Below, piece by piece: positions 1 to 49,165 of a stretch of 49,165 bases of DNA. The stretch spans positions 1 through 49,165 of the forward strand of contig JAJZSW010000012.1 of the NCBI GenBank assembly GCA_021849505.1. Direction: 5' to 3'. How positions within the stretch are numbered: the first letter of the stretch is position 1; each line of letters starts with the position of its first letter. The translations under genes were made by a program, and so were the position numbers. The notes under the pieces were generated by a model that worked only from the letters and a program-made list of their open reading frames with translations, was not told the origin of the DNA and made no database searches. This stretch comes from Pseudomonadota bacterium. Its GTDB lineage: Bacteria; Pseudomonadota; Gammaproteobacteria; Burkholderiales; Rhodocyclaceae.

Positions 1-1
1 C

Positions 2-913
2 AACGCCGCTCGCATCGTCGGCGAACTCGGCCGCGAACTGCGGACGATGGTCGAGCGCGGCGAGGACCTGACCAAGCTGCGCGGCATCGGCAAGGACCTG
101 TCCGCCAAGATCCGCGAGATCGTCGCAACGGGGAAGTGCCTGGCGCTCGACAAGCTGCGCGGCGAATTTCCGCCGGCGGTGACCGAGCTGCTGCATGTGC
201 CGGGGCTCGGTCCGAAGCGCGCCGCGATGCTGTGGCACGAGCTCGACGTCGAGACGCCCGATCAGCTTGTCGCCGCCGCACGCGCTGGGCATATCCGCGA
301 CCTGCCGGGCTTCGGTGCGAAGACCGAGGCCAACATCCTGCAGGCGGTCGAGGCGCACCTGTCGCAGGCGCGGCGCTATCCGCGCGAGCATGCCCGGCAA
401 CAGGCCGAACCGCTGCTCGCCTGGCTGGCCGGGACACCCGGTGTCGTCACGGTCGAGATTGCCGGCAGCTACCGGCGCGGCTGCGCAACCGTCGGCGACC
501 TCGACATCCTGGTCGTTGCTGCGGACGGCGCAAAAGGCGGCAATGAGGCAATGCGCCGCTTTGGCGCCTACCCCGAAGTCGCCGAGGTGCTCGCGGCGGG
601 ACCGGCGCGCGCCAGCGTCGTCCTGAAGGGGGGCCTGCAGGTCGACCTGCGCGTCGTGCCGGCGGCGTCCCACGGCGCGGCGCTGTGCTACTTCACCGGC
701 TCGAAAGCCCACAACATCGCCCTGCGGCGCATCGCCCGCGCGCGCGGCCTCAAGCTCAACGAGTACGGCGTCTTCCGCGGCAAGGAAAGCATTGCCGGCG
801 CGACGGAGGAGGAGGTCTATCGCGCGCTCGGGCTGCAGTGGATTCCGCCCGAGTCGCGCGAGGATCGCGGCGAGATCGAGGCCGCCCGCCTGCCGGCGAA
901 GGCGGGCCGATGA
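2..913 (+). CDS. DNA polymerase X family protein lacking the PHP domain (5' end outside window)
   Basis: The frame is open at the left edge, so the N terminus is missing; the first internal ATG is at 47. The product is a family X (Pol beta-like) nucleotidyltransferase expected to fill short gaps in DNA repair. Helix-hairpin-helix motifs come first ([30 protein letters not shown]). The palm follows with [17 protein letters not shown], carrying two catalytic aspartates, and QVDLRVV, carrying the third. YFTGSKAHN and the thumb end LGLQWIPPE come next. Bacterial PolX is usually about 570 residues and ends in a PHP phosphoesterase domain. Here the protein stops just after the thumb, so a 3'-5' exonuclease activity is not expected. 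Its TGA overlaps the archease ATG, which implies coupled translation. The family is clear; the physiological role beside archease and rtcB is unknown. Confidence 0.9.
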
Positions 914-1323
914 ACTGGGAAACCTTTCCCCACGAAGCCGACGTCGGCGTGCGCGGCACGGGCGACACGCTGGCCGAAGCCTTCGCCGGCGCGGCGACCG
1001 CGCTGACCGCGGTCATCTGCGATCCGGCAAAAGTCGGCGCCGGTGAGACGGCACGCATCGAATGCGCGGCGCCCGACGACGAGTTGCTGCTCGTCGACTG
1101 GCTCAATGCGCTGATCTACGAGATGGCGACGCGGCATCTGCTGTTCTCGCGCTTCAACGTCGCGATAAGCGGCCATCGCCTAAGCGCGACCGTACGAGGT
1201 GAGCCGGTGGATGTCGAGCGCCACCAGCCGGCGGCGGAGATCAAGGGCGCGACGTTCTGCGAACTGGTGGTGCGGCAGGAGCCAGATGGCCGCTGGCTGG
1301 CGCAATGCGTGGTGGACGTGTGA
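910..1323 (+). CDS. Archease, activator of the RtcB RNA ligase
   Basis: Archease (137 aa) promotes guanylylation and turnover of RtcB, making the ligase a multiple-turnover enzyme. Family features visible are the N-terminal [11 protein letters not shown], which carries the conserved His/Asp metal-binding region, the central [13 protein letters not shown] helix, and the C-terminal [10 protein letters not shown] followed by a terminal VVDV strand. The start is the ATG overlapping the polX stop, and rtcB begins 7 bases after this stop, so the three genes look like one transcription unit. A copy of the 26-bp dispersed repeat (25 of 26 matches) lies inside the gene and encodes [11 protein letters not shown]. 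Confidence 0.93.
1030..1055 (+). repeat. 26-bp dispersed repeat, copy 1 (inside archease)
   Basis: Matches the consensus (AAAGTCGGCGCYGGC then RRGACGGCACG) at 25 of 26 positions, the only difference being T at position 15. It is read in frame as KVGAGETAR. Confidence 0.85.
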
Positions 1324-1330
1324 GGCGAAC

Positions 1331-2761
1331 ATGGATCTGAAGAAACTGAAACAGCGCGGCGAATACGAGTGGGAACTGCCCCTGGCGGGGCGCATGCGCG
1401 TGCCGGGCATCATCTACGCCTCGCGCGAGCTCGTCGCGGCGATGGACGAGAAGGTGGCCGAGCAGGTCGCCAACGTCGCGGCGCTGCCCGGCATCGTCGC
1501 GGCGTCCTACGCGATGCCGGACGCGCACTGGGGCTACGGCTTCCCGATCGGCGGCGTCGCCGCCTTCGACGCGGCCGAGGGCGGCGTGGTGTCGGCCGGC
1601 GGCGTCGGCTTCGATATTTCCTGCGGCGTGCGCACGCTGCTCACCGGCCTGCAAGCGGATGACATCGAGAGCGCGAAGCCGCGTCTCGCCGACGTCCTGT
1701 TCGCGCGCATTCCCGCCGGCGTCGGCAGCACCGGCGCGCTGCGCCTCGACGCCCGCGGCATGGACGCGATGCTCAAGGGCGGCGCCCGCTGGGCGGTGCA
1801 GGAGGGTTACGGCAGCGCGGCCGACCTCGAGCGCATCGAGGAGCGCGGCTGCGTCGCCGGCGCCGATCCCGGCGCGGTCTCCGCGCAGGCCAAGAAACGG
1901 CAGCGGGACGAGATGGGTACGCTCGGTTCTGGCAACCACTACCTCGAAGTGCAGGCCGTCGCCGAGATCTTCGACGCGGCCGCCGCGCGGGCCTACGGCC
2001 TCGCCGTCGGGGACGTCGTCGTCAGTATCCACTGCGGCTCGCGCGGCCTCGGCCACCAGATCGGCACCGACTACCTGCGCGAGATGGTGGTCGCCGCGCC
2101 GGCGGCCGGCATCGCGCTGCCCGACCGCGAACTCGCCTGTGCGCCGCTGCAGTCCGCGCTGGGGCAGCGCTACCTCGGCGCGATGCGCGCCGGCATCAAC
2201 TGCGCGCTCGCCAACCGCCAGATCCTCACCCATCTTGCCCGCGCGGCCTTCGTCGAGGTGTTTCCCGGCATCCGCATGCCGCTGCTCTACGATGTCTCTC
2301 ACAACACCTGCAAGGAGGAGACGCATCCCGTGGATGGTCAGAAGCGCCGGCTGTTCGTGCACCGCAAGGGGGCGACACGCGCCTTCGGCCCGGGCCACGC
2401 CGAGCTGCCGGCCGAGTACGCCCGGGTCGGCCAGCCGGTGCTGATCGGCGGCAGCATGGGCACAGCATCATGGGTGCTCGCCGGCTCGGCCGGCATCGAG
2501 GAACGCGCCTTCGGCTCGGCCTGCCATGGCGCAGGCCGAGCGATGAGCCGCCACGAGGCGACCAGGCGCTGGCACGGCCGCTCGGTGGTGGACGACCTCG
2601 CCGCGCGCGGCATCCTGATCAGGAGCCCGAGCTTGCGCGGCGTCGCCGAGGAGGCGCCGTTCGCCTACAAGGACGTCGGCGCGGTCGTCGCGTCGTCCGA
2701 CCATGCGGGCCTGGCGCGCCGCGTGGCGCGGCTCGCACCGCTGGTATGCGTCAAGGGATAG
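1331..2761 (+). CDS. rtcB: RNA-splicing ligase RtcB
   Basis: RtcB joins RNA 2',3'-cyclic phosphate or 3'-phosphate ends to 5'-OH ends, using GTP and Mn2+, in RNA repair. The 476-residue length fits the family. Visible motifs are PDAHWGYGFPIGG, then GVGFDISCGV with metal ligands Asp95 and Cys98, LGSGNHYLEV, SIHCGSRGLGHQ, HNTCKEET, IGGSMGTASWV, and CHGAGRAMSR with the histidine that is guanylylated. The ATG at 1331 follows archease by 7 bases and starts at MDLKKL; the frame stays open upstream but only over archease. No sigma54-type RtcR activator is visible in the window, so stress control of the kind known for rtcBA elsewhere cannot be confirmed. Confidence 0.96.
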   Translation: MDLKKLKQRGEYEWELPLAGRMRVPGIIYASRELVAAMDEKVAEQVANVAALPGIVAASYAMPDAHWGYGFPIGGVAAFDAAEGGVVSAGGVGFDISCGVRTLLTGLQADDIESAKPRLADVLFARIPAGVGSTGALRLDARGMDAMLKGGARWAVQEGYGSAADLERIEERGCVAGADPGAVSAQAKKRQRDEMGTLGSGNHYLEVQAVAEIFDAAAARAYGLAVGDVVVSIHCGSRGLGHQIGTDYLREMVVAAPAAGIALPDRELACAPLQSALGQRYLGAMRAGINCALANRQILTHLARAAFVEVFPGIRMPLLYDVSHNTCKEETHPVDGQKRRLFVHRKGATRAFGPGHAELPAEYARVGQPVLIGGSMGTASWVLAGSAGIEERAFGSACHGAGRAMSRHEATRRWHGRSVVDDLAARGILIRSPSLRGVAEEAPFAYKDVGAVVASSDHAGLARRVARLAPLVCVKG

Positions 2762-2779
2762 GGCATATACCGTTTGTAC

Positions 2780-2808
2780 TTGCCCTTCGGTTCGGCTCAT
2801 CGGAGAAT
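2780..2808 (+). promoter_or_regulatory. Candidate sigma70 promoter for the 2844 gene
   Basis: TTGCCC (2780-2785) and GAGAAT (2803-2808) are separated by 17 bases, each matching the consensus hexamer at 4 of 6 positions. A strong Shine-Dalgarno, AAGGAGG, sits at 2830-2836, seven bases before the ATG at 2844. The promoter is a pattern match only. Confidence 0.35.
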
Positions 2809-2843
2809 AGGGCCAGCGGACACAAGCATAAGGAGGATCCACC

Positions 2844-3122
2844 ATGGCTGCAAATGTTCCCGTGACTCCGGCGGAGTACGACCGGACCCGGCTCATCGAA
2901 CGCCCTGACGGCTGTTACTGGCAGAGCATCGAGGACGGCCGCGAATACGGGCCGTTCCCCACGCTGGTCGAGGCGGTGGCCGACATGCAGTTCGCCGATG
3001 CGGCCCTGGAGACCGGCGAGACGCTGGCAGAGGCGGAAGACGAAATCGGCATCGCCGACTGGCTCGATGCGGATACGGGAGAGCCTGCCGAGGAGTGTCG
3101 GCCCCACCTCAGGGACGAGTAG
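2844..3122 (+). CDS. Small acidic protein of unknown function
   Basis: I do not recognise this 92-residue protein. It is acidic, especially in the second half (about residues 50-92), which is rich in Asp and Glu, and has no signal peptide or membrane segment. The N-terminal part (ERPDGCYWQSIEDGREYGPF) looks like a compact fold exposing a 'YGPFPT' turn. A near-perfect ribosome binding site seven bases upstream and a candidate promoter in the 82-base gap after rtcB indicate a real, well-translated gene. The following gene starts 9 bases after its stop in the same frame, so the two may be co-transcribed. Confidence 0.75.
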   Translation: MAANVPVTPAEYDRTRLIERPDGCYWQSIEDGREYGPFPTLVEAVADMQFADAALETGETLAEAEDEIGIADWLDADTGEPAEECRPHLRDE

Positions 3123-3131
3123 GCGCGGGCG

Positions 3132-4250
3132 TTGCGCCCCACGGTTCCCCTCATCCTGTTCGGCGCCTGCGACCGCCACAACTTCGGCGACCTGCTGTTC
3201 CCGCATATCGCGGCAGCGCTGCAGCCAGACCGTGAAATCATCGTCGCCGGCCTGGCGGCGCGCGACCTGACGCCCTGCGGCGGCCATCGCGTCGTGCCAC
3301 TCGTCGAACTGGCCGGGCAGTGGCGCGGCCGGCCCGTCGAGATACTCCATGTCGGCGGCGAAATCCTGACCTGCGATGCCTGGCAGGCCGCGGTGATGCT
3401 GCAGCCGCCGGCCGAAGCCCAGGCCGCCATCGTCCATTTGGAAAACCAGCCGGCGCTGCGCCAGGCCTGGGTGGAAGCGCAGCTCGGAATTGCCGACCGT
3501 GCGCCCTACGCCGTGGCACGCGCGCGCTTTCCACACGCAACGCGGGTCGCCTACCAGGCGGTCGGCGGCGTTGCGCTCGACGCCTGCGCTCCGGCATTGC
3601 GCGCCGAGGTTGTGGCCAAGCTCAGTGAGGCCGACGAGGTCAGCGTACGCGACCGGCGGACGCAGGCGCAACTGGCGGCGGCCGACATCCATGCCGGCCT
3701 CGTGCCCGACCCGGCGGTGATGGTCGCCGAGCTGTTCGGCGCCGAGATCGGGCGCCATATCGACGGCGGCGAAGTCGCCGGGTTGCGGCGCGCCTTCCCG
3801 CAGGGCTATCTCGCCATCCAGTTCAGCGCCGACTTCGGCGACGACGCGACACTCGCCGGGATCGCCGCACAGCTCGGCCGCCTCGCCGCCGAGACCGGTC
3901 TCGGCATGGTGTTCTTCCGCGCCGGGGCGGCGCCGTGGCACGACGACCTCGACGTTTATCGGCGCACCATCGGGCGCATGCGGGAAGGCGCGGCACACCT
4001 CTTCGCCTCGCTGCATCTCTGGGACATCTGCGCGCTGATCGCCGCCAGCCGCGGCTACTGCGGCAGCAGCCTGCACGGCCGGATCGGTCCGGCGGCCTAC
4101 GCGCTGCCGCGCGTGAGCCTGATCCATCCCGGCCTGGCCGAACGTCCGACCAAGCAGGCGGCCTATGCAGAAACCTGGGAGCCGGCCGGGATGAACACCG
4201 TCGTGTCGCCCGATGGCATCGACGCGGCGCTGCAGGCGGCGCTGTCCTGA
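3132..4250 (+). CDS. Polysaccharide pyruvyl transferase family protein
   Basis: Resembles the polysaccharide pyruvyl transferase family (PF04230), which adds ketal pyruvate to sugars of capsules, exopolysaccharides or cell-wall polymers. Seen: an N-terminal strand LILFGACDRHNFGDLLFP with the family's 'N-x-GD' signature, an internal HVGGEILT, VSVRDRRTQAQL, LVPDPAVMV, and near the C terminus SRGYCGSSLHGRIGPAAYALP, the conserved 'SLHG' motif. Length (372 aa) is normal. The only plausible start is TTG at 3132, because a stop lies 9 bases upstream in frame. No other polysaccharide genes are nearby, so the substrate is unknown. A copy of the dispersed repeat starts one base after its stop. Confidence 0.8.
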   Translation: MRPTVPLILFGACDRHNFGDLLFPHIAAALQPDREIIVAGLAARDLTPCGGHRVVPLVELAGQWRGRPVEILHVGGEILTCDAWQAAVMLQPPAEAQAAIVHLENQPALRQAWVEAQLGIADRAPYAVARARFPHATRVAYQAVGGVALDACAPALRAEVVAKLSEADEVSVRDRRTQAQLAAADIHAGLVPDPAVMVAELFGAEIGRHIDGGEVAGLRRAFPQGYLAIQFSADFGDDATLAGIAAQLGRLAAETGLGMVFFRAGAAPWHDDLDVYRRTIGRMREGAAHLFASLHLWDICALIAASRGYCGSSLHGRIGPAAYALPRVSLIHPGLAERPTKQAAYAETWEPAGMNTVVSPDGIDAALQAALS

Positions 4251-4251
4251 A

Positions 4252-4277
4252 GAATCCGGCTCTGGCAATACGACTCG
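4252..4277 (+). repeat. 26-bp dispersed repeat, degenerate copy 2 (just after a stop codon)
   Basis: Matches the consensus at 19 of 26 positions, with the conserved core GGCTCTGGCAATACGA. It lies between the convergent pyruvyl transferase and Mut7-C genes, one base after the first gene's stop. Confidence 0.55.
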
Positions 4278-4279
4278 GC

Positions 4280-5017
4280 TCAGGGCGCCGCGGCTGCGAG
4301 CAGGGAGCGCATGCGCTGCCAATGCGTGCCCTGCCAGTAGATGCGCCGGCAGTGGTCGCAGGTGAGGAAGTGCTGCTGATGCTCCCTGACCGCGGGTGGC
4401 AGGCGGTCTGCGATCAGCGGCTTGTCGATCGGCCGCAGCGGCGTGTTGCATTCCAGGCAGCGCGAGAAGGGACGGAAACTGTCCTGCAGTTCGAGCCGCT
4501 GCACGATCTCCTGGAATTGCCGCACCGGTTTCAGCGCATGGACGTAGCAGCCGTGCGTGATGCCGCGCAGCTTGAGCAGTTCGCGGTCGCGCGTCAGCAG
4601 GATGCGCCGCTCGCCGATCGAGATCGCGGCGAGCTCGGGGTCGGCGAAGTCGTTGCGGAACAGCGTGTCGAAGCCGGCCATGCGCAGCAGGCGGGCAAGT
4701 CCGCCGAGATGGCAGTCGGCGACGAAGCGGGTCTCTCTGAGCGGTTGCGCGCGCACGCGCAGCAGCGGCGTGACATCCAGCGCCTCGAAGCGCGGATAGA
4801 CGGCGACGCGGTCGCCGTCCCGCAGCAGGCGGTCGAAGCCGACCGATGCGCCGTTGACGAGGATCACTTCGACCTCGGTGTGCGGCACGCCGAGCGCCTC
4901 GATCATGTGCTTGACGGTCGCCGCCTGCGCGCAGGGTAACGAAAATTCCCGCTTGCGACGCTGGGGCGCCAGGAAGTCGTTGAGTTCCTCGTAGAAGCGG
5001 AAGGTCGCGTTCGCCAT
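4280..5017 (-). CDS. Ubiquitin-like domain fused to Mut7-C RNase domain
   Basis: A 245-residue two-domain protein. Residues about 1-85 form a ubiquitin/ThiS-like fold (ATFRFYEELNDFL at the start, LVNGASVGFDRLL, DGDRVAVYPRFE). The rest is a Mut7-C domain with a PIN-like core (RFVADCHLGGLARLL, ILLTRDRELLK) and a C-terminal zinc ribbon made of CLECN and CDHCRRIYW. Mut7-C proteins are predicted RNases; I know of no defined bacterial substrate. I chose the ATG at 5017, because the 40 residues encoded upstream do not look like either domain. It is convergent with the pyruvyl transferase gene and divergent from ppiD. Confidence 0.85.
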   Translation of the reverse strand: MANATFRFYEELNDFLAPQRRKREFSLPCAQAATVKHMIEALGVPHTEVEVILVNGASVGFDRLLRDGDRVAVYPRFEALDVTPLLRVRAQPLRETRFVADCHLGGLARLLRMAGFDTLFRNDFADPELAAISIGERRILLTRDRELLKLRGITHGCYVHALKPVRQFQEIVQRLELQDSFRPFSRCLECNTPLRPIDKPLIADRLPPAVREHQQHFLTCDHCRRIYWQGTHWQRMRSLLAAAAP

Positions 5018-5094
5018 GCTTGCAGTCGTGAGTGCTCTGCGCTGGAATGGTAGCAGGGACGCCGAACTCCCTCCCGGGCGGCAAAGACTTTGAT

Positions 5095-5100
5095 TACAAT
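5095..5100 (+). promoter_or_regulatory. Candidate -10 element upstream of ppiD
   Basis: TACAAT matches the sigma70 -10 consensus at 5 of 6 positions, about 73 bases before the ppiD ATG. No good -35 hexamer is visible at 16-18 bases upstream. A short inverted repeat, ATCAA-CTT-TTGAT, follows at about 5113-5125. Confidence 0.35.
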
Positions 5101-5135
5101 TGCGGGCCACCAGATCAACTTTTGATTCAATACGC

Positions 5136-5161
5136 AAAGGCGGACTCCGGTTCGCCTTTTT
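5136..5161 (+). terminator. Intrinsic terminator-like hairpin in the ppiD leader
   Basis: AAAGGCG and CGCCTTT can pair over 7 bp with a 10-base loop, followed by further T residues. The hairpin ends 11 bases before the ppiD start codon, so it either stops transcription arriving from upstream or acts as an attenuator in the ppiD leader. No transcribed gene precedes it on this strand for about 900 bases. Confidence 0.55.
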
Positions 5162-5172
5162 GCTTGGGATAC

Positions 5173-7074
5173 ATGACCATGTTCGATACCGTTCGCAACA
5201 GCAAGAGAATCGTCCAGATCGTCCTGGCGATCATCATTCTGCCCTTCGCCTTGTGGGGCGTGGATTCCTATGTGAGCGGAGGGGGTAGCGCGAACGAGGT
5301 CGCGAGCGTTGGCAAGACGCCGATTACCCTGGATGAGTTTCAGCGCTCCCTGAGCGAGCAGCAGGATCGCTTGCGCCCCCAGGTGGGCAACAACGTGGCG
5401 CTGCTGGAAAGTCCCGAATTCCGCCGTGGCGTGCTGCAGGAGCTCATCAACCAGCGCTTGCTGTTAGTGCATGCCGGCAAGTCCCAAATGGGCATCAGCA
5501 ACGAGGCCTTGTCGGGGTTTATCGCTTCCTTGCCCGCCCTCCAGGAGGACGGCAAGTTTTCGCGCCAGCGCTATGAACAACTGGTCGCCGCCCAGAACAT
5601 GAGCGTCGAGCAATTCGAGGCCTTGCTGCGGCGCGACCTGCTGACGCAGCAGGTCACCATGCCGATCGGCAACGCCGCGCTGGCCGGCAATCTGCCCGCC
5701 GACCGCTGGCTCATGGCGCAGCTGGAAGAGCGCGAAATCGCCGAGGCGATCCTGCGCGTCGAGCAGTTCGCCGCGGACAGCAAGCCCGACGCGGCGGCGA
5801 TCCAGCGTTATTACGAGGAAAACCGCTCACGCTTCGAACAACCCGAGCAGGTCAGGGTCGAGTATCTGGTGCTGAGCCAGGCCAAGCTGATCGAAGCCGC
5901 CAGGATCAGCGAGGCCGACATCCAGGCCGCTTACGAGGCGAACGCGGCGCGCTACCGCAAGCCCGAGCAGCGGCGCGCCAGCCACATCCTGATCCGTGCC
6001 GACATGAATGCGCCGGCGGCCGAAATCAAGGCAGCGGAAGAAAAGGCGGGGCAGGTTCTCGCGCAAGTCAAGGCTGCTCCTGCCGACTTCGCCAGGCTGG
6101 CGAAGCAGCATTCGCAGGATCCGGGTTCGGCAGCCAATGGGGGCGACCTCGGCTTCTTCGGGCGCGGCATGATGGTCAAGCCCTTCGAGGAGGCGACCTA
6201 TGCCCTGCAGGAAAACCAGATTTCCGAAGTGATTCGCTCTGACTTCGGTTTCCACATCATCAAGCTGACCGGCATTCGCCCGGAACAGGCGCAAAAGCTC
6301 GAGGAGGTGCGCGGCGAGATCCAGGCGGAACTCAAGCGCCAGACCGGTGCGAAGCAGTATGTCGAAGCCGCCGAGGGCTTTTCCAATCTCGTCTATGAGC
6401 AGCCCGACAGCCTGAAGCCGGCCGCCGAAAAGTACGGGCTGGCGGTGCAAAACTCTGAGTGGCTGGCGCAGGGAGGGCAACTGCCTGCACCTTTCACCAA
6501 CGCCAAGCTGGTTCAGGCGGTGTTTTCCGAGGACGCCGTCAAGCACAAGCGCAATACCGAGGCGGTCGAAACCGCGCCGAACACACTGGTTTCCGCGCGG
6601 GTCGTCGAACACCAACCCGCCGAAGTCATCGCTCTCGAAAAGGTGAGCGGCGTGATCGCACAGGTATTAGTGCGCGAAGCCGCCCTGGCCAAGACGGAGG
6701 CGGCGGGACAGGCCGAGTTGGACAAACTGAAGCGCGGCGAAAAGTCCGCGCTGAGCTGGGGTACGCCGCGCATGGTCAGCCGCCTGCATGCGCCGAACCT
6801 GAGCCGCGAGGCGGGTCTGGCGGTGTTCGGCGCAAGCGGGCAGAAGCTGCCGGCCTACGCGGGCGTGAAGACCCCGCAGGGCTATGTGCTGTATCGCATC
6901 GACAAGGTAAAGGCCTTCGATCCGGCGGCAGCGGGCGAAGCCTTACCGCGTGCGGCGGCGCTGCGCCAGCAGTACAACGAGGTCATGGCGCGGGAAGACC
7001 TGATCAACTGGCTGGCTGCGCTGCGCGAGCAGTATGGCGTGAAGATCAACAGCGCCGCGCTGGAACGCAAATGA
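5173..7074 (+). CDS. ppiD: Membrane-anchored periplasmic chaperone/peptidyl-prolyl isomerase PpiD
   Basis: PpiD (633 aa) is an inner-membrane SurA-like chaperone at the Sec translocon exit that helps fold outer membrane and periplasmic proteins. Seen: a short cytosolic N terminus (FDTVRNSKR), one transmembrane anchor ([18 protein letters not shown]), a SurA-type chaperone region ([22 protein letters not shown]), and a parvulin domain at about residues 265-365 ([47 protein letters not shown]). A C-terminal chaperone half follows. In E. coli the parvulin domain lacks isomerase activity, so catalysis here is uncertain. The start is ATG 5173, with another in-frame ATG two codons on and no strong ribosome binding site. 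Confidence 0.93.
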
Positions 7075-7076
7075 CG

Positions 7077-7107
7077 AAAGTCAGTGCCGGCGAGACGGCA
7101 CTGACTT
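7077..7107 (+). terminator. Bidirectional terminator built from dispersed repeat copy 3
   Basis: AAGTCAGTGCCG (7078-7089) and CGGCACTGACTT (7096-7107) are perfect complements over 12 bp with a 6-base loop, followed by GTTT. This separates convergent ppiD and fabI. The same bases (7077-7102) match the dispersed-repeat consensus at 23 of 26 positions. The three differences include the A and T at positions 7 and 9 that complete the palindrome, so a repeat copy appears to have become a terminator. Confidence 0.85.
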
Positions 7108-7125
7108 GTTTACTGCGGCGTAATC

Positions 7126-7926
7126 TCAGGCGGGCAACGGTTCCGCGTTGCCCATGGCGACATTGTGCGTGCCGCCATCCACATAGAGCACTTCGCCGGT
7201 GATGCCGCTGGCGAGATCCGAAAGCAGGAAGGCGGCGGCGTTGCCCACTTCCTCGATCGTCACGTTGCGGCGCAGCGGCGCGTGGTGGGCGTTGTAGGCA
7301 AGCAGCTTGCCGAAGTTGCCGATGCCCGAGGCGGCCAGCGTCTTGATCGGGCCGGCGGACAGCGCGTTGGCGCGGATGCCCTGCGGCCCGAGGCTGAAGG
7401 CTAGATAGCGGGTCGCGGCTTCGAGGCTGGCCTTGGCCAGGCCCATCGTGTTGTAGTTGGGCATGGTGCGTTCGGCACCCAGATAGGAAAGGCAGACCAG
7501 CGAAGGCTTGTTGCCCTTCAGCAGCAGGGCGCGGCCGGCCTTCGCCAGCGCCGGGAAACTGTAGGAGGAAATCTCGTGCGCGATGCGGAAGTTCTCGCGC
7601 GAAATGCCGTCGAGGAAGTCGCCCTCGATGGCTTCGTTCGGGGCGTAGGCAATCGAATGCACGATGCCCTCGAGGCCATCCCAGCGCTGGGCGATCTGCT
7701 CGAAGCAGGCGGTAATCTGCGCATCGTCGGCGACATCGACCTGATAGATCATGTCGCTGCCGAACTCGGCAGCGAATTTCTGGATGCGCTCCTGGAAGCG
7801 TTCGTTCTGGTAGGTGAAGGCGAGTTGCGCACCTTCACGATGGCAAGCCTTGGCGATGCCATAGGCGATCGACCGGTTGGACAAGAGGCCGGTGATGAGA
7901 ATGCGCTTGCCGTCAAGAAAACCCAT
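7126..7926 (-). CDS. fabI: Enoyl-[acyl-carrier-protein] reductase (NADH)
   Basis: FabI performs the last reduction in each fatty-acid elongation cycle, using NADH. The 266-residue length is typical. Seen: the modified Rossmann signature [15 protein letters not shown] near the N terminus, ending DVADDAQI, the strand [14 protein letters not shown], and the catalytic region with [20 protein letters not shown] carrying the Tyr-x6-Lys pair. A C-terminal [10 protein letters not shown] follows. The start at MGFLDGK (7926) is preceded by GGGAGG at a good distance; an in-frame ATG five codons upstream would overlap that site. The gene is divergent from the lipoprotein gene and convergent with ppiD. 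Confidence 0.96.
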
Positions 7927-7962
7927 GCTGAATCCTCCCATTAACCTTCACAACGAGGGCGG

Positions 7963-7968
7963 ATTATA
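7963..7968 (-). promoter_or_regulatory. Candidate -10 element for fabI
   Basis: A perfect TATAAT on the minus strand lies 36 bases upstream of the fabI ATG in the 67-base divergent gap. No convincing TTGACA-like -35 is seen at the right distance, so the call rests on the -10 alone. Confidence 0.4.
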
Positions 7969-7993
7969 GCGGCGATTCCATTACACTTCGGCC

Positions 7994-10117
7994 ATGCGCT
8001 GGCCCAAGTACTTATTGTGCTCATTGTTGCTATTCATGCTGACGGCTTGCGGCACGGCATGGAACGATCCGTACCCGGCGGCCGATCGCGGCCGCAACAT
8101 TCTTTACACGGCCTTCACCGATCGTCCCAAGCATCTCGATCCGGTGCAGTCCTACAGCGAGGACGAGATCACCTTCACGGCGCAGATCTACGAGCCGCCG
8201 CTGCAATACCACTACCTGCGGCGGCCTTACGAACTGATTCCGGCGACAGCAGTCGCCGTGCCGCAACCGGTCTATCTCGACGCGCAAGGCAAGCCGCTGC
8301 CGCCAGCGGCGGAAGTGGCGCGCATCGCCTTCACCGATTATGTGGTCGAGATCAAGCCGGGCATCCGCTACCAGCCGCATCCGGCTTTCGCGGCACAGCC
8401 CGCCGACATCGCGGGTTTTCACACTCTGGCCGATTTCCCCAACCGCGGCACGCGCGAGCTGGTGGCTGACGACTATGTCTACGGGATCAAGCGGCTCGCG
8501 CATCCGCGCCTGCATTCGCCGATCCTCGGCCTGATGAGCGAATACATCGTCGGCCTCGGGGAACTCGCGCAGACATTGCAAAAGTCGGCGCCGGCGGGAC
8601 GGCACGCCGAGTGGCTGGATCTGCGCGCTACGCAGTTGGCTGGCGTCGAGGTCCTCGACCGCTACCGCTATCGCATCCGCATCAAGGGCAAGTATCCGCA
8701 GTTCCTCTACTGGCTGTCGATGCCCTTCTTCGCGCCGATGCCCTGGGAGGCGGACAGGTTCCACAGCCAGCCGGGCATGGCGGAAAAGAACCTGACGCTC
8801 GACTGGTATCCGGTCGGCACCGGGCCCTACATGCTGACCGAGAACAATCCGAACGCGCGCATGGTGCTCGAGAAGAATCCGAACTTCCGCGGCGAGACCT
8901 ATCCCTGCGACGGCGAACCCGAAGACCGGTCCAACGGACTGCTGGCCGATTGCGGCCAGCCGCTGCCCTTCATCGAGAAGGTGGTGTTCACGCGCGAGAA
9001 GGAGCAGATACCCTACTGGAACAAGTTCTTGCAGGGCTACTACGATGCCTCGGGCATCGCTTCCGATTCCTTCGACCAGGCCGTGCAGGTCGGGTCCGGC
9101 GGGGAGGTCTCGCTGACACCCGAGATGCGCAGGCAGGGGATCCGGCTGACGACATCGGTCGCGACCTCGACTTTCTACATGGGGTTCAACATGCTCGATC
9201 CGCTGGTCGGCGGCGGCAGCGAGAGCGCAAAGAAGCTCCGCCAGGCGATCGCGATCGCGATCGACCAGGAGGAGTTCATCTCGATCTTCATGAATGGCCG
9301 CGGCATCCCGGCCCAGAGCCCCTTGCCGCCGGGCATCTTCGGCTATCGCGAGGGGCGCGCCGGCATCAATCCGGTGATCTACGACTGGACCTCGCAAGGG
9401 CCGCAGCGCAAGGAGATTGCCGTGGCGAAGCGGCTGCTTGCCGAGGCCGGCTGGCCGAACGGCCGCAATGCCCGGACCGGCGAACCGCTCGTGGTGAACC
9501 TCGACACTACGGCCACGGGGGTCGGTGCCAAGGCGCGCATGGACTGGCTGAACAAGCAGTTCCAGAAGATCGATGCGCAACTGGTGGTGCGCAGCACCGA
9601 CTACAACCGCTTCCAGGAAAAAATCCGCAAGGGCGCGGTGCAGCTGTTTTATTACGGCTGGAACGCCGACTATCCCGATCCGGAGAACTTCCTGTTCCTG
9701 CTCCATGGTCCGCAGGGCAAGGGCGGACAGGGCGGGCAGAACGCCGCAAATTATGCCAATCCGGAATATGACCGGCTGTTCGAGCGGATGCAGGCGATGG
9801 AAAACAGTCCGGAGCGGCAGGCGATCATCGATCGCATGCTGGCGATCCTGCACGAGGACACGCCCTGGGTCTGGGGCTTCCATCCCAAGGATTACAGCCT
9901 GCGCCACGCCTGGCTGATGAATCGCAAGCCGACCAAGGTCGGCAACAACACGCTGAAATACCAGCGTGTCGATGCAGGGATGCGCGAGCAGCTGCGCGCG
10001 GAGTGGAACCGGCCGGTGATCTGGCCGCTGCTGCTGATTGCGGTGGTTCTGGGGGCGATCGCCTTGCCGGCGGTCATCGGACATCGGCGCCGCGAAGCCG
10101 CGACTGCCGGAAATTGA
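7994..10117 (+). CDS. ABC transporter substrate-binding lipoprotein (solute-binding family 5, peptide type)
   Basis: Belongs to the OppA/DppA-like extracellular solute-binding family 5, which captures peptides, opines or nickel complexes. A signal peptide with a lipobox (LLLFMLTAC) predicts a lipidated Cys at about residue 19. The body carries family features such as DRPKHLDPVQSYSEDE, LVADDYVYGIKRLAHP, YPVGTGPYMLTENNPN, and LRQAIAIAIDQEEF. At 707 residues it is longer than usual (about 500-600). It ends in an apparent transmembrane segment (WPLLLIAVVLGAIALPAVI) followed by basic residues, so it may be anchored at both ends. No permease or ATPase genes are adjacent, making it an orphan here. 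Confidence 0.85.
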   Translation: MRWPKYLLCSLLLFMLTACGTAWNDPYPAADRGRNILYTAFTDRPKHLDPVQSYSEDEITFTAQIYEPPLQYHYLRRPYELIPATAVAVPQPVYLDAQGKPLPPAAEVARIAFTDYVVEIKPGIRYQPHPAFAAQPADIAGFHTLADFPNRGTRELVADDYVYGIKRLAHPRLHSPILGLMSEYIVGLGELAQTLQKSAPAGRHAEWLDLRATQLAGVEVLDRYRYRIRIKGKYPQFLYWLSMPFFAPMPWEADRFHSQPGMAEKNLTLDWYPVGTGPYMLTENNPNARMVLEKNPNFRGETYPCDGEPEDRSNGLLADCGQPLPFIEKVVFTREKEQIPYWNKFLQGYYDASGIASDSFDQAVQVGSGGEVSLTPEMRRQGIRLTTSVATSTFYMGFNMLDPLVGGGSESAKKLRQAIAIAIDQEEFISIFMNGRGIPAQSPLPPGIFGYREGRAGINPVIYDWTSQGPQRKEIAVAKRLLAEAGWPNGRNARTGEPLVVNLDTTATGVGAKARMDWLNKQFQKIDAQLVVRSTDYNRFQEKIRKGAVQLFYYGWNADYPDPENFLFLLHGPQGKGGQGGQNAANYANPEYDRLFERMQAMENSPERQAIIDRMLAILHEDTPWVWGFHPKDYSLRHAWLMNRKPTKVGNNTLKYQRVDAGMREQLRAEWNRPVIWPLLLIAVVLGAIALPAVIGHRRREAATAGN
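8582..8607 (+). repeat. 26-bp dispersed repeat, copy 4 (inside the solute-binding lipoprotein gene)
   Basis: Perfect match to the consensus, 26 of 26. Read in frame as KSAPAGRHA, at a point where the family is not obviously constrained. Confidence 0.88.
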
Positions 10118-10825
10118 TCAGGCAGGTCGAGTCGTTCGCATCAGGTAATTGACGCTCGTATCGCTGCCAAGGGAGTAGGTCTGCGTCAATGGATTGTAGC
10201 TCATGCCGATGATTTCCTCGACATTCAGCCCGGCCTGACGGGCGTAGCGCGCGAGCTCCGCAGGACGCAGGAACTTGGCGTAATCGTGCGTGCCCCGGGG
10301 AAGCAGGTTGAGGATGTATTCCGCACCGATCACCGCGAACAGGTAAGCCTTCGGATTGCGGTTGATGGTCGAGAAGAACACCTGGCCGCCCGGCTTGACG
10401 AGCCGAGCGCAGGCCGCAACCGTCGACGCCGGATCGGGAACGTGCTCGAGCATCTCGAGGCAGGTGACGACATCGAAACTGGCCGGCATCTCGTTTGCCA
10501 GTTCCTCGGCGGCAACCAGTCGGTAGTCGACCCTCTGTCCGCTTTCGTGCAGATGCAGGGTGGCGACGGCCAGCGGCTTTTCGGACATGTCGATACCCAT
10601 CACCTCGGCGCCGAAGGCCGCCATCCCTTCGCTGAGCAGGCCGCCGCCGCAGCCGACATCGAGGACTTTCTTCCCGGCCAGCCCCGCGCAACGGTCGATC
10701 CACCCCAGGCGCAGCGGATTGATGTCGTGCAGGGGCCTGAATTCTGAGTGCGGATCCCACCAGCGGTGGGCCAGATCGCCGAATTTGGCGAGTTCCTGCG
10801 GGTCGAAGTTGGCTGTGGTGCTCAT
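10118..10825 (-). CDS. ubiG: Ubiquinone biosynthesis O-methyltransferase UbiG
   Basis: UbiG carries out both O-methylation steps of ubiquinone synthesis with S-adenosylmethionine. The 235-residue length fits. Seen: the family N terminus [20 protein letters not shown], the SAM-binding motif [17 protein letters not shown], motif II region [36 protein letters not shown], and [16 protein letters not shown]. The start at MSTTANF is supported by family alignment; an upstream in-frame ATG adds 11 non-matching residues and overlaps a terminator. The stop codon abuts that of the convergent lipoprotein gene. Confidence 0.96.
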
Positions 10826-10845
10826 GAATACGACTCCTGAAACAG

Positions 10846-10870
10846 AAAAGCCCTGCACTGCAGGGCTTTT
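10846..10870 (-). terminator. Rho-independent terminator after the OmpA-family gene
   Basis: AAAAGCCCTG and CAGGGCTTTT form a 10-bp stem around a 5-base loop. On the minus strand it lies 24 bases past the OmpA-family stop and ends in a T run. Being symmetric, it would also act on plus-strand transcripts. It falls between that gene and ubiG, so they are probably separate transcripts. Confidence 0.88.
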
Positions 10871-10894
10871 CAGATGGCTGGAAAGCCGGACTGC

Positions 10895-11566
10895 TTAGTT
10901 CTGGGTGCCGATCACTTCGATATCGACGCGACGATCGGGCTGCAGGCAATCGATGAGCTGCTTGGTGCGCTTCTCGCTCTTGCCGCACTTGCCGCCGGTG
11001 ACGGGCTGCTTCTCGCCCTTGCCTTCGGCGTAAACACGGTTGGCTTCGACGCCCTTGCTCACCAGATAATCCTTGACGGCGGCGGCGCGACGCTCGGACA
11101 GCTTCTGGTTGTAGGCATCCTTGCCCAGACGGTCGGCGTGGCCGACGGCGATGATGACTTCCAGCTTGATCGCCTTCATGTCGCCAACCAGCTTGTCCAG
11201 TTTGGCCTTGCCTTCGGGGCGCAGCACGGCCTTGTCGAAATCGAACAGGGCGTCGGCGGCCAGCGTCACCTTCTTGGCGGCGGGCTTCGGTGCGGCAACT
11301 GGCGCAGCGGGCGCAGCAGCTGGAGCAGCCGGGGCGGCAGCCTTGGGCACCAGGTCGGGATCGCACTCGGCGATCGCCATCGCGGGCGTCCAGTAGCCGG
11401 TGCGCCAGCACAGGCCGAAGCCGCTCTTCGCGACGTCGCCACGCTGATCGATGACGTAACCGACGGTGCCGTTCATGTCGACGCCCGGGGTCAGGGCTTG
11501 AGCCGCGCCGGTGGCAACGAGCATGGCGGCCATCAGGACATTCTTCTTGGTGACGAGCTTGATCAT
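10895..11566 (-). CDS. OmpA-family outer membrane/peptidoglycan-binding protein
   Basis: A 223-residue exported protein. A signal peptide (MIKLVTKKNVLMAAMLVATGAAQA) leads to a short N-terminal domain (about residues 25-72), an Ala/Pro-rich hinge (AAPAAPAAAPAAP) and a C-terminal OmpA-like domain that binds peptidoglycan. That domain shows LFDFDKAVLRPEGKAKLD, VGHADRLGKDAYNQKLSERR, and C-terminal QPDRRVDIEV with the Arg that contacts diaminopimelate. It is too short for an eight-stranded OmpA barrel, so it looks like the compact betaproteobacterial OmpA-type protein. A cysteine pair in the last third (GGKCGKSE and IDCLQPD) may form a disulfide. The start ATG has AGGGAAG upstream. Confidence 0.9.
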   Translation of the reverse strand: MIKLVTKKNVLMAAMLVATGAAQALTPGVDMNGTVGYVIDQRGDVAKSGFGLCWRTGYWTPAMAIAECDPDLVPKAAAPAAPAAAPAAPVAAPKPAAKKVTLAADALFDFDKAVLRPEGKAKLDKLVGDMKAIKLEVIIAVGHADRLGKDAYNQKLSERRAAAVKDYLVSKGVEANRVYAEGKGEKQPVTGGKCGKSEKRTKQLIDCLQPDRRVDIEVIGTQN

Positions 11567-11675
11567 GTTTTTTCTTCCCTAGGATGAGGAGGTTAAAAAA
11601 TTGAATCCAGATACCGAATCCAACTTTGCGTTTCCTAGCCGCGATTGCCAGGGCAGCGTATGGCAACAAAGCCGG

Positions 11676-13013
11676 CTAATGTTTATTGGATAGCACATTC
11701 TGCCACATAAGCGCATCGTGCAGCAAGCCCGTAACCGTTGAATCGACAGGGTTTGTGTCTTTAATTCGCAACTTTCCGGCAACCCAGACATGGGTGACCT
11801 GCTCTCTTCCGGCCGCATAAACCAGATGCGAGACCGGATCGTAACAGGGCTGCAGGTTCCAGTCGCTCAGCCGCAGGGCGCACAGGTCGGCCGCCTTGCC
11901 GGGCTGCAACGAGCCGATTTCGCCATCGAGCCCCAACGCCCGGGCGCCTTCGAGGGTGGCCATGCGCAGGGCCTGGTGGGCCGGCAGGCAGGCGGCATCC
12001 CGGCTGCCCAGCTTGGCGAGGAGGGCGGCGTGGCGCATTTCCTGCATCAGATCGAGTCGGTTGTTGCTGGCGGCACCGTCGCTACCCAGGCCGATGCCGA
12101 TGCCCCGGGCCAGCATCCTGCCGACCGGGGCGATGCCGCTGGCAAGCTTCATGTTCGAAGTCGGGCAATGGGCGACATGACTGCCATGTCCGGCCAGCAG
12201 GTCGATCTCGGCTTCATCCAGATGCACGGCATGGACGGCGATCAGACCGGGGCCGAGCAGGCCGAGCCGGTACAAGCGTGCCAGCGGACGCACGCCGTGT
12301 TCCTTGAGGCTGCCGGCGATCTCGTCCTCGGTTTCATGGACATGGATGTGGATGGGCAGGTCGAGCTGTCCGGCGAGCATGGCGACCCGCTCGAAGGTCC
12401 GGTCGGCGACAGTGTAGGGAGCGTGCGGGGCGAGACAGAAGGAAATCAGGGCTTCGTCGCGCAGCATGTCCCGCGTGGCCAGGCCCTTGCTCAGGTAATC
12501 CTCCGCATCGCTGCCGTAGGCGCTGGGAAACTCGAAAACGGTGATGCCCAGCGCGGCGCGCATGCCGGCCTGCAATGCGGCCGCGGCTGCAGCCTGCGGG
12601 AAGAAATACATGTCGTTGAAGCAGGTGATGCCGCCGCGCAGCATCTCCCAGCAGGCGAGCAGGGTGCCATCCCGGACGAAGCCCGGCGCGATGTGCCGAC
12701 TTTCGGCGGGCCAGATGCGCTCCTGCAGCCAGCGCATCAAGGGCATGTCGTCGGCGTAGCCGCGCAGCAGGGCCATGGCCGCGTGGGTGTGCAGGTTGAC
12801 CAGGCCGGGGATCAGCAGGTGGTCCGTCAGCGCGAAATGCCGTTGGGGAACAAAGAGTTCGCGGGCCTCTACTGTGGGCAGCAGGGCAAGAATCCGGCCC
12901 GCGTCAATCGCCAGGCTGTGGTGTTCCAGCACCGCACCGGCCGGCTCGACCGGCACGATCCAGCGGGCATCGACGAGCTGGTCGATTTGTTTGGGCGGGC
13001 AGTCTGTCTTCAT
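11676..13013 (-). CDS. mtaD: Methylthioadenosine/S-adenosylhomocysteine deaminase-type amidohydrolase (TRZ/ATZ family)
   Basis: A metal-dependent amidohydrolase (445 aa) of the MtaD/TRZ-ATZ group, which deaminates adenine-containing thioether metabolites such as methylthioadenosine or S-adenosylhomocysteine. Motifs: GLVNLHTHAAMALLRGYADD (metal-binding His-x-His), FCLAPHAPYTV, IHIHVHETEDEI (metal His), HAVHLDEAEI, HCPTSNMKLASGIAP, and GSDGAASNNRLDLMQEM with the metal/catalytic Asp. The start at MKTDCPPK was chosen since upstream residues do not resemble the family. The gene lies on the minus strand with ubiG and ompA, which fits the common betaproteobacterial arrangement. The exact substrate is inferred from family similarity only. 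Confidence 0.85.
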   Translation of the reverse strand: MKTDCPPKQIDQLVDARWIVPVEPAGAVLEHHSLAIDAGRILALLPTVEARELFVPQRHFALTDHLLIPGLVNLHTHAAMALLRGYADDMPLMRWLQERIWPAESRHIAPGFVRDGTLLACWEMLRGGITCFNDMYFFPQAAAAAALQAGMRAALGITVFEFPSAYGSDAEDYLSKGLATRDMLRDEALISFCLAPHAPYTVADRTFERVAMLAGQLDLPIHIHVHETEDEIAGSLKEHGVRPLARLYRLGLLGPGLIAVHAVHLDEAEIDLLAGHGSHVAHCPTSNMKLASGIAPVGRMLARGIGIGLGSDGAASNNRLDLMQEMRHAALLAKLGSRDAACLPAHQALRMATLEGARALGLDGEIGSLQPGKAADLCALRLSDWNLQPCYDPVSHLVYAAGREQVTHVWVAGKLRIKDTNPVDSTVTGLLHDALMWQNVLSNKH

Positions 13014-13090
13014 GCGCAAAAAACGGTTAAACGACAAGGCCTTGGCAGGCAAACGGAAACAGGAGCTGATGCAGTTTAGCGGCTTCCGCA

Positions 13091-13099
13091 TGCTAGAAT
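13091..13099 (+). promoter_or_regulatory. Candidate extended -10 promoter for gyrA
   Basis: TGCTAGAAT combines the TGn extension with TAGAAT, a 5 of 6 match to the -10 consensus, 44 bases before the gyrA ATG. The -35 region is poor, as is usual for extended -10 promoters. It lies in the gap between divergent mtaD and gyrA. Confidence 0.45.
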
Positions 13100-13142
13100 C
13101 CAACGCTTTTCAAGCGCTCCGTTTTGCCGGGCAATTCATGTC

Positions 13143-15704
13143 ATGACCACTGCTTTCGCCAAGGAAACCCTGCCCGTCAGTCTCGAAGAGGAAATGCGCC
13201 ATTCCTACCTCGATTACGCGATGAGCGTGATCGTCGGACGGGCGCTGCCGGACGCGCGTGACGGCCTCAAGCCCGTCCATCGCCGCGTGCTGTTCGCCAT
13301 GCACGAACTGAACAACGACTGGAACCGGGCCTACAAGAAATCGGCGCGCATCGTCGGCGACGTCATCGGTAAATACCACCCGCACGGCGACACGGCGGTT
13401 TACGACACGATCGTGCGCATGGCGCAGGACTTTTCGCTGCGCTACATGCTGGTCGACGGCCAGGGCAACTTCGGCTCGGTCGACGGTGACAACGCCGCGG
13501 CGATGCGTTACACCGAGGTGCGCATGGCGCGCATCGGCCACGAGCTGCTGGCCGACATCGAGAAGGAAACCTGCGATTTCGGCCCGAACTACGACGGTTC
13601 CGAGAGGGAACCGCTGATCCTGCCTGCGAAGATACCCAACCTGCTGATCAATGGCAGCGCGGGCATCGCTGTCGGCATGGCGACCAACATCCCGCCGCAT
13701 AACCTCAACGAAGTGATCGATGCCTGCCTGGCGCTGCTCGACAACCCGGCGCTCGAGATCGACGAACTGATCAAGATCATCCCGGCGCCCGACTTTCCGA
13801 CCGCCGGCCTGATTTACGGCGTGTCCGGCGTCAGGGAAGGCTACCTCACGGGAAGAGGGCGGGTCATCATGCGTGCCCGCACCCATTTCGAGGACCTGGA
13901 GCGCGGCGGCAGGCAGGCCATCGTCGTCGATGAGCTGCCCTACCAGGTCAACAAGAAGACCCTGCAGGAAAAAATTGCCGAACTCGTCAACGAGAAGAAG
14001 ATCGAGGGCATCGCCCACATCCAGGACGAGTCCGACAAGTCCGGCATGCGGCTGGTGATCGAGCTCAAGAAGGGCGAAGTGCCCGAGGTGGTGCTCAACA
14101 ACCTGTTCAAGCAGACGCAGCTGCAGGACACCTTCGGCATGAACATGGTGGCGCTGGTCGACGGCCGCCCGCAGCTGCTGAACCTGAAACAGCTTCTGGA
14201 GTGCTTCCTCTCGCATCGCCGCGAAGTGGTGACGCGGCGCACCGTCTTCGAGTTGCGCAAGGCGCGCGAGCGCGGCCATGTGCTGGAAGGCCTGGCGGTC
14301 GCATTGTCGAACGTCGACGAGATCATCGCGCTGATCAAGGCGGCGCCGACGCCGGCCGACGCCAAGCGCGAACTGATGGCGCGCACCTGGCGTTCCGCGC
14401 TGGTCGAGGAAATGCTGCTGCGCGCCTCCGCCGAGGCTTCGCGCCCCGAAGGCCTGGCGCCGGAGTTCGGCCTGTCGCGCCGCGGCTACCTGCTCTCCGA
14501 CGGGCAGGCGCAGGCGATCCTCGAACTGCGCTTGCAGCGTTTGACCGGCCTCGAACAGGACAAGATCGTCGCCGAGTACAAGGAAGTGATGGAAATCATC
14601 ACCGACCTGCTCGACATCCTCGCCCGTCCCGAGCGCATCACCCAGATTATCGGCGAGGAACTGAATGCCATCAAGGCGCAGTTCGGCGACAAGCGCCGCT
14701 CCGAGATCGTGCTGCAGACCGCCGACATCAACCTCGAGGACCTGATCGCCCGCGAGGACATGGTGGTGACGCTCTCGCACGGCGGCTACTTCAAGCGCCA
14801 GAGCCTCGACGACTACCGCACGCAGAAGCGCGGCGGGCGCGGCAAGCAGGCGGCGGCGATCAAGGAAGACGACTTCGTCGACCGGCTGTTCATCGCCAAC
14901 ACGCACGACTACATCCTGTGCTTCTCGAACCGCGGCCGCGTCTATTGGCTCAAGGTCTACGAGGTGCCGGAAGGCACGCGCAATTCGCGCGGCAAGCCGA
15001 TCGTCAATCTCTTCCCGCTGGAGGAGGGCGAGAAGATCACTGCCGTCCTGCCAACGCCGACTTTCGACGCGAGCCACTACATTTTCATGGCGACGGCGAT
15101 GGGCACGGTCAAGAAGACGCCGCTCACCGATTTCGCCAACCCGCGCAAGGCCGGCATCATCGCCGTCAGCCTCGACGAGGGCGACTTCCTGATCGGCGTG
15201 GCGATCACCGACGGCAGTTGCGACGTGATGCTGTTCTCCGACGCCGGCAAGGCGGTGCGCTTCGCCGAGGACGATGTGCGGCCGATGGGCCGCAACGCGC
15301 GCGGCGTGCGCGGCATGATGCTCGAAGACGGCCAGGCGGTGATCTGCATGCTGGTGGCGCAGGACGAAAGCCTCAACGTGCTGACGGCCACCGAAAACGG
15401 CTACGGCAAGCGCACACCGATCGCCGACTACACCAAGCATGGCCGCGGCACCAAGGGCATGATCGCGATCAGCACCTCCGATCGCAACGGCGCCGTCGTC
15501 GGCGCCGTGCTCGTCGAGGGGAACGACGAAGTGATGCTGATCTCGACCGGCGGCGTGCTGATCCGCAGCAAGGTGGAGCAGGTGCGCGAAACCGGCCGCT
15601 CGGCCCAGGGTGTGCGGCTTATCAACCTCGACGACGGCACCAGGCTGGCCGGCATCGAGAAGGTCATCGAAACCGAAGAAGCGGAAGCGGACGAAGGGGA
15701 ATAG
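13143..15704 (+). CDS. gyrA: DNA gyrase subunit A
   Basis: GyrA cuts and rejoins DNA in the A2B2 gyrase that introduces negative supercoils. The 853-residue length is close to the usual 875. Seen: [19 protein letters not shown], the quinolone-resistance region [18 protein letters not shown], the catalytic tyrosine in AAAMRYTE, a coiled-coil tower region, and a C-terminal beta-pinwheel beginning near KRGGRGKQ, the GyrA box. Threonine stands where E. coli has Ser83; this is normal in several wild-type species and is not by itself resistance. Start ATG 13143 agrees with the family N terminus ([20 protein letters not shown]). A dispersed-repeat copy in the pinwheel encodes AVLPTPTF, where other GyrA proteins usually have a different loop. 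serC starts 2 bases after the stop. Confidence 0.98.
15039..15064 (-). repeat. 26-bp dispersed repeat, copy 5 (inside gyrA, antisense)
   Basis: Matches the consensus at 23 of 26 positions on the minus strand. The gene reads through it as TAVLPTPTF in the C-terminal pinwheel. Confidence 0.82.
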
Positions 15705-15706
15705 GC

Positions 15707-16784
15707 ATGGCGCGGCCCTACAATTTCAGCGCCGGTCCGGCGGCGTTGCCCGAGGAAGTGCTAAGGCAGGCCGCCGAGGAAATGCTCGACTGGCACGGTT
15801 CCGGCATGTCGGTGATGGAGATGAGCCATCGCGGCAAGGAATTCACGCAGATCGCCACGCAGGCCGAAGCCGACCTGCGCGAACTGCTGGCCGTGCCGGC
15901 GAACTACAAGATCCTTTTCATGCAGGGCGGCGCGATTGCCGAAAACGCGATCATCCCGCTCAACCTGCTCGGCGACAAGCAGACCGCCGATTACGTCGTC
16001 ACCGGTTCCTGGTCGGCGAAGTCGTTCAAGGAAGCGAAGAAGTACTGCACCCCGCACCTGGCGGCCGGCGCGCTGACCGGCCCCTGGCTTGCCGTCCCGC
16101 CGGAGCCGACTTTCAGTTTCTCGGCCGATCCGGCCTATCTGTTCCTGTGCAGCAACGAGACCATCGACGGCGTCGAGTTCCATGCCTTGCCGAAAGCACC
16201 GGCCCAGGTACCCGTCGTCGCCGACATGTCGTCGAACATCCTCTCGCGGCCGATCGACGTTGCGCAATATGGCCTGATCTTCGGCGGTGCCCAGAAGAAC
16301 ATCGGTCCGGCCGGCCTGACCTTCGTGATCGTCCGCGACGACCTGCTCGACCGCGCTTCGCCCCTGTGTCCGTCGGCCTTCGAGTACAAGACCGTGGCCG
16401 CCAACGGTTCGATGTACAACACGCCGCCGACCTACGGCATCTACATCGCCGGGCTGGTGTTCCAGTGGCTCAAGCGGCAGGGCGGCCTCGCCGAGATCGA
16501 GCGACGCAACATCGCCAAGGCCGAGCTGCTCTACGGCTATCTCGATGCCACCGCCTTCTACCAGACCCGCGTCGAAAAACCGTTCCGTTCGCGCATGAAC
16601 GTGCCCTTCTTCCTCAAGGACGAATCCCTCAACGACGCCTTCCTCGCCGCGGCGAAGGACGCCGGGCTGCTGCAGCTCAAGGGCCACAAGTCGGTCGGCG
16701 GCATGCGCGCCTCGATCTACAACGCCATGCCGCTGGCGGGCGTGCAGGCTCTCGTCGCCTTCATGAAGGAGTTCGAACGCACTC

Positions 16785-16792
<8 letters not shown>
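15707..16792 (+). CDS. serC: Phosphoserine aminotransferase
   Basis: SerC is a PLP enzyme that makes 3-phosphoserine from 3-phosphohydroxypyruvate and glutamate, and also serves pyridoxal phosphate synthesis. At 361 residues it has normal length. Family motifs: [15 protein letters not shown] at the N terminus, [26 protein letters not shown], and [14 protein letters not shown] with the PLP-binding lysine. [19 protein letters not shown] near the C terminus contributes to phosphate binding. It starts 2 bases after gyrA and overlaps pheA by 8 bases, so the run is probably co-translated. A dispersed-repeat copy encodes [10 protein letters not shown] at about residues 129-138. Confidence 0.97.
16088..16113 (-). 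repeat. 26-bp dispersed repeat, copy 6 (inside serC, antisense)
   Basis: Matches the consensus at 24 of 26 positions on the minus strand. The serC frame reads it as LAVPPEPTF, closely resembling the peptide left by the gyrA copy. Confidence 0.85.
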
Positions 16793-17867
<1,075 letters not shown>

Positions 17868-17871
17868 ACCC

Positions 17872-18960
17872 ATGAACATCATCGAACAGGGACTGTCCTA
17901 CGTCCGCAAGATTTCGCCCTATGTGCCGGGCAAGCCGATCACCGAGCTGGCGCGCGAGATGGGGCTGCCGGTGGAGAGCATCGTCAAGCTGGCCTCCAAC
18001 GAGAACCCGCTGGGCATGAGCCCGAAGGCGCGCGCGGCCGTCGAAAAGGCCGTCGCCGGCCTCGAGCGCTATCCCGACCAGTTCGAGCTGATCGCGGCAT
18101 TGGCCGAACGGCTCGGCGTCGCCCAGAACCAGGTCGTGCTCGGCAACGGCTCGAACGACGTGCTCGACCTCGCGGCGCGCGTCTTCCTCGCCCCCGGCCG
18201 CTCATCGGTGTTTTCCCAGCACGCCTTCGCGGTCTATCCGCTGGCGACGATGAGCGCGGGCGCCGAGTGCGTTGCCGCGCCGGCCAAGCACTACGGTCAC
18301 GACCTTGATGCCATGCGCGCGGCCATGCGCCCCGATACGCGCCTCGTATGGATCGCCAACCCGAACAACCCGACCGGCAATTTCCTGCCTTATGCGGACA
18401 TCCACGCCTTCCTGAAAGCCGTGCCGGCCGACGTCGCCGTGGTGCTCGACGAGGCCTACAACGAGTACCTGCCGCCGGCCGAGCGCGCCGATACCGTCGC
18501 CTGGCTGCGCGAGTTCCCGAACCTGATTATCACGCGCACCTTCTCCAAGATCTACGGACTGGCCGGCCTGCGCGTCGGTTTCGCCGTCGCCTCGCCCGAA
18601 CTGGCCGACCTGATGAACCGCGTGCGCCAGCCGTTCAACGTCAACAACCTGGCGATCGCCGCCGCCTGCGCCGCGCTCGACGACCACGTCTTCATCGCCG
18701 AGAGCTACCAGCTCAACCGGCGCGGCATGGAACAGATCGTCGCCGGCCTGAAGCGGCTGGGGCTGGAGCACATCCCCTCGCACGGCAATTTCGTCACTTT
18801 CGCGGTCAATGACGGCGCGGCGGTCAACCAGAAGCTGCTCAGGCAGGGCGTCATCGTGCGGCCGATCGGCGGCTACGGCCTGCCGAACCACCTGCGCGTG
18901 ACCATCGGCCTCGAAACCGAGAACGCGCGCTTCCTCGAAGCACTGGAAAAATCGCTCTGA
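17872..18960 (+). CDS. hisC: Histidinol-phosphate/aromatic aminotransferase
   Basis: A class I/II PLP aminotransferase of 362 residues, of the HisC family. Seen: KLASNENPLGMSP, VLGNGSNDVLDL, ANPNNPTGNFLP, LDEAYNEYL, and FSKIYGLAGLRVGF with the PLP lysine. RVTIGLETEN closes the C terminus. It stands between pheA and tyrA, so besides histidinol phosphate it may transaminate phenylpyruvate or 4-hydroxyphenylpyruvate; this is inferred from context. The ATG at 17872 follows the pheA stop by 4 bases, and the stop shares one base with the tyrA start. A second hisC in the his operon would be expected but lies outside this window. Confidence 0.93.
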   Translation: MNIIEQGLSYVRKISPYVPGKPITELAREMGLPVESIVKLASNENPLGMSPKARAAVEKAVAGLERYPDQFELIAALAERLGVAQNQVVLGNGSNDVLDLAARVFLAPGRSSVFSQHAFAVYPLATMSAGAECVAAPAKHYGHDLDAMRAAMRPDTRLVWIANPNNPTGNFLPYADIHAFLKAVPADVAVVLDEAYNEYLPPAERADTVAWLREFPNLIITRTFSKIYGLAGLRVGFAVASPELADLMNRVRQPFNVNNLAIAAACAALDDHVFIAESYQLNRRGMEQIVAGLKRLGLEHIPSHGNFVTFAVNDGAAVNQKLLRQGVIVRPIGGYGLPNHLRVTIGLETENARFLEALEKSL

Positions 18961-19835
18961 TGGCAGGCAAAGTCGTCGTCTGTGGTGTCGGCCTCATTGG
19001 GGGCTCTTTTGCTTTGGCCCTAAAGTCGGCTTTGGCGGGACGGCATGGCTGCCCGCGCATCGTCGGCATGGGCCGCACCCGCACCCCGCTCGAACAGGCG
19101 CTGCAGCTCGGCGTCATCGACGAGATCGCCACCGACTGGGCGAGCGCACTCGCGGGCGCCGACCTGGTGCTGCTCGGCATGCCTGTCGGCCAGATGCCGG
19201 CGGTGATGCAGGCGCTCGTACCGCATCTCGAACCCCAGACCATCGTCACCGACGGCGGCAGCACCAAGTCTGACGTGGTCGCCGCCGCCCGCGCCGCCTT
19301 TGGCGACCGGATCGGCCAGTTCATTCCCGGCCACCCGATTGCCGGCGCCGAGAAGAGCGGCGTGACGGCCGCGAAGGCCGATCTCTATGCCGGCAAGCGC
19401 GTGGTGCTCACCCCGCTGCCGGAGAACCGCCCGGAGGACCTGCAGGCCTTGCGCACCGTCTGGGAGATCTGCGGCGCGAAAGTATCGGAGCTCGAGCCGG
19501 CGGCACACGACCGCGTCTTCGCGGCGGTGAGCCACCTGCCGCACCTGCTGGCCTTCGCGCTGGTACATGACCTCGCCGAGCGCGACAACGCCGACCAGCT
19601 GTTCGGCTTCGCCGCGAGCGGCTTCCGCGACTTCACGCGCATCGCCAGCAGCCACCCGGAAATGTGGCGCGACATCTGCGTCGCCAACCGCAATGCGCTG
19701 CTCAAGGAGGTCGATGCCTTCATGGTCGAGCTGCTGAAGACGCGCGTCCTGCTTGCCAGCGCCGACAGCGAGGGGCTGGAAGCGATGTTTGCCATCGCCC
19801 GCGCGCGGCGCGACGCCTGGCTGGAAACCCTCTGA
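18960..19835 (+). CDS. tyrA: Prephenate dehydrogenase
   Basis: TyrA oxidises and decarboxylates prephenate to 4-hydroxyphenylpyruvate for tyrosine synthesis. The 291-residue single-domain form starts with an NAD(P)-binding Rossmann motif, VVVCGVGLIGGSFALAL. It continues with DLVLLGMPVGQMPAV, TDGGSTKSDVV, and HPIAGAEKSGV, which carries the substrate-binding histidine, then SHLPHLLAFALV. No ACT domain is fused. A dispersed-repeat copy falls just after the Rossmann helix, encoding KSALAGRHG. The start overlaps the hisC stop by one base, and 27 bases separate it from aroA. Confidence 0.95.
   Translation: MAGKVVVCGVGLIGGSFALALKSALAGRHGCPRIVGMGRTRTPLEQALQLGVIDEIATDWASALAGADLVLLGMPVGQMPAVMQALVPHLEPQTIVTDGGSTKSDVVAAARAAFGDRIGQFIPGHPIAGAEKSGVTAAKADLYAGKRVVLTPLPENRPEDLQALRTVWEICGAKVSELEPAAHDRVFAAVSHLPHLLAFALVHDLAERDNADQLFGFAASGFRDFTRIASSHPEMWRDICVANRNALLKEVDAFMVELLKTRVLLASADSEGLEAMFAIARARRDAWLETL
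19022..19047 (+). repeat. 26-bp dispersed repeat, copy 7 (inside tyrA)
   Basis: Matches the consensus at 23 of 26 positions. Read in frame as KSALAGRHG, nearly the same peptide as the copy in the solute-binding lipoprotein (KSAPAGRHA). Confidence 0.82.
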
Positions 19836-19862
19836 CCCTCTGATCCCTGGCACCGAACCTTC

Positions 19863-21821
19863 ATGGATTTTCTCCAGCTTCCCCCTTTGCAGCGTGCCGC
19901 CGGCACGGTGAAACTGCCTGGCTCGAAGAGCATCTCCAATCGCATGCTGCTGCTCGCCGCGCTGGCCGGGGGCACGACCGAGATCCGCGACCTGCTCGAT
20001 TCCGCCGACACGCGCGTGATGCTGACCGCGCTGGCCTCGCTGGGCATCGGCCTCGAATCGCAAGGCATCAATTGCTGGCGCGTGTGCGGCGCAGGCGGCG
20101 TCTTCCCTGTCAAGCAGGGCGATTTGTTCATGGGCAACGCCGGCACGGCGATCCGGCCGCTGACGGCGGCGCTGGCGCTGTCCGGCGGCAACTACAAGAT
20201 CAGCGGCGTGCCGCGCATGCACGAGCGTCCGATCGGCGATCTCGTGGATGGCTTGCGCCAGATCGGCTGCGACATTCGTTACACGGGTAACGAGGGTTTC
20301 CCGCCGCTGGAGATCCATCCAGCAGAGGTGAAATTATCCGCACCGATCAAGGTGCGCGGCGACGTCTCTTCGCAGTTCCTTACCGCCTTGCTGATGGGCC
20401 TGCCGCTCACCGGAAAAACGGCGGTCATCGAAATGACGACCGAGCTGATCTCCAAGCCCTACATCGAGATCACGCTCAACCTGATGGCGCGCTTCGGCGT
20501 CAAGGTGGAACGCGAGGAATGGCAGCGTTTCACGATCCCCGGCGGTCAGGGCTATCGCAGCCCCGGCGTGGTGTATGTCGAGGGCGATGCCTCGTCAGCC
20601 TCTTATTTCCTTGCGGCCGGCGCGATCGGCGGCGGACCGGTGCGTGTCGAAGGCGTTGGGAAACAAAGCATCCAGGGCGACGTGAAGTTTGCCAATGCAT
20701 TGGAAACCATGGGAGCGTGCATTGCCTGGGGCGACAACTGGATCGAGTCTTCCGCTCCAGCCGATGGAAAACTCAAGGCTTTCGACCTCGACCTTAACCA
20801 CATCCCCGATGCCGCGATGACGCTGGCCGTGGCCGCGCTGTTCGCCGACGGGAAATGCACGCTGCGCAACATCGCCTCGTGGCGCGTCAAGGAAACCGAC
20901 CGCATCGTCGCGATGGCCACCGAGTTGCGCAAGCTGGGCGCGGCGGTGGAAGAGGGCGTAGACTGGATTGCCGTCACGCCGGTCCTGACTTTGCAGGAAA
21001 ACGTCGGCATCGACACCTACGACGACCATCGCGTCGCGATGTGCTTCTCGCTCGCGGCGCTTGCTGGCGTGCCGGTGCGGATCAACGACCCGAAGTGCGT
21101 TTCCAAGACCTTCCCGGATTATTTCGATGCCTTCGCCCGCGTTACCGCACCGGTGATCGCCATCGACGGGCCGTCGGCCTCCGGCAAGGGCACCGTGGCC
21201 CAAAGCGTCGCCGCCGCGCTCGGCTACCACTTCCTCGACAGCGGGGCGCTCTACCGCCTGACCGCGCTCGCGGCAATGAAGGCGAACGTTTCCCTGGACG
21301 ACGAGCAGGCCGTGGCCACCGTGGCTGCCAGCCTGCCTGCCGAATTTGCCGGCGACAGGATTCTGCTTGCCGGAGAAGAAGTTAACGAGGCGATCCGCGC
21401 CGAGGAGGTCGGCAACGGCGCCTCGAAGATCGCCGCCCTGCCTGCGGTGCGCACGGCCCTGCTCGAGCGCCAGCGCGCCTACCGGCGCTTCCCTGGGCTG
21501 GTCGCCGACGGCCGCGACATGGGCTCGGTAGTGTTTCCCGATGCGCCCGTGAAAGTATTTTTGACCGCCTCGGCGGCGGCGCGCGCCGAAAGACGTTATA
21601 AGCAGTTGATCGACAAGGGAATGCCTGATAACATTCGTCCCCTTTTGCGGGACATCGTGAAGGATCTCGAGGAACGGGATGCCCGCGATGCCGCAAGACC
21701 CGTAGCACCCCTGAAGCACTACCCCGATGCCGACCTGGTGGATACCACCGCGTTGACCATCGAGCAAGCCGTGGCAGCCGTGCTGGACAGCGTCCATCGC
21801 AAGTTGCCGTTTTTCAACTAA
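19863..21821 (+). CDS. aroA-cmk: Fused 3-phosphoshikimate 1-carboxyvinyltransferase and cytidylate kinase
   Basis: One 652-residue frame joins two enzymes. Residues 1 to about 430 are EPSP synthase, the sixth shikimate step: [56 protein letters not shown], and [14 protein letters not shown]. Residues from about 431 are CMP kinase: the P-loop [45 protein letters not shown], and [16 protein letters not shown]. There is no linker; [14 protein letters not shown] runs straight into the kinase. The same fusion is annotated in some other betaproteobacteria, so it is probably real and not a sequencing artefact. rpsA follows, as cmk-rpsA do in most Proteobacteria. Confidence 0.95.
20967..20992 (-). 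repeat. 26-bp dispersed repeat, degenerate copy 8 (inside aroA domain, antisense)
   Basis: Matches the consensus at 20 of 26 positions on the minus strand. The frame reads IAVTPVLTL, in the same register as the gyrA and serC copies. Confidence 0.5.
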
Positions 21822-21861
21822 CCCGTTGTCAAGACGGATAAATCTTGGAACCTTAACCTCT

Positions 21862-23574
21862 ATGTCCGCTACTGCTGCTGCCGTGTCCGCCAATCCCATG
21901 GAATCCTTTGCCGCCCTGTTCGAAGAAAGCCTCTCGCGCCAGGAAATGCGCGCCGGCGAAGTCATCACGGCCGAAGTCGTCCGCGTCGACCAGAACTTCG
22001 TGGTCGTCAACGCGGGCCTGAAATCCGAATCTTTCATCCCGGTCGAAGAGTTCAAGAACGACCGTGGCGAAGTCGAAGCCAACCCGGGCGAGTTCGTCCT
22101 GGTCGCCATCGAGATGCTCGAGGACGGTTACGGCGAAACCCGCCTGAGCCGCGACAAGGCCAAGCGCATCGCCGCCTGGAACGACCTCGACAAGGCCCTG
22201 AACGACAACATCCTCGTCAAGGGCGTGATCACCGGCAAGGTGAAGGGCGGCCTGACGGTCATGACCAACGGCATCCGCGCCTTCCTGCCCGGTTCGCTGG
22301 TCGACACCCGTCCGATCAAGGACACCACCCCGTTCGAGGGCAAGGAATACGAATTCAAGGTCATCAAGCTCGACCGCAAGCGCAACAACGTCGTGTTGTC
22401 GCGCCGTGCCGTGCTCGAGGCCAGCATGGGCGAAGAGCGCCAGAAGCTGCTCGAGAACCTGACCGAAGGCACCATCGTCAAGGGCATCGTCAAGAACATC
22501 ACCGAGTACGGCGCCTTCGTCGACCTCGGCGGCATCGACGGCCTGCTGCACATCACCGACCTGGCCTGGCGCCGCGTGCGTCACCCGAGCGAAGTGCTCA
22601 ACGTCGGCGACGAAGTCACCGCCAAGGTGCTCAAGTTCGACCAGGAGAAGAACCGCGTCAGCCTCGGCATGAAGCAGCTCGGCGAAGATCCGTGGGTGGG
22701 CATCGCCCGCCGCTACCCGTCCGGCACGCGCCTGTTCGGCAAGGTCACCAACCTGACCGACTACGGCGCCTTCGTCGAGATCGAGCAGGGCATCGAAGGC
22801 CTGGTGCACGTCTCCGAGATGGACTGGACCAACAAGAACATCCACCCGTCCAAGGTCGTCCAGCTTGGCGACGAAGTCGAAGTGATGATCCTCGAGATCG
22901 ACGAGGACCGCCGCCGCATCTCCCTCGGCATGAAGCAGTGCCAGGCGAATCCGTGGGAAGATTTTTCGATGAACCACAAGAAGGGCGACAAGGTGAAGGG
23001 CGCCATCAAGTCGATCACCGACTTCGGCATCTTCATCGGCCTGCCCGGCGGCATCGACGGCCTGGTACACCTGTCCGACCTGTCCTGGTCGCTGAGTGGC
23101 GAAGAAGCCAAGCAGAACTACAAGAAGGGCGACGAAGTCGAGGCCATGGTGCTGTCGATCGACGTCGAGAAGGAGCGCATTTCCCTCGGCATCAAGCAGA
23201 TGGACGGCGACCCCTTCACCAGCTTCATCGCCACCCATGACAAGAACAGCCTGGTCAATGGCACGGTCAAGAGCGTCGATGCCCGGGGCGCGGTGATCGA
23301 TCTCGGCGGCGACGTCGAGGGTTATCTGCGCGTTTCCGAGTTCGCGCGCGAGCGCATCGAGGATCTGAGCCAGCACCTCAAGGTCGGCCAGAGCGTCGAG
23401 GCCCTGATCATCAACGTCGATCGCAAGTCGCGCTCGATCAATCTCTCGATCAAGGCCAAGGACCATGCCGAGCAGGCCGAGGCGATGCAGAAGCTGTCGG
23501 CCGATTCCGCCGCGGCCGCGACCGGCACCACCAACCTAGGCGCGCTGCTGAAGGCGAAGCTGAACCAGCAATAA
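21862..23574 (+). CDS. rpsA: 30S ribosomal protein S1
   Basis: S1 (570 aa) brings structured or weakly initiating mRNAs to the ribosome. It carries six S1 RNA-binding domains; clear repeats include [59 protein letters not shown] and [20 protein letters not shown], each followed by a basic 'RISLG'-type strand. The start at MSATAAAV fits betaproteobacterial S1 proteins; the 12 residues upstream in frame do not. There is no obvious Shine-Dalgarno before this ATG, matching the autoregulated, SD-poor leader known for rpsA in other bacteria. ihfB follows 24 bases after the stop. Confidence 0.97.
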
Positions 23575-23598
23575 GCCATTGCGGAAAGTCATTCTGTC

Positions 23599-23886
23599 AT
23601 GACCAAGTCCGAGTTGATCGCTCGTCTGGCGCAGCGCTTTCCGCAGTTGGTTGCGAAGGATGCCGATCTGGCCGTGAAGATGATTCTCGATGCGATGTCC
23701 GAAACCCTGGCCAAGGGGGACCGCATCGAGATTCGCGGCTTCGGCAGCTTTTCGCTCAACTACCGTCCTCCGCGCGTCGGCCGCAATCCGAAATCCGGCG
23801 TGAAGGTGGAAGTGCCTGCCAAGCATGTACCGCATTTCAAGGCCGGCAAGGAGTTGCGCGAACGCGTCGATCTGGCCGGGAAGTAG
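23599..23886 (+). CDS. ihfB: Integration host factor subunit beta
   Basis: IHF-beta pairs with IHF-alpha to bend DNA sharply at specific sites in recombination, replication and sigma54 transcription. The 95-residue HU/IHF fold shows [16 protein letters not shown] at the N terminus and the DNA-binding arm [20 protein letters not shown], then [20 protein letters not shown]. The rpsA-ihfB order is typical of Proteobacteria. The start is 24 bases after rpsA with GGAAAG upstream. Confidence 0.97.
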
Positions 23887-23898
23887 CCGGCGGCCACG

Positions 23899-24186
23899 AT
23901 GAATGCGCTGCTCTGGTTTCTGCGCGGCATTCTCTTCGTCATCCTGCTCGGGCTGGCGATCAAGAATGGCGGCGACATCGAATTGCGTTTCTTTTTCGAT
24001 GCCGCCTGGCAGGCACCCTTGTCGCTGGTCCTGCTGGCCACGCTGACCATCGGCGTCATTCTCGGCTTGCTGGCCCTCCTGCCGCAGGTGATCCGCCTGC
24101 GGCGCAGCGTCGGCCAGTTGCGCCGGCAAATGCCTGACCAGACGACGGACAGGCCCGCCCACCTGCCCGTGCCACCGGAGCTCTGA
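23899..24186 (+). CDS. lapA: LPS assembly protein LapA (DUF1049)
   Basis: A 95-residue inner membrane protein with two transmembrane helices (LLWFLRGILFVILLGLAIK and LSLVLLATLTIGVILGLLALL) separated by a short loop with GGDIELRFFF. A basic, Pro-rich cytosolic tail follows. LapA works with LapB in controlling lipopolysaccharide synthesis through LpxC turnover in enteric bacteria. The gene sits 12 bases after ihfB and 5 bases before lapB. Confidence 0.9.
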   Translation: MNALLWFLRGILFVILLGLAIKNGGDIELRFFFDAAWQAPLSLVLLATLTIGVILGLLALLPQVIRLRRSVGQLRRQMPDQTTDRPAHLPVPPEL

Positions 24187-24191
24187 ACTCC

Positions 24192-25379
24192 GTGGAGATC
24201 GAACTCTGGTGGCTGTTGGTCCTGCCGCTGTTCTTCGGCTTCGGCTGGCTGGCGGCGCGCATCGACATCAAGCATGTCGTCAGCGAATCGCGCGCTTTGC
24301 CGCGCTCCTATTTCACCGGGCTGAACTTCCTGCTCAACGAGCAGCCCGACAAGGCGATCGAGGCCTTCCTCGAAGCCGCCAAGATCGATCCCGAAACCGT
24401 CGAGTTGCATTTCGCGCTCGGCAACCTGTTCCGGCGGCGCGGCGAAACGGATCGCGCGATACGGGTACACAAGCACCTGATCGACCGCGATGCCTCGCAG
24501 TCGCAACTGACCGAGGACCAGCGCCTGCATGCGCTCGCCGAACTCGGCCAGGACTACCTGAAGGCCGGCCTGCTCGACCGCGCGGAAGATATCTTCCTCA
24601 AGCTGCGCGGCACCCGGCGCGACGAGGAGGCCCTCCGCAACCTGCTCGAGATCTACCAGCAGGAAAAGGACTGGGACAAGGCCATCGCCATCGCCGCGGA
24701 GATGCCTAGCCATGCCGAGCATCTCTGGCAGAAGCAGATCGCCGAGTTCCATTGCGAGCTGGCCGCTTCCGATTTGCTCAACGGCCGGCTCGAAGCCGCG
24801 CGCCGGCGGCTTGAAGCCGCGCTGGCAGCCAACCGCCGCTGCGTGCGCGCGACGCTGATGCTCGGCGAACTCGAAACGAAAGTCGGCGCCAGCCAGAAGG
24901 CAGTCGAGATCTGGCAGACCGTCGAGCAGCAGAATCCGCTCTTCCTGTCGCTCGCCGCCGACAAGATGATGGCGACCTACCGTGAACTCGGCCGCGAACA
25001 GGCGGGGCTCGACCTGCTGCGCAGCTATCTCGAACGCCACACTTCCCTCGACCTGCTCGACGTGGTCTTCCAGGCCGAACTCAAGGCGCGCGGACCCGAG
25101 GCCGCCTACGCGCTGGTGCGCGACGAGCTGCGCCGCAATCCGACGCTGCTCGGCCTCGACAAGCTACTCGAGGCCCAGATCCTGCTCGCGCCGGCCGAGA
25201 AGCGCGCCGATCTCGAACTGATCAAGAACCTCATCCACAATCACACGCGGCGCGTGGCGCGCTATCGCTGCGAAGACTGCGGCTTCAAGGCGCGCCAGTT
25301 CCACTGGCGCTGCCCGGCCTGCGGCGGCTGGGAAACTTTCCCCCCCCGGCGCACCGAGGAATTCGATATCACTCCATGA
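24192..25379 (+). CDS. lapB: LPS assembly protein LapB (TPR and rubredoxin-like domains)
   Basis: LapB (YciM) is a membrane-anchored adaptor that couples LpxC degradation by FtsH to LPS export. In 395 residues I see an N-terminal membrane helix (ELWWLLVLPLFFGFGWLAAR) followed by the family motif ALPRSYFTGLNFLLNEQPDKAI. A run of tetratricopeptide repeats comes next, and then a C-terminal rubredoxin-like metal site with YRCEDCGF and RCPACGGW. It starts with GTG at 24192, five bases after lapA. Its TGA overlaps the next ATG by 4 bases, linking it to the heptose kinase. A weak dispersed-repeat copy encodes TKVGASQKAV. Confidence 0.95.
   Translation: MEIELWWLLVLPLFFGFGWLAARIDIKHVVSESRALPRSYFTGLNFLLNEQPDKAIEAFLEAAKIDPETVELHFALGNLFRRRGETDRAIRVHKHLIDRDASQSQLTEDQRLHALAELGQDYLKAGLLDRAEDIFLKLRGTRRDEEALRNLLEIYQQEKDWDKAIAIAAEMPSHAEHLWQKQIAEFHCELAASDLLNGRLEAARRRLEAALAANRRCVRATLMLGELETKVGASQKAVEIWQTVEQQNPLFLSLAADKMMATYRELGREQAGLDLLRSYLERHTSLDLLDVVFQAELKARGPEAAYALVRDELRRNPTLLGLDKLLEAQILLAPAEKRADLELIKNLIHNHTRRVARYRCEDCGFKARQFHWRCPACGGWETFPPRRTEEFDITP
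24879..24904 (+). repeat. 26-bp dispersed repeat, copy 9 (inside lapB)
   Basis: Matches the consensus at 21 of 26 positions, with the first 12 bases identical. Read in frame as KVGASQKAV, the same register as the archease copy (KVGAGETAR). Confidence 0.6.
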
Positions 25380-26305
25380 AAATGAGATTGCCCGATACCC
25401 GCAAGGCGCGCGTCCTCGTCGTCGGCGACATCATGCTCGACCGCTACTGGTTCGGCGATGTCAGCCGCATTTCGCCCGAGGCGCCGGTTCCCGTCGTCAA
25501 GGTGGAGAAGAGCGAGGAGCGTCCCGGCGGCGCGGCCAACGTCGCCCGCAACATCGCCGCGCTCGGCGCGCAGGCGGCGCTGCTGTCGGTGGTTGGCGCC
25601 GACGAAGCCGGCGCGTCGCTGGCGCGGTTGCTGGCAGATTCGGCCATCGACGCCAGCCTGCACGAAGACCCGCAACTGAATACGACCGTCAAGCTGCGGG
25701 TGATCGGCCGCCAGCAGCAGTTGCTGCGCATCGACTTCGAGAACTGGCCGACGCACGAGGTGCTGCAGGCCAAGCTTGCCGAATTCGAGCAGCGCATCGC
25801 CAGTTGCGCCGCCGTGATCCTCTCCGACTACGGCAAGGGCGGACTGACGCACATCGCGGCAATGATCCGCATCGCCCGCGCGCATGGCAAGCCCGTGCTG
25901 GTCGATCCGAAGGGCGACGACTACGCCCGCTATGCCGGTGCCAGCATCATCACGCCGAACCGCGCCGAATTGCGCGAAGTGGTCGGGCGCTGGAACAGCG
26001 AGGATGATCTCGCGGCACGGGTCGGCAAGCTGCGCACGGACCTGGGACTCGATGCCCTGCTGCTGACGCGCTCGGAGGAGGGCATGACCCTTTTTGCAGC
26101 CGACGGCATCACGCACGAGCCGGCCCTGGCACGCGAGGTCTATGATGTCAGCGGCGCGGGCGACACCGTGATCGCGACGCTGGCGGTGATGCTGGCGAGC
26201 GGCGCGAACTTGGCAGATGCGATGCGCTGGGCCAATCGTGCCGCCGGCATCGTGGTCGGCAAGCTCGGCACCGCCACCTGTTCCATCGAAGAATTGAAAG
26301 GCTGA
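25376..26305 (+). CDS. rfaE1: D-glycero-beta-D-manno-heptose-7-phosphate kinase (HldE kinase half only)
   Basis: A PfkB-family sugar kinase (309 aa) that phosphorylates heptose 7-phosphate at C1 in the ADP-heptose pathway for the LPS inner core. Motifs: [53 protein letters not shown], and [16 protein letters not shown] with the catalytic Asp and anion hole. It lacks the nucleotidyltransferase half of enteric HldE; a separate adenylyltransferase (hldC/rfaE2) must lie elsewhere. It overlaps lapB by 4 bases, though an ATG two codons later is also possible. hldD follows 2 bases on. Confidence 0.94.
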
Positions 26306-26307
26306 AC

Positions 26308-27309
26308 ATGTACTACATCGTCACCGGCGCCTGCGGGTTCATCGGCGCCAACCTCGTCAAGGCGCTCAACGAGCGCGGCATCGACAACGTCATAGCCGTC
26401 GACAACCTTGCCAAGGCCGACAAGTTCAAGAACCTCGTCGACTGCGAGATCGCCGACTATCTCGACAAGCACGAGTTCCTGGAGCTGGTGCAGGCCGGCG
26501 ATTTCGACGGCGCGGTCGAGGCGATCTTCCACGAGGGCGCCTGCTCGGACACGATGGAAACCGACGGCCGCTACATGATGGAGAACAACTACCGCTACAC
26601 CAGCACGCTGCTCGATTTCTGCCTCGACCACGAAGTGCCCTATCTCTATGCCTCGAGCGCCGCGGTGTATGGCGGCGGCCGGGTGTTCAGCGAGGCGCGC
26701 GCGCACGAAGGCCCGCTCAACGTTTACGGCTACTCGAAATTCCTCTTCGACCAGGTCGTGCGACGGCGCGTGCTGGCCGATGGCGGCTTCGGCTCGCAAG
26801 TCGTCGGCTTCCGCTACTTCAACGTCTATGGCCCGCGCGAGCAGCACAAGGGCCGCATGGCCTCGGTGGCCTTCCACCACTTCAACCAGTACCGCGAGCA
26901 CGGCAAGGTCAAGCTCTTCGAGGGCTGCGACGGCTACGGCAACGGCGAGCAGAGCCGCGATTTCGTCTATATCGACGACGTCGTCAAGGTCAACATGTAC
27001 TTCCTCGACCACCCGGAAAAGTCGGGCATCTTCAACCTCGGCACCGGCCGCGCCCAGCCCTTCAACGACATCGCGCACTCCACGGTGAATGCCTGCCGCG
27101 CGCTCGAAGGCAAGCCGGCGCTGACCTTGCAGGAGATGGTCGCGCAGGGCATCGTCGAATACGTCGACTTTCCCGCGGCGCTGAAGGGAAAGTACCAGAG
27201 CTTCACGCAGGCGGACATTTCCGCGCTGCGCGCCGCCGGCTACACCGACGAATTCGATACCGTCGCCGCAGGCGTCACGAAGTACGTGCAGAGGCTCGCC
27301 GGCGCGTGA
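26308..27309 (+). CDS. hldD: ADP-L-glycero-D-manno-heptose 6-epimerase
   Basis: The final enzyme of ADP-heptose synthesis, a short-chain dehydrogenase-type epimerase using NADP (333 aa). Seen: the Rossmann loop [45 protein letters not shown], the catalytic Tyr-x3-Lys in [31 protein letters not shown], and [14 protein letters not shown]. Placed directly after the heptose kinase, with the stop overlapping the next gene's GTG start. Confidence 0.97.
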
Positions 27310-28085
27310 TTCCCGTCCTCAGCTTCGACATCGAGACGATCCCCGACGTCGCCGGGCTGCGTGCGCTGCACGGCCTGCCGGTGACACTCGCCGATGCCGA
27401 AGTCGCCGAATTCGCCTTCCAGAAGCAGCGCGCGAAGAACGGTTCCGACTTCCTGCCGCTGCACCTGCAGCGCGTCATCGTCATCTCCTGCGCGATGCGC
27501 AGCGACGAGGGTTTCAGGGTCTGGTCGCTCGCCGAACCGAAGTCAGGGGAAGGTGAAATCATCCAGCGCTTCTTCGACGGCATCGCCAAATACACGCCGC
27601 AGATGGTCTCGTGGAACGGCGGCGGCTTCGACCTGCCGGTGCTGCACTATCGCGGCCTGATCCATGGCGTGGCCGCACCGCGCTACTGGGATCTCGGCGA
27701 GGACGACCGCGACTTCAAGTGGAACAACTACATCAGCCGCTACCACACGCGCCATCTCGACCTGATGGACCTGCTGGCGATGTACCAGCCGCGCGCCAAC
27801 GCGCCGCTCGACGAACTCGCGAAGCTGATGGGCCTGCCCGGCAAGCTGGGCATGGACGGCAGCGCGGTCTGGGGTGCCTGGCTGGCCGGCCAGATCGACG
27901 CGATCCGCGACTATTGCGAGACCGATGTCGTCAATACCTGGCTCGTTTATCTGCGTTTTCAGCAGATGCGTGGCCAGCTCTCGGCCAGGGCGCACGCGGA
28001 AGAAGTCGCATTCGTACGCAAGGAACTGGCGAAGAGCGACGCGCCGCACTGGCGCGAATTCCTGTCCGCCTGGCCTGAAGCCTAG
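27306..28085 (+). CDS. Predicted 3'-5' exonuclease related to the PolB exonuclease domain
   Basis: A 259-residue DEDD-type exonuclease (PF10108-like). The acidic residues appear in [10 protein letters not shown] (motif Exo I, Asp and Glu), [13 protein letters not shown] (Exo II region), DLMDLL, and [17 protein letters not shown] (Exo III). No polymerase domain is attached. The GTG start overlaps the hldD TGA by 4 bases, and the stop overlaps the tail of convergent malQ. Homologues in other Proteobacteria are annotated as 3'-5' exonucleases without a firm biological role. Confidence 0.85.
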
Positions 28086-29983
28086 CGTTCCGCCGCCAGC
28101 GCGGCGATGCAGCGTTGGAATCCTTCCGCCTTGTCCCAGTCCTCGATCGGCACTGGCAGCTTGCGCTGCCAGTTGGGATGCTGGTCTTCGAGTGTGCCGG
28201 GCACGTTGATCTGCTCGGTAAGCCCAAACAGATCCTCGGGCTGGACGACCAGCAGCATGGCCGGGCTGCGCGCGAGATAGGCGTGAATGGCGGCGATGAC
28301 CGCCAGCGTCAGTTCGGGCAGCGCGGCCGGATCCTTGCCCACGCCTGACGGCAGCAGGCCCTCGCGTTCCAGCGCCCAGAGCAGGCGGCCGCGATCCCAG
28401 CCGCGATCGGTGATCAGGCGCTGGCGCAACTCGTCGCTGGGAAACAGCATCAGGCGCGTGCGCACGGCCAGGTCGACGCTGCGCCAGAAGCCGGCGAGCG
28501 TCGGCAGGTCGTGCGTGCCGGCGGCGACCAGCGCCTGGCGCGGCATGTCGGCCGGCAGCCGGAACTGCCCATCGGGATAGCGTTCGAAGATCAGCGGATG
28601 GTAGGACAGCACGCCGGCCGCGAACAGGCGCTCGCGGAAGCCATCCGGCACGGTGCCGAGGTCCTCGCCGATGACGAGACAGGCGTTGCGCAAGCTTTCA
28701 TTAGCAACGAGACCGAGCATGTCCTCGAAGGGGTAATGCACGTAGGCGCCTTCCGTGGCCGGCGTGTCCGGCGGCACCCAGAACAGGCGCGTCAGCCCCA
28801 TCACATGGTCGATGCGCAGCGCACCCGCATGCTTCATGTTGGCGCGCAGGATGTCGATGAAAGGCGCATAGCCGACAGCCCGCAGGCGGTGCGGCACGAA
28901 GGGCGGCAGTCCCCAGTCCTGGCCGAGGAGATTGAGTTCGTCCGGTGGCGCGCCCGTGCTCGCGCCGCCGTTGCCCTCTTTTCCGATGGCGAAGACGGAC
29001 TGCCAGCTCCAGACTTCCGCTCCGCCGGAGTTCGCACCGACAGCGAGGTCCTGGTACAGGCCGATGGCCATGCCGCGTTGTTTCGCGTGCGCGGCAACGG
29101 CAGCGAGTTGCGTGTCGGCGATCCATTGCAGCCAGGCGCTGTAAGCCACCGCGTCGGCATGCGTGCGGGCAAAATCCGCCACGGCCTGCGCAGCGGGATC
29201 GTGGAATTCCTGCGGCCAGGCCGGCCAGCCCCAGGCGCCCGCCGTCTTGCGGAAATGGGCCTGCAGGGCTTCGTAGCGGGCGAAGCGTTCGAGCGCCTCG
29301 CCCTGCTGCACGCGCCAGTCGGCGAAGGCCCGGGCACGGGCGCCGCCGGCCTGCTTGAACCGGTCGAAGAGGAGGGGCAGTATTTCGAACTTCGCCTGGG
29401 CCACGCCAATGTAATCGACGACTTCGGTGGCACGCAGGGCCGCGAGCCGGGCCTGAAAGTCGGCGCTGGCGAAACGGCTCCGCGCCGCTGCGCTGGCGGC
29501 GAATTCCGGCACCGCCTCGACGTCGATGTAGAGCACGTTGAGGAAGGCGCGGTGCGAGGGGCTGTAGGGACTGATGTGCGCCGGATTGTCGGGAAACAGC
29601 GCGTGCAGGGGATTGAGGCCGATGAAGTCACCCCCGGCGGAGGCGACCACGTCGACCAGTTTCGCCAGGTCGCTGAAATCGCCGCTGCCCCAGTTGCGCC
29701 GCGAGCGCAGGCTGTAGAGCTGGACGCTCAGGCCCCAGAATCGGCCGTTGTCGTGCAGCACCGCGGGCTGGAAACAGCGCTCCGCAGTTTCCGGCGCGGG
29801 CGGTTTCGGCAAGGACCGCAGTTCCGCAAGCAGTTCCGCCGGATCGCGCGTCAGGTCGAAATGCATCGCCGCGAGCAGGTCGCGGCGCGCGCTGTTGCTG
29901 GTCGGATGATGGCCGCCCCAGATGTCGTGGTATTCGTGGGCGATGCCGCAGGCGTCGGCCAGCTGTTCGAGGGCTTCTGTCAT
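28082..29983 (-). CDS. malQ: 4-alpha-glucanotransferase (amylomaltase)
   Basis: MalQ moves alpha-1,4-glucan segments between malto-oligosaccharides and releases glucose (GH77). In 633 residues I see an N-terminal accessory region (AHEYHDIWGGHHPTSN), then the catalytic barrel: RSRRNWGSGDFSDL, FIGLNPLHALFP, ISPYSPSHRAFLNVLYID, and LRIDHVMGLTRLFWVPP with the nucleophile Asp. VIGEDLGTVPDGFRE (acid/base Glu) and GTHDLPTLAGFW complete the site. It is somewhat shorter than the E. coli enzyme (694). It overlaps glgX by 4 bases, and the pair would degrade glycogen limit dextrins together with glgP located further right. A dispersed-repeat copy lies within it, read as RFASADF. Confidence 0.95.
   Translation of the reverse strand: MTEALEQLADACGIAHEYHDIWGGHHPTSNSARRDLLAAMHFDLTRDPAELLAELRSLPKPPAPETAERCFQPAVLHDNGRFWGLSVQLYSLRSRRNWGSGDFSDLAKLVDVVASAGGDFIGLNPLHALFPDNPAHISPYSPSHRAFLNVLYIDVEAVPEFAASAAARSRFASADFQARLAALRATEVVDYIGVAQAKFEILPLLFDRFKQAGGARARAFADWRVQQGEALERFARYEALQAHFRKTAGAWGWPAWPQEFHDPAAQAVADFARTHADAVAYSAWLQWIADTQLAAVAAHAKQRGMAIGLYQDLAVGANSGGAEVWSWQSVFAIGKEGNGGASTGAPPDELNLLGQDWGLPPFVPHRLRAVGYAPFIDILRANMKHAGALRIDHVMGLTRLFWVPPDTPATEGAYVHYPFEDMLGLVANESLRNACLVIGEDLGTVPDGFRERLFAAGVLSYHPLIFERYPDGQFRLPADMPRQALVAAGTHDLPTLAGFWRSVDLAVRTRLMLFPSDELRQRLITDRGWDRGRLLWALEREGLLPSGVGKDPAALPELTLAVIAAIHAYLARSPAMLLVVQPEDLFGLTEQINVPGTLEDQHPNWQRKLPVPIEDWDKAEGFQRCIAALAAER
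29456..29481 (+). repeat. 26-bp dispersed repeat, copy 10 (inside malQ, antisense to the gene)
   Basis: Matches the consensus at 23 of 26 positions. In the malQ frame it encodes SRFASADFQ. Confidence 0.78.
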
Positions 29984-32139
29984 CGCCGACTTTCGTCAGG
30001 CGCTTCGGCCACGCACTGCCTCAGCAGGGTCAGCGTGCGCCCCTCGAGCGGATAGCTCTCGCCGCCCGCATAGGCGCCATCGGGCTCCAGGCCAGCGTGA
30101 TAATGGGTATCGAGTTCGACCTGCCAGGCGCAGCCGGCACAAAGGATCGGCAGCACGAAGTCGATGCGTTCGGCATGGGCGTTGAAGAGCACGATGAAAT
30201 TGTTGTCCTGGATGTTGAGTCCGTGCCGGTCGACCTCGCCGAGTGCATCGCCGGAGAGAAAGACGCCGAGGCTGCGGGCATAGTCGCGCGACCACTCCGC
30301 ATCGCTCATCTCGCTGCCGTCGGGTTTGATCCAGTGAATGTCCTTGATGCCCGTGCCCCGGATCGGGCGGCCCTGGAAGAAATTGCGCCGGCGGAAGACC
30401 GGGTGGCGGTGGCGCAGCCGGATCAGGCGCCCGACGAAGTCGAGGAGTTCCCGGTCCTCGGCCGAAAGCTGCCAGTTCACCCAGCTGATCGGATTGTCCT
30501 GGCAATAGGCGTTGTTGTTGCCGCGCTGGCTGCGCCCCATTTCATCGCCGGCCAGCAGCATCGGTACGCCCTGCGAGAGCAGCAGGGTGGCGAGCAGGTT
30601 GCGCTTCTGGCGCGCGCGCAGCGCAAGAATTTCCGGGTCGCTGGATTCGCCCTCCATGCCGCAGTTCCAGGAGAGGTTGTTGTCGGTGCCGTCGCGGTTG
30701 TCTTCGCCGTTGCTCTCGTTGTGCTTCTTGTCGTAGCTGACGAGGTCGCGCAGCGTGAAGCCGTCGTGCGCGGTGATGAAATTCACGCTGGCGTAGGGGC
30801 GGCGGCCGTTGCGGGCGTAGAGGTCGCTCGAACCGGTGATGCGCGTCGCGAACTCGCCGATCTTGCCGCCGTCGCCGCGCCAGAAGGCGCGCATGCAGTC
30901 ACGGTAGCGGTCGTTCCATTCGGCCCAGCCGAGCGGGAAATTGCCGACCTGGTAGCCGCCTTCGCCGAGGTCCCAGGGCTCGGCGATCAGCTTCACGCGC
31001 GACAGCACCGGATCCTGGTGCAGGATGTCGAAGAAGGCGCCGAAGTGATTGACGGCGTGCTGCTCGCGGCCGAGCGAGGCGGCGAGATCGAAGCGGAAGC
31101 CGTCGACGTGCATCTCCTGCACCCAGTAGCGCAGCGAATCCATCACCAGCTGCAGCACGCGCGGATGCTCGAGGTTCAAGGTGTTGCCGCAGCCGGTGTA
31201 GTCGCGGTAGAAGCGCGGATTGTCCGCCTGCAGGCGGTAATAGACGCTGTTGTCGATGCCCTTGAAGCTCAGGGTCGGCCCGAGATGGTGGCCTTCGGCC
31301 GTATGGTTGTAGACCACGTCGAGGATCACCTCGATGCCCGCCGAATGCAGGGTCTTGACCATGGTCTTGAATTCCTTGGGCGAGCGGCTGGCGGAATAAC
31401 GCTGGTCGGGTGCGAAGTAGCCGATCGAGTTATAGCCCCAGTAGTTGCGCTTGCCCTGGTCGACGAGGTGGCGGTCATCGACGAAGCTGTGGGTCGGCAT
31501 CAGCTCCACCGAGGTGACGCCGAGGCGCTTGAGATGGGCGATCACCGGCGCGGTGGCCAGCCCGGCATAGGTGCCGCGCAGGGCGGGGGGAACGTCCGGA
31601 TGCTCGATGGTGAAACCGCGCACGTGCAGCTCGTAGATCACCATCTCGTGGAAGGGAATGTTCGGCGAGCGGTCGTCGCCCCAGGAGAAGGCCGGGTCGG
31701 TGACGCGGCACTTGGGCATCTGGCGCGCGTTGTCGCGGGTATCGGGCACGTCGTCGCCGGCACCGACCCGATAGCCGAAATGGGCATCGCTCCAGTCGAG
31801 CGGGCCGGCGATGTCGCGCGCGTAGGGGTCGATCAGCAGCTTGTTCGGGTTAAAGCGGTGGCCGCGCTGCGGGTCGTAGGGCCCATGCACGCGGTAGCCG
31901 TAGAGCAGGCCGGGGCGCGCCTCGGGCAGGTAGCAGTGCCAGATCAGGTCGGTCTGCTCGCGCAGGACGATGCGCTGGACCTCATGCTGGCCGGTAGGAT
32001 CGAACAGGCACAGCTCGACCTTCTCGGCGTGCTCGGAAAACAGGGCGAAATTGACGCCCTCGCCATCCCAGGTGGCGCCGCGCGGATAGGGCGCGCCGGG
32101 CCAGACGGCGGTGATCGGAAAGTGATGGACTTGTTGCAT
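29980..32139 (-). CDS. glgX: Glycogen debranching enzyme GlgX (isoamylase type)
   Basis: GlgX hydrolyses alpha-1,6 branches left after phosphorylase action. The 719-residue protein has an N-terminal CBM48-like domain (GAPYPRGATWDGEGVNFALF, YGYRVHGPYDPQRGHRFNP). The GH13 barrel shows HSFVDDRHLVDQGKRNYWGY, DVVYNHTAEGHH, VDGFRFDLAASLGRE with the nucleophile Asp, LIAEPWDLGEGGYQVG with the acid/base Glu, and FITAHDGFTLRDLVSY. NWQLSAEDRELLDFV and ILCAGCAWQVELDT are typical of the C-terminal part. It lies directly upstream of malQ with a 4-base overlap. Confidence 0.96.
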   Translation of the reverse strand: MQQVHHFPITAVWPGAPYPRGATWDGEGVNFALFSEHAEKVELCLFDPTGQHEVQRIVLREQTDLIWHCYLPEARPGLLYGYRVHGPYDPQRGHRFNPNKLLIDPYARDIAGPLDWSDAHFGYRVGAGDDVPDTRDNARQMPKCRVTDPAFSWGDDRSPNIPFHEMVIYELHVRGFTIEHPDVPPALRGTYAGLATAPVIAHLKRLGVTSVELMPTHSFVDDRHLVDQGKRNYWGYNSIGYFAPDQRYSASRSPKEFKTMVKTLHSAGIEVILDVVYNHTAEGHHLGPTLSFKGIDNSVYYRLQADNPRFYRDYTGCGNTLNLEHPRVLQLVMDSLRYWVQEMHVDGFRFDLAASLGREQHAVNHFGAFFDILHQDPVLSRVKLIAEPWDLGEGGYQVGNFPLGWAEWNDRYRDCMRAFWRGDGGKIGEFATRITGSSDLYARNGRRPYASVNFITAHDGFTLRDLVSYDKKHNESNGEDNRDGTDNNLSWNCGMEGESSDPEILALRARQKRNLLATLLLSQGVPMLLAGDEMGRSQRGNNNAYCQDNPISWVNWQLSAEDRELLDFVGRLIRLRHRHPVFRRRNFFQGRPIRGTGIKDIHWIKPDGSEMSDAEWSRDYARSLGVFLSGDALGEVDRHGLNIQDNNFIVLFNAHAERIDFVLPILCAGCAWQVELDTHYHAGLEPDGAYAGGESYPLEGRTLTLLRQCVAEAPDESRR

Positions 32140-32202
32140 GGCGAAAAGGCAGCGGAAGCAGGCGAGCGGCGCCGCGAGAGAGTAGCACGGTTATCCTGTT
32201 GC

Positions 32203-32228
32203 CGTGCCGTCTCTTCAGCGCCGACTTT
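32203..32228 (-). repeat. 26-bp dispersed repeat, copy 11 (3 bases after the chemoreceptor stop)
   Basis: Matches the consensus at 24 of 26 positions on the minus strand. It starts 3 bases after the stop of the chemoreceptor gene, on the same strand, in the 92-base gap before glgX. Confidence 0.86.
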
Positions 32229-32231
32229 GCC

Positions 32232-34328
32232 TTACTTCACGAGGCGGAAACTATTCACCGCGGCGCGCAGTGCCTCGGCCATGGCGAGCAGTTCGCGCAC
32301 CGCCAGGTCGGTTTCTTGCGAGGCGGCGACGTTGCCGTCAATCAGCATGGCGATCTGCTCGATGTTGCTGCTGACCTGTTCGCTGGCGATGACTTGTTCG
32401 TGCGCCGCCTCGGCGATATGGCGGGCCATGTCGGCGACCTGTTCCGTGACGGCGGTGACCTGCGAGAGCCCTTCGCCGCTCTCGCGGATCATTTCGTTGC
32501 CCAGGGAGACTTCACTGACGGCGCGCTCCATCGAGGCCACCGCGCTGTCGGTCACGCTGCGGATCTCGGCCACCGTGGCGGCGATGTCCTTGGTACTCGT
32601 GGAGGTTCGCTCGGCGAGCTTGCGCACCTCGTCGGCCACGACGGCGAAGCCGCGGCCCTGCTCCCCGGCACGCGCCGCCTCGATGGCAGCATTGAGGGCA
32701 AGCAGGTTGGTCTGGTCGGCGATTTCCCGGATGACCTGGGTGATGACGCCGATCTTGGCGATGGCGCGGTCGAGTTCGGCGATCGTGGAACTGGATTGCT
32801 CCACGGAACTGACCACCCGGCCGGTGGCCTCCATGCTGTGCCGCATGCTGCCCTGTGCCTTGACGACTTCCTGCTGGGCGGCATTGGTGGTGCTCGATAC
32901 CGTGGCGGCCGAGCTGGCGACTTCCTTGACCGACTGGCTGAATTCCTCGGTCGCGGTGGCCACCGACTGGGATTTGTCGCGCTGCAGTTCCGACTGCTCG
33001 ATCACGCCAGAAGTTTGCGTGCGTACCTGCCTGGAGTGTTCCTCGATGCCGAGCGCGGTCATGCGAATCTCGTCGAGGGTCGCCTTGACCCGCACCTGCA
33101 TGGCGGCCAGCGCCGCCAGCGCCTGGCCGGTTTCGTCGCGACCGGAGATATCGATGTCTTCGGTCAGATCGCCTTCGCCGATCCGGTCGAAATGCCGGAC
33201 GATCCGGCGCAACGGCGCGACGACGAAACGCATCAGGAACCAGGCGGCCAGCGCCACCAGCAGCAGGGCCATGGCAGTGCCCACCATGCTCAGCGCGAAC
33301 ATCGACTGGTAACGTTCGTTGCCCGCCTGCCGGGCCTTGTCGCCCTGGCGCGAAAGATAATCCTGCAATGCTTCGCCGGTGCGTGCCACCTCGCTGTACA
33401 TTGGATTGATCTGCTTGAGCAACAGGCCCTGCGCGGCATCGTAGTTGCCGGCCAGGATCGCTTCACGCGCCAGTTTCACGCCTTCGCCGGAAAACTTGTC
33501 GCGCGCGGCGAAGAAGGCGTCGGCCAGCGCACGCTCTTCGGCCGACTTGGTTGTCTTCTCGTAATCCGCCCGCAGGGCCTCGATGACCTCGCGATTCTTG
33601 AGTGTTCCATCGACATGGACGTTGACCGGGTGGTCATGCATCTTGTGGTAGGGATTTTCAGGGCTGTGCTGCAACGCCAGCATGATCTGCGCCCGGTTGT
33701 CGCCCATGCGCTCGATCATGCGCGCGATGGCGACGGACGGTTTCTGATGCTCGTCGTAGGCGGCTTCAAGATCCTTGTTCGCTGCGCTAAGGCCGAGCAC
33801 ACCGACCGCCGTGCCGACCAGGATCAGGGTCGCCATCAGGCCCATCATGCCCATGAGCCGGGTGCGAATCGACAGGCGCTTGTGCCAGGGCGTCCTGACA
33901 AGTTTTTCGAGATTGACACTGCCCGCGTTGATACGTTGGTAGAGGTCCTCTGCGGCGGCGATCTCGGCGCGCGTTGGTTCCGAGCGTACGGAAAGGTAGC
34001 CAGTTGCCTGGCCGTTCGCCAAGAGCGGCGCGACGAGTGCCTTGACCCAGTAGTGGTCGCCGTTCTTGGTGCGATTCTTGACGATACCGGTCCAAGGGTA
34101 GCCCCCCTTGACCGTATCCCACAGCCACTTGAACGCGGCTGGCGGCATATCCGGATGGCGCACGATGTTATGGCTCTTGCCCATCAACTCTTCGCGAGTG
34201 AAGCCGGAAAGATCGACGAAAGTGTCGTTGACCTGAGTGATGATGCCCTTCAGGTCGGTTTTCGAGACGATGTATCTCCCCGAGGGAAACGGAATCTCGC
34301 GTTGCGTGACGGGTTGATTGTTTTTCAT
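32232..34328 (-). CDS. Methyl-accepting chemotaxis protein with N-terminal PAS domain
   Basis: A 698-residue chemoreceptor. The N terminus (about 1-120) is an Aer-like PAS domain ([15 protein letters not shown]-type start, [46 protein letters not shown]), which may bind FAD or another small ligand. A first membrane helix at about 157-178 and a second at about 345-365 ([19 protein letters not shown]) bracket a roughly 165-residue periplasmic four-helix sensor. HAMP follows ([20 protein letters not shown]), then the signalling domain with the hairpin tip [20 protein letters not shown]. It thus has two possible sensory inputs, cytosolic and periplasmic. No che genes are nearby. The first PAS residues quoted are approximate in spacing. 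Confidence 0.93.
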
Positions 34329-34442
34329 TAAGTTTTTCTCCCAAGTGGCCGCGCCTATTCTGCCAAAAGCAATAGGGAATTAGCCATTTTCGGGAAACCC
34401 CGAACAGACGGAGAAAAACCGTCGTCCTGCGAGCGCCGATTT

Positions 34443-34937
34443 TCAAAGAAAACGCTTGAGGATCTTTCGGCTGTGCGCGTCGAGGGCGTTGCGGTCGCGG
34501 ATCAGGTAGTGGATGCCATTGCTGTCGGCGATCAGCAGCCCGTTGATTCCCGCCGCACCCTTGAGGCGGCGGATGTCGTCCTCGCTCTTGAGGATCAGCT
34601 CGGTCGCGCCGCGGTCGGTCTCGACCTGCCAGGTACTCGGAGTCGCGTAGCTGCCGACGGTGACGATGCGCTGGATCACGGGCATGAACTCGCGCTGGGC
34701 GAATTCCTCGGCGAGCAGGCTGCGCGTTACTTCCGGCAGGTCGTCCAGCCGCTCGATCCATTGGAGTTCCTTGCCTTCGGCCGAGACCAGCGACAAGCCC
34801 TGGTCGGGAGCGCTGAGCGCGAAGGCGCGTACCGGCGTCACGCCCTCGTGCCGTGTGCCGCCCGCATCGACATAGACCAGCTTGCCGAAGGCGTTGCGGC
34901 TCAGGGTGAAGGGTGAAGTGACCGGTTTCCTGCTCAT
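34443..34937 (-). CDS. DUF1854 protein of the cyanophycin locus
   Basis: A 164-residue cytosolic protein of the DUF1854 family, which I recall being annotated as cyanophycin-metabolism associated because it travels with cphA genes. Seen: SRNAFGKLVYVDAGG at the N terminus, RAFALSAPDQGLSLV, IERLDDLP, REFMPVIQRI, and YLIRDRNALDAHSRKIL at the end, typical of the family. It overlaps the ABC transporter gene upstream by 4 bases, so the two products are probably made together. The biochemical function is unknown; a role in export, regulation or polymer handling would be guesswork. Confidence 0.85.
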   Translation of the reverse strand: MSRKPVTSPFTLSRNAFGKLVYVDAGGTRHEGVTPVRAFALSAPDQGLSLVSAEGKELQWIERLDDLPEVTRSLLAEEFAQREFMPVIQRIVTVGSYATPSTWQVETDRGATELILKSEDDIRRLKGAAGINGLLIADSNGIHYLIRDRNALDAHSRKILKRFL

Positions 34938-37213
34938 GCCAGCGCCTCCCGTTCGGCGGCCTTCGGCTCGGGCAGCCGAGCCGGCACGACCTCTTTGTCC
35001 GGTCCCATGACTTCGCCGAGCGGCGGCGGTTCGTCGAGCTGCTTGCTTTGCGCCATGTAAAGGCGCCAGTAGTGGCCTTCGCGTGCCATCAGGTCGTCGT
35101 GGTTGCCGATCTCGACGATCCTGCCGCGATCCATGACGATGAGCCGGTCGGCGCGCCGCAGCGTGGAGAGCCGGTGGGCGATGGCGATGGTAGTGCGACC
35201 GCGGATCAGGTTGTTGAGCGCGCTCTGGATCTCGAACTCGGTCTCGGTATCGACCGCCGAAGTGGCTTCGTCGAGGATCAGGATCTTCGGGTCGATCAGC
35301 AGGGCGCGGGCGATGGAAATGCGCTGGCGCTCGCCGCCGGACAGGGCCTGGCCGCGCTCACCAACCAGAGAGTCGTAGCCGTAAGGCTGGCGCAGGATGA
35401 ATTCGTGGGCGTGGGCGGCGCGCGCGGCGGCGACGATCTCCGCGCGCGTGGCATCCGGCTTGCCGTAGGCGATGTTCTCGGCGATGGTGCCGAAGAACAG
35501 GAAGGGCTCCTGCAGCACCAGTCCGATGTGCTTGCGGTAGTCGGCGACGCGCACGCTGCGCAGATCGACGCCCTCGACCTTGATGCCGCCTTCGCTGACG
35601 TCGTAGAAGCGGCAGATCAGATTGACCAGGGTGCTCTTGCCCGAGCCACTGTGGCCGACGAGGCCGATCATCTCGCCCGGCCTGATGTCGAGATCGATGC
35701 CCTTGAGGATGGCGCGATTGCCGTAGCGGAAGTGGACGTTCTCGACGCGGATGCCGCCGGTCACGGGCGGCAACGCCTGCGGTTTGGCGGGATCGGGCAC
35801 GCTCGACACGTGGTCGAGGATGTCGAAGATGCGCTTGGCGCCGGCTGCGGCCTTCTGCGTGTGCGAGACGATGCGGCTCATCGAATCCATGCGCGTGTAG
35901 AAGCGCGAGATGTAGGCAAGGAAGGCGGTCAGCACGCCGACCGTGATGGTGTCCCGCGTGATCAGCCAGATGCCGAACACCCAGACCACCAGTACGCCGA
36001 TCTCGGTGAGCAGGCCCACGGTCGGGGCGAACAGCGACCAGACGCGGTTCAGGCGGTCATTGACGTACAGGTTGTGTTTGTTCGCATCGCGGAAGCGCTC
36101 GGCCTCGCGGGATTCCTGCGCGAAGGCCTTGACGACGCGGATGCCGGGAATCGTGTCGGCGAGCACGCTGGTCACCTCGGCCCAGACCCGGTCGATCTGC
36201 TCGAAGCCGGTGCGCAGCCGGTCGCGCACGATATGGATCAGCCAGGCGATGATCGGCAGCGGCACCAGCGTGACGAGCGCCAGCCAGGGATTGATCGTGA
36301 ACAGGATGAGCGCGGTCATCGCGATCATCAGCACGTCGGTGGCGAAGTCGAGCAGGTGCAGGGAAAGGAAAACGTTGAGGCGGTCGGTCTCGGTGCCGAT
36401 GCGCGCCAGCAGGTCGCCGGTGCGCTTGCCGCCGAAATATTCGAGGGACAGCTTCAGCAAATGCTCGTAGGTCGTCGTGCGCAGGTCGGCGCCGATGCGT
36501 TCGGACACCAGCGCGAGGAGATAGGTGCGCGCCCAGCCGAGCCCCCAGGCGAGAACCGCTGCGCCGAGCAGGCCGCCGAGCAGCCAGGCGACCTTCGTCC
36601 AGTCGACGGGCTGGCCGTTCTGGTAGGGGATCAGCACGTCGTCCATCAGCGGCATGGTCAGGTAGGGCGGCACCAGCGTCGCGGCCGTGGCGGCCAGCGT
36701 CAGCAGGAAGCCGGCGAGCAGCATGCCCTTGTAGGGCCTGGCGAAGCGCCAGATGCGCAGCAGGGTCCAGGTCGAGGGCGGCGTGTGCAGTTCGCGCGCG
36801 CAGTTGGGGCACTCTTCCTCATCCGGCGGGATCGGACCCTGGCAGATCGGACAGATCGCGGCGATGGCAGGGGGCGGGGGCTGGCCGCTGACGAGGCTGT
36901 CGCGCTGCCGGTTGAATTCTCGCTCGAAGCGCAGCGCAGCCGGGTTGCGGCTCAGGGTGTAGTGCCAGCGGGCCAGCAGGCCGTGCGCGGAAAAGAGTTC
37001 GAGGGTGCCGACGCCGGCATGGTCGTGGTGGGCGACTGTCAGGTCGGCGGTCAGCGGCCAGGACTGGTCGCCGGAATGGATTCGCCGTTCGGTCAGCCGC
37101 AACAGGCCAAGACGGAAATCGAGACGAGCATCGAGGTCGATTTCCAGCGTGGCCAGCGTCTGTTCGCTGTCTTTTTCGGGCATGGCCTGGAGTAAAGTGT
37201 CGGATGCTGTCAC
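34934..37213 (-). CDS. ABC exporter with N-terminal zinc ribbon, cyanophycin locus
   Basis: A 759-residue half-transporter fused to its ATPase. Residues 1-120 are a soluble domain; at about 121-140 lies a zinc ribbon, CPICQGPIPPDEEECPNC. An exporter membrane domain with six helices follows (for example GMLLAGFLLTLAATAATLV and VLMIAMTALILFTI). The nucleotide-binding domain has Walker A GLVGHSGSGKSTLV, Q-loop LVLQEPFLFFG, signature LSGGERQRISIARALL, Walker B ILILDEATSAVD and H-loop AHRLSTL. I take the GTG at 37213 as start; the ATG at 37183 is equally possible. It is divergent from cphA' across a 140-base gap. What it exports is not known. Confidence 0.9.
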   Translation of the reverse strand: MTASDTLLQAMPEKDSEQTLATLEIDLDARLDFRLGLLRLTERRIHSGDQSWPLTADLTVAHHDHAGVGTLELFSAHGLLARWHYTLSRNPAALRFEREFNRQRDSLVSGQPPPPAIAAICPICQGPIPPDEEECPNCARELHTPPSTWTLLRIWRFARPYKGMLLAGFLLTLAATAATLVPPYLTMPLMDDVLIPYQNGQPVDWTKVAWLLGGLLGAAVLAWGLGWARTYLLALVSERIGADLRTTTYEHLLKLSLEYFGGKRTGDLLARIGTETDRLNVFLSLHLLDFATDVLMIAMTALILFTINPWLALVTLVPLPIIAWLIHIVRDRLRTGFEQIDRVWAEVTSVLADTIPGIRVVKAFAQESREAERFRDANKHNLYVNDRLNRVWSLFAPTVGLLTEIGVLVVWVFGIWLITRDTITVGVLTAFLAYISRFYTRMDSMSRIVSHTQKAAAGAKRIFDILDHVSSVPDPAKPQALPPVTGGIRVENVHFRYGNRAILKGIDLDIRPGEMIGLVGHSGSGKSTLVNLICRFYDVSEGGIKVEGVDLRSVRVADYRKHIGLVLQEPFLFFGTIAENIAYGKPDATRAEIVAAARAAHAHEFILRQPYGYDSLVGERGQALSGGERQRISIARALLIDPKILILDEATSAVDTETEFEIQSALNNLIRGRTTIAIAHRLSTLRRADRLIVMDRGRIVEIGNHDDLMAREGHYWRLYMAQSKQLDEPPPLGEVMGPDKEVVPARLPEPKAAEREALA

Positions 37214-37249
37214 GAAGAAAATCTCTATTTTGCGACCAGAATGATACGG

Positions 37250-37275
37250 CGTGCCGTCATGCCGGCGCCGACTTT
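37250..37275 (-). repeat. 26-bp dispersed repeat, copy 12 (between divergent cyanophycin-locus genes)
   Basis: Matches the consensus at 25 of 26 positions on the minus strand. It is the only intergenic copy not placed directly after a stop codon; it lies 37 bases upstream of the ABC exporter start, where a promoter would be expected. Confidence 0.87.
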
Positions 37276-37278
37276 TAT

Positions 37279-37307
37279 TTTTGGATGAAATGTCAGCTTT
37301 TGGATGA
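37279..37307 (+). promoter_or_regulatory. Pair of 10-bp direct repeats upstream of cphA'
   Basis: TTTTGGATGA occurs at 37279-37288 and again at 37298-37307, 19 bases apart, in the AT-rich part of the 140-base divergent gap. The spacing is close to two helical turns, as for tandem binding sites of a regulator. No convincing -35/-10 pair was found, and cphA' has no clear Shine-Dalgarno. Confidence 0.35.
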
Positions 37308-37353
37308 TCAACGCGTTATAGCGTCCTGAAGTTTCAATAAAGCACATATACAG

Positions 37354-39510
37354 ATGAAATCCATCGAATTCCTCAAGATTGTCCATTTGCGCGGTCCCAA
37401 CATGTGGACCTACCGTCCGGTCCTCGAAGCCTGGATCGACATCGGCGAACTGGAAGACTGTCCCTCCAACACGATTCCCGGCTTTTACGAGCGGCTGTCG
37501 GGCTGGTTGCCGTCGCTGGTCGAGCACCGCTGCAGCTACGACGAGCGCGGCGGCTTTCTGCGCCGCGTGCAGGAGGGCACCTGGCCGGGGCATATCATGG
37601 AACACGTCACGCTCGAACTGCAGGCGCTGGCAGGACTGCCCGGCGGCTTCGGCCGGGCGCGCGAGATGGCGACGCGCGGCCACTACAAGGTGGTGGTGCG
37701 CGCCTGGCACGAGGACCTGACGCGCGCCGCACTCTACGCCGCGCGGGATCTGGTGATGGCCGCCATCGAGGACAAACCCTTCGATGTTACGGCGACGGTC
37801 GAGGAACTGACCGACCTCGCCGAAGCGAAGTGCCTCGGTCCGAGCACGGCCGCGATCGTCGATGCCGCCGATTCGCGCGACATTCCCGCGATCCGGCTCT
37901 CGGATGCCAATCTGGTCCAACTGGGCTACGGCGCCAAAAGCCGCCGCATCTGGACCGCCGAGACCGACCTGACCAGCGCGATCGCGGAAAGCATCTCGCG
38001 CGACAAGGACCTGACCAAGTCGCTGCTGCAGCCCTGCGGCGTGCCAGTGCCGGAAGGCCGGATGGTCGACAGCCCGGCCGACGCCTGGGAAGCCGCGCAG
38101 GACATCGGCCTGCCGGTGGTGCTGAAGCCTTACGACGGCAACCACGGCCGCGGCGTCTTCATCAACCTGACGACGCGCGAGGAAATCGAAATGGCCTACG
38201 GCGTGGCCGACGAGGAAGGCAGCGGCGTCATGATCGAGCGTTCGATCTCCGGCGTCGAGCATCGCCTGCTCGTGGTCGGCGGCAAGCTGGCCGCCGCGAC
38301 CAAGGGCGACATGGTGTCGGTGACCGGCGACGGCAAATCGACGATCAAGCAGCTGATCGACAGCCAGATCAATTCCGATCCGCGCCGCGGCACGACCGAG
38401 GAGCATCCGCTCAACTACATCCGCCTCGATTCCGCCGCCCGGCTCGAGATTTCGCGCCAGGGTTTCAAGAGCGGCGAGGACGTGCCGGCCGCCGAGCAGA
38501 AGGTGATCATCCAGCGCGCCGGCAACCATGCCTTCGACGTCACCGACGAGGTGCACCCGGAGGTCGCCCGCGCTGCCGGCCTTGCCGCAAAGATCGTCGG
38601 ACTCGACATCGCCGGCATCGACCTCGTCTGCGAAGACATCTCGCGGCCGCTGCAGGAGCAGGGCGGGGCGATCGTCGAAGTGAATGCCGGCCCGAGCCTG
38701 CTGATGCACCTGAAACCCGCGGTGGGCAAGCCGCGCCCGGTCGGCAAGGCCATTGTCGACCACCTGTTCCCCGGGACCGACAGTTGCTGTATTCCAGTGG
38801 TCGGCGTCACCGGCCACCGCGACACGACCCTGATCGCGCAGATCGTCGCGCAGCTCTCGCAACTGGCCGGGAAGCGTACCGGCCTGGCCTGCGCCGCAGG
38901 CCTGTTCCTCGACCGGCGCCAGGTCGAAAAGGGCAACTGCGCCCGGTTCGAACCGGCGCGCCGGCTGCTCATGAACCGGGCCGTCGATCTGGCCGTGATC
39001 GAGAATCCCCCGGCGACCATGGCCGGCGAGGGCCTGGCCTACGAGCGCTGCCAGGTGGGCGTCATCACCGCCATCGACGGCGCCGTCACACTGCCGGAGC
39101 ACGGCATCGATAACGCCGACCAGATGTACAAGGTGCTGCGCACCCAGATCGATGTCGTGCTGCCCTCGGGCATCGCCGTCCTGAATGCCGAAGATCCGAT
39201 GGTCGTCGAGATGGCCGAATTGTGCGATGGCCAAGTGCTGTTCTTCGGCACCGATGCGGCGCAGCCCCTGATCGTCGAGCATCGCCAGAAGGGCGGCCGC
39301 ACGCTGCTGGTCCGCGATGGCCGGATCGTGCTGGCCGCCGCTTCGCTCGAGGCGCCGCTCATCGAACTGGCGCTGATCCCGCTGCTGCAGGAGTCGTCCG
39401 ATCATCTCACCGCGGTGCTGGCCGCGCTGGCGACGGGTTGGGCGCTGGGCTTCGCCCCCGAACAACTGCGCGCCGGCATCGAAACCTATCGCACCCCATC
39501 TGCTGCCTGA
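37354..39510 (+). CDS. Cyanophycin synthetase-like protein CphA' with degenerate Mur-ligase P-loop
   Basis: A 718-residue paralogue of cyanophycin synthetase. The N-terminal domain (MKSIEFLKIVHLRGPNMWTY) and the ATP-grasp domain look intact (CLGPSTAAIVDAA, LPVVLKPYDGNHGRGVF, IERSISGVEHRLLVVGG, GIDLVCEDISRPLQEQGGAIVEVNAGPSL). In the Mur-ligase-like half the nucleotide loop reads VGVTGHRDTTLIAQ where the partner CphA has SGTNGKTTTVRL, so the P-loop lysine is missing. The protein is also about 140 residues shorter at the C terminus. The aspartate-adding ATP-grasp site may work while the arginine-adding site cannot. It starts at ATG 37354, and cphA follows 12 bases after the stop. Confidence 0.9.
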   Translation: MKSIEFLKIVHLRGPNMWTYRPVLEAWIDIGELEDCPSNTIPGFYERLSGWLPSLVEHRCSYDERGGFLRRVQEGTWPGHIMEHVTLELQALAGLPGGFGRAREMATRGHYKVVVRAWHEDLTRAALYAARDLVMAAIEDKPFDVTATVEELTDLAEAKCLGPSTAAIVDAADSRDIPAIRLSDANLVQLGYGAKSRRIWTAETDLTSAIAESISRDKDLTKSLLQPCGVPVPEGRMVDSPADAWEAAQDIGLPVVLKPYDGNHGRGVFINLTTREEIEMAYGVADEEGSGVMIERSISGVEHRLLVVGGKLAAATKGDMVSVTGDGKSTIKQLIDSQINSDPRRGTTEEHPLNYIRLDSAARLEISRQGFKSGEDVPAAEQKVIIQRAGNHAFDVTDEVHPEVARAAGLAAKIVGLDIAGIDLVCEDISRPLQEQGGAIVEVNAGPSLLMHLKPAVGKPRPVGKAIVDHLFPGTDSCCIPVVGVTGHRDTTLIAQIVAQLSQLAGKRTGLACAAGLFLDRRQVEKGNCARFEPARRLLMNRAVDLAVIENPPATMAGEGLAYERCQVGVITAIDGAVTLPEHGIDNADQMYKVLRTQIDVVLPSGIAVLNAEDPMVVEMAELCDGQVLFFGTDAAQPLIVEHRQKGGRTLLVRDGRIVLAAASLEAPLIELALIPLLQESSDHLTAVLAALATGWALGFAPEQLRAGIETYRTPSAA

Positions 39511-39522
39511 TCTCTGGATACC

Positions 39523-42093
39523 ATGGAAATTTCCCGCATCCGGGCCCTGCGCGGCCCCAACCTCTGGTCCCGCCACACCTCCATCCAGGCGCTGGTGCAG
39601 TGCCACGACGACGAATGTGCCTTCAGCCGCATGCCCGGTTTCGAGGCGCGCATCCGCGCGCGCTTCCCCCTGATCGGGCCGATGCGTCCGGTCGGGTTCA
39701 CCGGTGAACTGGCCATCGCGCACGCACTGCAGTATGCCGCGCTCAACCTGCAGGCGCAGGCCGGCTGCCCCGTGACATTCAGCCGGAATGCGCCGACCAC
39801 CGACATCGGCCTGTATCAGGTCGTCGTCGAATACACCGAGGAAGCGGTCGGCCGCCTCGCGTTCGACCTCGCGGAAAAACTCTGCATCGCCGCGCGCGAC
39901 GACCAGCCCTTCGACCTCGATGCGGCCTTGAAGGCCTTGCGCGATCTCGACGAGGACGAGCGCCTCGGCCCGTCCACCGGTGCCATCGTCAAGGCGGCGA
40001 TCGACCGCGACATTCCTTACCGTCGACTGACGCGCGGCAGCCTCGTGCAGTTCGGCTGGGGGAGCAAGCAGCGCCGCATCCAGGCCGCGGAAATCGACAC
40101 CACCTCGGCCATTGGGGAATCCATTGCCCAGGACAAGGAGCTGACCAAGCAATTGTTGAGGTGCGCCGGCGTACCGGTACCGATCGGCAAGGTCGCCGAC
40201 AACGTCGAGGACGGCTGGAAGGCGGCGCTGGAAATCGGCTTGCCGGTGGTAACCAAGCCCTTCGACGGCAATCAGGGCAAAGGCGTGACGGTCAATATCG
40301 TCAGCCGCGATCACTTCGAGATCGTCTTCGCCGTGGCGCAGGGTTACAGCCGCGACGTCATCGTTGAAAAGTTCATCGAGGGTCACGATTACCGCGTGCT
40401 GGTGGTCGGCGACAAGCTGGTCGCCGTCGCGCGCCGCGAGCCGCCGCACGTGATCGGCGATGGCGTGCATACCGTCCGCGAGCTGATCGAAATCGTCAAC
40501 AGCGATCCGCGCCGCGGCGAAGGTCATGGCACCTCGCTGACCAAGATCAGGATCGACAATATCGTTCATTCGCGTCTGGCGGTTCAGGGTTACGCCATCG
40601 ACTCGGTGTTGCCCAAGGGCGCGCGCGCCGTGTTGCGGAACAACGCCAACCTGTCGACCGGCGGCACGGCCACCGATGTCACGGATGACGTGCATCCCGA
40701 AACGGCGGCACGCTGCATCCAGGTCGCGCAGATGGTTGGCATCGACATCGCGGGAGTCGACGTGGTTTGCCAGAATATCGGCCAGCCGCTCGAAGAACAA
40801 AGCGCGGGCGTTGTCGAGATCAATGCCGCGCCCGGCCTGCGCATGCACCTCGATCCATCCTTCGGCAAGGGGCGCGATGTCGGCAAGGCAGTCATCGAGA
40901 CGATGTTCGGACTTGGTGAAAACGGCCGCATCCCGATCGTCGCGGTGTCCGGCACCAACGGCAAGACGACGACCGTGCGCCTGATCGCCCACCTGATCGG
41001 CCAGACCGGCAAGCGCATGGGCATGACGACGACCGACGGCGTCTATGTCGAAGGCCGCCTGATCGATACCGGCGACTGCAGCGGCCCGAAGAGCGCCCGC
41101 AACGTGCTGCTGCATCCGGAGGTCGATGCGGCCGTATTCGAGACGGCGCGCGGCGGCATCCTGCGCGAAGGACTCGGCTTCGACCGCTGCGATGTCGCGG
41201 TTGTCACCAACCTCGGCGTGGGCGACCACCTCGGCCTCAACTACATCACCACGACCGAGGAACTCGCCGTGGTCAAGCGCGTCATTGCGCAGAATACCGG
41301 GCCGAGCGGCACGGCAGTCCTGAACGCGGCCGATCCGAACGTGGCGAAGATGGCAAGCGCATGCCCAGGCCATGTCATCTTCTTTGCCGCCGATCCTCAT
41401 CTGCCGGCGATGCTGACCCATCGGGCGCAGGGCAAGCGCGTCGTTTTCCGCGACGGCGATGCGCTAGTCGCGGTCGAGGGCGCGGTCGAGGAGCGCATCG
41501 ACCTCTCCGGCATTCCGCTGACGCGCAAGGGCACGATCGGCTTCCAGGTCGAGAACGTGATGGCCTCGCTTGCCGCCGCATGGGCGCTCGGCATCGACTG
41601 GAACACCATCCGCATCGGACTGGCTTCCTTCGTCAATGACGCCGGGACGGCACCCGGCCGCTTCAATGTCTTCGACTACCAGGGTGCGACGCTGATCGCC
41701 GACTACGGCCACAACCCGGATGCCATCCAGGCGCTGGTCAAGGCCGTCGAGGCCATGCCGGCGAAACAACGCTGGGTGGTCATCAGCGCGGCCGGCGACC
41801 GGCGCGACGAGGACATCCGCAAGCAGACCGAGATCCTCGGCGACGCCTTCGACGGCGCCATCCTCTATCAGGACGCCTGCCAGCGCGGCCGCGCCGACGG
41901 CGAAGTGCTGGGCCTGCTGCAGCAGGGGCTGGTCAATGCGTCCCGGACCAGGCAGATCGAGGAAATCCGCGGCGAGTTTTTGGCCATCGATACGGCACTG
42001 GCCAAACTGCAGCCCGGCGACCTGTGCCTGATCCTCGTCGATCAGGTCGAGGAGGCGCTGGCACACATCACCAAGCGGATCGCGGAAGGCTAA
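39523..42093 (+). CDS. cphA: Cyanophycin synthetase
   Basis: CphA (856 aa) builds multi-L-arginyl-poly-L-aspartate, a nitrogen and carbon reserve, adding Asp to the backbone and Arg to side chains at two ATP-dependent sites. Seen: the N-terminal domain (ISRIRALRGPNLWSRHTSI) and the ATP-grasp site (CAGVPVPIGKVADN, LPVVTKPFDGNQGKGVTV, IVEKFIEGHDYRVLVVG, GVVEINAAPGLRMH). An intact Mur-ligase domain follows (IVAVSGTNGKTTTVRLIAHL, ARGGILREGLGFDRCDVAVV, DYGHNPDAIQALV). Length fits proteobacterial CphA. Together with CphA', DUF1854 and the ABC exporter it forms a cyanophycin locus; no cyanophycinase or isoaspartyl dipeptidase gene is in the window. Confidence 0.96.
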   Translation: MEISRIRALRGPNLWSRHTSIQALVQCHDDECAFSRMPGFEARIRARFPLIGPMRPVGFTGELAIAHALQYAALNLQAQAGCPVTFSRNAPTTDIGLYQVVVEYTEEAVGRLAFDLAEKLCIAARDDQPFDLDAALKALRDLDEDERLGPSTGAIVKAAIDRDIPYRRLTRGSLVQFGWGSKQRRIQAAEIDTTSAIGESIAQDKELTKQLLRCAGVPVPIGKVADNVEDGWKAALEIGLPVVTKPFDGNQGKGVTVNIVSRDHFEIVFAVAQGYSRDVIVEKFIEGHDYRVLVVGDKLVAVARREPPHVIGDGVHTVRELIEIVNSDPRRGEGHGTSLTKIRIDNIVHSRLAVQGYAIDSVLPKGARAVLRNNANLSTGGTATDVTDDVHPETAARCIQVAQMVGIDIAGVDVVCQNIGQPLEEQSAGVVEINAAPGLRMHLDPSFGKGRDVGKAVIETMFGLGENGRIPIVAVSGTNGKTTTVRLIAHLIGQTGKRMGMTTTDGVYVEGRLIDTGDCSGPKSARNVLLHPEVDAAVFETARGGILREGLGFDRCDVAVVTNLGVGDHLGLNYITTTEELAVVKRVIAQNTGPSGTAVLNAADPNVAKMASACPGHVIFFAADPHLPAMLTHRAQGKRVVFRDGDALVAVEGAVEERIDLSGIPLTRKGTIGFQVENVMASLAAAWALGIDWNTIRIGLASFVNDAGTAPGRFNVFDYQGATLIADYGHNPDAIQALVKAVEAMPAKQRWVVISAAGDRRDEDIRKQTEILGDAFDGAILYQDACQRGRADGEVLGLLQQGLVNASRTRQIEEIRGEFLAIDTALAKLQPGDLCLILVDQVEEALAHITKRIAEG

Positions 42094-42099
42094 GGCACA

Positions 42100-42125
42100 A
42101 TAGTCGGCGCTGGCAAGACGGCACG
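42100..42125 (+). repeat. 26-bp dispersed repeat, copy 13 (6 bases after the cphA stop)
   Basis: Matches the consensus at 25 of 26 positions, on the same strand as cphA and 6 bases past its stop. The downstream bases allow a further GGCAAG/CTTGCC pairing but with no T run. Confidence 0.88.
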
Positions 42126-42162
42126 GCCGGGCTTGCCGCAAACCACAACAAGGAAGACAACC

Positions 42163-44655
<2,493 letters not shown>

Positions 44656-44661
44656 TCGATG

Positions 44662-45360
<699 letters not shown>

Positions 45361-45389
45361 ACAACGTCACTTATCGGGAAGGGAACATC

Positions 45390-46298
45390 ATGCGTCTGGC
45401 GATGATCGGGCTGGGGAAAATGGGCGGCAACATGGTGCGGCGCCTGCGCCGCGGGGGCATCGAAGTCGTCGGCTACGATCGCGATGCGCAGGTGGTGGCC
45501 GGCCTGGCCGGCGAATGCGGCATGGTGGCCGCGACTTCCGTGGCCGACGCGGTGGGCAAGTTGCCCTCGCCCAAAGTGGTCTGGCTGATGCTGCCGAGCG
45601 GCGATCCGACCGAGAAACAATTAAAGGAACTGGTCCCGCTGCTGGCCAGGGGCGATATCGTCGTCGATGGCGGCAACTCCAACTACAAGGAAAGCCAGCG
45701 GCGCGGCGCCTGGCTGGCGGAGCAGGGCATCGGCTTCATGGATTCCGGCACGTCGGGCGGGGTCTGGGGGCTTGAGAACGGTTATTGCCTGATGGTGGGG
45801 GCATCGCCGGAGGTGGCCAAGGTCGTCGAACCGGTGCTCAAGGTGCTGGCGCCCGCACCGGACCGCGGCTGGGCGCACGTCGGCCCGGTGGGGGCCGGCC
45901 ACTACGCCAAGATGATCCACAACGGCATCGAGTACGGCATGATGCAGGCGCTCGCCGAGGGGCTCGATCTGCTCAAGGGCAAACAGGAGTTCAATTATGA
46001 TCTCGCCCAGCTGACGGAATTGTGGCGCCACAGCTCCGTCGTGCGCAGCTGGCTGCTCGACCTCACCGCCGATGCCCTGAAAGGCGATCAGGAACTGGCC
46101 AACATTGCACCTTACGTGTCGGACTCGGGCGAAGGCCGCTGGACGGTCATCGATTCCATCGAGCAAGGCATTCCGGCCCCGGTGCTGACGCTGGCGCTGC
46201 AGATGCGCTTCGCCAGCCAGGACGAGAAGGGCTACAGCTACCGGCTGCTTTCGCTGATGCGCAACGCCTTCGGCGGCCATGCGATGAAGGCAAAATAA
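45390..46298 (+). CDS. gnd: 6-phosphogluconate dehydrogenase, decarboxylating, short form
   Basis: Converts 6-phosphogluconate to ribulose 5-phosphate and CO2. At 302 residues it belongs to the short class, unlike the approximately 470-residue enteric enzyme. Seen: Rossmann loop [52 protein letters not shown], and [20 protein letters not shown] with the catalytic Lys and Glu. [16 protein letters not shown] and [10 protein letters not shown] end the protein. The residues after the Rossmann glycines (YDRDAQ) have an acidic Asp, as in NAD-preferring short forms, so the cofactor may be NAD; this is inferred. Its TAA shares one base with the zwf ATG. Confidence 0.94.
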
Positions 46299-47803
46299 TG
46301 AAGGCCATCGACCCCTGCACGCTGGTGATCTTCGGCGCCGGCGGCAACCTCTCCCGGCTCAAGCTGATCCCGGCGCTGTTCCGCCTCGAGTCCGCCGGGC
46401 GCCTGCCGGACGACATGGCGATTCTCGCCGCCGACCGCGAATCATGGGGCGACGAGGAATGGAGCGCCGAGGTCACCAAGATGCTCGTCGCGAAGTATCC
46501 GCAGGGGTATGACCACGGCGCCTGCCAGCGCTTCCACACGCGCATGCATTACCACGCCATCGTGCCCGGCGACGATGGCTCCTACGAGCGCCTGCGCCAG
46601 ACGCTGGAGGAAAACCCAGAGTTTTCGCGCAACGTCGTGTTCTACATGGCGGTGCGTCCCGCCGAGTTTCCCAGCATCATCGAGAAGCTCGGCACTGCCG
46701 GCCTGCTCCAGCAGAAGAACGGCTGGCGCCGCGTGGTCATCGAAAAGCCCTTCGGCTACGACCTGCTGTCGGCCCAGACGCTCCAGCAGAGCCTCTACAA
46801 GCATCTCAACGAGCCGCAGATCTACCGCATCGACCACTATCTGGGCAAGGGCACCGTGCAGAACGTCATGGTGTTCCGCTTCGCCAACATGCTGCTCGAA
46901 CCCCTGTGGAACCGGCATTACATCGACCACGTGCAGATCACCCATTCCGAGACACTGGGCATCGAAGGACGCGCCGGCTATTACGAAGGGGCGGGCGCGC
47001 TGCGCGACATGATCCAGAGCCACCTGCTGCAACTGATGGCGCTGGTGGCGATGGAACCGCCGGTGTCGATGGCGGCCGAACATCTGCGCGACGAGAAGGT
47101 CAAGGTGCTGAAGGCGATCCGGCCGATCACGCAGAATGCCGTGCACGCCCACGCCTTCCGCGGCCAGTACGGCAGCGGCACCATCGGCGGCAAGACGGTG
47201 CCCGGCTACACCGAAGAGAAGGGGGTGGCGCCGGACAGCACCACCGAAACCTATGCCGCGCTGAAACTGTTTGTCGACAACTGGCGCTGGTCGGGCGTGC
47301 CGTTCTACCTGCGTACCGGCAAGCGCATGGCCGAGGGCAGTTCGGCGATCTGCATCCGCTTCAAGAATCCGCCGCAGGACCTGCTGCGCCACACCCGCCA
47401 CGAACCCGCGCATCCCAACTGGATCATGCTCGGCATCCAGCCCAACGACTGCATGAAGATCGAACTGCAGGTGAAGGTGCCCGGGCTCGAACTGGCCACG
47501 CGCACCCTGAGCCTCGATGCCACCTACCGCAAGGCCAGCGACGAGGAATACGATGCCTACGAGGGGCTGCTGCTCGACACGCTGAACGGCGACCATTCGC
47601 TGTTCCTGCGCTACGACGAGGTGGAGTGGGCGTGGCGGGTCGTCGATCCGGTGCTGAAGGTCTGGTCGATGGAACGCGAGTTCATCAACACCTACCCGGC
47701 CGGCTCCTGGGGACCGCGCGGCACCTACCGGCTATTCGATCGCGACGACCAGTTCTGGCGGCATTCGCTCGAGATCGAGGGGGCGGATTTGCAGGCGTTC
47801 TGA
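46298..47803 (+). CDS. zwf: Glucose-6-phosphate 1-dehydrogenase
   Basis: Zwf (501 aa) oxidises glucose 6-phosphate to the lactone, the entry to the pentose phosphate and Entner-Doudoroff routes. Seen: [19 protein letters not shown] at the N terminus, [16 protein letters not shown], the active-site [15 protein letters not shown] with the catalytic His region, [20 protein letters not shown], and [18 protein letters not shown]. The nucleotide loop is GAGGNLS, where most family members have GA[ST]GDL; Asn for Asp occurs in other betaproteobacterial Zwf proteins, while the central Gly for Thr/Ser is less usual. It is coupled to gnd by a one-base overlap, and with pgl completes the oxidative branch. 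Confidence 0.96.
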
Positions 47804-47811
47804 ACGCCGAA

Positions 47812-47837
47812 TAAGTTGGCGCTGGCAGGATGGCAAT
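47812..47837 (+). repeat. 26-bp dispersed repeat, copy 14 (8 bases after the zwf stop)
   Basis: Matches the consensus at 21 of 26 positions, with the core GGCGCTGGCAGGA intact. Same strand as zwf and 8 bases past its stop. Confidence 0.68.
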
Positions 47838-47864
47838 AACCGTTCTTCCGCTATCACAGGGACG

Positions 47865-47887
47865 GTGGAAAATGGTATTTTCTCCAC
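47865..47887. promoter_or_regulatory. Imperfect inverted repeat upstream of the MNT/HEPN pair
   Basis: GTGGAAAAT and ATTTTCTCCAC can pair with a two-base bulge around GGT. It ends 22 bases before the chosen start of the nucleotidyltransferase gene, a suitable place for an autoregulatory operator. No protein-binding evidence is available. Confidence 0.3.
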
Positions 47888-47909
47888 ATCGATCCTGAAG
47901 AAGCACGCC

Positions 47910-48212
47910 ATGTACCACATCGATTCGGCAACGCGCGACCAATTGACCAGCTATTGCCGTGGCAGGCATATTCGCCGCCTGTCGCTGTTCGGCTCGCAGG
48001 CAAGCGGTTCCGCGCGTCCCGACAGCGACATCGACCTATTGGTCGAGTTCGATGCGGGTCAAGAACCAGGACTCATCGGCATGGCGACGATAGAGGCGGA
48101 ATTGTCCCTCATCCTGGGTGGAGTTTCAGTCGACCTGCGCACGCCGCGCGAGTTGAGCCGTCACTTCCGTGACGAGGTCATGCGAAATGCACAGGTTCAG
48201 TATGCCGCCTGA
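47910..48212 (+). CDS. mntA: MNT-type minimal nucleotidyltransferase (HEPN/MNT antitoxin)
   Basis: A 100-residue minimal nucleotidyltransferase. The signature LSLFGSQASGSARPDSDIDLLVEF carries GS and the two catalytic aspartates of the DxD; a third acidic residue is in SVDLRTP. In known MntA/HepT systems this protein adds AMP to the HEPN toxin and neutralises it. I chose the ATG at 47910; a GTG at 47865 would add 15 residues that do not resemble the family. The reading frame overlaps the HEPN gene downstream, the usual arrangement. The 'mntA' name is by family analogy. Confidence 0.85.
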   Translation: MYHIDSATRDQLTSYCRGRHIRRLSLFGSQASGSARPDSDIDLLVEFDAGQEPGLIGMATIEAELSLILGGVSVDLRTPRELSRHFRDEVMRNAQVQYAA

Positions 48213-48531
48213 AGACCGGATACGCCTGCTGCACATGATCGAGGCTGCCACCGAAGCGATCTCATTCATCGCCGACAAGACACGCACGGAGCTGGAAAAC
48301 GACCGCAAGACACTGTTTGCCGTGATTCGTTGCGTTGAAATCATTGGCGAGGCGGCTGCCAAGGTGTCCGAGGCCACCAGATCGACAGCTCCCGATGTGC
48401 CATGGAGCGCGATCGTGGGTATGCGCAACCGCCTCGTTCATGCCTATTTCGACGTGGATACCGAAGTCGTGTGGAAAACGGTTACTACCGAGTTGCCTGG
48501 GCTCCGCAGTCGATTACAACAACTTTTGTAG
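48187..48531 (+). CDS. hepT: HEPN-domain toxin (DUF86, HepT-like)
   Basis: An all-helical HEPN ribonuclease of about 114 residues. The catalytic motif is intact: MRNRLVHAYFDVD gives Arg-x4-His-x-Tyr. Other family features are RIRLLHMIEAATEAISFI and FAVIRCVEIIGEAAAKVS. Starts at 48187 or 48202 are both possible; both lie within the tail of the MNT gene, so the two are translationally coupled. Known HepT proteins cleave RNA, tRNA in at least one studied case. Immediately downstream is a decayed region with a truncated rdgC. Confidence 0.85.
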   Translation: MHRFSMPPEDRIRLLHMIEAATEAISFIADKTRTELENDRKTLFAVIRCVEIIGEAAAKVSEATRSTAPDVPWSAIVGMRNRLVHAYFDVDTEVVWKTVTTELPGLRSRLQQLL

Positions 48532-48532
48532 C

Positions 48533-48803
48533 TTAAGCGGGTTTCTGCTCGCCCCCCAGCGCCACCAGCAAGTCTTCGAAGAGCTGCGCCAGTTCGCCGG
48601 CCATCAGGGCGAAATCGGCATCGAACAACTCGTCGGCCCCTCCGCTGATTTTTCCGCCTGCTCCTTCAGCACGTCGAGGAAGGCGAGCCGCTTGAGGTGC
48701 AGCTTGTCGGTCAGCACGAAGGACACCCGGTCGTTCCAGGTCATGCCCAGCCTGGTGACGAGCTTGCCGGCGGCGATGTGGGCGGCGACTTCCAGCGCAT
48801 ACA
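48533..48803 (-). pseudogene. rdgC: 3' remnant of rdgC (recombination-associated protein), frameshifted
   Basis: The minus strand encodes the C-terminal part of RdgC, a DNA-binding ring protein linked to recombination. [20 protein letters not shown] and [20 protein letters not shown] are read in one frame. After a shift near 48640-48655, at runs of A and G, the last part [20 protein letters not shown] is read in another frame and ends EQKPA at a TAA (48533-48535). The N-terminal two thirds (RdgC is normally about 300 aa) is absent: similarity stops near 48801, exactly where a 14-bp direct repeat begins. In the first frame an ORF continues to an ATG at 48882. It is a remnant and not a working gene, unless the frameshift is a sequence error. 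Confidence 0.8.
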
Positions 48804-48817
48804 CGAAAGTCAGTCTT
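48804..48817 (+). repeat. 14-bp direct repeat, left copy, at the rdgC truncation point
   Basis: CGAAAGTCAGTCTT occurs here and again at 49061-49074, 257 bases apart. The left copy abuts the point where rdgC similarity ends. Confidence 0.75.
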
Positions 48818-48878
48818 CGCGAGACGGCATCCGCCGCCGCGCTCCCCCCATTCGTATGACTTCCGTTATATTGACATG

Positions 48879-49165
48879 TCATCTTGCCGCCTCTATCCTG
48901 ATCGCATACCTATCCAGACCCGCCGCCAGGCCGGCAAGAAAGTCCCACCCAGAGAAGCAAGGCACGCCGCAAGCATGCTCGATCCGATAGTCATCATGGG
49001 AGTGATAGGGATGTGGTGGGCCAATACCAATCAGCAGATGAATGCAAACCTCACGGCCAGCGAAAGTCAGTCTTGGCGCGACACCGACAAGTCGGATGAG
49101 AACTTCCTCCAGCGCCTCATCCGCCATCAGAACGGTGTCGCAGGTTTGACAGTGGGTGAAACCCC
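48879..49165 (-). CDS. Unrecognised protein with an N-terminal CxxC (partial at right edge)
   Basis: The frame runs in from beyond the right edge and ends at TGA (48879-48881); about 94 codons are visible. I do not recognise it. Near the window edge it reads [12 protein letters not shown], a Cys-x2-Cys that could be half of a zinc knuckle, then [14 protein letters not shown], and later [20 protein letters not shown] with another pair of cysteines. The stop overlaps an ATG on the same strand that opens the rdgC remnant frame. It contains the right copy of the 14-bp repeat, translated as PRLTF. It could be a decayed gene, given its setting. Confidence 0.4.
49061..49074 (+). repeat. 14-bp direct repeat, right copy
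   Basis: Identical to 48804-48817. The 243 bases between the copies hold only the end of the unrecognised partial frame and the start of the rdgC-remnant frame. Confidence 0.75.

Follow-up and report, generated by a model that had tools for sequence, protein, structure and literature searches.

A copy of a genus-wide 25-bp element forms a hairpin between the convergent genes ppiD and fabI of a Rhodocyclaceae genome and is a probable bidirectional terminator

The stretch of DNA analysed here, called the window in the following, comprises 49,165 nucleotides of a contig from a genome of the Rhodocyclaceae. Within it the convergent genes ppiD and fabI are separated by a gap of 51 bp (positions 7075–7125), the stop codon of ppiD ending at 7074 and the reading frame of fabI occupying positions 7126–7941 of the minus strand. 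Thirty of the 51 bp (7078–7107) are taken up by a hairpin with a perfect stem of 12 bp, in which AAGTCAGTGCCG (7078–7089) pairs with CGGCACTGACTT (7096–7107) without any mismatch around the loop GCGAGA. The initial annotation had placed a perfect 12-bp stem in this convergent gap, and its coordinates and pairing are correct. The 5′ arm, the loop and half of the 3′ arm belong to a copy of a dispersed 25-bp element. The features of the locus are as follows.

5173–7074, plus strand: ppiD, the upstream convergent gene (from reading frame and relatives; gene name from the initial annotation)
7069–7079, minus strand: T-rich stretch TTTCGTCATTT in the direction of fabI, two stem bases included (from the tail score)
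7077–7101, plus strand: element copy, A7/T9/C12 variant, AAAGTCAGTGCCGGCGAGACGGCAC, with 2 mismatches to AAAGTCGGCGCYGGCNNGACGGCAC (consensus of 163 copies)
7078–7089, plus strand: 5′ arm of the hairpin, AAGTCAGTGCCG, element positions 2–13
7090–7095, plus strand: loop GCGAGA, element positions 14–19 (from folding)
7096–7107, plus strand: 3′ arm of the hairpin, CGGCACTGACTT, of which 7096–7101 is element and 7102–7107 is complementary flank
7106–7112, plus strand: T-rich stretch TTGTTTA, last two stem bases included (from the tail score)
7126–7941, minus strand: fabI, the convergent gene (from reading frame and relatives; gene name from the initial annotation)

Folding of the plus strand yields a minimum free energy of −22.9 kcal/mol (z −4.2) and folding of the minus strand −21.3 kcal/mol (z −4.7), values which none of 200 shuffled sequences reached in either case. 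A search of positions 6900–7300 against Rfam returned a single match (18.4 bits, E 0.87), below the gathering score of 50. As the element ends at 7101, the flank consists of the six bases TGACTT at 7102–7107. The element itself contains an imperfect quasi-dyad, GCGCYG...CGGCAC, which gives the inner part of the stem; the outer part is formed with the flank, which is not element sequence.

The genome of the window, whose nearest named relatives are metagenome-assembled genomes of the Rhodocyclaceae, was available as 2.75 Mb in 161 contigs (94% complete). Searched with up to three mismatches it contains 502 matches to AAAGTCGGCGCCGGCNNGACGGCAC, the spelling with C at position 12, and 553 matches to AAAGTCGGCGCYGGCNNGACGGCAC, which allows either pyrimidine there; the reversed controls gave 0 matches in both searches. 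In a sample of 697 kb, made up of the window and 40 further stretches, 158 copies were found at the same threshold, compared to 0 in the control. Conservation spans 25–26 positions and drops abruptly to background at both ends (163 copies), three of the 25 element positions being loosely conserved. Copies in the window other than the one after ppiD are listed below.

1030–1054, plus strand: element copy with 1 mismatch, genic
8581–8605, plus strand: element copy with 0 mismatches, in the next gene, where it reads KSAPAGRH
15040–15064, minus strand: element copy with 2 mismatches, within the reading frame 13143–15704
37251–37275, minus strand: element copy with 0 mismatches, between divergent genes
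42100–42124, plus strand: element copy with 1 mismatch, intergenic, a stop codon lying 6 bp before it

When up to four mismatches are allowed the sample holds 170 copies, 107 of them genic and 63 non-genic, with genes as called by a codon-usage script of our own. Fifty copies are located in gaps of 25 bp or more, which account for 6.6% of the sampled sequence (p 9e-20). The genic copies use all six frames unevenly (40, 37, 15, 12, 2, and 1 copies). Twenty of the 170 copies start at most 3 nt from a gene end, where 1.2 would be expected (17-fold), and 18 of these 20 have the same orientation as the gene. In eight of the twenty gene-end copies the first A of the element is also the last A of the stop codon. 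With 10 copies in 5.3 kb, convergent gaps are not significantly richer than tandem gaps (36 in 30.0 kb, p 0.21), and divergent gaps are sparser than convergent ones (4 in 10.4 kb, p 0.008). A replication-polar motif was considered and is ruled out, as the two orientations show no bias relative to GC skew, which served as proxy for the replication strand: forward and reverse copies number 51 and 44 in skew-positive contigs of this genome and 37 and 38 in the others, and in the related genome G017, which is one closed contig, they number 16 and 25 in skew-positive stretches and 14 and 19 in the others.

One site allowed the origin of a copy to be traced. An element-like sequence at the site of 8581–8605 is present in nine genomes or loci in all, the window and eight others (L031–L036, L042, and L106). 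Seven relatives lack it there; six of these align without a gap and one carries three extra residues upstream. As six of seven element-free relatives align gap-free, the copy at this one site was written by substitution rather than inserted. In L033 the element at this site is spelled ACTCGG...GGGGCGGCGG.

Compared to the consensus of 163 copies, the copy at 7077–7101 departs at three positions, as had been stated in the initial annotation: A at position 7 (A7; G in 92% of copies), T at position 9 (T9; C in 90%), and C at position 12 (T in 70%, C in 28%). The further proposal that A7 and T9 turned this copy into a terminator did not hold. A7 pairs with a base of the flank, and only T9 restores a pair within the element, with A24. 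The two letters occur jointly in six of the 170 sampled copies, where about 1.2 would be expected from their separate frequencies, and a search of whole genomes with the A7/T9 form AAGTCAGTNNNGGCNNGACGGCA found it 12 times in this genome, twice in its sister G018, and in none of 17 others. A gene on contig C146 contains the identical 25-mer, and the bases that flank it there do not lengthen the stem. A7/T9 is recurrent, including this identical genic 25-mer without the hairpin seen after ppiD, and is therefore read as a rarer way in which this lineage spells the element, perhaps an emerging dialect. The hairpin was not made by two substitutions, because the outer six bases of its 3′ arm lie outside the element, and a terminator made by these two changes is ruled out accordingly. 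Copies with A7 and T9 were located on contigs C54, C78, C81, C116, C117, C129, C145, C146, C160, and C161 (loci L223 and L225–L235). They vary at positions 10–12, which breaks the stem in several of them. Among 162 sampled copies with full flanks the one at 7077 is alone in having seven pairs outward from pair 8–25, the runner-up having five.

The initial annotation had suggested a comparison of the orthologous gap in related strains, and this was carried out. A gap between ppiD and a convergent fabI could be measured in 15 of 19 genomes of the genus; left out were G006, where fabI does not converge on ppiD, G011 and G015, whose loci lack fabI, and G014, which gave no complete match to ppiD. 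The loci L031–L036 and L106 were taken as G004, G013, G016, G001, G012, G007, and G003, respectively, on account of the same ppiD identities and gap lengths. Ten of the 15 gaps contain the element: those of the window, G017, G002 (5 mismatches), G004, G016, G013, G012, G001, G007 (4 mismatches), and G003. It is absent from five, namely G018, where the gap measures 6 bp, and G005, G008, G009, and G010, which have element-free hairpins. Across the ten genomes the element occurs at this site in two orientations and at offsets of 3 to 49 bp.

Related hairpins are formed in several of these gaps. In G004 the hairpin AGTCGG-C-GCTG/CGGC-A-CCGACT uses the flank CCGACT and has a C·A mismatch at pair 9–24. 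G017 has a shorter form of the hairpin of the window with the flank CCGAC and the same C·A mismatch at pair 9–24, G002 likewise has a shorter form, and G016 has a stem of 10 bp in its own spelling. In G001 and G012 the element is reversed and has a long partner arm and six T, which makes a good-looking terminator of different build. The hairpin of G013 pairs a different part of the element (GGCGGGA/TCCCGCC), and in G003 a copy with 0 mismatches lies in the gap without an extended hairpin (−8.7 kcal/mol). Outside the genus the gap after ppiD contains unrelated GC-rich hairpins, several with T runs, and no match with up to six mismatches was found in the gap or in the stretch behind ppiD in 73 other named loci and in six genomes, among them G019, from other genera of this family; L093 gave a hit with seven. 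Most relatives show some hairpin between ppiD and fabI, with or without the element. A hairpin without element-like sequence, which the initial annotation had named as the finding that would speak against it, is seen in G005, G008, G009, and G010, four of the 15 genomes, and beyond the genus; the near clade, by which we mean this genome, G018, G004, G017, G002, and G016, shows no such case. Within the near clade only G018 has lost both element and hairpin. The hairpin is dispensable, as this sister genome has neither in its 6-bp gap.

In a tree of ppiD the window groups with G018 (support 94/91), these two with G004, G017, and G002 (100/98), and then with G016 (100/99); the tree was rooted by midpoint and its deeper forks are weak or open. 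Four close relatives have the hairpin in a weaker or shorter form, and it thus probably antedates this genome. On the simplest reading the ancestor of the near clade already had it, G018 then lost it, and in this genome the stem became perfect. An alignment of five genomes shows three pairs changed on both sides: 4–29 (GC to CG in G016), 7–26 (GC to AU here), and 9–24. Positions 26 and 29 both lie outside the element, and flank bases there have therefore followed the letters of the element. A24G in G016 was initially considered as local compensation for C9; this was dropped, since most of the listed copies of G016 carry G24, and for the same reason only the flank positions 26 and 29 were counted as compensation. 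The covariation score of 0.233 compares to 0.168 ± 0.029 in shuffles, 16 of 500 being as high; the proportion of paired cells, reached in 76 of 500 shuffles, does not stand out. Drawn from five sequences and some two clear-cut events, the covariation speaks modestly for selection on the stem.

Transcription of ppiD and fabI is likely to be terminated by this hairpin in both directions, as judged from its sequence. Its tails were evaluated by a score whose formula we take to be that of TransTerm. Counted from the end of a 10-bp stem the score is −4.0 on the plus strand, which 0.8% of intergenic 15-mers reach, and −3.89 on the minus strand (1.0%); counted from the end of the full 12-bp stem the corresponding shares are 9% and 10.6%. 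The T tracts are thus short unless the two outer A–U pairs are counted as tail, and a simple terminator scan did not have the hairpin at 7077–7107 among its sites. Other convergent gaps contain hairpins of similar build, with stems of 11–20 bp and several with A...T outer pairs. Thirty convergent gaps of 15 to about 480 bp were sampled in this genome, and 10 of them have a strong hairpin, defined by a score of our own of at least 28, a threshold set after the scores had been seen. Two of these ten are based on the element, the one at 7077–7107 and one at C35:27785, where 13 bases of the element recur in reverse in the flank.

Stems of at least 10 bp between element and 3′ flank are formed by 3 of 13 copies in convergent gaps compared to 0.5 in shuffles, by 5 of 57 intergenic copies compared to 0.7, and by 8 of 105 genic copies compared to 2.9. 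An inner dyad extended by at least five pairs is found in 2 of 57 intergenic and 8 of 105 genic copies and is thus not commoner in intergenic ones. The initial annotation saw in this locus a dispersed element being recruited as a bidirectional terminator. As a general trend this is not borne out, with only two of ten strong hairpins based on the element and intergenic copies extending the dyad no more than genic ones. For the locus itself it stands insofar as the copy forms a long hairpin in a convergent gap; termination is what these features suggest, and the route by two substitutions fell. That the element acts in general as a hairpin or at the RNA level was also rejected, in view of the variation of A7/T9 copies at positions 10–12 and of the extended stems not being commoner intergenically.

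The explanation best supported is that an element copy and a complementary six-base flank together form a bidirectional hairpin which likely ends transcription of ppiD and fabI, and which was inherited and then perfected in this genome. This is considered probable. A copy of the genus-wide, uptake-sequence-like element would sit right after ppiD, its quasi-dyad providing the inner stem and the complementary non-element flank the outer one. The hairpin would probably go back to an ancestor shared by the whole near clade; T9 would repair the C9·A24 mismatch in this genome, and flank base 26 would have tracked the A7 spelling of the element (from G7–C26 to A7–U26). Alternatively, the element could be there for an uptake-type reason of its own, next to a flank which happens to be complementary and has no function. 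For each copy, the chance of the flank TGACTT is 1.7e-4 if computed from base composition and 2.6e-4 if computed from its intergenic frequency (24 of 90,764), so that over 502 copies it is expected 0.09–0.13 times, a figure that leaves room for such a coincidence and is suggestive, not decisive, against it. Genic copies also show extended stems, the hairpin is missing in G018, and the G003 copy lies in the same gap without an extended hairpin. The case against coincidence is carried by the hairpin shared among relatives: GACT or GAC in the flank is common to G004 and G017, flank letters 26 and 29 follow those of the element, and most relatives have some hairpin in this convergent gap even where the element is lacking. 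A flank of this kind without function is therefore unlikely.

An ordinary terminator might also have come first and then drifted towards the element, or the element might have been selected inside an existing terminator. The unrelated GC-rich hairpins after ppiD outside the genus, several of them with T runs, and the element-free hairpins within the genus (G005, G008, G009, G010) would agree with this order of events, whereas the two orientations, the offsets of 3–49 bp, and G003 with an element and no extended hairpin fit the element having been first; the root is poorly resolved. This order is regarded as quite improbable. Given that the element contains an imperfect dyad of its own (GCGCYG/CGGCAC) and occurs in hundreds of copies, a mobile miniature repeat of the MITE or REP type, with the palindromic form as the original and the other copies decayed, had also to be weighed. 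Its flanks are not conserved, however, 107 of the 170 sampled copies are genic, and the sharp edges of conservation together with the substitution origin at 8581, where six of seven element-free relatives align gap-free, rule it out for practical purposes.

The element itself, which is uptake-sequence-like, is a larger discovery than the hairpin. A total of 41 genomes was searched. In 18 of the 19 genomes from the genus of the window the copies on the two strands add up to 177–689, and in G006, placed in this genus too, to 0; G019, from another genus of the family, has 306 copies and the remaining 21 genomes have 0–4. A k-mer search of 334 kb of G006 for another dispersed motif found none on a par with what G017 gave as control. 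Spelling variants exist: among the copies listed, those of G016 mostly have G19 and G24 and often C4, and A7/T9 is found only here and in the sister G018. Of the properties of uptake sequences, the element has abundance, both orientations, genic copies in several frames, and an origin by substitution (one site), and with 25–26 conserved positions it departs from a motif core of about 9–12 bp. ComEC is encoded in 24 of 25 genomes (not found in G018, which is 83% complete), DprA was above the cut-off in 13 of 14 (not in G019), and PilQ was found in 14 of 14; as element-free G006 has ComEC, DprA, and PilQ, competence genes do not discriminate. Two of 20 stretches sampled from G017 are without any copy. 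One (L206, G017:C1:560001–580000, GC 0.546) is a ribosomal-protein/secY/rpoA cluster, and the other (L215, G017:C1:1820001–1840000, GC 0.699) holds a phage-tail domain protein; ribosomal and phage-like stretches are, in these two cases, where one would expect an uptake sequence to be missing, whereas exact copies do occur in 28 viral contigs (see below).

The DNA uptake sequence (DUS) of Neisseria has been described as a motif present in hundreds of copies, genic and intergenic, with spelling variants and with some copies in hairpins at gene ends (PMC2397512, PMC3630211, PMC1852404). On that description the element resembles the DUS in being abundant, genic and intergenic, variant in spelling among relatives, and reused in a hairpin; it differs in its length of 25 bp compared to 10–12. 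Terminators of Neisseria and Pasteurellaceae are often formed by closely spaced complementary uptake sequences, such inverted pairs being frequent in N. meningitidis, for which 94 hairpins in 268 tail-to-tail regions are listed (PMC1852404, Table 4), and the inverted DUS copies of a pair do not overlap (PMC3630211). The present hairpin is unlike a DUS pair, being made of one element and a complementary flank with a 3′ arm that starts inside the element. No close pairs of elements (at most 150 bp apart) were found in 167 neighbour pairs of this genome, except for the 7077 copy matching itself on the other strand, nor among 78 copies sampled from G017. A terminator of paired elements is ruled out, as there is no second element here and no close pairs occur in the samples. 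The analogy to paired uptake sequences of Neisseria drawn in the initial annotation fails on the same points, a single element with its flank and no close pairs in either sample; the idea of a mark reused as a terminator holds as in Neisseria, and the construction differs.

With the uptake signal sequence (USS) of Pasteurellaceae (PMC1852404, PMC2346458) the element shares an A tract at the start, a long extended motif, location in reading frames, and copies in terminators. It is unlike the USS in being GC-rich, in being conserved over 25 positions, in having no AT-rich extension, and in belonging to another bacterial class. To an ordinary intrinsic bidirectional terminator the hairpin is similar in its GC-rich stem, its A...T ends, and its position between convergent genes, and dissimilar in that its 5′ arm and half of its 3′ arm are a genome-wide element and that its T tract is weak. 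In the literature searched, which lacked most subscription papers, no report of an uptake-like element in Rhodocyclaceae and no paper joining the terms DNA uptake sequence and Rhodocyclaceae was found, and the letters AAAGTCGGCGC matched only in five papers, which are on plants as judged by title.

A wider reading is put forward tentatively and falls just short of being probable. The element would then be a third, independently evolved uptake sequence, with dialects, written by substitution, kept at one gene position in nine genomes, absent from the sampled ribosomal cluster and phage-like stretch, and employed secondarily as one half of terminator hairpins, the other half being ordinary flank that co-evolves with its spelling. 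If it is an uptake sequence, self-marking of DNA would have evolved beyond the Neisseriaceae and Pasteurellaceae, and the reasons for which such marks arise could be tested in a genus that has both spelling variants and the element-free G006. The hairpin after ppiD would then illustrate a second route from mark to terminator, by one mark and a flank that tracks its letters, not by two marks meeting.

Exact matches to 24 bases of the element were also found in 28 viral contigs of IMG/VR (L236–L263), with one match each in 27 of them. These contigs may be prophages or phages of this genus, and the matches neither support nor exclude a role in uptake. The remaining contig, the phage-like L241 (IMGVR_UViG_3300009945_000063), contains four exact elements and a fifth with an altered end between positions 883 and 2239. 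They sit in repeated units, each about 316–385 bp long, and these units also contain GCCTAAC...GTTAGGC stretches, which presumably resemble the attC sites of integrons.
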